Below, piece after piece: positions 1 through 64,000 of a stretch of 64,000 nucleotides of DNA (position 1 is its first letter; each line of letters opens with the position of its first letter). Both the position numbers and the translations under genes were made by a program. This DNA comes from Oscillospiraceae bacterium (lineage in GTDB: Bacteria > Bacillota > Clostridia > Oscillospirales > Oscillospiraceae), in contig CACZDN010000027.1 in the NCBI GenBank assembly GCA_902779945.1, forward strand, positions 1 to 64,000. The letters are read 5' to 3'. Under the pieces are notes generated by a model that worked only from the letters and a program-made list of their open reading frames with translations, did not search any database and was not told the DNA's origin.

Positions 1-3000
1 GCCGGAGAAGACGTAGTTGTAGCGCGCGCTGGAGGTCCTGGTGGGCGTCCTGCCGCTGTACACGGGCATGTTACCGGGGATGACGAGGCCGGTCTGGAGG
101 ACGGCGCCGTCGTAGTTGCGGAAGGTGACGGTGAAGCCGTTGAGAAGGGCGGCCTCGCCGTTGTCGTCCACGACGCCGTAGTCTTTTCTGTCGCTCCTGA
201 AGCTCGCATGGCTGCCGTTGCCGCTCAGGCCGCTGGTGAGTTTCAGACGTTCGCTTCCCCTCGGAGGAGTCTGTACGGTGACGCCGACGGACGCGGCGCT
301 CGTGAGCGTGCCGGTGACCTTGATGAGGTTTCCGTACGGCAGGTAGACGTTGCTGTCCGCCGTGCCGACCCTGTTGCCGCTGACCCCGGGCGCGCCCTGT
401 ACGTTGATGGTGCTGATGCCGGAGTTGTACACGCCGCCGCCGAAGGCCGCATCAAAGTTTGTGGAGGTCGCCAGGTTGCCGGTGATCGAGGCGGACCCGC
501 TCAGGGTGAGGCTGCCGGCGTTGTACACGCCGCCGCCGTGAGCATAGTTGTCGGCGCTCGCCGTGTTGCCGCTTATGCTCGCGTTGTCGGCCATGGTGAA
601 CGTTCCTGCGTTGTTGTACACGCCGGCGCCATTGACATACTGTTTGCCGCTTGCCGTGTTGCCGCTGATGACGGCGCTGCCGGACATGTTGAAGGTGCCG
701 TCTATGACGTACACGCCGCCGCCGAAAACAGATTTGTCGCTTGCCGCAACCGTGTTGCCGGTGATAACAGCACTGCCGGACATGTTGAAGGTGCCGCCGT
801 TACCTTTGACGTACACACCGCCGCCGCTTATCGCCGTGTTGCCGGCGACCGTGCCGCCCTGCATGGTGAGCGCGCCGCCGTTGGCGTATATGCCGCCGCC
901 AGTGGTGTTGTTGCCGCCGGCGATGTAGCCGCCGGTGACCGCGAGAGCGCCCGCGGAGGCCTTGGTGCTGACCGCGGTCGCGCGGCCGTTTTCGTTCAGC
1001 GTGAGGTAGTGGGTGCTGCTGCCGCTGTCCCTGACCGTCAGGTCGCCGGTGCTTTCGACCTTGAAGACGGGGGCGGAGGCGCTGCCGATATACAGGACGC
1101 CGGAGCCGTTCAGGTTGAGGGTGACCGCCTCGTCGATCGTGAGGGTTTCAAGGGTCTCCACATCCCGGAGCAGGGTGACGACGTCCGTGCCGGTCGTCAC
1201 CGCCGCAATGGCTTTTTTGAGAGAGGAGTAGGTAGCCACGTCGATGCGCGCGACCGCCGGGCCCTCCGTCGCGATCATGTACTGCGTTCTGGTATCGGTC
1301 TTGATCGTGGGACTGCTGGCGCGCGCGTCGTCAAGGCTGGTATCGCTGAGGTAGAGGACAACGCCGTCATCGAGTGTGATGATGCCGTGGCTCTCGCCGT
1401 AGTACCCCGCGCCGATGCCCGCGCCGTCGTATTTGCCGCCGATCGCGGTGACCGTGCCGCCGTAGATGCTGACCTCAGCGCCGGCGCCTTTGTAGCCGCC
1501 GCCGATGCCCGCGCCGCGGTCTATACCGGACGCGTTGACCGTGCCGCCGTTGATGATGACCGTGCCGCCTTCGCCATTGTTGCCGCCGCCGATGCCCGCG
1601 CCGTACATGCCGCCGGTCGCGTTGACCATGCCGCCGTAGATGGTGAAACTGTCGCCTTTGCCTAGGTCGCCGCCGCCGATGCCCGCGCCGAATATGCCGC
1701 CGGTCGCGGTGACCTTGCCGCCGTAGACGTTGACCGTGCCGCCGTCGCCGCTGTGGCCACCGCCGATGCCCGCGGCGTGGTCGCCGCCGGTCGCTTTGAC
1801 CGTGCCGCCGTAGACGGTAACATTGCCGCCCGCGCGTTCGCTGCCGCCGCCGATGCCCGCGCCGCCGCCGTTGATGCCCGAGCCGCCGGTCGCGGTGACC
1901 GTGCCGCCGTAGACGGTGACATTGCCGCCGGCGCCACCTAAGCCGCCGCCGATGCCCGCGGCGCCTTCCTCGCATGTCGACGCTGGACTGTCCGCCGTTC
2001 TGCCGGCGTAGAGCGAGCCGTTGCCTTTGACGGTTCCCGTCATGCTGCCGGGGTAGATGTTGAGGGTGTTGTTCTGCGTTACCTTGATGCCCTTCGCCGC
2101 GGTCAGCGTCGCGACGTCGCAGAGGATGAGGTTGACCGTGCCGGTGACCGTGACGCGGCTGGTGATCTCGGTATTCGTGGTCACGACGTACCATCTGGTT
2201 TCGTCCGCAGCGCCCCATGCGGTGCCCGCGGCCTCGCTGTAGACTCTGGTGCTGCCCGTTTTGTCGACGGCCTGGGTCTGAGCGTTCCACTCCCGGTAGT
2301 AGACAAACGGAAGCTCCTTGACCTGCATGTACTGGAAACGTTGCTCCGTACCCTCATAGGCTACGTAGGTCTGGCCGCCGTTCGTGCCCTTGAGAAGCTG
2401 CATACCCACGACGTTGAGGCTGCCGTTTGTGCTGCTTCCGGAGCCCGCGCCGATGCCCATAGCGTCGAACTCGCTGCCGCCGGTCGCGGTGACCGTGCCG
2501 CCAGTGATGAGGACGCTGCCGCCGGCGCCAATGTAGCCGCCGCCGATGCCCGCGGCGTATTCGCCGCCGGTCGCGGTGACCGTGCCGCCGTGGATGGTGA
2601 CGTTGCCGCCTTTGCCTTGGGTGCTGCCGCCACCGATGCCCGCGGCGTATTGGCCGCCGGTCGCGGTGACCTCGCCGCCGTAGATGATGACCGTGCCGCC
2701 GCCCTTCGTGTCTTTGCCGCCGATACCTGCTTCCAACACGCCGCCGGTCGCGGTCAGCGCGCCGGTGCCTTTGATTGCAGCGCCGTGCAGGTTGCCCGCG
2801 CAGATGGTGAGGCTGTTGCCGCCGCCGGTGACGGTGATGCCCTTCGCCGCGGTCAGCTTCGCGTCGTCGAGCAGGATGAGATGGACCTCGCCGCTGACCT
2901 CGATGCGGTCGGTGATGGTGACATTGCCGCCCGCAACGAACCAGGTCACTTCGCCGTCTTTGCCCCAGACGCTGGTGTTCGTGGTCAGGGTTGTGTAGCT

Positions 3001-6000
3001 TGCGAGGGTGAGGGTCTGCGTCTCGGTCTTGTAGTCGACCGCAGGGGCCTTGCCGTTTGCGGTCATGTACCTGTCTCTCGTGTAGTCCCCGGCGTCCGGC
3101 CAGACGATGTTGGCCGGGTCGGTTTCAGGCTTCACGCTGGCGCCGCCGTAGAGGAACACGCCTTTGCCGAGGGTGAGGGTGCCGTTGTCGGAGGAGTTAA
3201 AGCCCGCACCGATGCCGGTGGCGCCGTTGCCGCCGGTCGCTTTGACCGTGCCGCCGTTGATGATGACGCTGCCGCCGGAGCCGAGAAGGCCGCCGCCGAT
3301 GCCCGCGCCGCCGCTGACGCCGGTCGCGGTGACCTTGCCGCCGTTGATGGTGACGCTGCCGCCGTTGCCGATTTGGCCGCCGCCGATGCCCGCGCCGTCA
3401 TCGCCGCCGGTCGCGGTGACCGTGCCGCCGTATACGATGACGCTGCCGCCGGCGCCACTGATGCCGCCGCCGATGCCCGCGCCGCCGCTGTCGCCGCCGG
3501 TCGCGGTGACCTCGCCGCCGTTGATGGTGACGCTGCCGCCGGCGCCAAGGGTGCCGCCGCCGATGCCCGCGCCGCCTCCGCCGCCGGTCGCTTTGACCGT
3601 GCCGCCGTAGACGGTGACATTGCCGCCGGTGCCGCCCATGGTGCCGCCTATGCCCGCGCCGTCTTTATCGCCGCCGGTCGCGGTGACCGTGCCGCCGTAG
3701 ATGAAGACATCGCCGCCGCTGCCGTTCATGCCGCCGCCGATGCCCGCGCCGAATATGCCGCCGGTCGCTTTGACCGTGCCGCCGTGGACGTTGACCGTGC
3801 CAGCATTTCTGGCGCTACCGGAATCGACGCCGCCGATGCCCGCGAAATTGTCAGTGCCTCTCGCGGTCAGCGCGCCGGTGCCTGCGACGGTATCGCTCAG
3901 GCTGCCGGGGTAGATGTTGAGGGTGTTGCCGTTCTCAACCGTGATGCCCGCTTTCGCGATCAGTCTCGCGCCGTCGAGCAGGATGAGGTTGACCTCGCCG
4001 GTGACCGTGACGCGGTCGGTGATGGTGACGTCCGTGCCGGTGGGGACGACGTACCAGCCGCCGGCGGTCCACGCCTTGGTATTCGCTTTGACCTCGGTGT
4101 AGTAGTTGATGGTGTCGGTGCCGGTCGTGACGACCGCGCCGCTTGCGCTGTGGGTGATGTAGCTGACCTTTGCCATGCCCTCCTTCACGGTCATGTACGG
4201 ATAGCGGGCATAATCGCTGCCGGTTTTCGGGATATACGCGGCTTTATCCGCCGTATTGCCGCCGAGGACAACACGGTCAGCACCGACGGTGAGGGAGCCG
4301 TGGCTCTCGCCGTTGAAGCCCGCGCCGCCGCCGATGCCCGCGCCGCTGCCGCCGCCGGTCGCGGTGACCTTGCCGCCGTAGATGGTGACGTTGCCGCCGG
4401 GGCCGCAGTTGCCGCCGCCGATACCCGCGCCGCCGCCGATGCCCGCGGCGCAGTCGCCGCCTTGCGCGTTGACCGTGCCGCCGTGGATGGTGACACTGCC
4501 GCCGGCGCCGTTTTCGCCGCCGCCGATGCCCGCGCCGTTTTCGCCGCCGATCGCGGTGATACTGCCGCCGTGGATGTTGACCGTACCGCCGGTGGCATTG
4601 CCGTTGCCGCCGATGCCCGCAGCGTAACTCTGGCATGTCGACGCTGGATCGTCCGCCGTTCTGCCGGCGTAGAGCTTGCCCATATTCTCGCCATCGCTCT
4701 GGGCGTAGATGTTGAGGGTCTTGCCGGAGTTTACCGTGATGCCCGCTTTCGCGGTCAGCGTCGCGTCGTCACCGAGGATGAGGTTGGCCGTGCCGGTGAC
4801 CGTGATGCATCCGGTGATCTCAACGTTCGTTCCGGTCACGACGTACCAGCCGGAGGTCCATTCCGCTGCGCTGTTTGCGTTCAGGAGGACATAGCTATAG
4901 CATGTGCCGGTCTTCGGTACCGGGGCGCCGCCCTCGACGACGTAATACACATAGTCCACCGGGGCCGGGCCCTGGGTGCGCATGTACTGGTATCTGGTCC
5001 CGTTGGGGTCGTCAATCTTCTGCGTGGGATTCGGATAGTCGCCGCCGTATACGACCACACTGGCCGCGACGGTGAGGGTGCCGTTGTTGTCGATGGCGGT
5101 GTTGCTGCTGCCCTGACCGATGCCCATGCCGCGGCTGTCGCCGTTGCTGCTGCCGGTTGCGGTGACCGTGCCGCCGTTGATGGTAACGCTGCCGCCGGCG
5201 CCGTTGGAGCCCGCGCCGCCGCCGATGCCCGCGCCGCCATTGTTGCCGGTCGCGGTAACCGTGCCGCCGTAGATGTTGACCGTGCCGCTGTTGCCGTCGG
5301 CGCTCGCGCCGCTGCCGATGCCCGCGCCTCTATCGCCGCCGGTCGCGTTGACCGTGCCGCCGTAGATGGTGACGCTGCCGCCGGCGCCTTCGCTGCCGCC
5401 GCCGATGCCCGCGCCGTTATCGCCGCCGATCGCTTTGACCGTGCCGCCGTGGATGGTGACCGGGCCGCCGACGCCGCCTATGCCGCCGCCAATGCCCGCG
5501 CCGTCGTTGCCGGTCGCGGTAACCGTGCCGCCGTAGATGTTGACCGTGCCGCCGGCACCCAAGTTGCCGCCGCCGATGCCCGCGCCGCCGTTTTTGCCGC
5601 CGGTCGCGGTGACCGTGCCGCCGTGGATGTTGACCGTGCCGCCTTTTTGTTCATCGCCGCCGCCGATGCCTGCGGCGTTAATAGTGCATGTTGACGCTTC
5701 ATTGTCCGCCGTTCTGCCGGCGTAGAGCGCGCCGTTGCCTGTGACGTTCGCGCTCAGGCTGCTGGGGTAGATGTTGAGGGTCTTGCCGGAGTTTACCGTG
5801 ATGCCCGCATTCGCCGTCAGCTTCGCGCCGTCGCAGAGGATGAGGTTGGCCGTGCCGGTGACCGTGACGCGGTCGGTGATCTCAACGTCCGTGCCTGTCA
5901 CGACGTACCAGCCGGAGGTCCAGTTCACGTCGGTGGTATCCACCACGGTGTAGCGGACGCATTCGCCGGACTTCGCCGCGCCCGTCGTCGGGTCGTGGTC

Positions 6001-7152
6001 GATGTAGGTGACCGGGGTCATGGGCTCCGCCACAGCCATGTACCGATAGCGGGTGTAGCCGCCCTGCTGGGTCGGATTGTTGTCGCTGCCCGCGCCGATA
6101 CCCATGCCGCCGCTGTTGCCGGTCGCGGTAACCTCGCCGCCGTAGATGAAGACCTCGCCGCCGGAGCCGTTGTAGCCGCCGCCGATGCCCGCGCCGCCCG
6201 AGCCGCCGGTTGCGGTGACCTCGCCGCCGTAGACGGTGACGTTGCCGCCGGAGCCGCCGGAGCCGCCGCCGTAGCCGCCGCCGATGCCCGCGCCGCCGCC
6301 TGAGCCGCCGGTCGCGGTGACCGTGCCGCCGTAGATGAAGACATCGCCGCCGCTGCCGTTCATGCCGCCGCCGATGCCCGCGCCGAATATGCCGCCGGTC
6401 GCGTCGACCTTGCCGCCGTAGACGTTGACCGTGCCGCCGTTGCCGTAGGCGTCCGCGCCGCCGCCGATGCCCGCGACTTCGTCGCCGGCGGTCGCGGTCA
6501 GCGTGCCCATTGTGCTTTCATCGTCGCTCTGGGCGTAGATGTTGAGGATGTTGCCGGAGCTTACCGTGATGCCCGCATTCGCCGTCAGCTTCGCGCCGTT
6601 GCAGAGGATGAGGTGGACCGTGCCGGTGACCTCGATGCGGTCGGCGATCTCAACGTTCGTTCCGGTCACGACGTACCAGCCGTCATCCCACGCGGTGGAG
6701 CTGCCATTCGTGACGGGAGTATAGTCCATGCACGCGCTTACAGTTTCGACCGCCGTGCCATTCCATGCCTGATAATAAACAGGATCAAGCTCCTGTGTCG
6801 CGAAGGTCTCCAGATCGCTCACCGTGGCGAGGAGCAGGACGAGCTCTTCTTCCTCCTCGTCTTCATCGCCCTCGGGCTCGTCCGGGGTCTCCGGTTCGTC
6901 CGGGGTGTCCGGCGTCTCCGGCTCGTCCGGGGTGTCCGGCTCGTCCGGGGTGTCCGGGATCTCCGGGGTCTCGTCCGGGATCTCCTCGATCGCCGGCTCT
7001 TCCTCGACGGCTTCGATGCCGTCGTCCTCCTCCCCCGCCGGTTCCGGCGCGGGCGTATCGTCCCCGGCGATCTCAATGCCGGGGTCGTCCCCGTTATAGA
7101 TGTAGACGGGGTCGCCGTCCTCGATGTACACGACGGTTCGTGTTGCCTGCAT
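1..7152 (-). CDS. Giant cell-surface repeat protein, 3' end beyond window (at least 2384 aa)
   Basis: The minus-strand frame is open from an ATG at 7152 (GGGAGG, 8 nt spacing; in-frame stop upstream at 7249-7251) to the left edge. No classical signal peptide is visible. Residues about 20-100 are acidic and carry DEPETPDTP-type repeats. Six modules then follow, each opening with a WYVVTGTxVEI..LILCDGAKLTA segment (near 6670, 5900, 4830, 4050, 2930 and 2180). Each continues in tandem blades of the type GGTVTATGG..GAGIGGG. Near 950-420 there are GGGVYN..GNTAS repeats like those of autotransporter or POMP-type beta-helices. At 80-1 an InlB-like segment ends in YNYVFSG. It is probably an exported beta-solenoid adhesin. 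The C-terminal anchor is not visible and its ligand is unknown. The long plus-strand ORFs here are shadows of the Gly/Thr-rich codons. Confidence 0.85.
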   Translation of the reverse strand, partial: MQATRTVVYIEDGDPVYIYNGDDPGIEIAGDDTPAPEPAGEEDDGIEAVEEEPAIEEIPDETPEIPDTPDEPDTPDEPETPDTPDEPETPDEPEGDEDEEEEELVLLLATVSDLETFATQELDPVYYQAWNGTAVETVSACMDYTPVTNGSSTAWDDGWYVVTGTNVEIADRIEVTGTVHLILCNGAKLTANAGITVSSGNILNIYAQSDDESTMGTLTATAGDEVAGIGGGADAYGNGGTVNVYGGKVDATGGIFGAGIGGGMNGSGGDVFIYGGTVTATGGSGGGAGIGGGYGGGSGGSGGNVTVYGGEVTATGGSGGAGIGGGYNGSGGEVFIYGGEVTATGNSGGMGIGAGSDNNPTQQGGYTRYRYMAVAEPMTPVTYIDHDPTTGAAKSGECVRYTVVDTTDVNWTSGWYVVTGTDVEITDRVTVTGTANLILCDGAKLTANAGITVNSGKTLNIYPSSLSANVTGNGALYAGRTADNEASTCTINAAGIGGGDEQKGGTVNIHGGTVTATGGKNGGAGIGGGNLGAGGTVNIYGGTVTATGNDGAGIGGGIGGVGGPVTIHGGTVKAIGGDNGAGIGGGSEGAGGSVTIYGGTVNATGGDRGAGIGSGASADGNSGTVNIYGGTVTATGNNGGAGIGGGAGSNGAGGSVTINGGTVTATGSSNGDSRGMGIGQGSSNTAIDNNGTLTVAASVVVYGGDYPNPTQKIDDPNGTRYQYMRTQGPAPVDYVYYVVEGGAPVPKTGTCYSYVLLNANSAAEWTSGWYVVTGTNVEITGCITVTGTANLILGDDATLTAKAGITVNSGKTLNIYAQSDGENMGKLYAGRTADDPASTCQSYAAGIGGNGNATGGTVNIHGGSITAIGGENGAGIGGGENGAGGSVTIHGGTVNAQGGDCAAGIGGGAGIGGGNCGPGGNVTIYGGKVTATGGGSGAGIGGGAGFNGESHGSLTVGADRVVLGGNTADKAAYIPKTGSDYARYPYMTVKEGMAKVSYITHSASGAVVTTGTDTINYYTEVKANTKAWTAGGWYVVPTGTDVTITDRVTVTGEVNLILLDGARLIAKAGITVENGNTLNIYPGSLSDTVAGTGALTARGTDNFAGIGGVDSGSARNAGTVNVHGGTVKATGGIFGAGIGGGMNGSGGDVFIYGGTVTATGGDKDGAGIGGTMGGTGGNVTVYGGTVKATGGGGGAGIGGGTLGAGGSVTINGGEVTATGGDSGGAGIGGGISGAGGSVIVYGGTVTATGGDDGAGIGGGQIGNGGSVTINGGKVTATGVSGGAGIGGGLLGSGGSVIINGGTVKATGGNGATGIGAGFNSSDNGTLTLGKGVFLYGGASVKPETDPANIVWPDAGDYTRDRYMTANGKAPAVDYKTETQTLTLASYTTLTTNTSVWGKDGEVTWFVAGGNVTITDRIEVSGEVHLILLDDAKLTAAKGITVTGGGNSLTICAGNLHGAAIKGTGALTATGGVLEAGIGGKDTKGGGTVIIYGGEVTATGGQYAAGIGGGSTQGKGGNVTIHGGTVTATGGEYAAGIGGGYIGAGGSVLITGGTVTATGGSEFDAMGIGAGSGSSTNGSLNVVGMQLLKGTNGGQTYVAYEGTEQRFQYMQVKELPFVYYREWNAQTQAVDKTGSTRVYSEAAGTAWGAADETRWYVVTTNTEITSRVTVTGTVNLILCDVATLTAAKGIKVTQNNTLNIYPGSMTGTVKGNGSLYAGRTADSPASTCEEGAAGIGGGLGGAGGNVTVYGGTVTATGGSGINGGGAGIGGGSERAGGNVTVYGGTVKATGGDHAAGIGGGHSGDGGTVNVYGGKVTATGGIFGAGIGGGDLGKGDSFTIYGGMVNATGGMYGAGIGGGNNGEGGTVIINGGTVNASGIDRGAGIGGGYKGAGAEVSIYGGTVTAIGGKYDGAGIGAGYYGESHGIITLDDGVVLYLSDTSLDDARASSPTIKTDTRTQYMIATEGPAVARIDVATYSSLKKAIAAVTTGTDVVTLLRDVETLETLTIDEAVTLNLNGSGVLYIGSASAPVFKVESTGDLTVRDSGSSTHYLTLNENGRATAVSTKASAGALAVTGGYIAGGNNTTGGGIYANGGALTMQGGTVAGNTAISGGGVYVKGNGGTFNMSGSAVITGNTVAASDKSVFGGGVYVIDGTFNMSGSAVISGNTASGKQYVNGAGVYNNAGTFTMADNASISGNTASADNYAHGGGVYNAGSLTLSGSASITGNLATSTNFDAAFGGGVYNSGISTINVQGAPGVSGNRVGTADSNVYLPYGNLIKVTGTLTSAASVGVTVQTPPRGSERLKLTSGLSGNGSHASFRSDRKDYGVVDDNGEAALLNGFTVTFRNYDGAVLQTGLVIPGNMPVYSGRTPTRTSSARYNYVFSG

Positions 7153-7337
7153 GATTATTACCTCCCTGTAGGAAGATTTTTCCTGACACAGTAATGCCGG
7201 CCCTGCGGTGATGACCGCCGCAATGGGTGTGTCCGTATATACCCCAATTTATGGTATGTTGTTTCATTAATTTTACCATGCCCCCGCCCCACCGTCAAGC
7301 AAATACACCGCCGCTTCGCCAAAAATCCCGCGCCGGG

Positions 7338-7366
7338 TTGTGCATTCTTTCCATCTGTGGTATGAT
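7338..7366 (+). promoter_or_regulatory. Sigma-A-type promoter for the 7.4-9.6 kb cluster
   Basis: TTGTGC and TATGAT are separated by 17 nt and lie 32 nt before the chosen start of the membrane-protein gene. Confidence 0.6.
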
Positions 7367-7397
7367 GGGGCCATCCTGTATGATTGAGGGCATGTGT

Positions 7398-7889
7398 ATG
7401 GAAAGCTTGCTGCGGCGTTATCAGATTTCGCTTGTCACACTCGGGACCGGGGTCATCCTGTTCGGCGCGTGGAGCGCGGCGAAGACGATGCTGTATTTTA
7501 TCGTCCGGCCGGAGCTGAATGTGGACTTCGGCCCGGAGTATGACCCGAGGACGGTCCTGCTCATCGAGATCGTCGCGTTCGGCTTTGTCGGGCTGATTCT
7601 GCTGGGTGATCTGCTGCTGCGCCTGTATGTGGGCCGCGCGGCGAGGGCCGAGGGGATGGGCAGGCGGCGCTCCAGCGCCTACCTCTATATCACCGGCGTC
7701 ATGATCCTGTTCAGCGTGTTCAGCGCCGGAAGCTCGCTGTACTTCTCCCTTACCGGCGCGGGCGACAGTCAGAACCTGCTGGACTTCGCGGTGTCCTTCG
7801 TCGTCGATGTGACCTCGATCGCGATCATGACACGGCTCATCGTCACCGCGCGGCGCGTCCGGCGCCTGCGCGCAGAGCTGGAGGGCTGA
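7398..7889 (+). CDS. Integral membrane protein, function unknown (163 aa)
   Basis: I do not recognise the family. The start at 7398 is preferred over ATGs at 7380 and 7392 because GAGGG lies 7 nt before it. Hydrophobic segments near residues 10-33, 50-72, 90-112 and 125-142 suggest four membrane spans. Basic clusters (RRR) lie between spans 2 and 3 and at the C-terminus, which would face the cytoplasm. It ends 3 nt before the DUF6765 gene, so the two are probably co-transcribed and co-functional. Confidence 0.7.
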   Translation: MESLLRRYQISLVTLGTGVILFGAWSAAKTMLYFIVRPELNVDFGPEYDPRTVLLIEIVAFGFVGLILLGDLLLRLYVGRAARAEGMGRRRSSAYLYITGVMILFSVFSAGSSLYFSLTGAGDSQNLLDFAVSFVVDVTSIAIMTRLIVTARRVRRLRAELEG

Positions 7890-7892
7890 GAC

Positions 7893-9050
7893 ATGCAGAA
7901 GGATTTTCACTATTACGCCACCTATTGCGCCGCGCAGCTTGCGGGCTACAGTCACGAGGACAGTCTCGCGGTCGCCTGGAGCGCGCAGTTCGTGGACTGC
8001 TGCACGAGGACGCTGCTGTCCAGTCTCAGCGCCCCCCTCTCCGCCGCGACCACACAGCTCCAGCTCGAGCTCATGAACGCGCGCACCGACCTCGTCGGCC
8101 TCCAGGACATCACGCGCATCTGGGCCTCCTTTCACTTCCTGCCCGGCGATCTGTACGCGCAGACAACGAAGGCGTCACGCCTGTATCAGAGCAAGTACCG
8201 CCTGATCTGCAACCCCAACGGCGCACTGCTGCGGGATACCGTGGAGCTCGCCAAAGGCGGCAGCCTGCAGAGCGCGGGCATCGCCATGCATGTGCTGGCC
8301 GATACCTGGGCGCACCGGTATTTCGCGGGCACGCCGTCGCTGGTCATCAACAACACGAACTTCTATTTCTACGAGCTCCTGCCCGACGGGGAGGAGCGGC
8401 CCGTCGTCTTCCGCCACAGCCCCGGCAGCCCCGACGATGTGGAGCACGGCGTCTACAACGGCAGTATCTACCAGAGCAGCGAGAACTCCATCATGAATCT
8501 CGGCCACGGGCGCGCCGGGCATCTGCCGGACTACAGCTACATCCGCTACAAGTATCTGCCCGCCTGGGCCGGGTACCGGGAGATCGTCAAGGACAACCCC
8601 GCGGACTACTACCGCGCGTTCTGCCAGATGGTGTACGCGCTGAAATACCTGCGCGGCGACGTCGAGGCGTTCGAGACGGAGGTCTACGACACGCAGGCTG
8701 CGGCGCCGTTCGAGGCGGAGATCCGCGCCTTTCTCAAAAAGCGCCAGCCGGACGCCTGCGCGGACTGGAGGGCGCTGGGCGAACGGCTCTCCGGGCAGGC
8801 GGTGCCGGACTTTGACATGGAAGCCCGGCAGGCGGAATACCGCAGCGCGCCGGTGGATGGGAAGGACCGGACCTTCCTGGGCCGCTTCTTCCTCGCCGCG
8901 ATGGCGCAGAAGAGCATGGTCACAAACAAGATCTTCAAATCCGGGAGCCTGCTGGCCGGCTTCTCGGTGGACTACTCCGAGAAGGGCTTCAAGGGCATAC
9001 GCGATTTCATCAAGCTGGTCGAGGCGCAGAGAGGAGGGCAGCAGAAATGA
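7893..9050 (+). CDS. DUF6765 family protein (385 aa)
   Basis: The opening MQKDFHYYATYCAAQLAGYS and the histidine-rich core match DUF6765 proteins, which resemble the zinc-dependent phospholipase C / S1-P1 helical fold. His6, His81 (SFHFLP) and H133-x3-D137-x3-H141 (HVLADTWAH) are plausible metal ligands. There is no signal peptide or membrane span, so it is probably cytoplasmic or peripheral. Membrane-protein genes flank it on both sides (3 nt upstream, 4-nt ATGA overlap downstream), suggesting a role at the membrane. The hydrolase activity is inference. The family name is a recollection from sequence pattern. Confidence 0.7.
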   Translation: MQKDFHYYATYCAAQLAGYSHEDSLAVAWSAQFVDCCTRTLLSSLSAPLSAATTQLQLELMNARTDLVGLQDITRIWASFHFLPGDLYAQTTKASRLYQSKYRLICNPNGALLRDTVELAKGGSLQSAGIAMHVLADTWAHRYFAGTPSLVINNTNFYFYELLPDGEERPVVFRHSPGSPDDVEHGVYNGSIYQSSENSIMNLGHGRAGHLPDYSYIRYKYLPAWAGYREIVKDNPADYYRAFCQMVYALKYLRGDVEAFETEVYDTQAAAPFEAEIRAFLKKRQPDACADWRALGERLSGQAVPDFDMEARQAEYRSAPVDGKDRTFLGRFFLAAMAQKSMVTNKIFKSGSLLAGFSVDYSEKGFKGIRDFIKLVEAQRGGQQK

Positions 9051-9589
9051 CGAATATACAGCGGGTGAAAAAGGTCCTGCAGGCGCTGCTCATGATGCTG
9101 TGCGCCTTCATCATGGCCGCGGACCCGGAGGACGGGTATTACATCGTCGCGATCATCGTGTGCTTCGGCGTGATTCTGTACGGCCTGCGCAGGCTGGTGT
9201 ATTACTGCACGATGGCGCGGCACATGGTCGGCGGCAACGCCAATCTGTACATCGGCATCATTGTGCTGGACCTCGGCGTCTTTATCCTGACGACGGCGGA
9301 CGATCCCAGGCTCTTCATCGTCATCTACCTGCTCGGCGTCCACGCGTTCACGGGCGCAATGGGCGTCATGCGCGCGCTCGAGGCGCGGCGCTACGGCTCC
9401 CCCGCCTGGAAATGGAGCTTTGCCGACGGGCTCGCCAATCTCATCGTCGCGGTGCTGGCGGTGATCGCAGGGCTGTTTTTGAAGTCGAACACGGATCTCT
9501 CCTATCTCTTCGCCGCGTGCCTGTTCTATTCGGCCTGCGCCCATATCGTCACCGCCTGCCGCAAGACCGCGATCGTGTATATCCAGTAA
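9047..9589 (+). CDS. Multi-pass membrane protein, function unknown (180 aa)
   Basis: It overlaps the DUF6765 stop by 4 nt, a translational-coupling arrangement. About six hydrophobic helices (near residues 10-24, 28-50, 64-82, 85-105, 125-143 and 150-168) are seen. The size and layout resemble HdeD/DUF308-like small membrane proteins, but I cannot confirm that family. It is the last gene of the three-gene cluster. The tRNA promoter starts 19 nt downstream. Confidence 0.7.
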   Translation: MTNIQRVKKVLQALLMMLCAFIMAADPEDGYYIVAIIVCFGVILYGLRRLVYYCTMARHMVGGNANLYIGIIVLDLGVFILTTADDPRLFIVIYLLGVHAFTGAMGVMRALEARRYGSPAWKWSFADGLANLIVAVLAVIAGLFLKSNTDLSYLFAACLFYSACAHIVTACRKTAIVYIQ

Positions 9590-9608
9590 AAAATCATCAT
9601 TCTGGGTG

Positions 9609-9637
9609 TTGACAAGCGGGGATGAATCTGGTATATT
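9609..9637 (+). promoter_or_regulatory. Promoter of the tRNA-Met / tRNA-Glu pair
   Basis: A consensus TTGACA lies 17 nt before TATATT, 15 nt upstream of the tRNA-Met 5' end. Confidence 0.8.
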
Positions 9638-9652
9638 ACCTATGCTGTTTAC

Positions 9653-9729
9653 GGCGGCATAGCTCAGTTGGCCAGAGCATTCGGTTCATACCCGAAGTGT
9701 CCCCGGTTCGAATCCAGGTGCCGCTACCA
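9653..9729 (+). tRNA. tRNA-Met (CAT)
   Basis: A 77-nt cloverleaf with encoded CCA. The acceptor GGCGGCA pairs with TGCCGCT (G-U at 1:72). The anticodon loop TTCATAC reads CAT. The T-loop is TTCGAAT, with one C-A mismatch in its stem. There is no C1-A72 mismatch, so an elongator rather than initiator tRNA is likely. A CAT anticodon modified to read Ile AUA cannot be excluded. Confidence 0.9.
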
Positions 9730-9731
9730 GT

Positions 9732-9758
9732 AAGGCGCAGCAAATACGCTGCGCCTTT
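9732..9758 (+). terminator. Hairpin between the two tRNA genes
   Basis: AAGGCGCAGC and GCTGCGCCTT form a 10-bp stem with a 6-nt loop, followed by only a short T run. It may act as a processing or partial termination signal, since tRNA-Glu begins 5 nt later with no clear promoter of its own. Confidence 0.5.
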
Positions 9759-9762
9759 GTTC

Positions 9763-9837
9763 GGCCCGTTGGTCAAGTGGTTAAGACACCGCCCTTTCAC
9801 GGCGGTAACATGGGTTCGAGTCCCGTACGGGTCACCA
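9763..9837 (+). tRNA. tRNA-Glu (TTC)
   Basis: A 75-nt cloverleaf with encoded CCA. The acceptor GGCCCGT pairs with ACGGGTC. The anticodon arm CCGCC-CTTTCAC-GGCGG gives TTC. The T-arm carries GGTTCGAGTCC. Confidence 0.95.
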
Positions 9838-9840
9838 GAA

Positions 9841-9871
9841 AAGAGCATCCGGTCAGGATGCTCTTTTTTTT
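9841..9871 (+). terminator. Rho-independent terminator after tRNA-Glu
   Basis: AAGAGCATCC / GGATGCTCTT stem with a 5-nt loop and eight T residues. Confidence 0.9.
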
Positions 9872-9909
9872 GCGCCGCGGGATGGCGGCAGCAAGGCCCC
9901 GAGAAGCAG

Positions 9910-9948
9910 AGCGGAGCCGAAGAATCCTTGAGATCCTTCGGCTCCGCT
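9910..9948 (-). terminator. Stem-loop at the 3' end of the pot operon
   Basis: A 13-bp stem (AGCGGAGCCGAAG against CTTCGGCTCCGCT) lies 36 nt beyond the potD stop. The minus-strand T tail is poor, so this is either a weak terminator or an mRNA-stabilising hairpin. A short AAGGCAACACCG match to the MITE-A end lies at 9965-9976, between it and potD. Confidence 0.45.
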
Positions 9949-9983
9949 TTGATGCGTTCGGGTTAAGGCAACACCGCCGTTTT

Positions 9984-11096
9984 TCAGTTGATCTTCAGAG
10001 TCTCCCAAAGGGAGTTTACATAACCCAGCATTTCCTCGTCCATGCTGCGGAAGGCGTATTCGTTGTAGAGGGCGGCGAAGTCCCCGATCTCGGGATAGAG
10101 GATCTGCATGGCCTCCTCGCCCATCTCCTCGATATAGCCCTCGTCGGTGTAGACGGCGGTGTTCGGGGAGGCGTAGTAGATGAACTCCGCGTTGGCGATG
10201 GCGGGCTCGGGTGAGAGCATGTAGTTGATGAAGATCTCCGCCAGCTCCTTGTTCTGGCAGCAGGTGGGGATGCACATGGCGTCGATGAAGTAGTTGGTAT
10301 GCTCGGGGTAGTAGAAGCGCAGGTCCACGCCCTCGGCCTGGGCATCGAGCATGGTGAAGTAGTCGCCCGCGTAGTAGACGGCGACGGCGGCCTCGCCGGA
10401 TTCCATCATGTTGTAGATCTCATCCATGACATAGCTCTTGACCAGGGGGGCCTGCTTCTTGAGCTCGGCCAGGGCCTTGTCCCATTCGGCCCTGTCGCCG
10501 CTGTTGATGTCGAGCCCCAGCTTGTACTGCGCGGTACCGAAGGCGTCGCGGGGGTTGTTGAACTGGAGGATCTGGCCCTTGTACTTCTCGTTCCACAGGA
10601 GGTCCCAGTCGTTCGCGTCCGCCTCGTCCACGACGTTCGCATTGTAGATGATACCGGTCACGCCGTAGGTATAGGGCACGGTGTACCTGTTGTCGGGATC
10701 GTAATAGAGATTCCGGAAATGCGGGTCGATGTTCTCATAGTTCGGGATGTTTTTGAAATCCAGCTCGAGCAGCATGTTGTTCTCCCGCATACGGGCGATC
10801 ATGTAGTCCGAGGGGACGACGACGTCGAAGCTCACGGCGCCGCTGGAGAGCTTGGCGTACATGTCCTCGTTGCTGGCGAAGGTGGTGTAGTTGACCTTGA
10901 CCTTCTGCCTGTAGGTCTCCTCGTACCACTTTTCAAACTCCCGGATGGTGTTGAAGGTGTCCTCGGAGCCGTCGGAGATATACTCGCCCCAGTTGTAGAC
11001 GTTGAGCGTCAGGGTTTTGGACGAGCCTCCGCAGCCCGTGAGGGCGAGGGAGCAGAGCAGCACGGCGGCGATCAGAAGCGCGGTGATTTTTTTCAT
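9984..11096 (-). CDS. potD: Spermidine/putrescine ABC transporter, substrate-binding lipoprotein PotD
   Basis: 370 aa. The N-terminal signal ends in the lipobox LTGC (Cys21), so this is a membrane-anchored extracytoplasmic binding protein. It has typical PotD/PotF features: NVYNWGEYI near the start, a PSDYMIARM segment, YTYGVTGIIYN, and the tryptophan/aspartate-rich polyamine pocket. It is the last gene of potABCD, and its ATG overlaps the potC stop by 4 nt. The role is high-affinity capture of spermidine or putrescine for the PotBC channel. Exact ligand preference cannot be read from the sequence. Confidence 0.95.
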   Translation of the reverse strand: MKKITALLIAAVLLCSLALTGCGGSSKTLTLNVYNWGEYISDGSEDTFNTIREFEKWYEETYRQKVKVNYTTFASNEDMYAKLSSGAVSFDVVVPSDYMIARMRENNMLLELDFKNIPNYENIDPHFRNLYYDPDNRYTVPYTYGVTGIIYNANVVDEADANDWDLLWNEKYKGQILQFNNPRDAFGTAQYKLGLDINSGDRAEWDKALAELKKQAPLVKSYVMDEIYNMMESGEAAVAVYYAGDYFTMLDAQAEGVDLRFYYPEHTNYFIDAMCIPTCCQNKELAEIFINYMLSPEPAIANAEFIYYASPNTAVYTDEGYIEEMGEEAMQILYPEIGDFAALYNEYAFRSMDEEMLGYVNSLWETLKIN

Positions 11097-11929
11097 GTTT
11101 TGACCTCCCTGGTCTTTTTCTTGTTTTTCGCGTCCCGGCGGCGCTGCGCGCTCTCATCGTCGTAGAGGTTGGAGACGAGCAGCAGGGCCAGGATCACAAA
11201 GAAGATGATGGTCGCGAGGGCGTACATCTTGGGCGTGACCGTCTTCTTGGTCATGTTGTAGATACGGATGGGCAGGGTCTGGAAGCCGTTGCCGGAGGTG
11301 AAGTAGCTGATGACGAAATCGTCGAGCGAGAGGGTGAAGGCCATGATCAGGCCGGTGATGACGCCGGGCATGATCTCGGGCAGCTCCGCCTTGAAGAAGG
11401 CGCGCAGCGGCGTGCAGCCGAGGTCCATCGCGGCCTCGGCCAGGGACTTGTCCATCTGCTGGAGCTTGGGGAGCACCTGCAAAATCACATAGGGCAGGCA
11501 GAAGGTGATATGCGCGATCAGCATGGTCCAGAAGCTCAGACTCGTCGCCGCGCCGAAGAGCCGGCCCACAAAGACGAACATGAGCATCAGGGAGATGCCG
11601 GTGATGATGTCGGGGTTGATCATGGGGATGTTGGTGACGCTGTCAAGGGCCGAACGCAGGAGCCTGCTGCGTATCCGGTTGATGCCGACGGCAGCCGCCG
11701 TGCCCATGACCGTGGAGATAAGCGCGGCCGAGACCGCGAGGATCAGCGTATTGCTCACGGCCTTGAGGGTCTCCGTGTCGCGGAAGAGCTCCCGGTACCA
11801 GTAGAGCGAGAAGCCGGAGAAGACCGACAGGCTCTTGGCCCGGTTGAAGGAGAAGACCAGCAGGATCGCGATGGGCGCGAAGAGGAAGACCATGATGAGC
11901 GCGGTGTAGATTTTTGAAGCACGTTTCAT
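11093..11929 (-). CDS. potC: Spermidine/putrescine ABC transporter permease PotC
   Basis: 278 aa with six predicted membrane helices. The binding-protein-dependent transport EAA loop (EAAMDLGCTPLRAFFKAELP) contacts the PotA ATPase. It starts 12 nt after the potB stop and overlaps potD by 4 nt. The basic C-terminus (RRRDAKNKKK) is cytoplasmic. Its length and order match classic potABCD operons. Confidence 0.95.
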   Translation of the reverse strand: MKRASKIYTALIMVFLFAPIAILLVFSFNRAKSLSVFSGFSLYWYRELFRDTETLKAVSNTLILAVSAALISTVMGTAAAVGINRIRSRLLRSALDSVTNIPMINPDIITGISLMLMFVFVGRLFGAATSLSFWTMLIAHITFCLPYVILQVLPKLQQMDKSLAEAAMDLGCTPLRAFFKAELPEIMPGVITGLIMAFTLSLDDFVISYFTSGNGFQTLPIRIYNMTKKTVTPKMYALATIIFFVILALLLVSNLYDDESAQRRRDAKNKKKTREVKT

Positions 11930-11941
11930 GTCGCCGCCCCC

Positions 11942-12811
11942 TTACGCCACAATGACCCTGCGGTTGGCAAGCTTCTGCACCAGCGCCATGCAGGCCAGCA
12001 GTATGACCATCAGGATGAACGCGATGGCCGCGGCAAAATGCAGGTTGTTCGCCACATACTGGCCCTCGATCGCGTCGCCGATCAGGAAGAACTTGCCGTT
12101 GCCGAGCTTCTGGGAGATATAGAAGGTGCTGATCGAGGGGATGAGCACCATGGTCACGCCGGAGAGGACGCCCGGCAGGCTCAGCGGCCAGATCACGCGG
12201 CGCAGCACGCTCAGGCCCGGGCAGCCCAGGTCGCTTGCCGCCTCGAGGAGCTTGACGTCGAGCTTGGCCATGACCGAGTAGATCGGCAGGACCATATAGG
12301 GGAAATAGTCGTACACCATGCCGATGACGACCGCGGCCTCGGTCCCGATGATGTGGATACGGCCCAGATGCAGGGCCGTGAGTAAGCCGTTGAGGATGCC
12401 GGTGTCCTGGAGTATGGTCATCCATGCGTAGGTGCGGATCAGGAAGTTCATCCACATGGGGATCATGATGAGGGTGAGCAGGATGCTCTGCGTTCGGCTT
12501 TTGGCACGGGCCATGATATAGGCCAGCGGGTAGCCCGCCAGAAGGCAGATCACGGTCGAGATCACGGCGAGCCTGAGCGAGCGCCAGAAGATCACGAGGT
12601 AGGTGTGCACCTCGCGCACGGTCTCCCCGTCGTCCACCTGCGAGGTGGCGGTGAAAAAGCGGGTGATGTTGTCCAGGGTGAAACGGAAGCTCTGGTCCGT
12701 GAAGGCGTAGTAGGCCACGAAGATGAGCGGCACCACAATGAACAGCACCGCCCACACGGAATAGGGCGTCAGCGTCATGCGCTGGATGAGGGAGCGGGTC
12801 TTTTTATTCAT
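11942..12811 (-). CDS. potB: Spermidine/putrescine ABC transporter permease PotB
   Basis: 289 aa, six membrane helices, with an EAA loop around [21 protein letters not shown] periplasmic-side loop follows helix 1 ([17 protein letters not shown]). Its ATG lies 8 nt inside the potA 3' end, indicating translational coupling. It pairs with PotC to form the polyamine channel. Confidence 0.95.
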
Positions 12812-13955
12812 GGCCGGACCCGCTTTCCAGCTCCATCTCGCCGAGCTCCTCGATCTCCACGCCGCCGATCTCCTCCATCTCGTCGGAGAAGGTGGAGTAG
12901 TCGCCGAACATGCCGGAGTATTTGGATTTCTTCATGACGTGGATCGCGTCGGGCACGATGTAGAGACCCACGCGCTCATCCACATCCACGAAGTCCGTGG
13001 TCTGGATCATCCACTTGAAGCCGCCGATGTCCACGATGATCTCATAGTGTACGCCGAGGAAGGTGACCGAGGTGACGACGCCGTGGAGCTTTCCCTTCTC
13101 GCCCGGGACGATGTCCACATCCTCGGGCCGGACGACGACGTCCACGGCCTCGCCCTTTCCGAAGCCCGCGTCGAGGCACTGGAAGGTCTGGCCGGAGAAG
13201 CGGACCTTGTAGTCCTCGAGCATCACGCCGTCGAGGATGTTGCTCTCGCCGATGAAGTCCGCGACAAAGGCGTTTTCCGGCTCGTTGTAGATGTCGACGG
13301 GGGTGCCGATCTGCTGGATCTGCCCCTCGGACATGACGACCACGGTGTCGGACATGGAGAGGGCCTCCTCCTGGTCGTGGGTGACGAAGACGAAGGTGAT
13401 GCCGGTGGCCTTCTGGATGTTCTTGAGCTCCACCTGCATGTCCTTGCGCAGCTTGAGGTCGAGAGCCGCCAGCGGCTCGTCCAGGAGCAGGACCTTCGGC
13501 TGGTTCACCAGGGCGCGGGCGATGGCGACGCGCTGCTGCTGACCGCCGGAGAGGCTTAAAACGCTGCGCTTTTCAAAGCCCTTGAGCGCCACGAGGGACA
13601 GCATCTCGGTCACCCTGCGGTTGATCTCGTCCTTCGGGACCTTCTTCTCGCGCAGGGAGAAGGCCACGTTTTCAAACACGTTCAGATGGGGGAAAAGGGC
13701 GTAGCGCTGAAAGACAGTGTTGACGTTGCGCCTGTAGGGCGGCATCTCGTTGATGTTCTCGCCCATGAAAACAACTTCGCCGGTATCCGGGGTCTCGAAG
13801 CCGCCGATGATGCGCAGCGTCGTCGTCTTGCCGCAGCCCGAGGGGCCGAGCAGGGTGATGAACTCGTTGTCGTAGATGTCGAGGTTGATGTGGTCCAGCA
13901 CGACCTCCCCGTCAAAGGATTTGGAGATATTCTTCAGCTCGATGATCTTTTTCAT
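12804..13955 (-). CDS. potA: Spermidine/putrescine ABC transporter ATPase PotA
   Basis: 383 aa from the ATG at 13955, which has a GGGGAG ribosome site. The frame stays open upstream, but that extension is Cys/Arg-rich and unlike PotA. Walker [10 protein letters not shown] is near residue 38, the signature LSGGQQQR near 135, Walker B LLLDEP near 157, and the H-loop VTHDQEEAL follows. The C-terminal TOBE region contains VVRPEDVDI. The C-terminal tail is Glu-rich and longer than usual. First gene of the operon. It energises polyamine uptake on the cytoplasmic face. Confidence 0.95.
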
Positions 13956-14418
13956 GTCCCGTCTCCCCGTAAAAAACTGTACTGCTTCCCGCGCCGCCCC
14001 GCGCGCCCTGATCATGTCATCCTGCGCGCAGCGAAGAATCTTTCCCCCGGCATTCCGGCCGGCGCAGGAATCTTCTCTTTGCCCGCAGCGGCCGGGGCAG
14101 AAACAAAAAGCAGCCATGCCAAAAGCATAGCCGCTGTGAATGCGCGTACAAAGCCCCCTGCGCGCAGGGGACGCCCAATGGATTTTAAGAGCTTCTACAG
14201 CAAAGATAACTTTACTACTCTTATTGACCATTTCACAGAATTGTATGCTTTTACAAAACCATAAAACTTGAGCTTTTAACTCAATCAATAAGGCAACAGA
14301 AGTTGCCGCCGCGCCCGCGGTTCTTCGGCATCCGACCCGGCTGTCCGTGTGGCCTTGGTACATATCCAATTGAGACGATTTATTTTAGCAGGATTCTACA
14401 GGGAAGTCAATCTTTTTT
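13956..14418. other. Intergenic region upstream of potA and downstream of truA
   Basis: No gene is supported. 14170-14290 is an AT-rich patch that should hold the potABCD promoter on the minus strand. A TACAAT -10-like hexamer is present but with a poor -35, so I do not assign it firmly. 14020-14060 and 14062-14100 contain GCAG(C)GAAGAATCTT-like and GCAGGAATCTTCTC segments that look like decayed repeats. A CCCCTGCGCGCAGGGG palindrome lies at 14155-14170. Confidence 0.5.
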
Positions 14419-15153
14419 TCAGTACCGCACGTCCCACAGGATGAGCCCGTGCGGCGGCGCGGTGAAGCCGGCCTTCCCGCGCTCGCGGCTTTCGAGGGCA
14501 TCAAAGACGCTTTCGGCGCTTCTCTGCCCGGTCCCGACCTCGAGGAGAGTTCCCGTCAGGATGCGGACCATGTTGTAGAGAAAGCCGCTGCCGGTGTAGG
14601 AGAGCCGCACTTCTCCGCCCCGGCGCTCGATGCGGATGTCGGTCAGCGTGCGGACGGCGGACTTTTTGATCCGGGCCGCGCAGAAGGCGGAGAAGTCGTG
14701 CTCGCCCAGCAGGGTCTCCGCGGCGGCGCGCATCGCGTCGAGATCCAGCGGCTCCGGGAAGCGGTACTGATACCGGCGCTCGAAGACGTTCGGCTCCCCG
14801 CCGTTCCAGACGCGGTAAAGGTAGGTCTTCTCCCGGCAGCTCAGCCGCGCGTGAAAGCGGGGCGGGGCCTCGGTGAGCGCCAGTGCGCCGATGTCCTCCG
14901 GGAGATATTTACGTAATTCGGTTAACATAAACTCTGTTGATAGCTCCGTCTCCGCGCGAAAGGAGCAGACCTGCCGCCGCGCGTGGACGCCCGCGTCGGT
15001 ACGCCCGGAGGCGGCGAGCTCCACCTCCTGCCCGAGCAGGCGGGACAGCAGTCCCTCGGTCTTCGCCTGGATGGTATTGTCGGTATTCCCCTGCCGCTGC
15101 CAGCCGCGGTAACGCCCGCCGTCGTAGCAGAGCGTCAGCATAAAATTGCGCAT
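14419..15153 (-). CDS. truA: tRNA pseudouridine(38-40) synthase TruA
   Basis: 244 aa, the usual family length. The catalytic aspartate is Asp53 in SGRTDAGVHA, and the family motifs YDGGRYRGWQRQ at the N-terminus and GSGFLYNMVRI near residue 200 are clear. It isomerises uridines 38-40 in the anticodon stem-loop of many tRNAs in the cytoplasm. A strong GGAGGGG site precedes the ATG. It is monocistronic in this window. Confidence 0.96.
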   Translation of the reverse strand: MRNFMLTLCYDGGRYRGWQRQGNTDNTIQAKTEGLLSRLLGQEVELAASGRTDAGVHARRQVCSFRAETELSTEFMLTELRKYLPEDIGALALTEAPPRFHARLSCREKTYLYRVWNGGEPNVFERRYQYRFPEPLDLDAMRAAAETLLGEHDFSAFCAARIKKSAVRTLTDIRIERRGGEVRLSYTGSGFLYNMVRILTGTLLEVGTGQRSAESVFDALESRERGKAGFTAPPHGLILWDVRY

Positions 15154-15325
15154 ATGCCGCCCCTCCCCGTGTGTAGCTTGGGTACAGTGTACACGGAAGG
15201 AGCGCGTTTTGCAAGCGGGAACAGACGGCGAACACCCGCGCGGGATCGGCTGTCCCTCCGCCCCGGCGCGGTACGGGGCCTGTTACCACGCGGTTGCGCG
15301 CTTGTGTCCGAAACTTAACAGTTTT

Positions 15326-15356
15326 TTGATTTTTTTCCCGCTGAGTATGGTATAGT
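15326..15356 (+). promoter_or_regulatory. Extended -10 promoter for the zinc-ribbon gene
   Basis: TGGTATAGT is an extended -10. A TTGATT lies 19 nt upstream as a weak -35. It sits 37 nt before the start codon at 15393. Confidence 0.5.
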
Positions 15357-15392
15357 GTTGGAGTTGAAATCCTGAGAAAGCGACGGCTTGGC

Positions 15393-15800
15393 ATGATGAG
15401 AGAAAAACTCGCGCGGTTCATGGCCGGGAGAAACGGCAACGATCAACTCAATCTGTTTCTGTTCGCAATCGACGCGATCCTGCTGCTGGCGGCCGCGTTT
15501 GTGCCGGGCGCGGCGCAGCGCTGGGTCTATCTGGCGCTGCTGGCGCTGCTCGGATACATCTACTTCCGCATGTTCTCGCGCAATCTCACGAGGCGGCGGG
15601 AGGAAAACGGCAGGTATCTGCGCCTGCGCTACAGGCTGCGCGCCGCATGGAAGCTGCGCCGCGAGAAGTGGGTGCAGCGCAAGGACTACAAGTTCTTCAC
15701 CTGCCCCGCCTGCAAGACCACGCTGCGCGTCCCGCGCGGGCACGGCAAGCTCAAGATCGTCTGCCGCAAGTGCGGGAACACCTTTACGGGAAAGAGCTGA
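15393..15800 (+). CDS. Membrane-anchored zinc-ribbon protein, function unknown (135 aa)
   Basis: Two hydrophobic helices (about residues 22-38 and 43-60) are followed by a strongly basic linker. A C-terminal four-cysteine zinc ribbon comprises CPAC near residue 107 and CRKC near 126. ATGs at 15393 and 15396 are both possible. It sits immediately before a DUF5685 gene (7 nt gap) and a J-domain gene. That arrangement suggests a membrane-associated protein quality-control or assembly module, but the function is not known. Confidence 0.8.
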   Translation: MMREKLARFMAGRNGNDQLNLFLFAIDAILLLAAAFVPGAAQRWVYLALLALLGYIYFRMFSRNLTRRREENGRYLRLRYRLRAAWKLRREKWVQRKDYKFFTCPACKTTLRVPRGHGKLKIVCRKCGNTFTGKS

Positions 15801-15807
15801 GTATCCA

Positions 15808-16653
15808 ATGTTTGGCTATCTTGTCGCGGCCACGAACGTGCTGGAGGAGGACGAGCTCCGGCGCTACCGGGCCGTGTACTGCGGGCTCTGCCGCAGTCTG
15901 AGGCGCTGCTTCGGGCAGCCGGCAAGGCTCACGCTCAATTACGACATGACCTTTCTGGTCCTGCTTCTCTCCTCCCTGTACGAGCCGGAGGAGGAGACCG
16001 GCGAGAGCGCCTGCATGCGCCACCCGCTGGGCAGGGAGCGCTTCGTCATGAGCGAGCTTTCCGATTACGCGGCGAACATGAACGTCGCCCTGGCCTATCT
16101 CAAATGCCTGGACGACTGGAGGGACGACAAAAGTCTCACCGCCTACGCCGAGGCGAAGACGCTCAAGGCCGGCTACGACGCGGTCCGGGAGCGCTACCCC
16201 CGCCAGTGCGGGGCGATCGAGAAGGCGCTGTCGGAGCTGTCCGCGATCGAGGACGCGGGGCGCGAGGACCCGGACGCCGCGGCCGCCTGCTTCGGCGCGA
16301 TGATGCGGGAGATTTTCGTCTGGCGCGAGGACCGGTGGAGTGAGGCGCTGCGCCATACGGGCGACGCGCTGGGCCGCTTCCTGTACCTGCTGGACGCCGC
16401 GATGGATCTGGACGAGGACGTGCAGCGCGGGCGTTACAACCCCTTCCGCAGTCTCGCGGGAAAGGCGGAGAACGAGCGGCGCTTTCGCGACATCCTGCGC
16501 CTCCAGCTCGGCGAGTGCGTGTTCTGGTTCGATATGCTCCCGCTGGTGCGGGATACGGGGCTCATGAAGAATATCCTGTGCGTGGGGCTCTGGTCCGCTT
16601 ATAATCAGAAATACAACAGAGAGGGGTCCGAAAATGGTTCAGGATCCGTATAA
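15808..16653 (+). CDS. DUF5685 family protein (281 aa)
   Basis: The opening [20 protein letters not shown] and the cysteine motif [12 protein letters not shown] (near residue 26-37) are typical of DUF5685. A later conserved acidic stretch [19 protein letters not shown] resembles the aspartate-rich helices of all-alpha isoprenoid-synthase-like folds. A further Cys lies in the LNYDMTFL..C region. The gene overlaps the following J-domain gene by 20 nt, so the two are translationally coupled. Biochemical function is unknown; a metal-binding or maturation role is conceivable from the cysteines. Confidence 0.75.
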
Positions 16654-17302
16654 GGTGCTGGGCGTGGCCCCGGACGCCTCCGACGAGGAGGTCAAGAAGG
16701 CCTACCGTGACCTCATCAAAAAATATCACCCCGATCTGCATCCCGGCGACGCAGAGGCCGCGAAGAAGATGAACGACATCAACGCCGCCTACGATCAGAT
16801 CAAGAGCGGGAACAACCCCGGCGCGGCCTCCTACGGCTCTCAGGGCTACGGCGGGCAGGCCGGCGCGTACCAGCAGTACGGCTACGGCTACGGCTGGACC
16901 GACTGGGCCGGCGCGCAGGCGCGGCAGACCGAGCGCAGCGAGTACACTGCCGCCGTCAACTACATCCGCAACGGCATGTACCGCGAGGCGCTCAACGCCC
17001 TCTCCGGCGTGCCGGACGCCGAGCGCGACGCCAAGTGGTTCTACCTCTCCGCGGGGGCGAACATGTACCTCGGCAACAAGGTCGCGGCGCTGGAGCACGC
17101 CAAGCGCGCCGTGGCGCTTGAGCCAGACAATCTCGATTACCGCCGCCTGCTCGAACAGCTGCAGAGCGGGGCGGATTTCTACGACAACTACTCCGGCGGC
17201 TACGCAAGGTCGGTCAATCTCAACCCCCTCTGGCTCGGCCTCTGCGCCGCGTCCCTCTGCACCGGCGGCCGCTGCGGCCTGCCGCTGATCTTCTGCTGCT
17301 GA
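16634..17302 (+). CDS. J-domain (DnaJ-like) protein with TPR-like region
   Basis: 222 aa. The N-terminal J-domain (residues 4-60) has the HPD motif at 32-34, needed to stimulate the DnaK ATPase. A Gly/Tyr/Gln-rich linker (about 65-98) follows, then two helical TPR-like repeats ([20 protein letters not shown] and the [17 protein letters not shown] region). The C-terminus is hydrophobic and Cys-rich ([20 protein letters not shown]). It lacks the zinc-finger and substrate domains of true DnaJ, so it is a specialised co-chaperone. Last gene of the three-gene cluster. Confidence 0.88.
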
Positions 17303-17315
17303 TATTTCGAATAAC

Positions 17316-17361
17316 AGAGCCTGCCGCTCCGGGAAGGAGAAGCAGGCTCTGTTCTTTTTTT
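17316..17361 (+). terminator. Rho-independent terminator of the J-domain operon
   Basis: AGAGCCTGC / GCAGGCTCT stem with a 17-nt loop, followed by GTTCTTTTTTT. Confidence 0.8.
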
Positions 17362-17365
17362 CTCT

Positions 17366-20300
17366 CTATCCGACCGCGTGGCCGTTGACGCCGAGAGACA
17401 GCGTCACATAGCCGGGGAACTGGTGGAGCTGGATATACATCGGCGCGCCCGGCTGGTCGCCCTCGAAGAAGACCGTCAGGTAATAGTTGTCCCGGGTGTC
17501 GGCGTTCATGTCCTTCAAAAGCGAATCGGCGGCCACGGGCGGCTGGGGCTCGTCAAAATACATATCGTCCACGGTCTCGGCGAGGCGGTAGCCGGTAAAG
17601 CCCCAGTATTCCGCCAGCAGCTTGCAGAAGCGCTCCACCGTCATATCCGCCGGGAAAATGTCCTCGAAGTTGTCATAGAAGCAGAGCGTCCACTCCTTGG
17701 ATTCGCCCTGCGGATTCCTGGGGTCAAGAGGCTCCCGGTGGACGGCCTCCCGCACAGGCTCCGCGTCCGCGTCCGCCATGGCGTCGATATACGCCGAAAC
17801 GATCTTCCCGGACAGGGCGTCAACCCTGAGGTTGCAGCCGTACTTATGCTGCTCTGTTCCCGCCCGGTCGCCCGGTCCGACATGCCAGTGCACGTCATAG
17901 CTCTGTGGGAAGAGGCGGCCGTACCAGTTCTCGCTCCCGACACTCTCCGGGATCTCCACCACCGCGTCGGCACTGCCCTTGAAGGAGAGCTCCGGGTTCA
18001 AAATCCCCAGCCGCTTCCACTCCTCGATCTCCCGCAGGGCTGCCTGCTCCGCCTCCTCAGGCGTCATGACCGCCTCGCTCCCCGCGGGGAGATCGGCCGG
18101 CTCCACGGGCATGACAAGCGTGTCGGCGTTTTCTTCGCGCCGGAGAGTCTCGTATACGATCAGCCTGCCGTCCGCGTCCACGTCGTACATGCCGTTGAGA
18201 CCGGAAAGCGGCACGCCGTTCCAGCTTTTGTCCCCGCACTCGGTAAACACCAGAGCGGGAGAGGGCACGTCATGGACGCCGCAGCTGTCGAAGATAATCC
18301 CGTCGGTCTGGTAGAACTGTGCCGCGCCCTGCGAGCACTCATAGATCTCCGTGCGCAGGATCTCCATAGAGGTACAGCGGGAGGCCTGGATGCCCAGGAT
18401 GCCGCAGCCGTAGAGGCGCATTTTCTCGATTGTGACCTGGCTGCAGTTCTCGAAGTACAGCACGCCGCCGGAGCAGACGCCCGGCTCCTGCGTGTGGCCC
18501 GCGGTGAAGCCGCCGAGGAAGAGATTGTCGCAGTTTCGGAAGCCCAGCACGTCGGCATAGCGCGGGAGCGCGGCGAGGGTGACGGCCCCGGAGGCGGTAT
18601 CCTTCGCGCGGATCGAGAGGCCGCTTACATCGTGGACGACCAGCCCCGGCCCGTCGGGGTTCTCCTTCCAGTAATAGTACGCCGTGCCGATACCGCCGTA
18701 GTTGGAGGCGGTCGAGAGTTCGAACAGTCCGCCGTCCAGTATGATCGTGCGGTCGGGGCCGATGGCGGCCAGAAGCTCGTCCACGGTCTTGACCAGGACC
18801 TCGCCGCCGACGGGGATCTCTGCCGTCGGGGCAAACCCGGCGGACTTCGGGGAGACGCGCTCGGGCGGGATGTCCCGCAGGGTCATCTCCGCGAGCTCCG
18901 CGTCCTCCAGGGCGTCGCCGTCAAGATCGCTGGCATGGACGCCGTCCCCCGTATACCAGCCGTGGCTCACGTCGTTGCCCTCGAAGCGGCAGCCGTCCAC
19001 CGCCGCGCCGTACTGCCGGAAGCTGAAAACGGCGGAGCCGAATGTGTTGCCGGTCACGTCGCAGGAGAGGAAGAGGGCGCTTTTCGTGTAGCTGCTGTTC
19101 AGAAGGTTCTGGGCCCGGTTGTCATGGATGCGGCAGTTATAGACCGTGAAGCCCTCGCTGTAGCTGACGCTGAAAAGATTCAGGGCCTCGCCTTCGCCCT
19201 CGCGGGTGCCGTGATCGTGGATATCGCAGCCCTCCACGCGGGTATCCCGGCATTGGTGGACATCCACCGCGCCGAAGCTGCACTCGTAGATTTCGGAGTC
19301 CTTGACTGTGAGAGCGCTGCAGTCGCGCGCCCTGACGCCGAGTATGCCGCAGCCGTAGAGGCCGCAGTCTGAGACCACGGCGCCGTCCGTGCTCTCGAAG
19401 TACAGCACGCCGCCCTGACACCACCCGGGCTCCTGCGTGTGGCCCGCGGTGAGGGCTTCGACGCTGACGTTCCGGCAGCCGGTGAATTTCAGCACGTTCG
19501 CGTAGCGCGGCACGGCGGAGAGAACGGTCTCGCTCTTTCCGGCGCCCCGGAGCGTGAGATTCTGCACGTTATGCAGATCGAGCTCGAAGCCGTCATAGGC
19601 CCCGTTCCAGCTGTAATACGGGCTGTGGGTATCCTGGCCGTAGTCCGACGCGGACGACAGATCGTATGTACCCGCGGCAAGCTCGATCACGGTGTCCGGC
19701 GCGATGGCGGACAGCAGCCCGTCCACACTTGAGACCCTGACCGTCTCCCCTTCGCCGTCCGAGGGGGCGGCCACCGCCGCGGGCCCTGCGGCAATGCCGC
19801 AGCCGAGCAACAGGGCAAGCGCCAGCGCGGCGGCAAGGATGCGCGCGTTATTCTTTTTATAACTCATAATTTGCTCCAATCGCTCCTTCAGATTTCGTTT
19901 CTCGGTGGAAAATGTGGTGGCAACCACCCCGGCAGGCAGCGCGGCGCTCTCCGCCATGCTCAGCAGCGTGTTCCCGTAGGAGAGCTTGTCCTCCCGGTCC
20001 ATGCCGCGCAGAAGCCACTCGTCGCAGCTCAGCTCGCAGGCGCGGTTCAGCTCCCGGCGGATGAGCCAGGCGAGCGGATTGAACCACTGGGTACTCAGCG
20101 CCGCCACGGCAAACCACTTGTACAGCGGATCGCGCCTGCGGTAATGTGTGAGCTCATGCCGCAGGATGTTGGTCAGAAGTGCCGCGTCATAGTCCCGCTC
20201 CGGCAGGGCGATCATCGGGTGGAAAACGCCGAACATCAGCGGTGTGTCGTAGGCCGCGCAGCGGCAGAGCCCCGGTTTTTTCCCGGGAAGCCGGGCATAG

Positions 20301-20785
20301 ACGCGGCGGTCGGCCTCGGTCGCGGGGCTCGCACTGCGGCGCACCCGCGCGGTGAAGAGCGCGTAGCTCAGCACATAGGCCGCAAGACAGATCCCGGCGC
20401 CGGCACCCCAGAGCGAGAGCCAGAGCGCGGGCGATTTCAGGTCCGGCCCGTGCCCGGCCGGCGCGCCTGCACGTCCTGCATTCAGGAGCGGCGGGCGGGC
20501 GGCAAGCGCGTCGTAGCCCATGGGCTGATCGCTGTCGGCCGGGGCGAGCTGCGCGTCCTCCCAGGAGGCCCGGGCGGAGAGCGCGGCAGCGGGCGCGGCG
20601 CTCTCCCCGGTCATGTCCGGCATCAGTCCGGGCAGAGGCAGGACAAAGCGCAGCAGCACCAGCAGCCAGGCGTAATAATAGGCGGTGCTGGGCATCTTTT
20701 TGAAAAACACATAGCGCGTCGCCAGCAGCAAAAGCGCGAGGCCGCTGCCGCTTACGGTGAGGCGCAGCAAAACGGAAAGTGACAT
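17366..20785 (-). CDS. BlaR1-type M56 metallopeptidase fused to tandem parallel beta-helix domains
   Basis: 1139 aa. Residues 1-60 and 120-145 contain membrane helices. The cytoplasmic M56 peptidase has zinc motif HELTH at 210-214 and a downstream CELSCDEW segment. A further membrane helix at about 316-335 leads outside. Instead of the penicillin-binding sensor of BlaR1, the exterior carries two homologous right-handed beta-helix units (about 345-630 and 650-900). Each has an LLxAIxPDxxI opening, an HTQEPG motif and a GCGILG motif. A C-terminal alpha/beta domain (about 940-1139) follows. It starts directly after the blaI stop. By analogy with BlaR1 it should sense an outside ligand and cleave BlaI, but the ligand could be a polysaccharide rather than a beta-lactam. 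Confidence 0.85.
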   Translation of the reverse strand: MSLSVLLRLTVSGSGLALLLLATRYVFFKKMPSTAYYYAWLLVLLRFVLPLPGLMPDMTGESAAPAAALSARASWEDAQLAPADSDQPMGYDALAARPPLLNAGRAGAPAGHGPDLKSPALWLSLWGAGAGICLAAYVLSYALFTARVRRSASPATEADRRVYARLPGKKPGLCRCAAYDTPLMFGVFHPMIALPERDYDAALLTNILRHELTHYRRRDPLYKWFAVAALSTQWFNPLAWLIRRELNRACELSCDEWLLRGMDREDKLSYGNTLLSMAESAALPAGVVATTFSTEKRNLKERLEQIMSYKKNNARILAAALALALLLGCGIAAGPAAVAAPSDGEGETVRVSSVDGLLSAIAPDTVIELAAGTYDLSSASDYGQDTHSPYYSWNGAYDGFELDLHNVQNLTLRGAGKSETVLSAVPRYANVLKFTGCRNVSVEALTAGHTQEPGWCQGGVLYFESTDGAVVSDCGLYGCGILGVRARDCSALTVKDSEIYECSFGAVDVHQCRDTRVEGCDIHDHGTREGEGEALNLFSVSYSEGFTVYNCRIHDNRAQNLLNSSYTKSALFLSCDVTGNTFGSAVFSFRQYGAAVDGCRFEGNDVSHGWYTGDGVHASDLDGDALEDAELAEMTLRDIPPERVSPKSAGFAPTAEIPVGGEVLVKTVDELLAAIGPDRTIILDGGLFELSTASNYGGIGTAYYYWKENPDGPGLVVHDVSGLSIRAKDTASGAVTLAALPRYADVLGFRNCDNLFLGGFTAGHTQEPGVCSGGVLYFENCSQVTIEKMRLYGCGILGIQASRCTSMEILRTEIYECSQGAAQFYQTDGIIFDSCGVHDVPSPALVFTECGDKSWNGVPLSGLNGMYDVDADGRLIVYETLRREENADTLVMPVEPADLPAGSEAVMTPEEAEQAALREIEEWKRLGILNPELSFKGSADAVVEIPESVGSENWYGRLFPQSYDVHWHVGPGDRAGTEQHKYGCNLRVDALSGKIVSAYIDAMADADAEPVREAVHREPLDPRNPQGESKEWTLCFYDNFEDIFPADMTVERFCKLLAEYWGFTGYRLAETVDDMYFDEPQPPVAADSLLKDMNADTRDNYYLTVFFEGDQPGAPMYIQLHQFPGYVTLSLGVNGHAVG

Positions 20786-21163
20786 TTATTCCTCCAGTTT
20801 GAACAGCTCCCGCAGCTCCTCGATGTCGTTTTTGCTGAGTCCGTCGGAGCGCACCAGCGCGGCCACCAGATCGCGCGCGCTGCCGTGGTAGACCCGGCTG
20901 ATGAGGTCGTGCGTGGCCCAGTCGTTGTATTCGCCTTCGGAGATCAGCGGGGAGTAGTAGTAGACCTGCCGCTTTTCCTGCCTGACGGCGCCCTTGCTGA
21001 CAAGCCGGGAAACCAGAGTCTTGATGGTGGCGGGCTCCCAGCCCTTCAGGCGCTGCAGCTTTTCGCGGATCTCCGTGACAGGCAGAGCGTCCTCCGTCCG
21101 CCACAGGATTTTCATGACCTCCAGCTCCGACGCGGAGATTTTTCCGGCAAGTTCGTTTTTCAT
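20786..21163 (-). CDS. blaI: BlaI/MecI-family transcriptional repressor
   Basis: 125 aa, normal length for BlaI/MecI/CopY. The N-terminal winged helix includes SELEVMKILWR and the recognition-helix segment PATIKTLVSRLVSKGAV. The C-terminal dimer and cleavage region follows (VAALVRSDGLSKNDIEELREL). It is the first gene of a two-gene unit with the M56 peptidase, which is expected to inactivate it. Palindromes in its own promoter suggest autoregulation. No beta-lactamase gene is seen nearby. Confidence 0.92.
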   Translation of the reverse strand: MKNELAGKISASELEVMKILWRTEDALPVTEIREKLQRLKGWEPATIKTLVSRLVSKGAVRQEKRQVYYYSPLISEGEYNDWATHDLISRVYHGSARDLVAALVRSDGLSKNDIEELRELFKLEE

Positions 21164-21187
21164 AGAGAATCCTCCCGTAAATGAGTT

Positions 21188-21240
21188 TACACGTGTAGCT
21201 CGAGCACGATCAATATAACATATTGGTCTACAGTTGTCAA
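21188..21240 (-). promoter_or_regulatory. blaI promoter with BlaI-type operators
   Basis: On the minus strand TTGACA (21235-21240) and TATATT (21212-21217) are 17 nt apart. The -35 overlaps the half-site pair TACAGTTGTC, and a perfect TACACGTGTA palindrome lies downstream at 21188-21197. TACA/TGTA dyads are the core of known BlaI/MecI operators. Confidence 0.75.
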
Positions 21241-21402
21241 CTGCGAATAATTATACGCACCCACCCCATACTGCGGGACATCCTCGACGACCCGCAGATT
21301 TGCGGCAAAGGGCGGTTTCGGACGTCGATGGCGCCGTTGCCTGCAAGCGGAAGTACGGCGCGTTTATCGTATTCCGGGCGCGCTTTTATGCGTCAACAGA
21401 AA

Positions 21403-21444
21403 AGACGCCCGGATGCCAGAAATGTTTCAGGCTCCCGGACGTCT
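21403..21444 (-). terminator. Terminator-like hairpin downstream of recG
   Basis: Imperfect stem of AGACGCCCGGATGCC against GGCTCCCGGACGTCT. On the minus strand it is followed by TTTTCTG. It is the first plausible stop for transcripts leaving recG through the MITE and AT-rich repeats. On the plus strand there is also a short T run. Confidence 0.45.
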
Positions 21445-21451
21445 CTGTTTT

Positions 21452-21521
21452 CATAATTCTGTTTACATAGTTTTGTTTTCGTAGTTTTATTTACGTATTA
21501 TTGTTAACATAATTTATTTCT
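21452..21521. repeat. Degenerate 14-15 bp AT-rich tandem repeat, left block
   Basis: About five imperfect units of the form (c)ATAATT(c/t)TGTTTA follow one another. A second block of the same unit is at 21828-21889. MITE A1 lies between the blocks. Confidence 0.6.
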
Positions 21522-21585
21522 CTTCCCGGATCAAGCTTCGTATTTCACGTTGGGGGCTGCGGTCCTCAGAATGACACGCAGTTTT

Positions 21586-21758
21586 AAGGCAACACCACAT
21601 AATTCGGCGAGAGCGAATCCTGAGAAAATTTGGGTTCTGATGAAGGCATTTTTTTGCAGGAATACTTTGTGTATTTCAAGAAAAAGTGACAAAATCGTGA
21701 CAAAATCAGAGCGCGGATTTTCCAGGAGGCGCCGATGGCGGATTGTGCGGTGTTGCCT
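21586..21758 (+). repeat. MITE-A copy 1 (about 173 bp)
   Basis: Ends AAGGCAACACC / GGTGTTGCCT. The interior has the family core GAGAAAATTTGGGTTCTGA, ATACTTTGTGTATTTCAAGA and GGCGGATTGTGCGG. No coding capacity for a transposase. It lies between two AT-rich repeat blocks. Confidence 0.9.
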
Positions 21759-21827
21759 GTAGTGAAACAACGTGCTGCGGTGGGGACGGATGCGATACTC
21801 CGCATACCGGGTGGTATGCTGATAATA

Positions 21828-21889
21828 TAGTTAACTTAATTTTGGCTTCATAATATTGTATACTTAATATTGTTTACATAATTTTTTTC
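21828..21889. repeat. Degenerate AT-rich tandem repeat, right block
   Basis: Units such as CATAATATTGTATAC and TTAATATTGTTTAC directly follow the recG stop (on its strand). They match the 21452-21521 block in period and composition, and both stand out against the GC-rich surroundings. Confidence 0.6.
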
Positions 21890-21893
21890 GCGT

Positions 21894-23945
21894 TCAATTG
21901 AAGCTGTCGGCGTTTGATTTCAGCATCCGCTCGACGCTCTCGCGGAGGGGGGCGTGCTCGGGGAGAGCGAGCTGCGGGTCCTGCGCCAGAAGGAGCGTCG
22001 CCTCCTGCTGGGCCTTTTGGAGTACGTTCACGTCCGCGCCCAGGTCGGCGACGTGCATCTCCGGCAGGCCGTGCTGGCGGGAGCCGAAGAAGTCGCCCGG
22101 ACCGCGCAGACGCAGGTCCTCCTCGGAGATTTTGAAGCCGTCGTTGGTTTTGGTCATGATCGCAAGGCGCGCGCGGTTTTCCTCCCCGTCGTTGTCGGAG
22201 ACGAGGATGCACCAGCTCTTGTGCTGTCCCCTTCCGACGCGCCCGCGCAGCTGGTGGAGCTGGCTGAGGCCGAAGCGCTCCGCGTTCTCCACGATGATGA
22301 GCGCCGCGTTCGGCACGTCCACGCCGACCTCGATGACCGTCGTGGCGACGAGGATGTCCGTCTCCCCCGCAACCATGGAGGCCATGACCGCCTCCTTGTC
22401 CTTTGCCTTCATTCTGCCGTGGACGCAGGCTACACGGAGCTCCGGAAATTCCCGCCGCAGCTCCTCGGCGTGCTCCTCGGCGCTTTTGAGCTTTTGGGGC
22501 AGCTCGTCGTTCTCCTCGACCATGGGGCAGACCACGAAGACCTGTCTCCCCTCCCCCACCAGCTTGCGGATAAAACCGTTGAGGCGCGCGCGGTAGCTCT
22601 CATCCACCGCGAAGGTGTCCACCTTCCGGCGGCCCGGCGGCAGCTCGTCGATGACCGAGACGTCGAGATCGCCGTAGATGATGAGCGCGAGGGTGCGCGG
22701 GATGGGCGTGGCGGACATGACCAGCACATGGGGCTTCTGTCCCTTGCCGATCAGAGCCGAGCGCTGGCCGACGCCGAAGCGGTGCTGCTCGTCCGTGACT
22801 ACGAGGCCCAGCTTCCCGTATTCCACGTCCTGGCTGAACAGGGCGTGGGTGCCGATGACGAGGTCGAGCGCCCCGGCCCTGAGCTGCTCCTTGACGGTGC
22901 GCTTCTCCTTCGCGCTCATGGAGCCGGTGAGCTTGCCGATGCGCAGCCCGAGGGGGCCCAGCAGCTCCGTCAGGGTGTGGAAATGCTGCTCGGCCAGAAT
23001 CTCCGTCGGGGCCATGAAGGCCGACATGCAGCCGTTTTCCGCGCAGTGCCAGATGAGGGCCGCGGCGACCAGGGTCTTGCCGCTGCCCACGTCGCCCTGG
23101 ACGAGGCGGTTCATGACCGCGCCGGAGTCCATGTCCCGCACGCCCTCCTCCACCGCCCGGCGCTGGGCCCCGGTGGGCGAAAAGGGCATGGCGGACCAGA
23201 AGCGTTCGAGCTCGCCCGGGGCCATGCGGATGCCGCTCTCCCGCGCGCGCTCCCCGCGCATCCGGCCCAGGGCACAGGCGAGCACGAAGAGTTCTTCAAA
23301 TATGAGCCGCCGCCGCGCGAGCTCCAGCGCCTCGAAATCCGTGGGAAAGTGGATGTTCTCGAAGGCGTAGGCCGTCTGCGCGAGCTTGCATCGCTCCCGC
23401 ACCGAGTGGGGCAGCACGTCGGGCAGCTCCGAAAGGCAGGCGTCAAGCCCCTGGCGCACGGCCTGGAGCACGGTGCGCTGGTTGAGCCCGGCGGCCGTGC
23501 GGTAGACCGGCATGATGCGGCCGGTGACCCTCCGCTCCCCCTTCGCCTTCTCATAGACGGGGTTGACCATGCTGCGCCGCGCGCCGGAGACCTCGATCCT
23601 GCCGTAGAAGACATAGCTCTCCCCGCGCTGCAGGTTGTCCTTTGCGTAGGGCTGGTTGAAGAAGGTGACGTCCAGCACGCCGCTGTCGTCCACGGCGCGC
23701 AGCTTCACGAGGTCGAGCCCCCGCCGCACGCGGCTGAGTCTCGGCGTGTCCGCGACCATGGCCTCCACACAGACGGTCTCCCCGTCCGAGGTGAGGGCGA
23801 TGGGCTTTGTCTCGCTGCGGTCCTCGTATTTCCTGGGGAAAAAAGAAACAAGGTCACGCAGAGAAAAGACGCCGAGCTTGTTCAGCGCCTGCGCCTTTTT
23901 CTCTCCGATGCCCTTGATGTAGCGAACGTCTGTATTCAGGTCCAT
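21894..23945 (-). CDS. recG: ATP-dependent DNA helicase RecG
   Basis: 683 aa, full length. The N-terminal wedge/OB domain (about 1-230) carries VRYIKGIGEKKAQALNKLGV. The helicase core has Walker A GDVGSGKT near residue 285, DEQHRF (the RecG form of motif II), MSATPIPRTLAL, and the C-terminal TRG region HQLRGRVGRG. It remodels stalled replication forks and branched DNA in the cytoplasm. It abuts the apbE gene, whose stop overlaps the recG start by one base. Confidence 0.97.
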   Translation of the reverse strand: MDLNTDVRYIKGIGEKKAQALNKLGVFSLRDLVSFFPRKYEDRSETKPIALTSDGETVCVEAMVADTPRLSRVRRGLDLVKLRAVDDSGVLDVTFFNQPYAKDNLQRGESYVFYGRIEVSGARRSMVNPVYEKAKGERRVTGRIMPVYRTAAGLNQRTVLQAVRQGLDACLSELPDVLPHSVRERCKLAQTAYAFENIHFPTDFEALELARRRLIFEELFVLACALGRMRGERARESGIRMAPGELERFWSAMPFSPTGAQRRAVEEGVRDMDSGAVMNRLVQGDVGSGKTLVAAALIWHCAENGCMSAFMAPTEILAEQHFHTLTELLGPLGLRIGKLTGSMSAKEKRTVKEQLRAGALDLVIGTHALFSQDVEYGKLGLVVTDEQHRFGVGQRSALIGKGQKPHVLVMSATPIPRTLALIIYGDLDVSVIDELPPGRRKVDTFAVDESYRARLNGFIRKLVGEGRQVFVVCPMVEENDELPQKLKSAEEHAEELRREFPELRVACVHGRMKAKDKEAVMASMVAGETDILVATTVIEVGVDVPNAALIIVENAERFGLSQLHQLRGRVGRGQHKSWCILVSDNDGEENRARLAIMTKTNDGFKISEEDLRLRGPGDFFGSRQHGLPEMHVADLGADVNVLQKAQQEATLLLAQDPQLALPEHAPLRESVERMLKSNADSFN

Positions 23946-24991
23946 TATTCCACGTAGCGGAGCGTATAGTTGGTGTTGGTGAGGGTGAATTTCTCGATCA
24001 GGCCCTTGGTGCAGATGATCTCGTCCTCGTTGTTGATGAGGACCATGTCGAAGCCGCCGTACTGCCGCCAGTAGTTGAGCGCCTTGCTCTGCCCGAGGAC
24101 GAACATGGCGGTGGAGAGGCAGTCGGACAGGGTGCCGTCCTCACAGACGATGGTGACGGATTTGAGGGTGTTGTTGATGGGCCTGCCGTTTTCGGGGTTG
24201 ATGAGGTGGTGGTAGGTCTTGCCGTTCTGGATGAAGAAGCGCTGGTAGGTGCCGGAGGTGACCACGGCGGTCTCCCCCACCGACAGGACGCCGACATAGC
24301 TGGAGGTGTTGTTCGGGTCCTGCACGGCCACGTTCCAGAAGGAGCCGTCCGGCTTGACTCCAAGGGTCTGGACATTCCCGCCCAGCGAGACGATCCCGCT
24401 GGTCACACCGACGTTGCGCATGGCCTTGATCGCGTTGTCGGCGGCGCAGCCCTTGGCCACCGCGCCGAAGCTGAGAGCGGTCCCCTCCGGGAAGGAGACG
24501 GCGTAGGAGCCGGAGCTCGGGAAGCTGGTCAGCATCATTTTGTCAAAGGCCCTGCGGGCGAGATCGACCCACAGCTCCTCATCCGTCGGGACATAGTAGC
24601 GCCCGCTGTCGAAGCCCCAGCGCTGAATCACGGGATAGATGGTGAGGTCGAGTGCGCCGCCGCTCTGCTTGTACACGGTCTGCGCCGTGGACAGCATGTT
24701 CGCCACCTGGCCGGAAATGGAGACGTTGCCGCCGTTCGCGTGGTTGATGGCGTAGGTGGTGCTGGTCTCGATATCGGGGTCGAGCATGTCGTTCATCGAC
24801 TGGATGACCCCCTGTGCGGCGGTCAGCCCGCGCTCGGCGTTCTTGCCGTAGGCCGTGAGCGTCATGATCGTATCCATGGCGAAGACCTGGCGCTGGCTCG
24901 TCTTCGTCTCGCCGCACCCGGCGAGGGGCAGCACCATGCACAGGCACAGGCACGCAATCAGAATTCTATGGAGCAGGGAGCGCTTTTTCAT
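23945..24991 (-). CDS. apbE: FAD:protein FMN transferase (ApbE family lipoprotein)
   Basis: 348 aa from the ATG at 24991. The frame stays open upstream, but only this start gives a signal peptide, ending in lipobox LAGC (Cys25). ApbE motifs: FAMDTIMTLTAYG, LSFGAVAKGCAAD, and HHLINPENGRPINN with the Mg/FAD-binding residues. It attaches FMN covalently to threonine of flavoproteins outside the membrane. No RnfG/NqrC partner is visible here. Extracytoplasmic flavodoxins occur in the island, but covalent flavinylation of them is not implied by any visible site. Confidence 0.95.
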   Translation of the reverse strand: MKKRSLLHRILIACLCLCMVLPLAGCGETKTSQRQVFAMDTIMTLTAYGKNAERGLTAAQGVIQSMNDMLDPDIETSTTYAINHANGGNVSISGQVANMLSTAQTVYKQSGGALDLTIYPVIQRWGFDSGRYYVPTDEELWVDLARRAFDKMMLTSFPSSGSYAVSFPEGTALSFGAVAKGCAADNAIKAMRNVGVTSGIVSLGGNVQTLGVKPDGSFWNVAVQDPNNTSSYVGVLSVGETAVVTSGTYQRFFIQNGKTYHHLINPENGRPINNTLKSVTIVCEDGTLSDCLSTAMFVLGQSKALNYWRQYGGFDMVLINNEDEIICTKGLIEKFTLTNTNYTLRYVE

Positions 24992-25045
24992 GGCATAAAC
25001 CCCTTCGGCGTCAAAATATTTCTCAGGCAAAATGCAAATCCGCTC

Positions 25046-25074
25046 TTGCCATTGCCCGGAAAGTTTGCTATAAT
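25046..25074 (+). promoter_or_regulatory. Promoter of tRNA-Arg
   Basis: TTGCCA and a perfect TATAAT separated by 17 nt, about 87 nt before the mature tRNA 5' end. Confidence 0.6.
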
Positions 25075-25122
25075 ACCCCTTGCACCTGTCAGGAGCCGGG
25101 GGCGATTTCCCGCGCAAGCGGT

Positions 25123-25151
25123 ATTATACCAGAATTCGCGGCTCTTGTAAA
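25123..25151 (-). promoter_or_regulatory. Promoter of apbE-recG
   Basis: On the minus strand TTTACA (25146-25151) and TATAAT (25123-25128) have a 17-nt spacer. The leader is about 125 nt. Confidence 0.65.
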
Positions 25152-25161
25152 CAGGCCATAT

Positions 25162-25238
25162 GCGGCTGTAGCTCAGCTGGATAGAGTGCCAGACTCCGAC
25201 TCTGGAGGTCGTGGGTTCGAATCCCGTCAGCCGTACCA
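25162..25238 (+). tRNA. tRNA-Arg (CCG), island attachment site
   Basis: A 77-nt cloverleaf with CCA. The anticodon arm CCAGA-CTCCGAC-TCTGG gives CCG. The acceptor GCGGCTG pairs with CAGCCGT (G-U at 1:72). Its last 46 nt (25193-25238) are repeated exactly at 38893-38938, and its last 33 nt again at 25359-25391, the signature of tyrosine-integrase insertion at a tRNA 3' end. Confidence 0.95.
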
Positions 25239-25240
25239 AA

Positions 25241-25273
25241 AACAGACATCTCCGTGAGGAGGTGTCTGTTTTT
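25241..25273 (+). terminator. Terminator of tRNA-Arg
   Basis: AACAGACATCTCC / GGAGGTGTCTGTT stem with a GTGA loop and T5. Confidence 0.85.
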
Positions 25274-25291
25274 GGCAGTTCTGAGGTTTGT

Positions 25292-25307
25292 GAACCCACG
25301 ACCTCCA
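25292..25307 (-). repeat. Inverted 16-bp copy of the tRNA-Arg variable/T-arm
   Basis: The complement of tRNA positions around TGGAGGTCGTGGGTTC lies in reverse orientation between the tRNA and the second att copy. It could pair with 25359-25371. It looks like debris of an inverted insertion event. Confidence 0.6.
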
Positions 25308-25358
25308 GGTGCGAAGCACGTTTAATCCGCCGGAGGCGTCTCGCGCGAAGCGCGGGAC

Positions 25359-25391
25359 AGGTCGTGGGTTCGAATCCCGTCAGCCGTACCA
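25359..25391 (+). repeat. Second att copy (33-bp tRNA-Arg 3' end)
   Basis: Exact copy of the last 33 nt of tRNA-Arg including CCA, 121 nt beyond the intact gene. Confidence 0.9.
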
Positions 25392-25427
25392 AAACCGAGG
25401 ATTTTCTTTTGAAAATCCTCGGTTTTC
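25391..25427 (+). terminator. Terminator after the second att copy
   Basis: A perfect 16-bp stem AAAACCGAGGATTTTC / GAAAATCCTCGGTTTT with a 4-nt loop. Its sequence is unrelated to the terminator after the intact tRNA. Confidence 0.8.
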
Positions 25428-25504
25428 AGTGTCATATGTCAAGCTGTTGTGGTTGTCAATTTTCCTTTTCGAGCTTAGTTGTCGTGAACACAAGTGGAAC
25501 GAGC

Positions 25505-26035
25505 TCAGATTTCAATGCCGGCCTGCATGGCGCGGCTGGCCTCACGCTTGTTCTTGTCAAAGGCATGGCTGTAGATGTCCAAGGTAGTGGACGGCTGAGC
25601 GTAGCCGAGAAGTCCCGCCACGGTGGTTACATCTGTTCCGCCTGCGATCAGAAGGCTTGCGTTTGTATGGCGTAGAGAGTGGACATTCAGGCTTTCCGGA
25701 AGTCCGTGTTTTCTCAGGATCAGTTTGAAGCGCCATGTGAAGCTGCTGGGCGTCATAGGGAGCGCCGCACCCTTTCGCCGGAAGATATAATCGTCATCTG
25801 TCAATTCCCGTTCATCATAGCTGCTGGTCTCATACTTGCATTCGCGTCGGTACTCATTGAGCAGAGTTTCCATCTCATATGAGAAGTACACATAGGTACA
25901 TTTGAGCATCCGTTCATAGCTTGCAAGCGTACTCGGTGCATACTTGACCTGACGCTTGAGCCACGCCTCGGCATACTTTTGGAAGGGTGTTTCTGCATCC
26001 TCTCCAAATCCGTTTTTGACAGTTTTAACCGTCAC
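25505..26035 (-). pseudogene. Tyrosine integrase, internally deleted
   Basis: 176 aa against about 370-400 for tRNA-site integrases. Part of the core-binding domain (AEAWLKRQVKYAPSTLASYE) is joined directly to the back half of the catalytic domain. HSLRHTNASLL (H-x-x-R) and GYAQPSTTLDIYSHAF (His and the nucleophilic Tyr) are kept. The first catalytic Arg and the following beta region are missing. Position beside the att repeats fits the integrase of the island. Probably inactive. Confidence 0.85.
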
Positions 26036-26238
26036 GCCGATTCTCCAGTATTTGCAATGCTTTCCGGGTTTCGTGACGATAACGCTCCCCTGCAGGAGCT
26101 AATCGTCACATCGTCACAGGCTCGATCGTACCGTAAAAGAAAAGTTCGTCTCTTCCTGTCCCTCGACGGTTCAAACGAAATACCGAGCCGTGTCAGCTCC
26201 TGCCGATTGCCGCGTATCTTACGTGAGAAAATATTAGG

Positions 26239-26652
26239 TTGGATATTCTCGACTTTGTATATGTGGAGCTGATGCGCGGCATACAGAAGGGCTATGTCCC
26301 GAAGCGCTGCGCCAACTGCGGGCGCTGGTTTCTCCAGACGCCGGGTGTATCTTATGCCTATTGTGACAGGATCGCTCCCGGCGAAACAGAGAAGACCTGT
26401 CGGGACATTGGCGCCGTAACGAGCTTTCAAGACAAAGTCAGGAACAATGAGATTTGGCAGACACATCAACGTGCATACAAGAAATACTATGCCCGTGTGC
26501 TGAAAAACAATATGACAAAAGAAGAATTCACCGCGTGGGCAAAAGACGCTGAGAAGCTCCGCGATAAAGCCCTCTCAGAGTATGAGCTTGTGCAGGACGA
26601 TGACCGTCTATGGATTATCGCCAAACTGAAACAGGATTTGAATGAAAAATAG
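26239..26652 (+). pseudogene. DUF6076-like protein, C-terminal fragment
   Basis: 137 aa carrying CANCGRWF and a later YCDR motif (C-x2-C ... C) as in DUF6076, a family often found on mobile elements. The normal N-terminal several hundred residues are absent, and no convincing ribosome site precedes the ATG at 26239. The preceding 26036-26238 bases hold no intact gene. The family assignment is from pattern only. Confidence 0.55.
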
Positions 26653-26692
26653 AGGCAGACGAATCTAAACGCCTTACTACCAGTCTCCCTGA

Positions 26693-27820
26693 TTAATCTT
26701 CAAATTCCTCCGCCACCTGCTCCAGCAGCTTACGAATTGGCAGATGCTGCGGACAGATCTTTTCACACTTGCCGCATTTGAGGCAGTCTGACGCCTTGCC
26801 GTGATCGCGGGTCAGGATGTTCTTGTAATAGTAATCCGTATTCCAGCTGTGGAATGTGGTTTTCAGGTTGTAGCAGGAGAACAGCTCCGGGATCTGGATT
26901 TTTTTGGGGCAGTCGTTGTCCAGCACGCAGTAGTGACAGGCTGTGCAGGGGATCATGCCCATGGAAGCGAATATTTCACGCACTTTATTGACCGCGGCGG
27001 TTTCTTCCTCCGTCAACTTCTGGGGATCAGCCATGAAGCTGACGTTTTCTTTGAGCTGTTCGATGGTGGACATGCCTGAGAGCACCATCATCATATTGTC
27101 GAAACCCGCCGCGAAGCGCAGAGCGTAGCTGGCATTGCTGCCGCCGTGCAGCGCGTCGAACACCTTCTGCGCTTCCTCCGGGAGCTTGACCAGGCATCCG
27201 CCCTTTACCGGTTCCATCACGATGACCGGCTTGCCGTGCTTCACCGCCATTTCGTAGACCTTACGGCTCTCCACAGAGGGATCCTCGTAGTCCACATAGT
27301 TGAACTGCATCTGGACTACCTCAATTTCCGGGTACTCGGTGAGGATGCGGTCCAGCACGTCGGCCTTGTCGTGGAAGGATATGCCGAAGTGACGGATCTT
27401 CCCCTCGGCTTTCAGCTCCAGCGCCGTCTCATAGGCGCGGCACTTTTTGAACTTCTCATAGATTGCGCCATCCTGGGCGTGCATCAGATAGAAGTCAAAA
27501 TACTCCACGCCGCAGGCTTCCAGTTGCTGCTCAAACAGCGGGCGGATCTGATCCTCCCTGGTGAAGAAATGGGTGGAGAGCTTGTTGGTGAGAATGTACT
27601 TATCCCGGGGATAGCGGAAGGTCAGGCCATCGCGAAGAGCCAACTCACTCTTGCCGCCGAGATAGCCGTGAGCGGTGTCAAAATAGTTGAGGCCGGCGGC
27701 GAGAAAGGCGTCCACCATTTCGCAAAACTGCGGCATATCCACTTCGCCGTTTATCATCGGCAGGCGCATGCAGCCAAAGCCAAACTTGCCATGTATTTCA
27801 GAAAAGAATATGTTGGTCAT
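26693..27820 (-). CDS. Aldo/keto reductase with C-terminal 4Fe-4S domain
   Basis: 375 aa from the ATG at 27820, chosen for its GAGGA site. The TIM-barrel AKR part (about 1-270) has NYFDTAHGY with the catalytic Tyr, NKLS with Lys, and FYLMHAQD with His. The C-terminus carries ferredoxin-like cysteines: C-x2-C-x2-C near 283-289 (CTACHYC) and CLKCGKCEKICP near 340-351. This is the clostridial oxidoreductase class that can take electrons from Fe-S donors. It is the last gene of a three-gene operon with a flavodoxin-fold reductase 10 nt upstream. Substrate unknown. Confidence 0.9.
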   Translation of the reverse strand: MTNIFFSEIHGKFGFGCMRLPMINGEVDMPQFCEMVDAFLAAGLNYFDTAHGYLGGKSELALRDGLTFRYPRDKYILTNKLSTHFFTREDQIRPLFEQQLEACGVEYFDFYLMHAQDGAIYEKFKKCRAYETALELKAEGKIRHFGISFHDKADVLDRILTEYPEIEVVQMQFNYVDYEDPSVESRKVYEMAVKHGKPVIVMEPVKGGCLVKLPEEAQKVFDALHGGSNASYALRFAAGFDNMMMVLSGMSTIEQLKENVSFMADPQKLTEEETAAVNKVREIFASMGMIPCTACHYCVLDNDCPKKIQIPELFSCYNLKTTFHSWNTDYYYKNILTRDHGKASDCLKCGKCEKICPQHLPIRKLLEQVAEEFED

Positions 27821-27830
27821 CGTGTTGTCC

Positions 27831-28280
27831 TCATAGTTTCTTAGCCAGCGCCTTGGCGTCCTTCTGTGTCTCAGCCATGCCAAGGTAGGTTAGCCCATAG
27901 AGCCGGGCAAAGCGGCTGATGGTGTACTCGCCCGCGTCCAGCATCCACTTCTCCGGGGCTTCACCCTGGTATAGGAACGCCAGCTTCCGCCCGGCAAGCT
28001 CGCCCGGAGCGACCCTGCCGTAGAAGCGATCCAGGAGATTCCGCACCGCGCCGCAGATGTTGTGCCAGTAAACCGGGGAGCCGACCACAATCGTATCGGC
28101 GGCTTTCATCTTGCTCAGTATCCAGTCAAATTCGTCACCCTCCAGCGTGGAGCCGTAGGGGTAAATCCGGTGCTCCGGGAGCTGAACAGTTTCATACTCT
28201 TTTCCAGTCAGCAGAGTTGCAGCCAAGCTGGCTGTGGTGCCCTTGGGGTCAGGGCTACCATTGATGAACAGAATACTCAT
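27831..28280 (-). CDS. NAD(P)H-dependent FMN reductase-like / flavodoxin-fold protein
   Basis: 149 aa. FINGSPDPKGTTA is the FMN-phosphate loop, VVGSPVYWHNICGAVRNLLDR the flavin-edge loop, and an FLYQG strand follows. The size is at the short end of the FMN-reductase family. It sits 15 nt after the esterase gene and 10 nt before the Fe-S aldo/keto reductase, suggesting electron supply to that enzyme. Confidence 0.85.
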   Translation of the reverse strand: MSILFINGSPDPKGTTASLAATLLTGKEYETVQLPEHRIYPYGSTLEGDEFDWILSKMKAADTIVVGSPVYWHNICGAVRNLLDRFYGRVAPGELAGRKLAFLYQGEAPEKWMLDAGEYTISRFARLYGLTYLGMAETQKDAKALAKKL

Positions 28281-28295
28281 ATTTTAGTTCTCCTT

Positions 28296-30161
28296 TCAGG
28301 TCATATTGCGTTCCCAGAAAGCGACCGCATTGTCGAGCCAGCCTTCGGCCACCGTGCCAATGCCGAGGCCGAAGCCGTGAGGCAGGCCGTCGAAGATCTC
28401 GATCTCCGCGTCTGTGCCGTTTGCCCGGATAGCCTTGATGCGTCTCTCCATGGTCCTGTAGCTTGCAATCCCGTCCGAGGTGCCCACCGCACTGTAAGTC
28501 GGCGGTTCCGTCCCGGTCACCTCGGAGAGCCCGGTGTAATTGACGATGACCGCCGCGGGCCGGGGCCAGGCCGCCTCTCCGAAGGATTCCGTCCCATAGG
28601 AGCCCAGCCAGGCCGCCATCCTCGCGCCCGCGCTGCCGCCCCAGAGGGAGTAGTCGGTCATATCGATCTGAAGCTCGTCCGCGTGCTCATGGAGAAAGGC
28701 AATGGCCCGTGCCAGATCCTCGCAGGCAGTCTGCGCGCCGGGGCGGTAGATCAGCGCAAAGGCGTTGTAGCCTATCTTGCTCAGCTCCAGCGCGTGGGGG
28801 AAGCTGTCGTGCATCGCGCCAACATAGGCAAAGCCGCCTCCCGCGTTGCAGATAGCCACTTTAGCCTCCGGCTCACCCCGGAAGAAGAAAAGACCTGTAT
28901 CCTTTTTTGCGGAATCTGCGGCTTTTTCCGCGTCGGTGTAGATGTCATAAAAGATCGTCTCGCCGGATTCGGCCCGGTGCTTGAGTGTGTTCACGATCTC
29001 TACGGTGGTGTCGGGGACAATGTAGTTATACCAGGTCAGGCGGAGATTGCCCAGGGTGTCACCGCTGTAGTAAGAGCTCTGCACGGGGAAAAGCAGGCGG
29101 CCATATTCTCCAAAGGCGGGGTCGTTCATGACCTCGCTGATTCTACTTTCAGCCGTATAATCCGTACTATCTCCCCCTTCCTCTTTGAAGAACAGCGGCA
29201 GGGCGTTGTACAGGTATTCCTGCACGGCGTTGAAGTCATGGTATCCGCCGTCCTTCTGGTAGAATACATAGTGCTCCGGGGTGAAGAGTTCTCTGGAAAG
29301 CATCTCATCCGCCATCATGAGCGACTGGCTCTTTACAGAGTCGCGTGTACCGACGGCATGATAGATGAAGTAGCCGCGCTCATCCAGGTCGTTGTCCTGA
29401 ACAAGCTGTTCGATGAAGTCCACGTTCTTTTCAATCTGGAAGTCCCCGTAAGTCCCATAATACCAGCTCGACCCGCTCATGGGCAAGAAGTATCGGATAT
29501 AATCCGTGTCGTGGCAGAATTCCAGCCAGGTAGTGACGGAACCCAGAGAGAAGCCGCCGAAGGCCCGGTGGTCGCGAGAGGCTTTCAGATCCTCGTCGGA
29601 GGGAGATGCCGCATAGGTATGGTACTTTCCTTCCACGGTCGGCATCAGGTGGTTTTCAAAGTCCAGGTGGAAGGCGCGAAACTCCTCGATGGAGCTTGAG
29701 AAATCCGTGCTGCTGTTGGCGTTGTAAAAGGTAGCCGAGACGATGATGAGGGGCGGAATATCGCCGTTTGCGATCAGGTTGTCAAAGACGTTTTTTATCT
29801 CGCTCAACTCGAAGTATTCCCCGGCGTGTCCGCCCCAGCCGTGCATCAGGTAGAGAATGTCATAACGCTTTTCCGTATCGTTCTCATCGTAGCCGTAGGG
29901 TGTGTAGACATAGGCCGTCTTAGTGATGGGCGCGCTGTCGCGGACGTAGTCCTCGGAATCGTACTCCAGGCGTGTGACTTTACCTGGTCGCGCGGACGCC
30001 TCTCTGTACGCTGCGGGCACTGCCGCGGTGTAGCCTGTTTGAGCGATTTGTGTTTCTGAGGCTGCTTCTGATGCGTGGGCCGCGTTTCCTTTACCGGTCA
30101 GGAAAGTGCCGACTGCGATGCAAAAGCATGCTGCGATCATAAGATAGATTGCATTTTTCAA
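28296..30161 (-). CDS. Exported double alpha/beta-hydrolase (esterase) protein
   Basis: 621 aa with an N-terminal signal or anchor (residues 1-27). The first domain (about 60-335) is feruloyl-esterase D-like: LYLMHGWGG oxyanion region, FGGFSLGS with the nucleophile Ser, and a later GGYHDFNAV His. The second domain (about 390-621) is a BD-FAE-like hydrolase with VAICNAGGGF (HGGG-like), WGGSAGAR (nucleophile) and GLPHGFGLG (His). Both catalytic sets appear complete. First gene of the operon as it stands. MITE-B lies 21 nt upstream of its start and may have replaced its original leader. Confidence 0.88.
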   Translation of the reverse strand: MKNAIYLMIAACFCIAVGTFLTGKGNAAHASEAASETQIAQTGYTAAVPAAYREASARPGKVTRLEYDSEDYVRDSAPITKTAYVYTPYGYDENDTEKRYDILYLMHGWGGHAGEYFELSEIKNVFDNLIANGDIPPLIIVSATFYNANSSTDFSSSIEEFRAFHLDFENHLMPTVEGKYHTYAASPSDEDLKASRDHRAFGGFSLGSVTTWLEFCHDTDYIRYFLPMSGSSWYYGTYGDFQIEKNVDFIEQLVQDNDLDERGYFIYHAVGTRDSVKSQSLMMADEMLSRELFTPEHYVFYQKDGGYHDFNAVQEYLYNALPLFFKEEGGDSTDYTAESRISEVMNDPAFGEYGRLLFPVQSSYYSGDTLGNLRLTWYNYIVPDTTVEIVNTLKHRAESGETIFYDIYTDAEKAADSAKKDTGLFFFRGEPEAKVAICNAGGGFAYVGAMHDSFPHALELSKIGYNAFALIYRPGAQTACEDLARAIAFLHEHADELQIDMTDYSLWGGSAGARMAAWLGSYGTESFGEAAWPRPAAVIVNYTGLSEVTGTEPPTYSAVGTSDGIASYRTMERRIKAIRANGTDAEIEIFDGLPHGFGLGIGTVAEGWLDNAVAFWERNMT

Positions 30162-30182
30162 AATGGATCCTTCCTTTTACTT

Positions 30183-30347
30183 GGGGAAACGCTGAATAAA
30201 TCGCCGCGCACGTCTTGACGGCGTATTTCCCGTCTGTCTTTGCCTGAAAAGCTTGAAATACACAAAGTATTCCTGCACTTTTCAGGCTTCGACAGCCGAA
30301 AAATCCGTTCGCCAATCCGCACACTTCGATTTAATCAGCGCTTCCTT
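30183..30347. repeat. MITE-B element (about 165 bp)
   Basis: Inverted ends GGGAAACGCTGAATAAATCG / CGATTTAATCAGCGCTTCC. The interior contains CTTGAAATACACAAAGTATTCCTGC, the reverse complement of the MITE-A core (given here in part only as a motif). No ORF of note. Confidence 0.75.
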
Positions 30348-30387
30348 AGAATCCCCCGCCTTAATCGACGGAGGATTCCTGTGTTTT

Positions 30388-30550
30388 AAGGCAATACCGC
30401 ATAATTCGGCAAGAGCAGATCCTGAGAAAATTTGAGTTCTGATAAAGGCAGTTTTTCGCAGATGTACTTTGTGTACCTCAAGAAAAAGTGACGAAATCAG
30501 GGCACAAATTTTCCAGGAGATGCCGAAGGCGGATTGTGCGGTGTTGCCTT
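30388..30550 (+). repeat. MITE-A copy 2 (163 bp)
   Basis: Ends AAGGCAATACCGC / GCGGTGTTGCCTT. It has replaced the 3' end of the neighbouring hydrolase gene, providing its last 17 codons and stop. Confidence 0.92.
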
Positions 30551-31531
30551 GAAAGCGTCGAGCTTGTTCACTGCCGCGCACACATATTCCTCCACCCAGT
30601 AGGTGCGGATGTGGCTGGCATTGGGGATTGTGTATAGTTCTTTGTCATCGGCATTGACCGCCTTAATGAAAGCGTCCACGCTCATATACAGCGTGTCGGC
30701 CTTCTCGCCGCAGATCATCAGCAGCGGCTGGTCGATGAGATCCATGCGGTCCTCCACGTCGAATGCGATCAGCTTCATGAACGATTCCGCCGTGTAGCTG
30801 CCCGTGGCGTTGGGGTGCCTGTGGGTCAGGCCATAATACTCAATGCCGTCCCGGTAAAGGGTGTTTTCCGGCAGGGTCAGCATCTGGGCACGCAGCTCCT
30901 CGTCGGTCTTGTCGGGAGGCAGGAAACCGATGTACTCCACCTCACCGCGCAGCTCTTTTGCCCTTGCTGCGGCCGCCTGACGCAGCCGTTTCTGCGCTCC
31001 TGCTTTGTCCGCGTCGTGGAAGCCGTTGCGGCGGACACGGCCGGAATTGAACATGGAGAGAGTCGCCACCGCCTTGATGCGTTTGTCTGTCTGGGCGCAG
31101 GCCAGGGTGTATCCGCCGCCACCGCAGATGCCGAGGGCACCGATGCGTGAAAAGTCCACCTTGGGAAGCTGGGAGAGGTAGTCCACCATGCCGTTCACGT
31201 CCCCGATGCGGTTGGCGGGATAGTCCCGCAGTCGGGGCTCACCGCCGCTCTCCCCCTGATAACGGGCGTCACAGGCCAGTGTGATAAAGCCAAGCTCCGC
31301 AAGCCTTTGCGCATACAGGCCCGCCACCTGCTCCTTACAGCCGCCGTTGGGGTGGGCCACCGTGACGGCAGGATATTTTTTCTTGTTCTTCTCACTGTAA
31401 TCCGCGGGCAGGTAGAGATTCGCCGCAGCCTCGATGCCGTCCACCGTGTAGCGCACGGGACGGATGTTGACTTTGCCGGGCTCGTTTGCCTCGATCGCCC
31501 CGCCGTAGATCAGTCCGAAAGGATTCGACAT
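30497..31531 (-). CDS. Dienelactone-hydrolase-like alpha/beta hydrolase, 3' end altered by MITE
   Basis: 344 aa. YPAVTVAHPNGGCKEQ supplies the oxyanion loop and ICGGGG (GxCxGG) the nucleophile elbow with Cys instead of Ser, as in dienelactone hydrolases. Asp lies in LLMICGEKAD and His in NASHIRTYW. The last 17 residues are read from MITE-A, so the natural C-terminus is lost, though the catalytic core is intact. Paralogues are at 37630-38499 and 46721-47740. Third gene of the unit starting at 32709. Confidence 0.88.
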   Translation of the reverse strand: MSNPFGLIYGGAIEANEPGKVNIRPVRYTVDGIEAAANLYLPADYSEKNKKKYPAVTVAHPNGGCKEQVAGLYAQRLAELGFITLACDARYQGESGGEPRLRDYPANRIGDVNGMVDYLSQLPKVDFSRIGALGICGGGGYTLACAQTDKRIKAVATLSMFNSGRVRRNGFHDADKAGAQKRLRQAAAARAKELRGEVEYIGFLPPDKTDEELRAQMLTLPENTLYRDGIEYYGLTHRHPNATGSYTAESFMKLIAFDVEDRMDLIDQPLLMICGEKADTLYMSVDAFIKAVNADDKELYTIPNASHIRTYWVEEYVCAAVNKLDAFKATPHNPPSASPGKFVP

Positions 31532-31544
31532 ATCCGTATCCCCC

Positions 31545-32033
31545 TTACTTTAATCCCAGTTTTTCTAGCCATTTGCTGATCGCTTTTGCATCGCCGCGTT
31601 CTGCGCTGCGCATCTCCATGGGCAGGCCGTCGAGCACACGGGCTTTGGGCTCCAATTGCTTGATCGTGCGGTAAGTTCCGCCGTCTTCGGAACCCATGTG
31701 GGTATTGAACGGAATAATGGTCTTGCCGGAAAAATCATACTTATCAAAGAAGGTGTACAGGATCATCGGGAAGGTGTACCACCACATGGGGTAGCCCACT
31801 AAGATCGTGTCGTAGTCCTGGACAGGGATCTCGTTCTTGATAACCGGGCGGGCATTGCTGTCATGTTCCTGCTTGGCCAGCTTCGCGAGCTGGTTGTAAT
31901 GATCCCGGTTGCTGTCGTAGGGCACAAGCGGCTCGATCTCCACAAGATCGGCGCCTGTCTGCTTTGCAATGATCTCGGCCATGTTCTTTGCCGTCCCGTA
32001 TACGGAAAAATAAACAACAAGTGATTTGTTCAT
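31545..32033 (-). CDS. Flavodoxin (cytoplasmic)
   Basis: 162 aa. VVYFSVYGTAKNMAE is the FMN-phosphate loop, VGYPMWWYTFPM the flavin-stacking loop, and GKTIIPFNTHMG the third FMN loop. It belongs to the Flavodoxin_4-like group with the WW motif. It has no signal peptide, unlike the preceding gene. Spacing to neighbours is 34 nt upstream and 13 nt downstream, so one operon. Probably a reductant donor or quinone-type reductase. Confidence 0.9.
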   Translation of the reverse strand: MNKSLVVYFSVYGTAKNMAEIIAKQTGADLVEIEPLVPYDSNRDHYNQLAKLAKQEHDSNARPVIKNEIPVQDYDTILVGYPMWWYTFPMILYTFFDKYDFSGKTIIPFNTHMGSEDGGTYRTIKQLEPKARVLDGLPMEMRSAERGDAKAISKWLEKLGLK

Positions 32034-32067
32034 TTTCGCTTCTCCACCATCATATCTTTGGTGATTA

Positions 32068-32709
32068 TTATTTCATCCAGTCCTGCGTATCAAGGTACTC
32101 CGTAAATTCTTTCTGAGCCGCCTCGTTGTCGATCATGGCGCTCAGGGAGTACTGGGCGAAGATCTCCATATCTGGCTGAAACTCTGCAAGCTCCTTCAGG
32201 ATGCCGCTGTTGCCGCTTCCCCGGTTGATGCTGAAGTAAGCAAGCTGTTTGCCGGAGAGATCCACCTGCTGGAAGAAGCTGCGCACCGGCTGCGGCATCG
32301 TGTACCACCAGATTGGAGAGAGAAAATAGATCGTGTCGTACTCTTTCCATTCCGGCAGCGGATCACTAAAGCTGAACTGTCTGTTTTCGTTTTTGTCCGT
32401 CTGTGCGCCGTCCACCATATCCTCAAACTTCGGCGCGTAGGGCTCTGTGATATGAAGGGCATAGACCTCGGCCCCGGTGCGCTCCTTGAGCATATCGGCC
32501 ATCACCAGCACATTGCTGCGGTCACGGTAGCGCTCAGTCTCTGCGATGCTTGCCTGGCTTACGGCGTCGATGTCCAGTCCCTCGGTGTTGATGTTCTCGC
32601 TGTAATCAAAGTAGATGATCAAAGCCTTCTCCGGTTCGGCAGCTACGGCAGGGCTTGCGGCCAGAATGAGCGTCAGAATAACAAGGCTTACAAGAATGAT
32701 TTTTTTCAT
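32068..32709 (-). CDS. Exported flavodoxin-like protein
   Basis: 213 aa with a clear signal peptide (MKKIILVSLVILTLILAASP, probable cleavage after AVAA). The mature part is flavodoxin-like: ALIIYFDYSENIN (diverged P-loop), FLSPIWWYTMPQPV, and GKQLAYFSINRGSGNSG. Flavodoxins are normally cytoplasmic, so an extracytoplasmic copy is unusual. First gene of the operon, 71 nt behind LysR-box module A and divergent from lysR at 32938. Confidence 0.88.
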   Translation of the reverse strand: MKKIILVSLVILTLILAASPAVAAEPEKALIIYFDYSENINTEGLDIDAVSQASIAETERYRDRSNVLVMADMLKERTGAEVYALHITEPYAPKFEDMVDGAQTDKNENRQFSFSDPLPEWKEYDTIYFLSPIWWYTMPQPVRSFFQQVDLSGKQLAYFSINRGSGNSGILKELAEFQPDMEIFAQYSLSAMIDNEAAQKEFTEYLDTQDWMK

Positions 32710-32780
32710 GGGTATTTCCTCCTGTGAATCATAGATTTGTTTTTCCTGTCGTGTAAAAGTGTATCAGAAGAGCTTTCAAA

Positions 32781-32824
32781 TGTACAATGCCGATTGCGTA
32801 TACTGCTATAAGTACAACTTATAC
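32781..32824 (-). promoter_or_regulatory. LysR-box / promoter module, copy A
   Basis: Minus-strand sequence contains TATAGCAGTAT and CAATCGGCATTGTACA behind an inverted repeat TATAAGT-n2-ACTTATA. It is shared with copies at 35974, 37544 and 38556. It lies between the divergent exported-flavodoxin gene and lysR, the usual place of an autoregulatory LysR site. Confidence 0.8.
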
Positions 32825-32875
32825 TGAATGTTACTCCGCTTTGTTTCCCGATTCCCATTACATAGTACAATTTTC

Positions 32876-32904
32876 TTGCAATTATCTTTTCTATCCGGTA
32901 TAAT
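32876..32904 (+). promoter_or_regulatory. Promoter of the island lysR gene
   Basis: TTGCAA and a perfect TATAAT with a 17-nt spacer, 34 nt before the ATG at 32938. Confidence 0.8.
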
Positions 32905-32937
32905 ACAATAAACAGACCGAATACTGAGGTGATCCTG

Positions 32938-33798
32938 ATGATTGAAATCTATCTGCTGGAGCAGTTGGAAGCCTTTGCGCGCTGCGGAACCTTGTCCGGT
33001 GCAGCAGAAGAGCTGCATTTAAGCCAGCCCGCGCTGACACGCTCCATGAAAAAGCTGGAGGAGTTGATCGGCGTTCCCCTCTTTGAGCGGCAGAAGAACA
33101 AGCTGGTACTCAACGAAAACGGGAAGCTCACCGCCGAGTATGCCCGCCGGGTACTGGAGCAGGATCGTGAGATCGCCGGACTTGTCCGGGCCTTTGACCG
33201 GCGCAATCATACGATCAGCATCGGCGGCTGTGCGCCGGTACCGGTACAGCAGCTCGTGCCGCAGGTCACCGCACTCTATGAGGATATGACGGTCTCGCAG
33301 GAGGTTCACCCAGATGCGCCGCTGTTGGACGGTTTGCAGGACGGTACTTTCCAGTTGGTCATTCTTCATGAGGAGCCCGCCGATAAAGCACTGTATTGGG
33401 TGCCGTACGGGGAAGAAAAACTGTACATCGTTCTCCCGAAGGATCATCCGCTGGCTGGCCGTGAGGGCATCTGGCTGAAAGAACTGGAGAGCATGAACAT
33501 CCTCCTGTTCAGTCAGATCGGTTTCTGGTATGAGCTGTGCGTCGATAAGATCCCCAATCCGCATTTTCTGCTGCAGAACGATTTTGAAGCCTTCGGCGAG
33601 CTGATCAAGGCCTCCAACCTGCCTGTTTTCACCTCCAGTTATTTTATGGAACATGATCCGACGCCGGATTTCTACACGGAGAATACCCGTGTGATCCTCC
33701 CCATTCTGGATCAAGAGGCTGACGTCCGCTATTATCTTGCCTGCAGGCTCGACGACAAAAAGCGCTTTAGCGCGCTGTTCAAAAGGATCTCGGGATAA
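32938..33798 (+). CDS. LysR-family transcriptional regulator (candidate master of the island regulon)
   Basis: 286 aa. The ATG at 32938 is preferred over the GTG at 32929 because TGAGG lies 8 nt before it. The N-terminal winged HTH (AFARCGTLSGAAEELHLSQP..LTRSMKKLE) is followed by an effector-binding domain. Divergent from the exported-flavodoxin operon, with module A between them. The only regulator in the island, so it is the likely protein recognising the four modules. Effector unknown; an electrophile or aromatic compound is plausible from the cargo. Confidence 0.92.
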   Translation: MIEIYLLEQLEAFARCGTLSGAAEELHLSQPALTRSMKKLEELIGVPLFERQKNKLVLNENGKLTAEYARRVLEQDREIAGLVRAFDRRNHTISIGGCAPVPVQQLVPQVTALYEDMTVSQEVHPDAPLLDGLQDGTFQLVILHEEPADKALYWVPYGEEKLYIVLPKDHPLAGREGIWLKELESMNILLFSQIGFWYELCVDKIPNPHFLLQNDFEAFGELIKASNLPVFTSSYFMEHDPTPDFYTENTRVILPILDQEADVRYYLACRLDDKKRFSALFKRISG

Positions 33799-33805
33799 AG
33801 AAGGG

Positions 33806-33949
33806 GCTGTCTCAAAATGCATGTTAACCCAAAACCGTAGGGGTCGATCCCCAGATCGACCCGTTGCATTACACACATTGTCGTAAAACAGCGGGCCGAT
33901 GAGGGCATCGGCCCCTACGATTTCGCATGGTTATGCATTTTGAGACAGC
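33806..33949. repeat. Inverted-repeat element C (144 bp)
   Basis: Perfect 17-bp ends GCTGTCTCAAAATGCAT / ATGCATTTTGAGACAGC. The interior has GGGTCGATC-n-GATCGACCC and GGGCCGAT-n-ATCGGCCC hairpins. It lies between converging lysR and the aldo/keto reductase gene and could serve as a bidirectional terminator. Non-coding. Confidence 0.8.
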
Positions 33950-33961
33950 ACGTTTATCATC

Positions 33962-34801
33962 TTAAATATCTTCTTTCAATTCCATCGTCGCGTAGGCTGC
34001 GACCATCTCCGGCGTCGCGTTATAGTAACGCACGCCCTTGTTGACCTTTGCGATTTCCGCCATATCCTCATCTGTCAGCTCAAAATCAAAGATATCGAGA
34101 TTGTCACGGATGTGATCGGGATTCTTGGAGCCCGGGAAAATCACGTTGCCGCTCTGCACATGCCAGCGCAGGATGATCTGGACGTTACTCTTGCCGTATT
34201 TCTCCGCGAGCTTTGTGAACACAGGTTCGTTCACCAGATTCTTATCGCCGTGTCCAAGGGGATACCAGGCCATCATCCCCATGCCGGTATCGCGCAGGAG
34301 CTTCTTCAGCTCATTCTGGGGATAGTAGGGATGCGCCTCCACCTGCACGATCTGGGGCTTGATTTCCGCGATTTCCAGCACTTCCCGGATCAGTTCTTCC
34401 GGGAAGTTGGAAAGGCCGATGGCTCTCACCTTGCCTTCTTTGTATGCCTTCTCCATCGCGCGATACCCGGCCTTCCAGTTGCCCGCGGGCTGATGGAGGA
34501 GCAGAAGGTCGATATAGCCCGTTCCGAGGCGCCCCAGCGTCTCATCCACAGCGGTCTCTTTTTCGTACACAGTGGGCCAGAGCTTGGTCACAAGGAAGAT
34601 CTCCTCGCGGGCGACACCGCTCTTTTGGATGCCGCGGCCGGTGCCGCTCTCATTCATATAGCCGTTGGCCGTGTCAATGAGCCGGATGCCGCTTTTCAGT
34701 GCACTCTCTACCGCTGCCTCTGCCTGATCCGGCGTCATCATAAACACGCCGATCCCCGCCATGGGCATTTCGATTCCGTTGTTGAGCCTTAAGCTTTCCA
34801 T
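33962..34801 (-). CDS. Aldo/keto reductase (2,5-diketo-gluconate reductase-like)
   Basis: 279 aa, normal AKR length. The catalytic tetrad is visible: Asp and Tyr in LIDTANGYMNE, Lys in LVTKLWP, His in LLLLHQPAG. The NADPH-binding end has VIFPGSKNPDHIRDN. It is the second gene after the exported hydrolase (45-nt gap) and so under module B. It reduces aldehydes or ketones in the cytoplasm; substrate unknown. Confidence 0.93.
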   Translation of the reverse strand: MESLRLNNGIEMPMAGIGVFMMTPDQAEAAVESALKSGIRLIDTANGYMNESGTGRGIQKSGVAREEIFLVTKLWPTVYEKETAVDETLGRLGTGYIDLLLLHQPAGNWKAGYRAMEKAYKEGKVRAIGLSNFPEELIREVLEIAEIKPQIVQVEAHPYYPQNELKKLLRDTGMGMMAWYPLGHGDKNLVNEPVFTKLAEKYGKSNVQIILRWHVQSGNVIFPGSKNPDHIRDNLDIFDFELTDEDMAEIAKVNKGVRYYNATPEMVAAYATMELKEDI

Positions 34802-34846
34802 TTTAGTCCTCCCCCAAATTTCTGTTATGGTATTTTTTCTATAATT

Positions 34847-35920
34847 TCACCCGAGGCCGCGCTCGTTGAGCCATGCCTCAATATGATCTGCGATCTCCTG
34901 ATTGTTCAGCTCCTGGAACATGAAGTGGCTGTTGCCGGTGATGCCGATCTTCGGCAGGTCGATGACCGTCGCGTCACCGCCGTCCGCGTTATACTGCTCG
35001 GCGAAGGCGATCGCGCCGTCCCGGATCATCTTCCAGAAGCCCGTTGAAGCGATATCCTCCGGACCGTTGTCGATGTAATCGCCGAAATAGAGGATAACGG
35101 GGATCTTCGCCTCCAGGAGACGTGTATACTGCTCGGTGCCTGGCTGGGGCGCTCCGCCGGGCTCGATCGCCACGATGGCCGCGATGTTTTCGACTGCCAC
35201 GTCCCAGCCGACAGCGCCGCCCTGGGAATGGGTGATGAACACAGCCTTCTGTCCGCTGCGCGCCGCAGCTTCCTTCAGCACCTCGCCCATTGCCTCAGCT
35301 GCGACCGTCTGGTTAAAGCTGCCCGTGTTCGGCGTCATCTGGCGGAAGAACTGATCCTGTGCCGCATCCCCCTCGGGGAACTGGCTGCCCTCGTAGCGTT
35401 CCGGCGCCACTCGGCCGATACGGAAATGGGTGTACCAGGCCTGATCGCCAGGCTTATAGTCCTTGGAATCCTCTGCCCAGGCATCGAGGAAGCCGTCCGC
35501 AGTCATGGACACGGCAGCGCCCGCTTCACCGCGGCGGGGCTGATCCACAAGATAGGCCGCATGCCCGTCGCGCAGGAACATGGTGGCCCAGCCGTCGCGT
35601 CCGTCGGGAGTGGTCATCCAGCCCATGCGGGACTGGCCATAGCCGTGCAGGTAGACGATGGGCGCGCCTGTTTCCTCCGCGGGGATCTGGTAGAATACGT
35701 TCGCGTGATCCACATGGGCGGTATTGCCAGCACGGGTAACATCCAGCCAGTTCTGCGTGGGATCATACTCGCCTTCGACCGGCTCCGTAACGGTACCTCC
35801 TGCCGAAAAATACCCCTGCTCCGCGATTATGAGCGGTGCCTTGGCTTCCTCCGCGAAGGCCGCAGCCGAGAGGCTGAGCAGCATCACAATTGTGAGAAAA
35901 ATTGCAATCGTCTTTTTCAT
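34847..35920 (-). CDS. Exported alpha/beta hydrolase
   Basis: 357 aa with a signal peptide (cleavage near AAAFAEE). VYLHGYGQSR is the oxyanion loop, FITHSQGGAVG the nucleophile elbow (GxSxG-like HSQGG), and GNSHFMF probably supplies the catalytic His. First gene of the unit with the aldo/keto reductase; 53 nt behind module B. Probably cleaves an ester outside the cell. Confidence 0.88.
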   Translation of the reverse strand: MKKTIAIFLTIVMLLSLSAAAFAEEAKAPLIIAEQGYFSAGGTVTEPVEGEYDPTQNWLDVTRAGNTAHVDHANVFYQIPAEETGAPIVYLHGYGQSRMGWMTTPDGRDGWATMFLRDGHAAYLVDQPRRGEAGAAVSMTADGFLDAWAEDSKDYKPGDQAWYTHFRIGRVAPERYEGSQFPEGDAAQDQFFRQMTPNTGSFNQTVAAEAMGEVLKEAAARSGQKAVFITHSQGGAVGWDVAVENIAAIVAIEPGGAPQPGTEQYTRLLEAKIPVILYFGDYIDNGPEDIASTGFWKMIRDGAIAFAEQYNADGGDATVIDLPKIGITGNSHFMFQELNNQEIADHIEAWLNERGLG

Positions 35921-35973
35921 TTGAATCAGCTCCTTATTTGATCTGTGTTTATTCTACCTGACCGGGTCGGAAA

Positions 35974-36017
35974 TGTACAATGCCGATTGCGCATACTGCT
36001 ATAATCGACATTTATAG
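35974..36017 (-). promoter_or_regulatory. LysR-box / promoter module, copy B
   Basis: Same block as copy A: CTATAA-n7-TTATAG inverted repeat, then GCAGTAT and CAATCGGCATTGTACA in the minus direction. It begins 2 nt beyond the stop of the upstream gene, 53 nt before the exported hydrolase start. Confidence 0.85.
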
Positions 36018-36019
36018 TA

Positions 36020-36829
36020 TCAATGCTTGTCAAACAGCCAGCCCATGATCTTCTCATCCTTTGCAAACGCCATTCCCCCGCCATGCTGATCGGTATAGCC
36101 CCGCTGTGTGAAGTACGCCTGATCCTTTACGTCCAGCACAACAAGCTTGTCGATCTCTTCATCGCTCAGGCCCTGTTGCTCATACAGTTCACGAAGCTGT
36201 TCGGCCGCATTTTTCATGGAATCCGAGCCGTAATAGCTGTCCTGCTCCCCTGTTGCCAGATATACAGGCGTCCTTGCATCAGCCAGTGTCTCCAGATCTC
36301 CGTCCCACTGGGAGGACACCATGAGGAAGGCTGCGTACAGCTCCGGCCGCATCCCCATCACAAGGGAGCCGGTCTCTCCGCCGCCGGAGTAGCCCTCCAG
36401 GTAAACCCGATCGGGGTCAATGTTGCAGGCTTCCATCAGGTATTCCGTGAGCGCGATGGTCTGACGCGCCGAGGTCTCGCGCCAGTCGTTAAGCTGCGGA
36501 GAGATCACGATCATCTTTTCGTTCCAGCCGATTGCCTCCGGGCCGAAGTCCTCCACCATGTTGGCCCCCACGCCATGAAAGTACAGCCCTTCCCAGCCGG
36601 GCAGCGTGATAAACAGCGCGTACGGTTCCCTGCCGTCATAGGAATCCGGGATATAGCTGCTGTAATGAATATCCCCCAGCTTGGAATGATAAATGTTGTC
36701 ATTCACAAAGCCGCGCTGTGTCTGTGTCCCGCAGGTGATGGAAGCGCGGTCGGTTTCCGCAGAAGCCGCAGCGCAGCCCGTGAGCATGAGCGCAAGGACG
36801 AAGGCAGAAATCATAACGGAAATCTTCAT
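36020..36829 (-). CDS. Lipoprotein alpha/beta hydrolase
   Basis: 269 aa. The signal peptide with lipobox LTGC (Cys19) anchors it outside the membrane. LPGWEGLYFHG is the oxyanion region, LEGYSGGGETG the GxSxGG nucleophile, YLATGEQDSYYGSD the acid, and QHGGGM the probable His. Its ATG overlaps the stop of the membrane-anchored flavodoxin gene by 4 nt, so they form one operon under module C. Confidence 0.88.
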   Translation of the reverse strand: MKISVMISAFVLALMLTGCAAASAETDRASITCGTQTQRGFVNDNIYHSKLGDIHYSSYIPDSYDGREPYALFITLPGWEGLYFHGVGANMVEDFGPEAIGWNEKMIVISPQLNDWRETSARQTIALTEYLMEACNIDPDRVYLEGYSGGGETGSLVMGMRPELYAAFLMVSSQWDGDLETLADARTPVYLATGEQDSYYGSDSMKNAAEQLRELYEQQGLSDEEIDKLVVLDVKDQAYFTQRGYTDQHGGGMAFAKDEKIMGWLFDKH

Positions 36830-37488
36830 CCTGCTACTCCGATCCTGTCCAGCCAGTTCCTTATATCCTCGTCCGAGGAATGGTTGATGCGGTAGCCGTC
36901 AAGCACCTTCGCGCCGCCGGATACGCTGCGGATATAATCCATGCAGATTTCAATGCCGTTATCCTGGCTTGTGCAGAACGGGACAATGGTCTTGCCGCTC
37001 AGATCATAGCTTTCGAGGAAAGTCCCGATCGCCATGGGCGCGTTGAACCACCAGATCGGGAAACCGACATAGATCACATCATAGGCCGAGAGATCGTCCG
37101 GTTTTGCCGCGAGTCCGGGCCGCATATTCAGCGTCTCCTCGATCCACGCCGTTGCCGCTGTCCCAGCAAAGGAGTTGCGGTAGTAGCGCTCTGTCCGTAT
37201 CTCATACAGGTCCGCCCCGGTGAGGCGCTGGAGTTGCATGGCGGCAGCCTCGGTCACACCGTCATGGATGTTCATGCTGGCCGAGGTCACAGCATCCGCG
37301 CTGCCCTCCGCTGTAATGACACCGGAGCGTGTAAAATAGACGATCAGTGCCTTCGTGTCTGCGTCACCTTTCGTGATTTCCGCGCTTGCGCCCTTGATTT
37401 TATTTCCGAGGAACAGATACCACCAGCCGACAAGCAGCAGCACCAGCACAACCACCAGAACGATCAGTGCTTTTTTCTTTTTCTTCAT
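36826..37488 (-). CDS. Membrane-anchored extracytoplasmic flavodoxin-like protein
   Basis: 220 aa. An N-terminal KKKKK then one hydrophobic helix (about 8-26) puts the flavodoxin domain outside. LIVYFTRSGVITAEG is the diverged FMN loop, YVGFPIWWFNAPMAI the WW loop, and GKTIVPFCTSQDNG the third loop. It is homologous to the exported flavodoxin at 32068-32709. 55 nt behind module C; overlaps the lipoprotein hydrolase by 4 nt. Confidence 0.88.
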   Translation of the reverse strand: MKKKKKALIVLVVVLVLLLVGWWYLFLGNKIKGASAEITKGDADTKALIVYFTRSGVITAEGSADAVTSASMNIHDGVTEAAAMQLQRLTGADLYEIRTERYYRNSFAGTAATAWIEETLNMRPGLAAKPDDLSAYDVIYVGFPIWWFNAPMAIGTFLESYDLSGKTIVPFCTSQDNGIEICMDYIRSVSGGAKVLDGYRINHSSDEDIRNWLDRIGVAG

Positions 37489-37543
37489 GCTTCAACACAT
37501 CCTGTTGTAAGATGCTTTTATTCTAAAGGAGCATATTTCATTT

Positions 37544-37586
37544 GTACAATGCCGATTGTTTATACTGCTATAACCTGCAGGTATAG
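37544..37586 (-). promoter_or_regulatory. LysR-box / promoter module, copy C
   Basis: CTATA-CCTGCAGG-TATAG inverted repeat, then GCAGTATAAA and CAATCGGCATTGTACA in the minus direction, 55 nt before the membrane-anchored flavodoxin start. Confidence 0.85.
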
Positions 37587-37590
37587 AAAG

Positions 37591-37623
37591 GCCCCTTGAC
37601 GTGTTTTCTGCACATCAAGGGGC
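37591..37623 (-). terminator. Terminator of the hydrolase gene at 37630
   Basis: GCCCCTTGA / TCAAGGGGC stem with a 15-nt loop. It lies 6 nt after the gene stop and directly abuts module C. The minus-strand T tail is short (CTTTCT). Confidence 0.65.
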
Positions 37624-37629
37624 TCTGTT

Positions 37630-38499
37630 TTACAGGTTCTTTGCGAAGAAGGGCAGGATATAGTCGAAGGCCTCAGAGACGAAGGGGGCCAGATCATACA
37701 TGTCAAAGTGGCTGGCTTCAGGGATCACGTGCATCTCCTTGTTGCCGGGCACAGCATTAAACACGTCCTCGGAGGACGGCTTCGACCAAGCATTCTCGCC
37801 GGAGATCACGCAGTAGGGCTTGGTCATTTCCTTCATGATGTTGGGGACATTGTACTTGATGAGCTCCAGCTGGCTCCAGGCTACGACCTGATTCGACCAG
37901 CGCGGATGAGTGCCGCGGGAGGAATAATAGTAGGCAGCGCCCTCGTCAAAAGCACGGGGCATGAAGTTAAGGAACATCATCTCGCCCTCGCCCTTGTCAT
38001 AGGCTTCCTTTGCGGCTACGACCTCTGCCTCGGGTTTAAAGAAGCCCATCATGGGAGAGGTGGAAATATCCGCGATGGCAGGAACGATGGCGGTGACAGC
38101 CTTCAGCCTGGGTTCCTTCACCCCGGCCACGGACATATACGAACCGGAACCGCAGATGCCAAGGCCGCCGATGCGTTCGCTGTCCACATAGGGCAGGCTG
38201 CAAAGGTAGTCCACCGCGCCTTCGATATCACTCTCTTTTACGTCCGGCAGTTCCTGACCGCGGGGTAGGCCCTCGCTCTCTCCAAAGTAGGAGCCGTCGA
38301 ACACCAGCGTCACATAGCCGTCCTCGGTCAGACGCTCGGCGTAGACCGACTGCGCCTGCTCCTTGACAGAGAGCATCGGCCCGGTCACGACAACAGCGGG
38401 ATAGTTTTTGCTGAGATCAAAAGGTTCGGGAATACGCAGCAGCCCTGCAAGGCGCAGGTTCAGCTGCTTGTTCATAAATACAACTTTCTGAGTTTCCAT
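37630..38499 (-). CDS. Dienelactone-hydrolase-like alpha/beta hydrolase
   Basis: 289 aa from the ATG at 38499, which has AGGAGG 8 nt before it. YPAVVVTGPMLSVKEQ forms the oxyanion region, GICGSGSY the elbow with a Cys nucleophile, YCVISGENAWS the acid region and PEASHFDMYDL the His. Paralogue of 30497-31531 and 46721-47740. Monocistronic, cytoplasmic, 56 nt behind module D. Confidence 0.9.
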   Translation of the reverse strand: METQKVVFMNKQLNLRLAGLLRIPEPFDLSKNYPAVVVTGPMLSVKEQAQSVYAERLTEDGYVTLVFDGSYFGESEGLPRGQELPDVKESDIEGAVDYLCSLPYVDSERIGGLGICGSGSYMSVAGVKEPRLKAVTAIVPAIADISTSPMMGFFKPEAEVVAAKEAYDKGEGEMMFLNFMPRAFDEGAAYYYSSRGTHPRWSNQVVAWSQLELIKYNVPNIMKEMTKPYCVISGENAWSKPSSEDVFNAVPGNKEMHVIPEASHFDMYDLAPFVSEAFDYILPFFAKNL

Positions 38500-38555
38500 G
38501 ATGAAAGCCTCCTGTTCTTTGATGTTGAGAACAGTATAAATGGCTTCTTTCAATT

Positions 38556-38599
38556 TGTACAATGCCAAAAGTGAATACTGCTATAAGTTGCAGTTATTG
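38556..38599 (-). promoter_or_regulatory. LysR-box / promoter module, copy D
   Basis: The most diverged copy. The inverted repeat CAATAAC-n-TTATAG, GCAGTAT and GGCATTGTACA are kept, while CAATC is changed. It lies 56 nt before the hydrolase start. Confidence 0.78.
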
Positions 38600-38892
38600 T
38601 TTTTCTTCACATAGTACTATTTATAAGGATTATCCTGTTTGAACGCTGGCGGCCAGTACGGGAGTTGCTCGGCGTCAAGCTTGAGTTTGAAATCACAATA
38701 GTCACCGTCTTCAAAGCATGTGACTGCTGTGTTCTAGCTTTCAACGCGCCTGACTACTATTTGACTACTATTTGATTCCAGGAAAAAACAGCACTCATGC
38801 GGTTTTCCGGGAATCGGCGAAATAGTAGTCAAAATTGGGGTGAACCCCGCAAAGCTGCACCGAATCAGACTTTTTACAAATGCTGCCTGATA
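38600..38892. other. Right end of the island, non-coding
   Basis: No gene is supported. A TTTGACTACTA motif is repeated in tandem near 38749-38771 and inverted (TAGTAGTCAAA) near 38822-38833, around the sequence leading to attR. Such repeats near an att site could be integrase arm-type or excisionase sites. Confidence 0.5.
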
Positions 38893-38938
38893 ACTCCGAC
38901 TCTGGAGGTCGTGGGTTCGAATCCCGTCAGCCGTACCA
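38893..38938 (+). repeat. Right attachment repeat (46-bp copy of tRNA-Arg 3' end)
   Basis: Identical to 25193-25238, from the anticodon loop to CCA. It lacks the 5' half, so it is not a tRNA gene. Confidence 0.95.
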
Positions 38939-38941
38939 TAA

Positions 38942-38989
38942 TTGGGCCAAACATTGATACAATGTGTCGATGTTTGGTCCGTTTCTTTT
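38942..38989 (+). terminator. Terminator after attR
   Basis: GGGCCAAACATTGA / TCGATGTTTGGTCC imperfect stem followed by GTTTCTTTTT. This is probably the ancestral downstream terminator of the tRNA-Arg gene before integration. Confidence 0.7.
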
Positions 38990-39203
38990 TGCCCGGAAAG
39001 CCGCCTACCACAAGGCTTTCAGCTTTGAGCGGGTCCATTTGCGATGCCATCCGACATGATCGAGCGCCTTTCAGGATGTTTTCTCCCGAAACCAGCTCTA
39101 TGCCCGGAAAAGCAACCGTTTCAAACGGCCATAATCGTTTCAATGAGAAAGCCCGTGATGAGGATCAGTCAGTCCCCACCACGGGCTGTTATCGTATCTG
39201 CCG

Positions 39204-39783
39204 TTACAGCGTCTCGGTGATCTCTGTTCCATTTTTGAATCGAAAGACCAGCCGCCCATCCTCATAAACCGTCACCCGGTCAATCAGATTGAGCCATAAG
39301 CGGTCACTGTATTTGACCGGGAGAGAATCGTCAAAGGCCCGGATCTCATTCATAAAGCTCTCGATCACATCAGCCTGAAAGCGCCGGGTAACCTTCTGGC
39401 TCTGAAGCTCCCTTGCTCTATCCTCGGCATCACGGTACCGCTGGGCCAGCGCATCGTATCTCCGCTTATACTCCTCCTGCTGCATGACCGTGGTGGCGTT
39501 TTCTGCGATCAGCTTCCGAGTGAGCTCTGAGACAATCTCCAGCTCGGTCTCCATTGCAGCGTTCGGTGTACACACCGACAAATTCCCAGTCGGCGTGGCT
39601 ACAAATAAACAAGGTGAAGGTCAGGCGCCCATACGCGCAGGCCGTGGCGTAGTCCGGCAGGCCGCACCGGAGCTTTTCGCTGAAGGCGGTGACCTCGCCG
39701 TCCTGCTGTTTCAGAATCCGGGGGGAATTCCTCCATCGTGCCGCGCCGGCCCCGGATGTCGCGGATCTGCTGTGCGATTGCAT
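39204..39783 (-). pseudogene. Remnants of large serine recombinase C-termini
   Basis: 39204-39581 encodes 125 aa of a recombinase C-terminal coiled coil and tail (RARELQSQKVTRRFQADVIE; DRVTVYEDGRLVFRFKNGTE). Upstream in another frame, 39590-39783 has a second related tail (VTAFSEKLRCGLPDYATACA..GRLTFT). No catalytic Ser domain or zinc ribbon remains. Two different recombinase genes seem to have decayed here, just outside attR. The plus-strand ORFs over this region are shadows. Confidence 0.75.
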
Positions 39784-39823
39784 GTCCTGCGACTATTCCG
39801 AAAACATCCTCGTCCAGGAGTTG

Positions 39824-39874
39824 AACAGCACCCCATTTGTTGGAAGCATACTGTCCAACAGATGGGGTGCTGTT
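39824..39874 (-). terminator. Large hairpin downstream of the ABC/methyltransferase operon
   Basis: A 21-bp imperfect stem (AACAGCACCCCAT..TTGTTGGA against its complement) with a 9-nt loop, 8 nt beyond the methyltransferase stop. No long T tail. Confidence 0.6.
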
Positions 39875-39882
39875 CGTTATGC

Positions 39883-40479
39883 TTATGCAGTTTTGGTCAT
39901 TTTGCCAGCCACCTGGTACATACTCTCATCCGAGATCACTGTGGTAATACTCAGGTATTTCCCGAAGATCGCGGCCAGGTCGTCCGCCGGCATGAGGCCG
40001 TTGGAGACATGGCTTGCCGTGCCGTGGTGGTGGGCGTCGATCTTCTCGCGGCTCATGCCGTGGGCCACCGTCAGGGTTCCGTCGGGCTTGAGAAGGCCCG
40101 AAAGTGTCCGGATCAGGCGCTCCGGATCGGGGAAATGCGGGAAGGCGTTGTAGACCACAATACAGTCAAACTTTCTGTCAAAGGCTGTCGCCTCCACATC
40201 GCCGCTGAGGATCGTGACGCGCTCCCGCTTAAACTTCTCCTTTGCGATCTCCGCCATCTTCGGGGAGATGTCGATGCCGGTGACGGATGCAGCCTTCCGC
40301 TTTAAGTAATCCGGGATCAGCACGCCGGTGCCGCAGGCCACGTCCAGAATGTCCTTCCCTTCCGTGACTCCGGCGTTATCCAGAATGATGCCGATGATCT
40401 CGTCGCTGCGGATCATCTCCGCGTCCCAACCGGGCGCCAGGCGGTCAAAGAATTCGATGACTTCTTTTTTCTCGATCAT
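39883..40479 (-). CDS. Class I SAM-dependent methyltransferase
   Basis: 198 aa. Motif I is DILDVACGTGVLIPDYL, with the SAM acidic residue in VTGIDISPKM and motif IV FDCIVVYNAFPHFPD. It is the last gene of a metal/siderophore-type ABC operon, 3 nt after the binding-protein stop. Methyltransferases in this position occur with FecCD-type transporters in Firmicutes, but the substrate is unknown; it may modify the imported chelator. The DAHHHGTASH histidine cluster (near residue 151) is notable for possible metal contact. Confidence 0.88.
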   Translation of the reverse strand: MIEKKEVIEFFDRLAPGWDAEMIRSDEIIGIILDNAGVTEGKDILDVACGTGVLIPDYLKRKAASVTGIDISPKMAEIAKEKFKRERVTILSGDVEATAFDRKFDCIVVYNAFPHFPDPERLIRTLSGLLKPDGTLTVAHGMSREKIDAHHHGTASHVSNGLMPADDLAAIFGKYLSITTVISDESMYQVAGKMTKTA

Positions 40480-40482
40480 GGC

Positions 40483-41628
40483 TTATCCGAAGAAGGTTGC
40501 CGTGTCGATCTGCTGGTATCCGCCGAAGCTGGAGGGGGCGGCTGCGATCTGCTCGGCAAGATCCAGCCCAAAGAAGGCCTGTGTGACCTCATTGGTCTTG
40601 GCCGTCATGTCGATGTCCGCAAAGAGCTCGGGATACACGGTCTTCGCGATGAACCAGGTGTTGATGAGGGCGATCTCATAGTTTGTGTAGTAGGCGTTGT
40701 AGGCCATCTCGAGGTACACATCGCCATTGCGCCAGGCCTTGCAGGTATCGAACATGTCGGGGGTCTCGGCATAGAGGGGCTTGATGTTCTTGACCGCGGC
40801 AGCGTCCATGATGATGATGTCCATATCCTCACCGAGCGCCACGAACTTCTCCTCCTCAATGGCCTGGATGCCGGGGGCAGCCAGATCGGTGACGGCGTTC
40901 CTGACGTTTGCCACATTGAAGGAGATGTAGTTCTGCGCGGTCATGAGGTGGTTGGTGGTGCCCCAGTTGCCGAGGCCGCAGATGTACACGGAGGGCTTGT
41001 CCGCGTCGGCAACATCGGCGGTGCGGCGGGAGATCTCCGCGCGCTCACTTTCAATGAAGGATACAAGCGCCTCAGCCTTCTCCTCGTTCTGGAAGATGGT
41101 GCCGAGCATGCGCATGGTGCCGAAGAAGTTTTCATCAAACACGCCGCCGGGGCCGGCCTTCAGGGTGATGACGGGCACGCCGAGCTGCTCCTGCAGGGCG
41201 TCTTCCTTCTCCACATCCTCATACTCGGAGATGACGATGTCGGGATTGCAGGCGAGGATCTTCTCCGCCTCGGCCGTCTGCGCCTGGGGACCGCCGACGC
41301 CGCAGGAGGGCAGGGTTTTGAAGCTCTCGCCGTAGGCCATCATATAGGGGCGGGCCACGGAGTCGAACATTTTGGGACGCTCGGCAAGGGAGGTGTTGTC
41401 AATGTCCTCCACGCCGCACAGCAGGCTCACATCGCCGATATAGCTGTACATGCGCAGGGCGCCCGCGCCGATGCAGACCACGCGCTGATAACTGCCGGGC
41501 GTGACCGTGACCTCGCGGCCGATCATATCCGTGACGGTGATTTCATCCGCCGCAAACGCCGTGCCGGAAAAAGCGCACAGGCCCAGCAGCAGGGTCAATG
41601 TCAGGATCAGGGTGATTGCTTTTTTCAT
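40483..41628 (-). CDS. Iron-siderophore/cobalamin-type ABC transporter substrate-binding protein
   Basis: 381 aa with signal peptide (cleavage near TAFAADE; no lipobox). Class III binding-protein features: VTDMIGREVTVTPGSYQRVVCIG at the start of the mature part (shown as motif VTDMIGREV), DIVISEY and a long connecting helix. The family takes up iron chelates, haem, cobalamin or other metal complexes. Which one is not clear. Its ATG overlaps the ATPase stop by 4 nt. It appears to be secreted without an anchor, which is unusual for a Gram-positive organism. Confidence 0.9.
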   Translation of the reverse strand: MKKAITLILTLTLLLGLCAFSGTAFAADEITVTDMIGREVTVTPGSYQRVVCIGAGALRMYSYIGDVSLLCGVEDIDNTSLAERPKMFDSVARPYMMAYGESFKTLPSCGVGGPQAQTAEAEKILACNPDIVISEYEDVEKEDALQEQLGVPVITLKAGPGGVFDENFFGTMRMLGTIFQNEEKAEALVSFIESERAEISRRTADVADADKPSVYICGLGNWGTTNHLMTAQNYISFNVANVRNAVTDLAAPGIQAIEEEKFVALGEDMDIIIMDAAAVKNIKPLYAETPDMFDTCKAWRNGDVYLEMAYNAYYTNYEIALINTWFIAKTVYPELFADIDMTAKTNEVTQAFFGLDLAEQIAAAPSSFGGYQQIDTATFFG

Positions 41629-42392
41629 AGTTTGTGACCTCCGTTTATGATGATTTTTTTGCCTTCTATCTGCGCGATGCGGACCTCCGCATCAAAGGTC
41701 TCCCGAATGACTTCCTCCGTGACGATCTCCGCTCCTCCGGCATGCGTGATCTTCCCGTTTTTCATGAAGAAGAAGCGGTCGCCCAGATCAAGCGCCTGAT
41801 TGAGATCGTGCAGGGACGTGAGGATGGCGATGCCCTTTTCCCTTGCCGCGCGGCGGGCCTCGTCGATGATAAGCTGCTCGTTGGCAATATCCAGATTGCC
41901 GGTTGGTTCATCGAACACCAAAAGGCGCGGCTCCTGCGCAAGCGCCCGGGCAATGGCGATCTTCTGGCGCTCGCCGCCGGAGAGCTGTTCCACATTCCGG
42001 GCGGCGTAGTCCTCCAGCTTCATATCCCGGAGGATGGCTTCGACCGCGGCTTCGTCCTCCTTCCCGGCCTTGTAGCCGAAGTAAGAGACTCTGCCCATGA
42101 GCACCGTATCAAAGACGCTCAGGGCGCCGAAGTGGATGCTCTGCGGCACATAGGCGATGCGCCGCGCCCGCTCTCTGCGGCTGAGCCTTAAGAGATCTTC
42201 CCCGTCAAAACGGATGCTGCCGCTCTCCGGCTTCCGGATGCCGAGGATGTTCTTGAAAAGCGTCGTCTTGCCGGAGCCGTTTTTGCCCAGCAGGATGCCG
42301 ATCTCCCCGTCGCGGAGGGTCAGGTTTACCCCGTCCAGCACCATCGGCGCACGGCGGGAGTAGCGAAAGCACAGGTCTTGAATTTCCAGCAT
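41625..42392 (-). CDS. FecE/BtuD-type ABC transporter ATPase
   Basis: 255 aa from the ATG at 42392, which overlaps the permease TGA by one base (TGATG). Walker A LGKNGSGKTTLFKN, signature LSGGERQKIAIARAL, Walker B LLVFDEPTGNLD, H-loop TSLHDLNQA. Energises the adjacent FecCD-type permease. Confidence 0.95.
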   Translation of the reverse strand: MLEIQDLCFRYSRRAPMVLDGVNLTLRDGEIGILLGKNGSGKTTLFKNILGIRKPESGSIRFDGEDLLRLSRRERARRIAYVPQSIHFGALSVFDTVLMGRVSYFGYKAGKEDEAAVEAILRDMKLEDYAARNVEQLSGGERQKIAIARALAQEPRLLVFDEPTGNLDIANEQLIIDEARRAAREKGIAILTSLHDLNQALDLGDRFFFMKNGKITHAGGAEIVTEEVIRETFDAEVRIAQIEGKKIIINGGHKL

Positions 42393-43456
42393 CAGTCGTG
42401 CTCCCCCTTCCGTGTAAAGATAATGGCGAGGAAGAAGGGCGCGCCGAGCAGCGACGTGATCGCGCCCACCGGCAGGGCCGAACCGTTGCCCATGCTGCGG
42501 GAGAGGGTATCGGCCAGCAGAAGCAGCACGCTCCCGCTCAGGGCCGAGGCCGGGACGGAGACGCGGTGATCCTGCCCCAAAAGACGTTTTGTCACATGGG
42601 GGCAGATGATGCCCACAAAGCCGATGATGCCGAGGAAGGACACGCACACCGCCGTGATGACGGAGGCCAGCAGCATGGACACGAAGCGGAGCCTGTCCAC
42701 CGCCACGCCCATGCTCCTGGCCGCGGCGTCGCCGCTCAGAAGGGCGTTGAACTGCCAGCTCATAAGCGTGAAGAACAGAAGTCCCGCCAGCACCACGACC
42801 GCCATGATGCAGTCCGTGCGGTAGGTGGCACGGCCCAGGTCGCCGAAGGTCCAGATCACCGCGGCGGAGAGGCCGACGTCGGTGGCGTAAAACTGCAGAA
42901 TCGTGGTCGCCGCCGTCCACACGGAGCCGATGGCGATACCCGCCAGCACCACCACGCCCGGCTGGAAGGCCCGCAGGCGGCAGAGGCCGAGGATCAGCAG
43001 GATCGAGACCGTGGAAAACAGGAACGCCATCAGGGACGTGGCATAGGGATTGGCACCCACGGTATAGCTCGACAAGTGGTTTCCCGTATCCAGAAAGCCG
43101 CCGGCAAAGGCGATGATGGAGAGATTCGCGCCGAACACCGCCGCGTTGGACACGCCCAGCGTGGAGGGCGAGGCCATGGGGTTATTGAGGTCGGTCTGCA
43201 TGATGAGGCCTGAGATCGACAGACCCGCCCCGGCGATGATGGCCGCCAGCACGCGCGGAATGCGGATGTTCCAGATGATGCGCACCTGGGCGGCACTCCC
43301 CTTTTTTGCAAGAGCCGCAAAGCACTCCGCAACAGTCATATGAGAAGAACCCACGAACAGGCACACAAAGGCCAGCACGATCACCGCCAAAGTGAGCAGG
43401 ATCAGTGCCGTTCGGTTTCGTCTTCTGTTTTTGGTCAGATCAGATTGCACTCTCAT
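42392..43456 (-). CDS. FecCD-family ABC transporter permease
   Basis: 354 aa from the ATG at 43456. The longer open frame reads the palindromic leader and is unlikely. About nine to ten membrane helices; conserved FecCD segments IPRVLAAIIAGAGLSISGLI and GIIGFVGIICPHVTKRLLG. The only permease, so a homodimer is expected. First gene of the operon with ATPase, binding protein and methyltransferase. The leader contains palindrome copy 1, and palindrome 2 abuts the promoter. Confidence 0.93.
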   Translation of the reverse strand: MRVQSDLTKNRRRNRTALILLTLAVIVLAFVCLFVGSSHMTVAECFAALAKKGSAAQVRIIWNIRIPRVLAAIIAGAGLSISGLIMQTDLNNPMASPSTLGVSNAAVFGANLSIIAFAGGFLDTGNHLSSYTVGANPYATSLMAFLFSTVSILLILGLCRLRAFQPGVVVLAGIAIGSVWTAATTILQFYATDVGLSAAVIWTFGDLGRATYRTDCIMAVVVLAGLLFFTLMSWQFNALLSGDAAARSMGVAVDRLRFVSMLLASVITAVCVSFLGIIGFVGIICPHVTKRLLGQDHRVSVPASALSGSVLLLLADTLSRSMGNGSALPVGAITSLLGAPFFLAIIFTRKGEHD

Positions 43457-43492
43457 GAGGACATGATATCCTCTCGGGATCGGCTCCACAAG

Positions 43493-43507
43493 CCCCCCGG
43501 GGGGATA
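43493..43507 (-). promoter_or_regulatory. TATCCCCC/CCGGGG palindrome, copy 1
   Basis: ATATCCCCCCGGGGGG on the minus strand, in the leader 37 nt before the permease start. First of five related sites between the ABC operon and the CsoR-like gene. Confidence 0.7.
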
Positions 43508-43532
43508 TTTTTTGAAGAAAAACCATGATAAC

Positions 43533-43559
43533 GCCCTCCGTGTGACCGGCACGGAGGGC
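43533..43559 (-). other. Leader hairpin of the ABC operon
   Basis: A perfect 10-bp stem GCCCTCCGTG / CACGGAGGGC with a 7-nt loop within the about 200-nt 5' leader. There is no T tail, so it is not a clear terminator. It may take part in leader-mediated control. Confidence 0.5.
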
Positions 43560-43660
43560 TCAGCAAGAGAGATCTTTGATTGCCGTCACGCGCAGAGAGG
43601 TGTAAATGCACGTTGGGATGAGGGAGCCCCTGGCAATCATCAAGCATCTGATCTGCTGAA

Positions 43661-43689
43661 AGTATAGCAGAAAAACGCTCTGCGCGAAA
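43661..43689 (-). promoter_or_regulatory. Candidate promoter of the FecCD ABC operon
   Basis: TATACT (43661-43666) with a weak TTTCGC -35 (43684-43689), spacer 17 nt. Palindrome copy 2 starts 1 nt upstream of the -35. Confidence 0.55.
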
Positions 43690-43690
43690 G

Positions 43691-43751
43691 CCCCCGGGGG
43701 GGATACAAATTACACTTTTTTGATGTCGCCGCCGTATCCCCCTCCGGGGTT
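43691..43751. promoter_or_regulatory. TATCCCCC/CCGGGG palindromes, copies 2 and 3 (inverted pair)
   Basis: Copy 2 at 43691-43706 (minus: GTATCCCCCCCGGGGG) and copy 3 at 43734-43751 (plus: GTATCCCCCTCCGGGGTT) face each other across 27 nt. CsoR/RcnR-family operators are G/C tracts flanked by TA-containing arms, and a CsoR-like gene lies at 44153. Binding is inferred, not shown. Confidence 0.65.
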
Positions 43752-43878
43752 ATTTCAGGCATTTTGCTGATTTTTAGCCTGAATATGCAGCCTGGCTTCC
43801 CACTTTTTTGAATACCGAAGCTTCAACTCTGGCATTTTGGCGGGTGAGCTGCCCCCTTTTTCGTCACTTTGCTGATTT

Positions 43879-43932
43879 AACCCCGGCAGGGGGATGTATT
43901 CGGTACCAATTCTGTATCCCCCCACCGGGGTT
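43879..43932. promoter_or_regulatory. TATCCCCC/CCGGGG palindromes, copies 4 and 5 (inverted pair)
   Basis: Copy 4 (43879-43898, minus orientation ACATCCCCCTGCCGGGGTT) and copy 5 (43914-43932, GTATCCCCCCACCGGGGTT) form an imperfect inverted repeat of about 20 bp per arm. They lie 34 nt before MITE-A copy 3, upstream of the CsoR-like gene. 43752-43878 between the pairs holds no gene. Confidence 0.65.
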
Positions 43933-43965
43933 GTGGACTTTCCCTGAGACAGCTACAATAGCGTT

Positions 43966-44128
43966 AAGGCAACACCGCACAATTCGGCGAGAGCAAATTC
44001 CGAGAAAAATTGGGTTCTGACGATGGCATTTTTTTGCAGGAATACTTTGTGTATTGCAAGAAAAAGTGACGAAGTCAGGGCGCAATTTTTCCGGGAGGCG
44101 CCGATGGCGGATTGTGCGGTGTTGCCTT
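43966..44128 (+). repeat. MITE-A copy 3 (163 bp)
   Basis: Ends AAGGCAACACCGCAC / GTGCGGTGTTGCCTT. Inserted between the palindrome cluster and the CsoR-like gene, so it now forms the leader of that gene. Confidence 0.93.
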
Positions 44129-44152
44129 AAAATGGAAAGCGAGAACTGCCCA

Positions 44153-44437
44153 ATGGACAACAGGAAAAAGCCCGCGCAGTACGATGCGCATTATATGTCA
44201 AGTCGTATGTCACGCACCATCGGCCATATGAAGCTCGTGCGCAGCATGGTCGAGGAAGGTGTGGACTGTACCGAAGTTCTGATACAGCTTGCCTCTGTGC
44301 GCGGACAGCTTGACAGCATCTGCAGCAGTTTCATGTCTCAGTATGCCGAGCAGTTTGCCGAGGAATACCGCAAAACCGGAGATACGGCACTGATCGAGGC
44401 CTTCAAGGCAGAACTCAACCGCGCGATAAGACAATAG
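44153..44437 (+). CDS. CsoR/RcnR/FrmR-family metal-sensing repressor, atypical ligand set
   Basis: 94 aa from ATG 44153; an ATG at 44132, directly after the MITE, is an alternative. The family's helical core is clear: MSRTIGHMKLVRSMVEEGVDC and the VLIQLASVRGQLDS segment. Cys39 corresponds to the conserved first-helix Cys. The positions that are His and Cys in copper CsoR are Tyr64 and Phe68, so the Cu(I), Ni(II)/Co(II) and persulfide fingerprints are not met. It precedes two small membrane-protein genes, and five CsoR-style palindromes lie upstream. Likely repressor of this operon and the divergent ABC transporter; its inducer is unknown. Confidence 0.88.
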   Translation: MDNRKKPAQYDAHYMSSRMSRTIGHMKLVRSMVEEGVDCTEVLIQLASVRGQLDSICSSFMSQYAEQFAEEYRKTGDTALIEAFKAELNRAIRQ

Positions 44438-44490
44438 TGCACAGCGGCAGTCAGCCGTTTGCAAATAAAACCATTTGGGAGGAACATAGT

Positions 44491-44907
44491 ATGGCATGTT
44501 TTCTGGTTTCCGCCGCTGAGGCCGTTGTGGTCACTGCGGCCGCACAGATTACGAAAAACAACGAGATGAAGGCCGACTCTCAGAAGCTGGCGAAGAAAGC
44601 CGCTGTCGAGACCAGGCAGGAGAAGCATCTCCCCTGGAGCAAGAAGCTCATGATCCTCGCGCAGCTTCTGTGGGGCGGCGCGTTCCTGCTCTGCTTTGAG
44701 CACATCTGGCACGGTGAAGTCGTCCCATGGTTCCCGTTCCTGACAGCGATGAATGATCCCGGTGACACAGCGGAGATGCTGCACGAGATGAGCACCATCG
44801 GCGTCACCATGGCGATCATTGTAACCGTCACATGGGCGATCATGATGTTTGTCACCGACAGGATCATGGAACGTCCGGATACGAAGCCGCAGAAGACCGC
44901 CGCGTAA
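44491..44907 (+). CDS. Small membrane protein linked to the CsoR-like regulator (138 aa)
   Basis: Start at 44491 by GGGAGG 8 nt upstream. An N-terminal hydrophobic stretch (1-18) is followed by a Lys-rich segment, then two to three helices (about 50-68, 100-125). The conserved-looking FEHIWHGEVVPWFPFLTA loop has two His and two Trp, and LHEMSTIG adds another His. These could bind metal in or near the membrane. I do not recognise a named family. It lies 12 nt before the next gene. Confidence 0.8.
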   Translation: MACFLVSAAEAVVVTAAAQITKNNEMKADSQKLAKKAAVETRQEKHLPWSKKLMILAQLLWGGAFLLCFEHIWHGEVVPWFPFLTAMNDPGDTAEMLHEMSTIGVTMAIIVTVTWAIMMFVTDRIMERPDTKPQKTAA

Positions 44908-44919
44908 GGAGGAAACGAC

Positions 44920-45240
44920 ATGACACTTCTTATCTGTGTATTTGCGGCGATTATCGCCACAGTCAAGTGGTATCAGCGCAAGGATGACAGCATGATGCCT
45001 GGCGTCCCCTGCGTGCTCTTCTGGGGCGCCTCCCTCATGTGGCTGGGCGACGCGATCTTTGAGTATGCGGAGCTCGGCACGGAGTACTTCGCTCCTGCCG
45101 CTGAGGATATGCTTAACGACGCCTTCCTCGGCCTCTCCGTTGTGGCTCTCGGCCTGATTCTCTGGCTCGTGATCCTGCTCATCAAGGACCCCAAGGACGT
45201 CGTCAAGGCGAGCCTGCGGAAGAAAGCGGCAAGCAAATAA
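44920..45240 (+). CDS. Small membrane protein, second partner (106 aa)
   Basis: GGAGGAAACGAC before the ATG. Three hydrophobic helices (about 1-16, 27-44, 68-88). Acidic residues within or next to membranes (LGDAIFEYAELGTEY) are distinctive. The C-terminus is basic. Function unknown. With the preceding gene it makes a plausible two-component membrane transporter or sensor under the CsoR-like protein. Confidence 0.78.
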   Translation: MTLLICVFAAIIATVKWYQRKDDSMMPGVPCVLFWGASLMWLGDAIFEYAELGTEYFAPAAEDMLNDAFLGLSVVALGLILWLVILLIKDPKDVVKASLRKKAASK

Positions 45241-45255
45241 TCTGAAATGCAAAAA

Positions 45256-45292
45256 GTGTCGGGTACTGTTCAGAATGGACAGTACCCGGCAC
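45256..45292. terminator. Hairpin ending the CsoR operon
   Basis: GTGTCGGGTACTGT / ACAGTACCCGGCAC stem with a 9-nt loop. The T run is on the minus side, so it may stop transcription from both directions. Confidence 0.6.
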
Positions 45293-45394
45293 ATTGTGAT
45301 TCTTGCAGTTTTTCTCCGTTTTTCTTTTTCCCTGCATTTCAGGCAAGCATGCCCCTCCGAGCAGGAGGGGCATGCAGTTCTATATGGGGTTGAC

Positions 45395-45484
45395 TCAGTC
45401 GATGTCGAGCTCGGCGGTGACCTCGCGGCAGTCGCAGGCGTGGGCGATCCGGTTATGGACGTCGGCTTTGAAGATCATGCTCAT
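45395..45484 (-). pseudogene. Short coding remnant (29 aa), unknown
   Basis: The minus frame ends with MIFKADVHNRIAHACDCREV and then stops. It has coding character (Cys/His-rich) but no ribosome site and no continuation, so it is probably the 3' end of a lost gene. The rest of 45293-45567 shows no gene. Confidence 0.35.
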
Positions 45485-45567
45485 TTCAAGGAAGGAGCAG
45501 AAGACAGCGCCATACTGTTGTAGTCAAAAACGGGGGCCCTCGACAAATCAGGCTTCCGGGGGCTGAA

Positions 45568-46185
45568 TCACTGACTTATGGCAATACCGCATAATTCGGC
45601 AAGAGCAGATCCTGAGAAAATTTGGGTTCTGATAAAGGCACTTTTTCGCAGATGTACTTTGTGTACCTCAAGAACCTGCCCGACGGCAGGATGCTCCGGC
45701 CTCTCCCCGGCTGCCGTGACGCCGCCCATGAAGACAGTCCCGGCAAGGCGCGCCCGCTCGAAGCATTCGACCCAGCCCTCAAGGCCGCTGACGGCGCGCT
45801 GCGGGACATGCTCCTCATCCTCGGCGGCAGCGGTCAGCAGATACACGTCGCGAAAAGTGTAATCGCTCGGAAAGAGCGGATTGAGCCGGTCGAGCAGGGT
45901 CTTGAGCTGACCCGACATCTCATAGTAATAGATCGGCGTGGCGAAAACCAGCACGTCAGCATGGAGCGCCTTTTGGCAAATCTCATCCGCATCGTCGCGG
46001 ATCACGCAGCGCAGCTTCTCCTGGCACACAAAGCAGCCCCGGCAGAAGTTCACCGTCCTGCCGCGAAGGGAGACCACTTCCGTCTCGTGGCCGGCGGCCT
46101 GCGCACCTTCGGCAAAGGCTTCTGCAAGAGCTTCCGAGTTGCTGTGCGCCCGAGGGCTTGTCGATACGATCAATACTTTTTTCAT
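45568..46185 (-). CDS. NAD(P)H-dependent flavodoxin-fold oxidoreductase, C-terminus replaced by MITE
   Basis: 205 aa. VSTSPRAHSNSEALAEAF is the FMN loop, and FCRGCFVCQEKLRCV carries a cysteine cluster as in iron-sulfur flavoproteins. FATPIYYYEMSGQLKTLLDR is the flavin-edge loop. About the last 35 residues come from a partial MITE-A and its flank. The FMN domain is nearly complete, so it may still function. The start overlaps the cyclophilin-like gene stop by 4 nt. Confidence 0.88.
   Translation of the reverse strand: MKKVLIVSTSPRAHSNSEALAEAFAEGAQAAGHETEVVSLRGRTVNFCRGCFVCQEKLRCVIRDDADEICQKALHADVLVFATPIYYYEMSGQLKTLLDRLNPLFPSDYTFRDVYLLTAAAEDEEHVPQRAVSGLEGWVECFERARLAGTVFMGGVTAAGERPEHPAVGQVLEVHKVHLRKSAFIRTQIFSGSALAELCGIAISQ
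45577..45674 (+). repeat. MITE-A copy 4, left part only (about 98 bp)
   Basis: It matches the family from the left end through ACTTTGTGTACCTCAAGAA, then breaks into the oxidoreductase gene; the right end is missing. Confidence 0.88.
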
Positions 46186-46724
46186 GTTTCCTTCCCCTGT
46201 TCCAAAGATAATGTGATGACAACATCGCCGTTTGCGAGAAGCTCAGTCAGGTCCCCGGCCGACGCGTCCGTGATATGGCCGAGGCGGGTATAGGCCCATG
46301 TGTTTGAGCCGTAAAAAACAACGATCTGACTGCCGGAGTAGAGCACGATATCCCCGGCCTGTGTTGTGGTCTGCACATCGTTTCTCGGCAGACCTGTCCC
46401 AAGGGAGCCAACCTGCTCAAAGCCGCCGTACATGGACATCTGCACGCTCAGCGAGGTTGCGGAAGCGAGGTCGCGCAGCGCCGCGACCGAGTCGTTTTCT
46501 TCCCAGTCTACCATGACCTCCGTGTCGTCGATATACAATCGCAGGGTCTTCTGCATCGCTGCTTCGCCTCCGTTTTCGTTCACAGCCGCGGGGACGTTCT
46601 CTGCTTCGGCCGCGCGCACGGGCTGCGCCGCCTCGGCCCGCGTTTCCGCTGCGCCGCAGGCGGGGAGGCAGAGCATGAGCAGCACCGCTCCGAGAGAGCT
46701 GAGTACAAATAAGCCTTTGTTCAT
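46182..46724 (-). CDS. Cyclophilin-like-fold lipoprotein
   Basis: 180 aa. The signal has lipobox-like LPAC (Cys23). The mature domain (LRLYIDDTEVMVDWEENDSV..VSL..GG..QVGSLGTGLP and AGDIVLYSGSQIVVFYGSNTW) matches the bacterial cyclophilin-like fold family often found beside flavodoxins. Catalytic prolyl isomerase residues are not evident. It lies between the hydrolase gene (4-nt overlap) and the oxidoreductase gene (4-nt overlap), so a tightly coupled operon. Confidence 0.82.
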   Translation of the reverse strand: MNKGLFVLSSLGAVLLMLCLPACGAAETRAEAAQPVRAAEAENVPAAVNENGGEAAMQKTLRLYIDDTEVMVDWEENDSVAALRDLASATSLSVQMSMYGGFEQVGSLGTGLPRNDVQTTTQAGDIVLYSGSQIVVFYGSNTWAYTRLGHITDASAGDLTELLANGDVVITLSLEQGKET

Positions 46725-47740
46725 GCTTCGTCTCCGCGCTCCTTTTTCAGCCAGGCGGCAAAGAAGCTCTCGATCTTATCAAAGGGGATCGCGCCCTTTC
46801 CGCCGCCGTCGTAGAGGTCGGTATGCACGGCGCCGGGAATGATCATCAGCTCCTTGTTGTCCGTGTATTTGCTGCCGTTTGTCATGTTCGCGTAGGCGTC
46901 GCGGCTGAAGTAGCAGGAATGGGCCTTCTCACCGTGGATCAGTAAAACGGCGCTGCGGATCTCATTGGAATATTGAAGAATGGGCTGGTTGACAAAGCTC
47001 TCGCAGCCGATGACGTTCCAGCCGCCGTTGGAGTTGAGAGAGCGGGGATGGTAGCCGCGCGGGGTCTTGTAGTAATCGTAGTAGTCCTTGACGAAGAAGG
47101 GGGCGTCCTCCGGCAGCGGATCGACCACGCCGCCGCCGAGCTTGTATTCTCCCGCCTTCAAATCGGCAAGACGCTGGGCGCACATGGCGGCCTTCATCTG
47201 ATAGCGGGCCTCCTCGCTGTCGGCGGAATCGAAATAGCCCCTCGCGTTGACGCGGGTCATGTCGTACATGGTGGAGGCGACCGTCGCCCTGACGCGGGTA
47301 TCCAGCGCGGCGGCGTTCAGCGCCATGCCGCCCCAGCCGCAGATACCGATGATGCCGATGCGCCCGGCATCGACCCGCTCATGCAGGGACAGAAAATCCA
47401 CCGCCGCCATGAAATCCTCGGTGTTGATGTCGGGCGAGGCCATATAGCGCACGTTCCCGCCGCTCTCGCCTGTAAAGGAGGGGTCGAAGGCCAGCGTGAC
47501 AAAGCCGCGCTCGGCCATGGTCTGGGCGTAGAGGCCGGAGCACTGCTCCTTGACCGCGCCGAAGGGGCCGGAAACGGCAATCGCCGGGAGCCTGCCCGCC
47601 GCGCGTTTCGGAATGTACAGATCCGCCGCAAGCGTGATGCCGTAGCGGTTGATAAAGCTCACCTTGCTGTGGTTGACCTTGTCGCTTTTGGGAAAGGTCT
47701 TGTCCCATTCCCGGGTCAGATTCAGGTTTTCAAGCTTCAT
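46721..47740 (-). CDS. Dienelactone-hydrolase-like alpha/beta hydrolase
   Basis: 339 aa from ATG 47740 with GGAGAACGCACC in front. LPAIAVSGPFGAVKEQ, GICGWGGM (Cys nucleophile), LLIHGEKAHSCYF and PGAVHTDLYDGGG supply the expected catalytic elements. Third paralogue of the group at 30497 and 37630. Second gene of the unit that begins with the 79-aa protein. Confidence 0.9.
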   Translation of the reverse strand: MKLENLNLTREWDKTFPKSDKVNHSKVSFINRYGITLAADLYIPKRAAGRLPAIAVSGPFGAVKEQCSGLYAQTMAERGFVTLAFDPSFTGESGGNVRYMASPDINTEDFMAAVDFLSLHERVDAGRIGIIGICGWGGMALNAAALDTRVRATVASTMYDMTRVNARGYFDSADSEEARYQMKAAMCAQRLADLKAGEYKLGGGVVDPLPEDAPFFVKDYYDYYKTPRGYHPRSLNSNGGWNVIGCESFVNQPILQYSNEIRSAVLLIHGEKAHSCYFSRDAYANMTNGSKYTDNKELMIIPGAVHTDLYDGGGKGAIPFDKIESFFAAWLKKERGDEA

Positions 47741-47969
47741 GGTGCGTTCTCCTTTGCATGTTTTTCGCATCGCGGATCAGCATGTCCAGCCGATCCAGCT
47801 GTTTCTGCTTTTTGTGTATCTCCTCCAGCGCGTCGCAGCGGCAGGACCGGAGACAGCGGAGCAGCTCATCGACAGCGCCCTCCTGACAGAGCGTCTCAGC
47901 GCGGCGAATGGCGGCCGCACTGCATCCGGCGTCCTCCATGCATTCCCTGATTCGGGTACAGTCCCCCAT
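47730..47969 (-). CDS. Small Cys-rich helical protein (79 aa)
   Basis: Not a named family to me, but its pattern (helix, CLRSCRCDALEEIHKKQKQL, DRLDMLIRDAK) recurs in small proteins encoded beside Firmicute oxidoreductase and LysR genes. Six cysteines in 79 residues. It overlaps the hydrolase start by 11 nt and is divergent from lysR at 48089. Confidence 0.65.
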   Translation of the reverse strand: MGDCTRIRECMEDAGCSAAAIRRAETLCQEGAVDELLRCLRSCRCDALEEIHKKQKQLDRLDMLIRDAKNMQRRTHHEA

Positions 47970-48014
47970 CCTTCTTTGTCCTCCGCGGTTTTCTTGCGAA
48001 CATAGAATAGCATC

Positions 48015-48059
48015 TTGCGATCCGCTCCGCTAATGGTTATAATGAATATCATGATATTC
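48015..48059 (+). promoter_or_regulatory. lysR promoter with perfect 16-bp palindrome
   Basis: TTGCGA and TATAAT with 17-nt spacing, immediately followed by GAATATCATGATATTC (48044-48059), a perfect dyad over the likely transcription start. It is a candidate autorepression site. Confidence 0.75.
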
Positions 48060-48088
48060 TTTTACAGCATATCAAAGGAGGACAGGCG

Positions 48089-48973
48089 ATGGATTTACGA
48101 ACGCTGCGCTATTTTCTCGCCGTGGCGCGGGAGGAGAACATGTCCCGGGCCGCCGAGCAGCTCCATGTAACGCAGCCGACCCTCTCAAAGGCGCTGCGAT
48201 CGCTGGAGGATGAGCTCGGGAAAAAGCTGTTCACGCGGCACAGCTTCTCCATTGCCCTTACGGAGGAAGGCGTTCTGCTCCGCAGCCGGGCCGAGGATCT
48301 TGTCTCCATGGCGGACAAGATCGAGCAGGAGTTTCTGTCTCTGGACGACATGTCCGGCGGCGATCTTTACTTCGGGCTTGCGGAGTCCTATCAGATCCGT
48401 TATCTGGCGAGGGAGATCCGGGAGTTCAGGAAGCTGGTTCCGAATCTTCGCTATCACATCACGAGCGGCGACACAGAGCAGGTGACGGAAAAGCTGGACA
48501 AGGGGCTGCTGGACTTTGCGGTTATCTGCGAAGCGCCGGACGAACGGAAGCATAACCATATCCTCTTTCCGGAAGCGGACTATTTCGGCGCCGTTATCCC
48601 GACGGACCTGGAGCTTGCCGGGAAAGCGTGCATCAGCGCCGACGACCTTGCAGGGCTGCCGCTGTTCACCTCCGAGCAGAGCTGGGAGAACGATATTCGC
48701 CCCTGGGCCGGGGACAGGTTCTCCGGCCTTCATCTCGAAGGCTCCTTCCGTCTTGCGTACAACGGTTCCATGTTTGCAAAGGAGGGTCTCGGGATCCTGC
48801 TGACGCTGAACAATCTGATCGACACCTCACCGGGAAGCGGTCTCGTTTTCAGACCGCTGTACCCTCATTTGGAGGTAAAGATGTACCTGATCTGGAATAA
48901 GTATCAAAGCTTCACCCCGATCGCGGAGCGCTTTCTGAGGCAGATACAAAGCTCTTTTGCAGGACACGGATGA
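48089..48973 (+). CDS. LysR-family transcriptional regulator
   Basis: 294 aa with AAAGGAGGACAGGCG before the ATG. HTH: MDLRTLRYFLAVAREENMSR and AAEQLHVTQPTLSKALRSLE. The effector domain is typical of LysR. Divergent from the small Cys-rich protein / hydrolase / cyclophilin / oxidoreductase operon, which it likely controls. It does not share the four-copy module of the island. Confidence 0.93.
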   Translation: MDLRTLRYFLAVAREENMSRAAEQLHVTQPTLSKALRSLEDELGKKLFTRHSFSIALTEEGVLLRSRAEDLVSMADKIEQEFLSLDDMSGGDLYFGLAESYQIRYLAREIREFRKLVPNLRYHITSGDTEQVTEKLDKGLLDFAVICEAPDERKHNHILFPEADYFGAVIPTDLELAGKACISADDLAGLPLFTSEQSWENDIRPWAGDRFSGLHLEGSFRLAYNGSMFAKEGLGILLTLNNLIDTSPGSGLVFRPLYPHLEVKMYLIWNKYQSFTPIAERFLRQIQSSFAGHG

Positions 48974-49026
48974 CGCAAAACACCGGGGCAGCGACGCGCA
49001 ATCCGCATACGGCATTGCCCCGGCCG

Positions 49027-49070
49027 AAAACGGCGATACCGGAGCTGACACTCCGGCACCGCCGTTTTAT
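49027..49070 (+). terminator. Terminator of lysR (48089)
   Basis: AAAACGGCG-ACCGGAG / CTCCGG-ACCGCCGTTTT imperfect stem followed by TTTTATATTT. Confidence 0.75.
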
Positions 49071-49163
49071 ATTTGATTCACAGGCCGCCGACCGCGTCAG
49101 GGGTCCGGGCCGCTGTCGCCGGGAAAGGCTGCAGCGAGCGCCGGTCCCCTGCTTTTCCGCTTC

Positions 49164-49276
49164 AGGCAACACCGCATAATTCGGCGAGAGCGAATCCTGA
49201 GAAAATTTGGGTTCTGATGAAGGCATTTTTTTGCAGGAATACTTTGTGTATTTCAAGAAAAATGCGGTGTTGCCTT
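49164..49276 (+). repeat. MITE-A copy 5, internal deletion (113 bp)
   Basis: Left half as in the full copies up to GTGTATTTCAAGAAAAA, then directly TGCGGTGTTGCCTT. Both ends are kept. Confidence 0.92.
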
Positions 49277-49362
49277 CATGCAGATGCTGCACCGAGGGGC
49301 ACCCGCGCGTTTTCCGGAAAAAGCGCCGGAACACCCGCTCATGATCGGCGCCTGTCTCTTCG

Positions 49363-49842
49363 TTATTCCAGGCCCAGAGCGGTGATCCATTCCTTCAGCT
49401 CCCGCTCCGAGGCGCGGGCGGAGAAGCGCCTGCCCGCAGGGACCTGCGCGCCCTTCGCCAGCGCTGCGATCCGTTCCTGTCCCTCGCCGAGCTGGCTGCC
49501 GCCGGAGGTGAAGAAGGGGACGATCGTCTTGCCGGAAAAATCATAGGCGTCCAGGAAGCTGTCGATGATGCTGGGCTCACGGTACCACCAGATGGGAAAA
49601 CCCAGGAAAATGACGTCTGCTTCCCCAACGGGCGCGGCAGTATCGGCAAGCGCCGGTCGGCAGCTCTTGTCCTGCATCTCCACGGTGCTGCGGGCCTTCT
49701 TGTCCATCCAGTTCAGGTCACGCCGTTCATAGGGGACGGCGGGCTTGATTTCATACAGTTCGGCGTTCGCCGCTGCGGCGAGCGTATTGGCCAGCCTGGC
49801 AGTGCTGCCGCCGGCGGAGAAACAGGCAACCAGTGTTTTCAT
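49363..49842 (-). CDS. Flavodoxin
   Basis: 159 aa. VACFSAGGSTARLAN is the FMN loop, FLGFPIWWYREPSII the WW loop and GKTIVPFFTSGGSQLG the third loop. No signal peptide. Monocistronic between a MITE and the HD-GYP gene. Likely an FMN-dependent electron carrier or reductase. Confidence 0.92.
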   Translation of the reverse strand: MKTLVACFSAGGSTARLANTLAAAANAELYEIKPAVPYERRDLNWMDKKARSTVEMQDKSCRPALADTAAPVGEADVIFLGFPIWWYREPSIIDSFLDAYDFSGKTIVPFFTSGGSQLGEGQERIAALAKGAQVPAGRRFSARASERELKEWITALGLE

Positions 49843-49893
49843 TTGTTGTACTCCCTTCCTGCTGTTTTTCAGAATTGTTTTGACACTGCCGCA

Positions 49894-51156
49894 TCATGCG
49901 TATTGTGCATTCTTTTGGGCGAGGATCTCCTGATATTTTTTGCTTGCGGCTTTGCTCTCAACTGCGCGGCGCCCGTTGATTGCATCATAGTGCTCTATGA
50001 GAAGATCCGCAACGCTGCCTGACAGAAGCCCTCGCTGCGCATCTTCCCGGAGAATGGTGACCACCCTTTCCTTTTCCATGCTCTTTCGGTAAGGGCGTTC
50101 TTCGGTCAGAGCTGAGAAAATGTCGGCGACGGTCATGATGCGTGAGCCGAGAGACAATTCTCTCTCGCCCAGATGGAACGGGTACCCGCTGCCGTTCAGC
50201 TTTTCGTGATGGAGCGCTGCCCATGCGCTGATCTGCTCAAAGCCGCCGACATCCTTCAGAATGATCCATGTGTAGTAGGCGTGCTCCTTCATGATGTTGA
50301 ATTCTTCATCGGTGAGCTTGCCTGGCTTGTCCAGGATCTCGTTCGGGATTTTCAGCTTTCCGATGTCATGCAGATAACCGGCAATGCGCATCATTTTGCA
50401 CTCATCCTCCGACATGCCGACCAGCTCCGCGAGAGCCACGGCGGTCGTGGCGACGCCGGCCGAGTGCATGGCGGTAAACGGGCTTCGGAAGTCGATGATT
50501 TTGGACATGAATTCTGTCAGGATCACGGTCTCGTCCAGCGTTATGAATCGGTTTTCTGTAATCAGGTCCAGGAAGAACTGCGGCCGATAGATCATATCCA
50601 TCCAGATTGCCTCGCGGGAACACAGCATGTCGAAAGCGGACAGCAGCTCGGGGCTGAATTCCGACTCCCCGTCGCAGTGAATCATCTGCTGTACCTGGCC
50701 GATCTGATTCAGGACCGGGCTCTCGTCATTGAGCAGCAGTGATACCGCATCCGCGAGATGGACGATCTGCCCGATCTGATGCGTGAGCTTCAGGTCCGCA
50801 TGAATACTCTTCAGGCGCTGCCACGGCGTCTGGCTTTCCCGGACGACGGCCGCCAACGGAGAAGTCACCGGGAACGTTTTCAAAATGGACGCTCCCACTG
50901 CGGCAACCTGCCCCGCGCTCATTTCAAGGTCGGAAAGCGAGATGCCGCCCTGCTTCAAGATCCCCCCGATGTCGTGGAGCAGCCCGCCGGCAAAAGCCAT
51001 GACACGGTGCCTCTCGTCCATGTCCAGCGCCTCCGCAAGACGATAGGCGAGGTAGGAGACCTTCTCGTGGTGGTCCTGCAGCTCCGGGCTGACCAGATTC
51101 ATCGTATTGGCAAATGCGCTGACGATATCCCGTTTTGTTGTAAACTGCCGAATCAT
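49894..51156 (-). CDS. Double HD-domain protein with C-terminal HD-GYP phosphodiesterase domain
   Basis: 420 aa. The N-terminal HD domain has LLHDIGG at about 60-65. The C-terminal HD-GYP domain has LHDIGKL and HHEKLNGSGYP. HD-GYP enzymes hydrolyse cyclic di-GMP or cyclic GMP-AMP, and the GYP motif is intact. No receiver or membrane sensor is attached. It lies 23 nt after the flavodoxin gene at 51180 on the same strand and may be co-transcribed with it. Confidence 0.88.
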   Translation of the reverse strand: MIRQFTTKRDIVSAFANTMNLVSPELQDHHEKVSYLAYRLAEALDMDERHRVMAFAGGLLHDIGGILKQGGISLSDLEMSAGQVAAVGASILKTFPVTSPLAAVVRESQTPWQRLKSIHADLKLTHQIGQIVHLADAVSLLLNDESPVLNQIGQVQQMIHCDGESEFSPELLSAFDMLCSREAIWMDMIYRPQFFLDLITENRFITLDETVILTEFMSKIIDFRSPFTAMHSAGVATTAVALAELVGMSEDECKMMRIAGYLHDIGKLKIPNEILDKPGKLTDEEFNIMKEHAYYTWIILKDVGGFEQISAWAALHHEKLNGSGYPFHLGERELSLGSRIMTVADIFSALTEERPYRKSMEKERVVTILREDAQRGLLSGSVADLLIEHYDAINGRRAVESKAASKKYQEILAQKNAQYA

Positions 51157-51179
51157 AGCATTTCGCCTCTCTGCGGGTA

Positions 51180-51593
51180 TTACGATCCGATCAAATCTTT
51201 TGCAAACCGTGCCGCCGCCTTGCAGTCTTCCTCGTCGGGCCTGCCCTTGTGGATCCCCTTGAACTCGCCCTTGCAGTGGAACTCCCGCTCATCGAGGGGA
51301 ATCCCGACCCTGTCCGCCTCGGCCTTGACTTTTTTGTAGGTAGAGTTGAGCATTGCCGCCGAGCCGAAGTTGACGATCTTTCCGACCAGCTTTTTATCCA
51401 GCGAGGCTATGAATTTTCTTACCTCCGGGTCGATCGAGAAGGCGTAGTAGGAGTTGCCCAGAAAGAGGATATCCACCGGCTCCGTGACCGGCGCGCTGAT
51501 GGGCAGCGCCTCAGCCCCGACCGCTTCTGCGACCGCCTCAGCCAGCCGCTTCGTGTTTCCGGTCTTTGTATAATAGCGCACTGCGATTTTCAT
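51180..51593 (-). CDS. Short flavodoxin
   Basis: 137 aa from ATG 51593 (AATGGAGGCTTCACT before it). VRYYTKTGNTKRLAEAV is the FMN loop, LGNSYYAFSIDPEV the second loop, and IVNFGSAAMLNSTY the third. A classical-type small flavodoxin, different from the WW group. Confidence 0.9.
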   Translation of the reverse strand: MKIAVRYYTKTGNTKRLAEAVAEAVGAEALPISAPVTEPVDILFLGNSYYAFSIDPEVRKFIASLDKKLVGKIVNFGSAAMLNSTYKKVKAEADRVGIPLDEREFHCKGEFKGIHKGRPDEEDCKAAARFAKDLIGS

Positions 51594-51768
51594 AGTGAAG
51601 CCTCCATTCATGAAGTGATTTCCCCCTGCTTCTCCGTGAGCTCATGCGGTGTCTTCCCGTACCGGGTCGGACTGAGCGCGGCAGCGGATACGGGGGTGAG
51701 TGTTCTTTTTCTATTGTACACGGTGAACCGCGTTCTTTCAATGCTTAAATGATTTTGGCGTTTTCTTT

Positions 51769-51890
51769 AAGGCAGCACCGCATAATTCGGCAAGAGCAGA
51801 TCCTGAGAAAATTTGGGTTCTGATGAAGGCAGTTTTTTGCAGGAATACTTTGTGTATTGCAAGAAAAAGTGACGTTGTGCGGTGTTGCTT
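51769..51890 (+). repeat. MITE-A copy 6, internal deletion (122 bp)
   Basis: Left half to GAAAAAGTGACG, then TTGTGCGGTGTTGCTT. It lies upstream of the VTC gene and may form part of its leader. Confidence 0.92.
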
Positions 51891-51954
51891 TAAGGTTGGA
51901 TTTAGTTTGAGGGGCTATGATGACCTCAGAAACGAGGAAGGAAGGTCATTACGA

Positions 51955-52701
51955 ATGGACGCGACCTGTGTTTTCAAGCGGATCGAGAAGAAGTATCTTC
52001 TCTCCGAAGCGCAGTATGACGCGCTGCTGCAGAGGATCGGCACGCACCTGGAGCCAGACAGATACGGCCGCAGCACAGTGCTGAGCCTCTATCTGGACAC
52101 GCCGGATCACCGGATCATCCGCAGCTCCATGGAGGCTGTGGACTATAAGGAGAAGCTGCGCCTGCGCAGCTACGGCACAGCCGGTGCGGATTCAACCGTG
52201 TTTCTGGAACTCAAGAAGAAGTTCGGCGGTGTGGTGTACAAGCGCCGCGCAGCGATGACGCTGAGGGAAGCGGAGCGCTATCTGCAAATGGGGATCAAGC
52301 CCTTCGAGAGCCAGATCATGTCCGAGCTTGACTGGGCCATGCGGCTCTACGGAAGGCCCGCAGGCGCGATGCTGATCGCCTGCGAGCGCGAGGCCTGGTT
52401 CGACGAGGAGTATCCCGACCTGCGCCTGACCTTTGACCGGAACATCCGCTGCCGCGAAAACGAGCTGCGCCTTGACCGCGGCTCCGCGGGGCTCCGTCTG
52501 CTGCCGGAAGACACGGTGCTGCTCGAGATCAAAACAGCCGGCGCCATGCCTCTGTGGCTGGCGGACGCGCTGGATGCGGAAAAAATCCTGCCGGGCAGCT
52601 TTTCCAAGTACGGAGCCGCCTATATGCGGACGCTGGAAGAAAAGCGGCGCCCTGTTTCCACGACAGAAGAAGGAGGAAAAAAACATGTCGTCAATTTTTA
52701 G
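51955..52701 (+). CDS. VTC-domain polyphosphate polymerase
   Basis: 248 aa. The start MDATCVFKRIEKKYLL gives the usual N-terminal beta strand with RxEKKY. LSLYLDTPDH, KEKLRLRSYG, VFLELKKKFGGVVYKRR and VLLEIKTAGAMP are the basic/acidic tunnel motifs of the VTC/TTM fold. It makes polyphosphate from ATP at the membrane. The DUF4956 gene overlaps its end by 17 nt, a standard pairing. The CotH-like kinase often seen in such clusters is absent here. Confidence 0.92.
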   Translation: MDATCVFKRIEKKYLLSEAQYDALLQRIGTHLEPDRYGRSTVLSLYLDTPDHRIIRSSMEAVDYKEKLRLRSYGTAGADSTVFLELKKKFGGVVYKRRAAMTLREAERYLQMGIKPFESQIMSELDWAMRLYGRPAGAMLIACEREAWFDEEYPDLRLTFDRNIRCRENELRLDRGSAGLRLLPEDTVLLEIKTAGAMPLWLADALDAEKILPGSFSKYGAAYMRTLEEKRRPVSTTEEGGKKHVVNF

Positions 52702-53353
52702 TTCGATCCTGACCGGGAGCTTTTCGGTCGGACAGTATCTGCTCAGCCTGCTCTTTGCCGGGCTGTGCGGCGTGATCACCGCACTTGTGCTGAGCCGCGA
52801 GAGCAATGCCACCCGCAGCTTTTTGAGCTCTCTGGTCGTGCTGCCGATCATCGTCACCACGGTGATTCTGATGGTCAACGACAACGTGGGCACCGGCATC
52901 GCCGTGGCGGGTGCCTTCTCGCTGGTGCGTTTTCGCTCGGCGGCGGGGAAAGCCAGGGATATATCCGCGATCTTCCTGGTCATGACCGCAGGTCTCACCT
53001 GCGCGGCCGGATACGGCGCTGTCGCGCTGCTGTTCACACTCCTCGCGTCCGGCGTCATGCTCCTGCTCTCCCGGGTTCCGATGAGCTGCGAGCGCTTTGT
53101 ACAGCTTCACATCACGGTTCCCGAATCGCTGCACTTTGCCGACGCCTTTGACGATCTGTTCGAGCAGTACACGAGGAGCCGGAAGCTCGTGAGGGCCAGG
53201 ACCTCCAATATGGGTAGTCTGTATAAGCTGGATTACAAAATTGAGATGAAAGACCCCGCCGCCGCGCAGGAATTTCTGGACGCCCTGCGCTGCCGGAACG
53301 GAAACCTTGAAATTGCGATTCTGAATGAAACCGAAGGAGGAGAAGAATTATGA
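52685..53353 (+). CDS. DUF4956 membrane protein
   Basis: 222 aa. GAAGGAGG lies before the ATG at 52685. Four or five membrane helices in the first 145 residues (LLSLLFAGLCGVITALVLSR; SLVVLPIIVTTVILMV) with the conserved segment GAFSLVRFRSAAGKARDI, then a cytoplasmic ferredoxin-like domain. Forms the membrane partner of the VTC polymerase. Overlaps the next gene by 4 nt. Confidence 0.92.
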   Translation: MSSIFSSILTGSFSVGQYLLSLLFAGLCGVITALVLSRESNATRSFLSSLVVLPIIVTTVILMVNDNVGTGIAVAGAFSLVRFRSAAGKARDISAIFLVMTAGLTCAAGYGAVALLFTLLASGVMLLLSRVPMSCERFVQLHITVPESLHFADAFDDLFEQYTRSRKLVRARTSNMGSLYKLDYKIEMKDPAAAQEFLDALRCRNGNLEIAILNETEGGEEL

Positions 53354-54879
53354 AAAAGTCTTTGAAGAACACACTGGTGTGCGCGCTCGCGCTCTTAATG
53401 CCGCTCGGGTGCACCGCCGCCCCGGCAAGCGCGGCGGAGAGTCTTCCCGCCGCATCTGTCTCATCGGAAGCTGTACAGTCAGCCGTGCCGGATGCCGCAG
53501 TCTCCGACCGTGACGCCTCGGGCGGCTACGACGTCTCCGCGGCGGTGGCGCTCTCCCCGGACGGCGATCTGACGGTCAGGTCGGCCGGTACCTATATCCT
53601 CTCCGGCAATTATGAGGGCATCATCGTTGTCGAGGCCGGCGGTGAGGACAAGGTCCAGCTCGTGCTGGAGAACGCGACGATCACCAACGAAAACGGCCCC
53701 GCGTTCTATGTCCGCAGCGCGGATAAGGTCTTTCTCACGGCAGCAGAGGGCACGGTCAATGTGATCTCCGACGGCGCGGATTATTCGCTTGCCGAGGAAG
53801 ATACGACGCTGGACGCGGCTGTTTTCAGCAGAGCCGATCTCACGGTCAACGGCTCCGGCAGGCTGACGATCAACGGCAACTGTAAGCACGCGGTCGTCTC
53901 CAAGGATGACCTCGTTGTCACGGCAAAGGATCTCGTCGTGAACGCGCAAAACGTCGGTCTGAACGGCAAGGACTCCGTCACGCTCTCGGGGGCGGCTGTC
54001 AGTATCACGGCGGGCAGCGACGGTGTTCGCGCGGAAAATGACACGGACGCGGGCAAGGGCTTCGTCTCTGTCACGGACTCAACGCTCACCATCGTATCCG
54101 GCAAAGACGGCATCCAGGCCGAGACGGTTTTCGCGGCGGAAAACGCGGACATCAGCATTACCTCCGGCGGCGGAAGCAGCGCGCACAGCGGCAGCACCGG
54201 GGAATCCTTCAAGGGCATCAAGGCCGGAGACGACATCACGATCAGCGGCGGCTCCTATCGTATCGACTCCCTCGACGACGCCATCCACACGGATGCCTCG
54301 ATCCTCATCGGCGACGGCGCGTTTACGCTCCTCAGCCCGGACGACGGCATCCACGCAGACGAAAAGGTTACGATCTCCGGCGGCACGCTGAACATCACGG
54401 CGAACGAGGGAATTGAGGGAAGCTATATTCTCATCAGCGGCGGAGACATCACGATCGCGGCCTCGGGCGACGGCATCAATGCGGCGCACAAGTCCTCTGC
54501 CCTTACCCCGACCGTGGAGATCACCGGCGGCTCCGTTTCCGTCACGATGGGCGCGGGAGACACCGACGGCATCGACTCCAACGGCAACATCATCATCAGC
54601 GGAGGAACGATCAGCATCAACGGCCCATCCGCCTTTGACTACGACGGCAGCGCGAGCTTCACCGGCGGGACGATCTACATCAACGGCCAGCAGGTCAGCG
54701 CGATCCCGAATCAGATGATGGGCCGCGGCCAGGGCGGCTTCGGCGGTCAGGGCGGCTTCGGCGGCCGGGGCGGCTTCGGCGGCCAGGGCGGCTTCGACGG
54801 CCAGGGCGGCTTCGGCGGCCAGGGCGGCTTCGATGGTCAGGGCGGCTTCGGCGGAGGCCGCGGGGGTGTACGCCCCTGA
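53350..54879 (+). CDS. Exported beta-helical carbohydrate-binding-like protein (DUF4353 type) with Gly/Phe/Gln tail
   Basis: 509 aa, probable lipoprotein (signal with MPLGC, Cys21). The body is a right-handed beta-solenoid of SDG-I-A and ISGGT-type rungs (GKDGIQAE, DDAIHTDAS, PDDGIHADE, GDGINAAH). The last about 55 residues are a low-complexity run of GGFGGQGGFDGQ units. Third gene of the VTC unit; proteins of this type accompany VTC/DUF4956. The tail resembles a cell-wall-spanning or self-assembling segment. Its role with polyphosphate is inferred only from the neighbourhood. Confidence 0.88.
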   Translation: MKKSLKNTLVCALALLMPLGCTAAPASAAESLPAASVSSEAVQSAVPDAAVSDRDASGGYDVSAAVALSPDGDLTVRSAGTYILSGNYEGIIVVEAGGEDKVQLVLENATITNENGPAFYVRSADKVFLTAAEGTVNVISDGADYSLAEEDTTLDAAVFSRADLTVNGSGRLTINGNCKHAVVSKDDLVVTAKDLVVNAQNVGLNGKDSVTLSGAAVSITAGSDGVRAENDTDAGKGFVSVTDSTLTIVSGKDGIQAETVFAAENADISITSGGGSSAHSGSTGESFKGIKAGDDITISGGSYRIDSLDDAIHTDASILIGDGAFTLLSPDDGIHADEKVTISGGTLNITANEGIEGSYILISGGDITIAASGDGINAAHKSSALTPTVEITGGSVSVTMGAGDTDGIDSNGNIIISGGTISINGPSAFDYDGSASFTGGTIYINGQQVSAIPNQMMGRGQGGFGGQGGFGGRGGFGGQGGFDGQGGFGGQGGFDGQGGFGGGRGGVRP

Positions 54880-54901
54880 TTTCGTCAGGAAAAAAGAAGG
54901 A

Positions 54902-54934
54902 GGACCCGGATCATGTTCCGGGTCCCCTTTTTAT
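54902..54934 (+). terminator. Terminator of the VTC operon
   Basis: GGACCCGGA / TCCGGGTCC stem with a 6-nt loop, followed by CCTTTTTATT. It stops 166 nt short of the converging kinase gene. Confidence 0.88.
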
Positions 54935-55100
54935 TGCTCCCCCAATCAATCCCTGAATCTGTTGGGGAGCCATTTTGCCATGCTTCGCGCTTGCCCCGTC
55001 AAGGGGCGGGCGAAGCGGCAATCAAATCATGATTGATCTGCCAGGCAGCAGGCCGCATCCTGATTCAAGATTTCATTGGCACATCAATAGCTTCCGGGAA

Positions 55101-56378
55101 TCAGCAAAGCGGCAGCTCCGCCGTCACCGTCAGGGAAATACCGTCCCCGGATTCCGCGTGGATCGTTCCCTTGTGCGCTTCCGTCACGGCCTTCGCGATC
55201 GCGAGGCCCAGGCCGAAGCCGCCGGACTCCGAATTGCGGGAACGGTCCTCCCGGGCGAAGCGCTCGAACAGCCGATCCGCGTTTCCCTTTTCCATGGGCG
55301 GCGTGCTGTTTTTGACAGTCAGTCGGGCAAGCCTCCCGCTCTTTTCCAGTCTGAGTTCCACCGTCCCGTTTTCCGGCGAATATTTCATGGCGTTATCCAG
55401 CAGGATGGAGATCAGCTTCGCGAGCGCCTTCTCATCGCCGTTCACCTGCAAATCGGGCGCGACGGAGGCGGAAAAGGTCTTGCCCTTTGAGAAAGCGAGC
55501 GACTGGAAGGACTGCGCGGTCTCGTCGACAAGCTCGGAAAACGAGAAGCCCTGCATCTGCAGCGCAGCGTTCTCTTCCTCCATTCTGGACAGGTAGATGA
55601 GATCTCCGGTGAGCTCCGTCAGCCGCTCCGTCTGTCTGCGGATATCCGTGATCCACTCGTTTTCTGCGTCCAGCTCGGACTCCAACACGTCTGCGTCGGC
55701 CCGGATGATCGTGATCGGCGTTTTCAGCTCGTGGCCGGCGTCCGTGATGAAGCGTTTCTGCTTCTCATAGCTCTCCGCGACCGGGCGCACGACCCGCCCG
55801 GAGAACACCAGCAGGAGCAGGAAAACCGCGAGGACGCCCACCGCGGAGATACCGATGCTGGCATACAGGAAGCTGCGGAAGGTCGCAAGCTCCCGCTGGC
55901 AATTGAGGAACACGAGCATGGTATCGCCGTCGCAGACTGCGCGGCAATAGCGGTATTCCTCCGCAAAGCCCTTTCCCCGCCCGGTGGCGTACACGCTCTC
56001 CGCAAGAGCCGCGGCTTCCTCCTCAGTCAGAGAGGCGAGGTTGTCCAGATTGATACGCGAGAGGCTGCCGTCGGAAAACCACGCCGTGAAAAAGCGTGAC
56101 TGGTACGCCAGCTCGCCGCTGCCGCCGCGTCTTCCGAGGAAGGGATTATTCTTCCCCTCGTTCGGCGGGATCAGCGGCTCCGGAGGCCGATCCTGCTCCC
56201 GAAACATCTGCCGGGGAAAGGCGCCTTTGTTTTCCGCAAGGATCTGCAGGGTGCTGTCGGCGTCGGAAATCAGGCTGCGGCGGTTGAGCACGTTGATCGA
56301 GCCGATCAGAACGAGCAGCACAAGGAATACCGCGACGATCGCCGCGGCGATGAGCTTTTTCCGGAGTCTGCTTATCAC
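55101..56378 (-). CDS. Two-component sensor histidine kinase
   Basis: 425 aa from a GTG at 56378 that overlaps the response-regulator stop (GTGA) with GGAGG 7 nt before it. The longer frame runs inside the regulator gene. Membrane helices at about 8-28 and 172-194 enclose an extracytoplasmic sensor rich in Arg/Pro. H-box DAGHELKTP (His216), N-box LISILLDNAMKYS, and G-boxes SGGFGLGLAIAKAV. Converges on the VTC operon and may control it. Confidence 0.93.
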   Translation of the reverse strand: MISRLRKKLIAAAIVAVFLVLLVLIGSINVLNRRSLISDADSTLQILAENKGAFPRQMFREQDRPPEPLIPPNEGKNNPFLGRRGGSGELAYQSRFFTAWFSDGSLSRINLDNLASLTEEEAAALAESVYATGRGKGFAEEYRYCRAVCDGDTMLVFLNCQRELATFRSFLYASIGISAVGVLAVFLLLLVFSGRVVRPVAESYEKQKRFITDAGHELKTPITIIRADADVLESELDAENEWITDIRRQTERLTELTGDLIYLSRMEEENAALQMQGFSFSELVDETAQSFQSLAFSKGKTFSASVAPDLQVNGDEKALAKLISILLDNAMKYSPENGTVELRLEKSGRLARLTVKNSTPPMEKGNADRLFERFAREDRSRNSESGGFGLGLAIAKAVTEAHKGTIHAESGDGISLTVTAELPLC

Positions 56379-57049
56379 GGCCGCACCTCCAGATAATAGC
56401 CGACGCCGCGCTGGGCTTTGATCTCGATATCCGCATCGATCCCCTTGAGCTTCTTTCGCAGTGTGGAGATATACACCCACACGATGTTCAGCTCCGCCTC
56501 GCTGTCATAGCCCCAGATGCGATCCATGAAGGTCTCGGTGGAGACCAGCTTGCGGGGATTGCGCATCAGCATCTCCATCATCTGAAATTCCTTCCCGGCG
56601 AGCTTCGTGCCGCCGCCCGGTCCGCTCAGATCGTAGCTTGCACAGTCGAGCGTGACCTTGCCGAAGGTAAGGGTCTTGTCCGGCTGAACGGACAGCACCC
56701 GCGTCATCGCGCGGATGCGGGCCAGCAGCTCCTTCATGTCGAAGGGCTTGGTCAGGTAGTCGTTGGCCCCGCTGTCGAGGCCGGCGACGCGGTCGTCGAT
56801 CTCCGCCCTGGCCGTGAGCAGCAGCACCGGCGTGCTGTCGCCGCTCCGGCGCATGCGCCGGAGCACCTCGATGCCGTCCAGCTTCGGCATCATCACGTCC
56901 AGGATTGCGCCGTCATAGTTCTCTGTCGATAGATAGTCCAGCGCGCTTTCGCCGTCATAGACGACATCGACGGAATAGTTGTTCTTGACCAGGATCGTCG
57001 AAACTGCTCTGGCCAGGGATTTTTCATCTTCGGCGTACAGAAGTCTCAT
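56375..57049 (-). CDS. OmpR-family response regulator
   Basis: 224 aa. The receiver has acidic pocket EDE at 7-9, phospho-acceptor Asp51 (GAILDVMMPK), LLTA and KPF. The C-terminal winged helix has LAGKEFQMMEMLMRNP and VYISTLRKKLKGI. Transcribed before its kinase with GTGA coupling. MITE-A copy 7 lies 82 nt upstream of its ATG. Confidence 0.95.
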   Translation of the reverse strand: MRLLYAEDEKSLARAVSTILVKNNYSVDVVYDGESALDYLSTENYDGAILDVMMPKLDGIEVLRRMRRSGDSTPVLLLTARAEIDDRVAGLDSGANDYLTKPFDMKELLARIRAMTRVLSVQPDKTLTFGKVTLDCASYDLSGPGGGTKLAGKEFQMMEMLMRNPRKLVSTETFMDRIWGYDSEAELNIVWVYISTLRKKLKGIDADIEIKAQRGVGYYLEVRP

Positions 57050-57131
57050 CAGGCTTCACCTCGTCTCAAGCATACCACAGACGGGCGAAAAAATCATCTG
57101 TTTTGTCAGGTACTTACCTTGAGAAAAGTAT

Positions 57132-57294
57132 AGGGCAGCACCGCACAATGCGCCTGCGGCATCTCCTGGAAAATTTGCGCCCTGATTTCGTCACTTATTC
57201 TTGAGGTACACAAAGTACATCTGCGAAAAAGCGCCTTTATCAGAACCCAAATTTTCTCAGGATCTGTTCTTGCCGAATTATGCGGTATTGCCCT
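57132..57294 (-). repeat. MITE-A copy 7 (163 bp, reverse)
   Basis: Ends AGGGCAGCACCGCAC / TGCGGTATTGCCCT, reverse orientation to copies 1-6. It lies between the response-regulator gene and the DUF1269-like gene; no other feature is visible in 57050-57310. Confidence 0.92.
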
Positions 57295-57310
57295 ATTGTC
57301 TGTTGAAGAT

Positions 57311-57937
57311 TTATTCCCCTTTTCCCAGACGGGAGAACCAGGTTTTGAGCTCTTCGCTCTTCCTGGCGACGGTCTCTTTAAATGCCTCAGACCGCTCTTC
57401 TCTCATTTTTTCTCTGGCCTCTTTCGCCATCTGCTTCTCCACTTCGCGGGCGTGCTCGACCTCGGCCGCGACCTCGGCCGCATCAAAGCGGATGATCGAA
57501 ACATCAAAGCTGTTCAGCTTCGCGGTGAGGGCCGTTTCATACTCCTCCTGGGCCAGCAGAATGATTGCCGTCTCACCATCGAGGATGCTGTCACCGGCCT
57601 TTTCCAACAGGGAGGTATGATCTGCCATGTCGCCTGCATCCACGGCGCCGCCGATCAGCATGCCCATACTGCCGCCCAGCAGAACGCCGAGCGGACCGCC
57701 GAGGATCCCGATCAGACTGCCGACCAGCCCGCCGGTGAAGGTGTCGTCACCCGCCGCCGCACCGTTTACGAAGCCGTCCATGATGTTGAGCGCGCCGTTC
57801 TCCTTCTTCACGATCACCGCCTGTGAGAGCGTGTAGTTGGCATTGGCAGGTTCCCGCTTCAACTGGGACAGCGCCTGATATGCTTCGCTCTCGACTTTAT
57901 AGTTTGCCAGAATCAAATTCTCTTTCATCTCAAACAT
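57311..57937 (-). CDS. DUF1269-like protein with glycine-zipper membrane segment
   Basis: 208 aa. A central Gly-rich hydrophobic region (TGGLVGSLIGILGGPLGVLL and GGSMGMLIGGAVDAG) resembles DUF1269/glycine-zipper proteins. The C-terminal third is a charged coiled coil (EVAAEVEHAREVEKQMAKEA). It follows hsp20 on the same strand after a terminator, and is probably a stress-related membrane protein. Confidence 0.72.
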   Translation of the reverse strand: MFEMKENLILANYKVESEAYQALSQLKREPANANYTLSQAVIVKKENGALNIMDGFVNGAAAGDDTFTGGLVGSLIGILGGPLGVLLGGSMGMLIGGAVDAGDMADHTSLLEKAGDSILDGETAIILLAQEEYETALTAKLNSFDVSIIRFDAAEVAAEVEHAREVEKQMAKEAREKMREERSEAFKETVARKSEELKTWFSRLGKGE

Positions 57938-57946
57938 CTCCCTCGC

Positions 57947-57979
57947 AAAAAAGAGCGCCCCGCGGTCCGCAGGGCGCTG
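57947..57979 (-). terminator. Terminator of hsp20
   Basis: Minus-strand AGCGCCC / GGGCGCT stem with a GC-rich loop, followed by CTTTTTTG. The DUF1269-like gene starts right after it, so read-through may occur. Confidence 0.8.
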
Positions 57980-57990
57980 AGCAATTCTGA

Positions 57991-58437
57991 TTATCCTTGA
58001 ATCTGAATGGTCTTGCGCTCCGGAAGCGCCACCGCCTTCTCCTTCGGGAAATCCAGCGTCAGGACGCCGTCCTCAAACCTGGCGTGAACGTCCTCTTCCT
58101 GAACATTCTCGCCGATATAGAAGCTTCTGGTCATCGAGCCCTCATAGCGTTCCTGATGAACGATCCGGCCCTTTTTATCCTTGCCCTCTTCTTCGAGGCC
58201 CTTGGAAGCGGTGATCGTCAGGTATCCGTTCTGAAGCTGCAGATCAATCTGATCCTTCTTGAAGCCCGGCAGATCGACTTTCAGCTCATAGCCTTCGTCG
58301 TGTTCCTTCAAATCCGTCTTCATCACGCGAGCCGCATGTTTCCCATACACCTTGTGATCCACATCGGATTCAAAGCCCCTGAACGGGAAGCCCATCCAGT
58401 CATCAAACAAACTCTCTCCAAAAATACTCGGTAACAT
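57991..58437 (-). CDS. Hsp20/alpha-crystallin small heat-shock protein
   Basis: 148 aa. The alpha-crystallin domain (about 38-140) has VDLPGFKKDQIDLQLQNGYL and the closing FEDGVLTLDFPKE. C-terminal KTIQIQG supplies the I-x-I motif for oligomerisation. Preceded by AAAGGAGG. A CIRCE operator and strong promoter lie about 90-130 nt upstream. It holds unfolded proteins in the cytoplasm. Confidence 0.95.
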   Translation of the reverse strand: MLPSIFGESLFDDWMGFPFRGFESDVDHKVYGKHAARVMKTDLKEHDEGYELKVDLPGFKKDQIDLQLQNGYLTITASKGLEEEGKDKKGRIVHQERYEGSMTRSFYIGENVQEEDVHARFEDGVLTLDFPKEKAVALPERKTIQIQG

Positions 58438-58527
58438 AAGTCATGCCTCCTTTTGCAATCTGTCACTGTTACCTGAGCAAGGGGATGGAGGTCATCCATT
58501 CGATCTTCGTTCCTTTGTTCGATTATC

Positions 58528-58569
58528 ATTATAGCACTGTTTTTAGCACTGTCAAGAGGAGAGTGCTAA
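58528..58569 (-). promoter_or_regulatory. hsp20 promoter with CIRCE (HrcA operator)
   Basis: Minus-strand TTGACA (58550-58555) and TATAAT (58528-58533), 16-nt spacer. TTAGCACTG-n9-GAGTGCTAA (58543-58569) is CIRCE with one mismatch, overlapping the -35. A second half-site TAGCACTG (58532-58539) lies at the -10. Confidence 0.92.
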
Positions 58570-58611
58570 ATCTCTGTGAACAATCCTTACATATTTTGTT
58601 AACGGCCATGC

Positions 58612-59541
58612 TCACAGCTTTGGCAGAAGGTCCCGGCGCTTTTGCAGGATGGCCTGTTTCTCTTCCACTTCGTGCTTGAGGGCCTTCATCTCATCGCTTG
58701 CGGTATCCTCCCGATACAGCAGCTCGATCAGCGCCTCCTGCTTTTCGATGATCGTGTTCTTGACCCTGGCCGTCGGCTCAAGATTCGCTGTGAGCTCCTC
58801 CTTCATCTCAGCGGCGTGCCGCTCAGCCTCCATGCGAAGCCGCTCGGTCTCCGCTTTGATGGCTTCCATCCTTGCGGTAATGCGTTCCGTTTTATAGATG
58901 ACCTCCGGATAAGCCTCCGCAAAGCGGCGGTGGAAGAAGGATCGGTCGCGCAGCAGCAGACGGACCTCTTTGTTGATCGCCTCGGTATCGTCGGCTTTGC
59001 TGTTCTCGACGCCGGTTTTTACCAGCTTCAGCACGAAGTGGGACATTCCATAGTCCGCGGCAAAGATACATGACAGAACAATTGCCAGGATCTCCCGCAG
59101 GCGAAGGCTCATGTGCCCGAAAAGCCGGAAGAGCAGCGGATTGAACAGCTCCACAATCAAAACGCCGCCCAGGCCGAAGAGAATCAGGTTCCCGATCCAT
59201 ACCCGGCCGTGAAGGTTCATCGGCTTTCGGCTGTAATCCCACCAGCGGGCATGGAAGCGTTTCTCAAGGACAAAGCTCGTCATATACTCGACGATGCCGC
59301 AAAGGATGAAAGATACAACGAATGTTGTCCCGACCGAGGATTCCAATGGGGCAAGTCCGTCGACGGCGACGGTGATCAACGCCGCACCGGAGCCATAGAT
59401 CGGCAGCCAGGGTCCGGTCAGGAAGCCGCGGTTAATGAAGCGATGGAACTCGAAATACTTCAATGTGACCTCGATACACCAGCCGAGAAAGGCGTACGCG
59501 AAGAACAGCAATATGAGATGAATCAGGTTTTCCGACGTCAT
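58612..59541 (-). CDS. CmpB-like putative ABC transporter permease family membrane protein
   Basis: 309 aa. The N-terminal part has about five helices with FLGWCIEVTLKY, NRGFLTGPWLPIYGSG and CGIVEYMTSFVLEKRFHARW(W)DYS motifs typical of PF06541. The C-terminal about 100 residues form a charged coiled coil. No ATPase or partner is near, so transport is not established. Confidence 0.85.
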   Translation of the reverse strand: MTSENLIHLILLFFAYAFLGWCIEVTLKYFEFHRFINRGFLTGPWLPIYGSGAALITVAVDGLAPLESSVGTTFVVSFILCGIVEYMTSFVLEKRFHARWWDYSRKPMNLHGRVWIGNLILFGLGGVLIVELFNPLLFRLFGHMSLRLREILAIVLSCIFAADYGMSHFVLKLVKTGVENSKADDTEAINKEVRLLLRDRSFFHRRFAEAYPEVIYKTERITARMEAIKAETERLRMEAERHAAEMKEELTANLEPTARVKNTIIEKQEALIELLYREDTASDEMKALKHEVEEKQAILQKRRDLLPKL

Positions 59542-59605
59542 GATCTGATCTCCCCGGCAGTCAGGTTTTTTCTTTTTTCCGCTGCTGTTTCGGTGCTTCG
59601 ATTTT

Positions 59606-60160
59606 TTATGGTGCTGCCCTCTCTTTCAGGTAATCCCGCAGGACCGCGAGACCGGGCTTCGGAACGCAGAAGCGCTCACGGTCGGTCTGTATCTCGTCCC
59701 AAACCTCATTCAGGTCAAACCATCGCACTTCAGAGACTTCGCTCTCCTGGAGCTTCAACTCCCCGATCGCTCCGTCATAAACATATACGTTTGCAAATTC
59801 ATTGTCACGGAACATGCGCCCGTGAAACTCTTTCTCGTACCGGAGTCTGAATGTCCCCGCAAAGCACAGCTGTTCAGGCTCCGCTCTGATCCCCAGTTCC
59901 TCCTCCAGCTCACGGATCGCTGACGGCAGCGGTTCGTCTCCGGCAGGGATATGGCCGGCTGAGGAGGTATCAAACATGCCGGGGAACGAATCCTTCTCCT
60001 CGCTCCGCTTTTGCAGAAGAATGTCATATCCGGTGTTTGAAGGGCGAACGATCCATACATGGCTTGTGCGGTGAGGGATGCCCTTTTGATGCGCTTCCTC
60101 CCGGGAAACCGTTTTCCCTGTCGGGAGGCCGTTTTCATCTACGATATCAAAATACTCCAT
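59606..60160 (-). CDS. NUDIX hydrolase (IPP-isomerase-like subgroup)
   Basis: 184 aa from the ATG at 60160 with GAGGGGGG before it. DENGLPTGKTVSREEAHQKG and HRTSHVWIV are the N-terminal signature of the YfcD/IDI-like group. NUDIX box: GHIPAGD..AIRELEEELGI, with Asp in place of the first Glu. It hydrolyses a nucleoside diphosphate linked to another group; substrate unknown. Confidence 0.9.
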   Translation of the reverse strand: MEYFDIVDENGLPTGKTVSREEAHQKGIPHRTSHVWIVRPSNTGYDILLQKRSEEKDSFPGMFDTSSAGHIPAGDEPLPSAIRELEEELGIRAEPEQLCFAGTFRLRYEKEFHGRMFRDNEFANVYVYDGAIGELKLQESEVSEVRWFDLNEVWDEIQTDRERFCVPKPGLAVLRDYLKERAAP

Positions 60161-60406
60161 CGTCTGCCCCCCTCGTTCTGCAAGCATTGAGACGATCCGC
60201 ATCATCTCAGATTCTCCCTCATTTTCCCGTTCTGCCAATTCTGGCGGTTGCTGCGCTTCTCACATCGCAGCTTCGCCACACTCCGCCGACTTCCTCGTTT
60301 TCCATCTTTATCCGCTTCTAATATAGTATCATTTCATGCTGTGCGCAAGCTGAAAAAGCAAAAACCTGTTGCGAATCCGTCTCCCGTACCGTGTAAGAAA
60401 ACGATT

Positions 60407-60566
60407 AAGGCAATACCGCATAATTCGGCAAGAGCAGATCCTGAGAAAAATTGGGTTCTGATGAAGATTTTTTTGCGGGAATACTTTGTGTATTGCAAGA
60501 AAAAGGCTCAAAATCAGAGCGCAATCTTCCGGGAGACGCCGACGGCGGATTGTGCGGTGTTGCCTT
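60407..60566 (+). repeat. MITE-A copy 8 (160 bp)
   Basis: Ends AAGGCAATACCGCA / GCGGTGTTGCCTT. The right end supplies the first two stop-codon bases of the adjoining SnoaL-like gene (TAA read on the minus strand). Confidence 0.93.
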
Positions 60567-60933
60567 AGTATGTGGAAGCGCGGGAGCTGCTGAGCTTCCA
60601 GCGCCCTTCTTCTTTTCTCAGGCTAAAGTCTCCCCGCAGACGCCAGCAGTGCTTCCCGCCGCCGTAAACGGCGGCCAGCACCCGGCTCTTGCCGATCATG
60701 CTTGCCCGATCGCCGGTCACTGTGACCTCGATGCTGTCATGCTCTGCCGCGTAGTAACGGAAGGTACCGTCCAGCAGGCCCTTCAAAAACGTCTCGGCAG
60801 ACTGCTTCACGCCGGTCATGTGCTGCAGCGTATAGTCCTCCGTCATCATGCCGCGCAGGCCGTCCGCGTCCTTCGCGATCATGCAGCGCCAGTATTCCCG
60901 GTACAGGCTGCGGATCATTTCCTCGTCATCCAT
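60565..60933 (-). CDS. SnoaL/NTF2-like protein
   Basis: 122 aa from ATG 60933. A cone-shaped NTF2-like fold is suggested by IRSLYREYWRCMIAKDADGL and DYTLQHMTGVKQSAETFL near the start and later strands VLAAVYGGGKHCWRLRGDFS. Related to DUF4440/SnoaL-like proteins in Firmicute stress operons. Ends exactly at MITE-A copy 8. It starts 1-2 nt after the acetyltransferase reading frame. Confidence 0.8.
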   Translation of the reverse strand: MDDEEMIRSLYREYWRCMIAKDADGLRGMMTEDYTLQHMTGVKQSAETFLKGLLDGTFRYYAAEHDSIEVTVTGDRASMIGKSRVLAAVYGGGKHCWRLRGDFSLRKEEGRWKLSSSRASTY

Positions 60934-60934
60934 T

Positions 60935-61521
60935 TTATTCCTTCTGCTCCGCCGGGTCAAGCATACGGATCACTTTTGCCGGGACGCCGCCCACGACGGC
61001 ATAGTCCGGCACGTCCTTCGTGACCACCGCGCCTGCCGCAACGACCGCATAGGCCCCGATCGTGACGCCGGGACAGATCGTGACGTTCATGCCGAGCCAC
61101 GCGTTCTTCTTGACCAGTACTTTTCCGTAGGTGTAACGGGTGTGCCGCTCGTTCATGTCATGGTTGATCGTGGCGATCCGCAGTCCCGGCGCGGCCATGG
61201 AGCCGTCCTCGAACTCGATCCCGCCGGAGAGGCCGAGAGAATGGCGGAGTGATTGATGAAAACGCCCTTTCCGAACTTGACCCGGTTCCCGAAATCGCAG
61301 AGAAAAGGGGTGAGGATCCGCACGTCGTCCAGCTTCCGCCCGAACAGCTCTTCCAGATAGCCCACACAGGCGGGATCGTCGGGCATCGTGGCGTTTGCCC
61401 TGGCGCAGAGTGTTCTGGCGCGCATCATTTCCTCCACGGCCTCCCGGAAATAGGGCTCCCGGGTATCCGTCGGCCAGCCCCGGTCCATCAGCTCGTACAC
61501 ATAGCCTTTTTCATAGTCCAT
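60935..61521 (-). pseudogene. Sugar O-acetyltransferase (maa/lacA type), frameshifted
   Basis: The 5' part (61521 to about 61235) has MDYEKGYVYELMDRGWPTDT, the maltose/galactoside acetyltransferase N-terminus, and FINHSAILSAS. The left-handed beta-helix continues in another frame as GGIEFEDGSMAAPGL, then NAWLGMNVTICPGVTIGAYA and VVGGVPAKVIR, ending at 60935. One base is missing near 61228-61236. Either a recent pseudogene or a sequence error. The catalytic His region (INHDMNERH) survives in the second frame. Confidence 0.85.
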
Positions 61522-61532
61522 CTGTTTTCACC

Positions 61533-62054
61533 TCACAGCAATCCGTTTGCAGACAGCCAGCGCCTGACGGCTTCTTTGGAATTCGCCGCGCTGCTGCCCG
61601 TGATGGGCAGTCCGCTCTTCACAATCGCGCCGGGACAAGTGCGCCTGATGTCCCGCTCGCTGCCGCCCATACCGCTGCCCTCGTTGGTGCAGAGCGGCAA
61701 AATGGTTTTGCCGGAGAAATCGTAATGCTCCAGGAAGGTGAAGACGGCCATCGGCATGGTGCCCCAGTAGTTGGGGTAGGCCAGGACGACGGTATCATAC
61801 CCGTCGATGGAATCCGGCAGGGAAACCAGCTCCGGCCTGGCCTTTGCGCGCAGATCCCTCTTGGCCTCCTCGATGCAGGTCATATACACCGGCGAGTAAG
61901 GGTTTTTCATCTCGATTTTGAAGCTGTCCGCCGGGAGCAGTTCCTTTATGATATTGCAGACGATCTCCGTGTTGCCGACCTTCACATAGCGCATCGCGCC
62001 GCCGAAGTAGTTCTCATCCGCTCTGGAATAGTATGCGATCAAAGATTTAGACAT
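61533..62054 (-). CDS. Flavodoxin
   Basis: 173 aa. IAYYSRADENYFGG is the FMN loop, VVLAYPNYWGTMPMAVFTFL the second loop, and GKTILPLCTNEGSGMGGSE the third. It starts the unit flavodoxin / acetyltransferase / SnoaL-like, divergent from lysR at 62164. Confidence 0.92.
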   Translation of the reverse strand: MSKSLIAYYSRADENYFGGAMRYVKVGNTEIVCNIIKELLPADSFKIEMKNPYSPVYMTCIEEAKRDLRAKARPELVSLPDSIDGYDTVVLAYPNYWGTMPMAVFTFLEHYDFSGKTILPLCTNEGSGMGGSERDIRRTCPGAIVKSGLPITGSSAANSKEAVRRWLSANGLL

Positions 62055-62083
62055 TGCCTGTTCCTCCTTTTTGTTCTGACTCC

Positions 62084-62130
62084 ATTATACGCATCAACTA
62101 TTGCAATGTCTAATTGAAATGCTGTATAAT
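62084..62130. promoter_or_regulatory. Overlapping divergent promoters of flavodoxin and lysR
   Basis: Minus: TAGACA (62107-62112) and TATAAT (62084-62089), spacer 17. Plus: TTGCAA (62101-62106) and TATAAT (62125-62130), spacer 18. The two -35 boxes are adjacent, so one LysR dimer could control both. Confidence 0.78.
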
Positions 62131-62163
62131 CAATTGAATTCTTAAATAGCAGGGGGGCGCGCC

Positions 62164-63051
62164 ATGACCACGAAACAGATCGACTGTTGTATAGAGCTTG
62201 CCCATACCCTGAACTTCAGCCGGGCAGCGGAAAATATGTTCGTCAGCCAGCCGACCCTGACCTATCAGATCCGGCTGCTGGAAGAAGAGGTGGGCTTCCC
62301 GATCTTTGAACGCAGCGGAAAGGGTGCGGCGCTGACGCCTGCGGGAGCACAGTTCGTCTCCTTTTTGGCAGGCATGCGGGAAGAGCTGAAGCGCGCCATC
62401 GAGCAGGGACAGAATTTCAGCGCGACCTGCCGGGACAGCATCTCCATCGGCCTCATGGTCCGGCAGGCCGTTTACTTTCTCCCGGAGGCCATACGGCTGT
62501 TTTCGGAAACAAACGGCGACGTTCAGATCACGCCCGTATTTCGGTATGAAAACGGCGTCGAGTCCTTTCTGCGCAACGAGGTCGATATCCTGTTCGCGCT
62601 GAAGGAGCAGACGAAGCAGATCCCCGGGATCGCCGTCCATGAGCTGTTTGAAAGCCGCATCTATCTGATCGCGGACAGGAACGATCCGCTCGCCGGAAAG
62701 AACATCATCCGGGAAGCGGATCTATACGGACGCACCCTGATGGTCGGCGGCGGTTCTCCTCCCGCACTGAAAGCGGTCCAGCACCGCTTGATCAATTCTG
62801 GGAAGATCCGGTATTTCAACAGCCCGGATCACGACACGACCCTTACGAATGTCGCCGCCGGAAGAGGCGTCTGTCTCGCCCCGGGTTTCCTCAATGACCA
62901 CAGCGGCCAGTTTGCCTGGATCCCCTATGACTGCGAAGAGAGTTTTTCCTGCGTGCTGTGTACCCACAAAGCGGATAAGCGGCCAAGCGTGTCATCGTTT
63001 ATCGACATTCTGAAGGGCCTGTATCGGGAGGCTGTGGCCTTTCCACTTTAA
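62164..63051 (+). CDS. LysR-family transcriptional regulator
   Basis: 295 aa. HTH: CIELAHTLNFSRAAENMFVS and QPTLTYQIRLLEEEVGFPIF. The effector domain is typical. Divergent from the flavodoxin / acetyltransferase / SnoaL-like unit, which it likely controls. Third LysR in the window; MITE copy 9 starts 5 nt after its stop. Confidence 0.94.
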   Translation: MTTKQIDCCIELAHTLNFSRAAENMFVSQPTLTYQIRLLEEEVGFPIFERSGKGAALTPAGAQFVSFLAGMREELKRAIEQGQNFSATCRDSISIGLMVRQAVYFLPEAIRLFSETNGDVQITPVFRYENGVESFLRNEVDILFALKEQTKQIPGIAVHELFESRIYLIADRNDPLAGKNIIREADLYGRTLMVGGGSPPALKAVQHRLINSGKIRYFNSPDHDTTLTNVAAGRGVCLAPGFLNDHSGQFAWIPYDCEESFSCVLCTHKADKRPSVSSFIDILKGLYREAVAFPL

Positions 63052-63056
63052 ACGCA

Positions 63057-63219
63057 AAGGCAACACCGCGCGATCCGCCACCGACGTCTCCCGGAAAAAC
63101 TGTGTCCTGATTTTAAGCCTTTTCTTGCAATACACGAAGTATTCCTTCGGAAAACTGCCATCGTCAGAACCCAAATTTTTCTCAGGATTCGCTCTCGGCG
63201 AATTGTGCGGTGTTGCCCT
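63057..63219 (-). repeat. MITE-A copy 9 (163 bp, reverse)
   Basis: Ends AAGGCAACACCGCGC / GTGCGGTGTTGCCCT. It supplies the last 12-13 codons and TGA of the DUF5655-like gene. Confidence 0.93.
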
Positions 63220-63619
63220 GATCGGCAGGCCGCCGTTTTGCTTCGGCAAATTCATAGGACGCCCGTATCCAGGCCCTTATTTCCCCGTCGAGCTCGTCTG
63301 CCCTGCTCAGGACGAAATGGTGTGTCCAGCGGCCCGGATAAGGCTCGCACTTGACCGCCACGCGCCGAGAATCCAGCGGCTCAGGCAGTCCGAGCGTCAG
63401 AGTCAGCCAGCCCTCGGGCAGCTCAGTCTTGGGCCTGACTCTCGTGAAGGACACGCAGGCAAAGACATGGCTGTTACAGAAGGTGATCTGCGTCTTCTGC
63501 ACACGCTTGTTCACACGGGGAAAACTGCTGCAGAGTATATCTTCCAGTGCTTGATACAGCCCCAGTGCCTCTTTGTGCCCGGCAAAAAACAGCAGGGTAT
63601 CGTCGTCCGGCACTCTCAT
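63182..63619 (-). CDS. DUF5655-like protein, C-terminus from MITE
   Basis: 145 aa from ATG 63619, overlapping the DUF1801 gene stop by 4 nt. The body resembles the DUF5655 domain (LPEGWLTLTLGLPEPLDSRR; EPYPGRWTHHFVLSRADEL). The final residues QGNTAQFAESES and the stop lie inside MITE-A copy 9. Function unknown. It pairs with the DUF1801 protein, as often seen in Firmicutes. Confidence 0.78.
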   Translation of the reverse strand: MRVPDDDTLLFFAGHKEALGLYQALEDILCSSFPRVNKRVQKTQITFCNSHVFACVSFTRVRPKTELPEGWLTLTLGLPEPLDSRRVAVKCEPYPGRWTHHFVLSRADELDGEIRAWIRASYEFAEAKRRPADQGNTAQFAESES

Positions 63620-63951
63620 CTTCTGTTCGTCTCCCAACACCACCGGGCGATCTCGGCGATCAGCTCCAGAGGCAGCCCACGGTCGTTGGGGAGTCGGATT
63701 GCGCCCTTGCTCGTCTTGTATTCCGTCAGCCGTGGCGCAAAAAACGCCACCGCCTCCGAGCCGGGATACAGCCCGATGTGGTTTTTCGCCGGGGAGAAGT
63801 GAATGATGTTATGGTCCTTCCAGAAGGTGGGCATGCCCCAGGACAGACGCTCCTCCGCCTCGGGGATCACGGCACGGATTGTGTCATAGATCGCGTTCAG
63901 CCGCGGCCGGATGCTCTCGTCCTGGCAGTCAATGAATTCCCGAATGGTCAT
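63616..63951 (-). CDS. DUF1801 (YdhG/Fra-like) protein
   Basis: 111 aa. AIYDTIRAVIPEAEERLSWG and MPTFWKDHNIIHFSPAKNHI, then GLYPG and the closing IRLPNDRGLPLELI are the DUF1801 pattern, a frataxin-like fold. First gene of the two-gene unit. Proposed iron-chaperone role for the family is not testable here. Confidence 0.9.
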   Translation of the reverse strand: MTIREFIDCQDESIRPRLNAIYDTIRAVIPEAEERLSWGMPTFWKDHNIIHFSPAKNHIGLYPGSEAVAFFAPRLTEYKTSKGAIRLPNDRGLPLELIAEIARWCWETNRR

Positions 63952-64000
63952 GGTGTATCTCTCCGTTCACTATCAAATGCGCAAATACGGTGTCCGGAAA

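Follow-up and report, generated by a model that had tools for sequence, protein, structure and literature searches.

What recognises the five G/C-rich palindromes that lie between two divergent operons in the genome of an Oscillospiraceae bacterium, and to what do the genes around them respond? An initial annotation of the window, by which we mean the whole 64,000-nucleotide stretch of DNA that was analysed, had taken the palindromes for operators of an atypical CsoR-like sensor encoded beside them. Metal sensors of the CsoR family are familiar chiefly for de-repressing efflux genes, and the literature searched held no description of a CsoR-family nickel-import regulon in Clostridia. The five window sites belong to a genus-wide regulon and not to a single locus, and there is good support for reading it as a nickel regulon whose CsoR-type operators occupy an activator position.

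The palindromes lie at 43493-43507 (-), 43691-43705 (-), 43735-43749 (+), 43881-43896 (-) and 43915-43930 (+), between a fecCD-ATPase-substrate-binding protein-methyltransferase operon on the minus strand and a csoR-mem1-mem2 operon on the plus strand, a location that had been described correctly. All five of the sites first proposed exist, although the one placed at 43879 really occupies 43881-43896 and starts with CAT rather than TAT, and the literal form given for them, TATCCCCC-n-CCGGGG, is exact in only two. YATCCCCC-N3-GGGG matches the window three times (0.01 expected) and YATCCCCC-N4-GGGG twice (0.02 expected), the two forms together accounting for all five sites (5 matches against about 0.03 expected), and these counts were reached by none of 100 shuffles. 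The two inverted pairs were likewise recovered, face to face, with centres at 43698/43742 (44 bp apart) and 43888/43922 (34 bp apart). In kind the palindromes belong with CsoR-type operators and, far from being absent at orthologous loci, are present again at those examined. A looser pattern gives one extra match in the window, at 35365, outside the context of the regulon; elsewhere in the source genome a loosened pattern gives four more short matches, while the strict site was found by the pattern scan in this window only. The features of the locus are as follows.

39883..40479, minus strand: class I SAM-dependent methyltransferase, last gene of the fecCD operon (PF13649/PF08241; family F10, in 15/114 class A gene chains)
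40483..41628, minus strand: exported substrate-binding protein (PF01497)
41625..42392, minus strand: ABC ATPase of FecE/BtuD type (PF00005, 123 bits, scanned as 41637-42392)
42392..43456, minus strand: FecCD-family permease (PF01032, 270 bits)
43463..43468, minus strand: -10 box TATCAT of fecCD promoter P2, at +39 from the site start 43507
43493..43507, minus strand: predicted class A operator of P2, TATCCCCCCGGGGGG-CTT, centre at about -42.5 (pattern match)
43661..43666, minus strand: -10 box TATACT of fecCD promoter P1, at +39 from the site start 43705
43691..43705, minus strand: predicted class A operator of P1, TATCCCCCCCGGGGG-CTT (pattern match)
43735..43749, plus strand: accessory inverted site facing 43691-43705, without a -10 at +39
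43881..43896, minus strand: accessory inverted site facing 43915-43930, without a -10 at +39
43915..43930, plus strand: predicted operator of the csoR-mem1-mem2 promoter, TATCCCCCCACCGGGG, followed by TTGTGG (pattern match)
43954..43959, plus strand: -10 box TACAAT of csoR-mem1-mem2, at +39 from the site start and 17 bp after TTGTGG; predicted transcription start 43966
43968..44126, no strand: MITE-like inverted-repeat element in the csoR 5' UTR, missing from the orthologous promoters compared
44153..44437, plus strand: variant CsoR/RcnR-family protein, 94 aa (PF02583; Cys39 kept, Tyr64/Phe68 in place of His/Cys ligands)
44491..44907, plus strand: Mem1, small membrane protein MACFLV...FEHIWHGEVVPWFPF (homologue searches; lar genes adjoin it in other families)
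44920..45240, plus strand: Mem2, small membrane protein, adjoining Mem1 in 28/29 class-wide loci

Three of the window sites (43507-, 43705- and 43915+) thus have an activator-like geometry, and by that geometry the predicted start of P1 is 43654 and that of P2, at 43456, is the A of the fecCD ATG, giving a leaderless transcript. An upstream start for the variant CsoR, at 44132, was rejected since five relatives of at least 62% identity align from residue 8; the second copy of the variant in genome G066 aligns from residue 1. A riboswitch or other known RNA element was also discarded, with no Rfam match at the gathering threshold between 36 and 50 kb and a C6G6 palindrome that leaves no hairpin loop.

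The same arrangement holds well beyond the window. Geometry was assessed on 112 sites ending in CTT, where CTT was part of the selection and the -10 was not. Counting from the first base of the site, 94 of them have a TATAAT-like hexamer at +39 when at least four of six positions must agree and 67 when at least five must, the next-best offset reaching 22 and 7 respectively; in the mirrored orientation none of the 112 has one at +39 at the five-of-six threshold. Positions +36/+37 are enriched in T and G, the predicted start site (+50/+51) in C and A and the flank ahead of the site in A; the -35 position, from +16 to +21, carries a poor hexamer (TTGYGG or TTCCGC) that the site touches. With the -10 at +39 and the predicted start at +50/+51, the palindrome centre therefore falls at about -42.5. 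Class II activators classically sit near -42.5 (CRP at -41.5). At least one such promoter was found in 21 first-gene families, with the AstE/AspA family as the exception (-10 at +39 in 0/10, with a GATAC that appears by eye to be 1 bp closer). Among 20 further sites not ending in CTT, a five-of-six match at +39 occurs only at the window site 43915 and a four-of-six match at one other, while outside the genus the -10 lies at +39 in six of seven sites and at +40 in the seventh. An alternative sigma factor is thought unlikely because the -10 is TATAAT-like and stands at ordinary spacing from +16. Reading of csoR loci from other species (L061, L063, L064, L066, L067 and L079) revealed paired inverted sites upstream of the gene similar to those of the window, and three more loci (L072, L073 and L076), also by reading, have a single class A-like site before the gene.

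To describe the regulon, 149 related genomes were scanned for YATCCCCCNNNGGGGCTT; 81 of the 91 from the same genus carry it, with one to eight strict sites in each, and none of the 58 others of the order does. A reversed-pattern control yielded none among the matches listed. The regions studied comprised 59 around sites chosen among the matches listed; CsoR/Mem1 genes supplied 23 more, and a CsoR gene one. We called the genes ourselves and tabulated the chains that follow 114 distinct class A sites, an operon preceded by two sites counting twice; at 19 of the 114 no called gene lies within 600 bp. The chains include FecCD (27), Nik/Dpp-type permeases (16), NikM/CbiM-PDGLE (15), CbiQ (14), NikA-type substrate-binding proteins (11), AstE/AspA (10), the CsoR family (7), FmdE (5), HypB (4), DUF364/4213 (4) and MATE (4), together with five methyltransferase groups. 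One representative of each family was classified, ten proteins against Pfam and eight against NCBIfam. The HypB representative passes its equivalog cut-off (248 bits against 121), and the NikA-type protein has a nickel substrate-binding protein model as its best match, yet below the cut-off (313 against 600 bits). In a class-wide sample of 391 genomes, seven sites were found in six genomes outside the genus, where by reading they precede methyltransferase, NikM-, NikA- or His-rich-protein genes, one of them lying behind an AraC-type gene. Because the sites precede NikM/CbiM-CbiQ-NikO, NikA-type and FecCD-type ABC operons, HypB, FmdE, DUF364, methyltransferases and an InrS-like CsoR-family gene, the regulated metal is, from gene content, most likely nickel. 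This takes the place of the unknown metal or chelate proposed at first, and suggests a nickel role for the five methyltransferase groups, DUF364, FmdE, the AstE/AspA-like hydrolases and Mem1-Mem2.

Which protein might bind these sites? NikR was rejected as the binder, being found in none of 92 genomes searched, with a control positive in 5/14. PF02583, the CsoR/RcnR family, is present in 54/57 same-genus genomes against 11/35 of other genera, and a genus-wide InrS-like paralogue (family F12; G000:C17 in the source genome, outside the window) has a His-rich N-terminus and a Cys followed by His at +25 and Cys at +29; its best PDB sequence match is 6ahx (titled CsoRGz) and its second is InrS, 5fmn. 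The homologue search placed this paralogue in 80/91 same-genus genomes (matches better than 1e-8, not all individually read). Gene and site are associated, though imperfectly: they occur together in 74 of the 91 genomes, with the gene only in six, the site only in seven and neither in four (Fisher p 0.017; draft genomes). In loci chosen regardless of sites, the InrS-like gene is preceded by a site in 11/22 and by none, with the pattern used, in the other 11; six further genomes have the gene without a strict site, and reading of these found, in three, a variant of the site whose -10 lies at the usual distance. Upstream of the gene in the source genome the site is absent. Outside the genus, PF02583 is present in 6/6 site-bearing genomes and the InrS-like type, by reading, in 5/6; in the sixth, G422, which has two sites, only GQ-type CsoR proteins were found. 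A 55-residue PF02583 fragment was also noted in G031:C78.

From these observations we infer the binding protein, its activating role, its response to metal and the part played by the variant, as follows. The locus would be one node of a nickel-starvation regulon, in which a regulator of the CsoR/RcnR family, most probably the InrS-like paralogue, has the TATCCCCC(N)GGGGG palindrome as its operator. Free of metal and seated at about -42.5, immediately before a weak -35, this regulator would most likely recruit RNA polymerase and so switch on NikMQO, NikABCDE-type and FecCD-type import, hypB and the csoR-mem1-mem2 operon; nickel binding would release it and turn import off. The variant CsoR would probably modulate these operators without sensing nickel, whether by competing for them, by joining mixed tetramers or by binding constitutively. 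These sequences are best explained by activation through the InrS-like protein, and the whole view, of a nickel-starvation regulon switched on by the apo protein with the variant as its modulator, seems to us on balance the probable one. Several points count against it, namely that the class A right arm (GGGGGCTT) differs from the GGATA half-site that NreA needs, that G422 has sites and no InrS-like type, that gene and site are mismatched in seven and six genomes, that the InrS-like gene lacks a site in the source genome and, by the pattern used, in 11/22 other loci, that AstE/AspA departs from the geometry in 10/10 sites, that RcnR, InrS at nrsD and DmeR are described as de-repressors and that CbiM and CbiQ carry cobalt names. 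We would advance more tentatively, though still as a serious prospect, the general proposal that a lineage of Clostridia in which NikR was not found uses a CsoR/RcnR nickel sensor as a dedicated class II activator (an apo tetramer at -42.5 on TATCCCCC(N)GGGGG), with a metal-blind paralogue on paired inverted operators tuning the regulon in some species. The regulon offers a directly testable promoter.

A CsoR-family protein could instead be an ordinary repressor that overlaps the -35 end of the promoter, with metal excess inducing the genes. Repression is the role mostly ascribed to CsoR-family nickel sensors (PMC7055735, PMC12724321), the site touches the -35 hexamer and a MATE transporter follows a few sites; but a repressor operator does not need the fixed spacing seen in 94/112 promoters, the -35 hexamers are poor and the upstream flank A-rich, and it would make little sense for excess nickel to induce importers and HypB, so that we consider repression unlikely. 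Equally improbable, in our estimate, is that an activator of another family (e.g. Crp/Fnr-type) binds the sites and the InrS-like gene is merely one of its targets. The position near the classical class II one, the G422 sites where no InrS-like gene was detected and the site in front of the InrS-like gene itself would all suit such an activator. Against it, the G/C tract with a TA arm resembles the type 1 operator of the CsoR family, TATCC being common to NreA, and PF02583 occurs in all site-bearing genomes outside the genus as against about a third of other-genus genomes. In the chain families read, moreover, the only further DNA-binding protein to recur was a SpoIIID-like one, at two sites, to which only one AraC-type protein outside the genus can be added.

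The initial annotation had looked for the sensor in the variant itself. Its assignment to the CsoR/RcnR family holds (PF02583 at 47.9 bits, the cut-off being 22.8), and Cys39, Tyr64 and Phe68 are the residues present when numbered from the Met at 44153. An alignment of nine rows (the window protein and eight relatives, seven different sequences) has Cys39 and Tyr64 invariant and Phe68 in eight rows, with Val in the ninth; together the nine make up a single long-branched clade with 100/100 support. With Tyr64 and Phe68 in the key positions, both the Cys-His-Cys set of copper CsoR and InrS (His at +25, Cys at +29) and the RcnR nickel/cobalt set (Cys with His at +25/+29, and N-terminal His3) are incomplete in the variant, which also has no His-rich tail. 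The persulfide sensor CstR has a second Cys at +25, where the variant has Tyr64 (its Cys57 is at +18), and the formaldehyde sensor FrmR has an N-terminal Pro2 with Cys35, whereas the variant starts Met-Asp-Asn. An AlphaFold2 model (pLDDT 81, pTM 0.57) gives three helices, at 12-34, 40-75 and 79-93, and InrS 5fmn is the best solved structure both by sequence and by fold, the latter a modest match (Foldseek probability 0.97, E 0.11). Decay was rejected, since dN/dS is 0.12-0.18, indicating purifying selection, in the five of six pairs for which it was computable (two with dS above 1.5; the sixth, L066 against L067, was saturated).

The loss of the His/Cys fingerprints checked was confirmed in 9/9 rows, but the new ligand class drawn from it was not, as ligand loss fits a nickel-blind paralogue equally well. 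That the variant senses a ligand new to the family through Cys39 and new residues appears to us quite unlikely. The conserved Cys39 and Tyr, the purifying selection and the paired G/C-tract sites at its own promoter (43881 and 43915, kept at orthologues) are in keeping with such a sensor; set against them, the variant is found in 6/91 same-genus genomes (at least 60% identity) and in two more at 47%, far too few, beside those that carry sites, for it to be the main regulator, and Mem1-only loci (L068-L071) have, by reading, similar paired inverted sites without an adjacent variant. The variant is a conserved, co-regulated paralogue from which the His and Cys ligands are gone, to all appearance a copy, blind to nickel, of the nickel sensor that probably binds the sites. 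It provides a natural ligand-less CsoR, useful for asking what such proteins do without metal.

The remaining genes of the operon point the same way. Mem1 is found in 18/149 related genomes and 41/381 class-wide genomes; in the 29 class-wide loci, which have short flanks, 13 include a lar gene inside the flank, and in other families one stands directly behind Mem1-Mem2 in 4/5 loci (LarB and LarE were identified by reading, LarC by PF01969 as well). These neighbours suggest that the pair is tied to nickel use. The uptake/export pair for a chelate proposed earlier was dropped, as the regulon genes are nickel-type and Mem1-Mem2 often stand with genes for the nickel-pincer cofactor; no evidence for export was found. 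The source genome has its LarC elsewhere (G000:C4), and LarC co-occurrence was abandoned as a test of Mem1 because LarC is common in the genus and so not discriminating. A cobalt or cobalamin regulon, for which the cobalt names of the S and T component models (CbiM, CbiQ) in Pfam/NCBIfam and a corrinoid-associated model among the sub-cut-off matches of the window methyltransferase might speak, is very unlikely given the HypB equivalog, the lar genes beside Mem1-Mem2 and the lack of any cobalamin riboswitch at the gathering threshold in 11 NikMQO loci.

Among known systems, the lar (nickel-pincer nucleotide) operons share with this locus the Mem1-Mem2 pair, found beside larB, larC or larE outside the genus, whereas the window pair sits with the variant CsoR. 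RcnR, CsoR, CstR and FrmR belong to the same PF02583 family, and G/C-rich operators are described for RcnR and CsoR; these proteins repress efflux or detoxification genes; in contrast to them, the variant has each of their ligand sets incomplete. NikR, present in fewer than half of the bearers of NikABCDE (PMC2667541), likewise controls NikABCDE- and NikMNQO-type importers, but it was not found in the genomes searched here and its operator, GTATGA-N16-TCATAC, differs. NreA of Mesorhizobium (PMC12724321) represses from the -35/-10 spacer through TATCCYCtccrgGRGGATA, depends on the GGATA half-site and has a leaderless transcript. It resembles the present system in its type 1 G/C operator starting TATCC and in that transcript, as predicted for fecCD P2, and differs in that it serves an efflux operon from a spacer site, whereas here the site is upstream of the -35 at import operons. 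The closest parallel is InrS of Synechocystis PCC 6803. According to PMC7055735, RcnR, InrS at nrsD and DmeR are de-repressors, and InrS also binds upstream of nik and enhances nickel-import genes, so that enhancement of nickel import by a CsoR-family protein has already been reported. Both systems have a NikR-less host and a protein with a His-rich N-terminus and Cys-His-Cys, and here too the operator lies upstream of nickel-import genes. Unlike InrS, the window variant has neither the His and Cys ligands nor a His-rich tail, and several operons per genome here share one promoter geometry; such a fixed, genus-wide, activator-like geometry would make the CsoR family a route of nickel-import control in NikR-less bacteria.

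The predicted start of P2, the promoter of the fecCD permease gene, coincides with the A of the start codon (43456), which suggests that the fecCD mRNA transcribed from it is leaderless. At P2 the ATG lies 51-52 bp from the operator site, and the site-to-ATG spacing was called the same in three regions from related genomes (L161, L140 and L145).

The ends of a MITE-like inverted-repeat family have 14 matches in the window, where the following copies are found, the one near the csoR start being absent from the orthologous promoters compared.

21588-21757, MITE-like inverted-repeat copy
30390-30548, MITE-like inverted-repeat copy
43968-44126, MITE-like inverted-repeat copy, 2 bp downstream of the predicted csoR start site
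57134-57292, MITE-like inverted-repeat copy
60409-60564, MITE-like inverted-repeat copy

A THF riboswitch in a related genome (L134:5557-5652) has no relation to the regulon.

In another family, very His-rich proteins of 121-141 aa are encoded downstream of a site (L191 and L197) and, by reading, are adjoined by a NikA-like binding protein.

Ahead of the InrS-like gene of the window's own genome (L082, on G000:C17) lies a gene end that, by reading, resembles the C-terminus of MetK; no operator was found when one was looked for upstream of this InrS-like gene. A similar upstream gene end occurs in L243 and L244, there with a site. It is curious that SAM synthesis should adjoin a putative regulator of many methyltransferases.

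Five groups of SAM methyltransferases (F1, F10, F13, F17 and F25) recur in the nickel regulon, some alongside AstE/AspA-like hydrolases. Their substrate is not obvious; one idea is a methylated nickel chelate.
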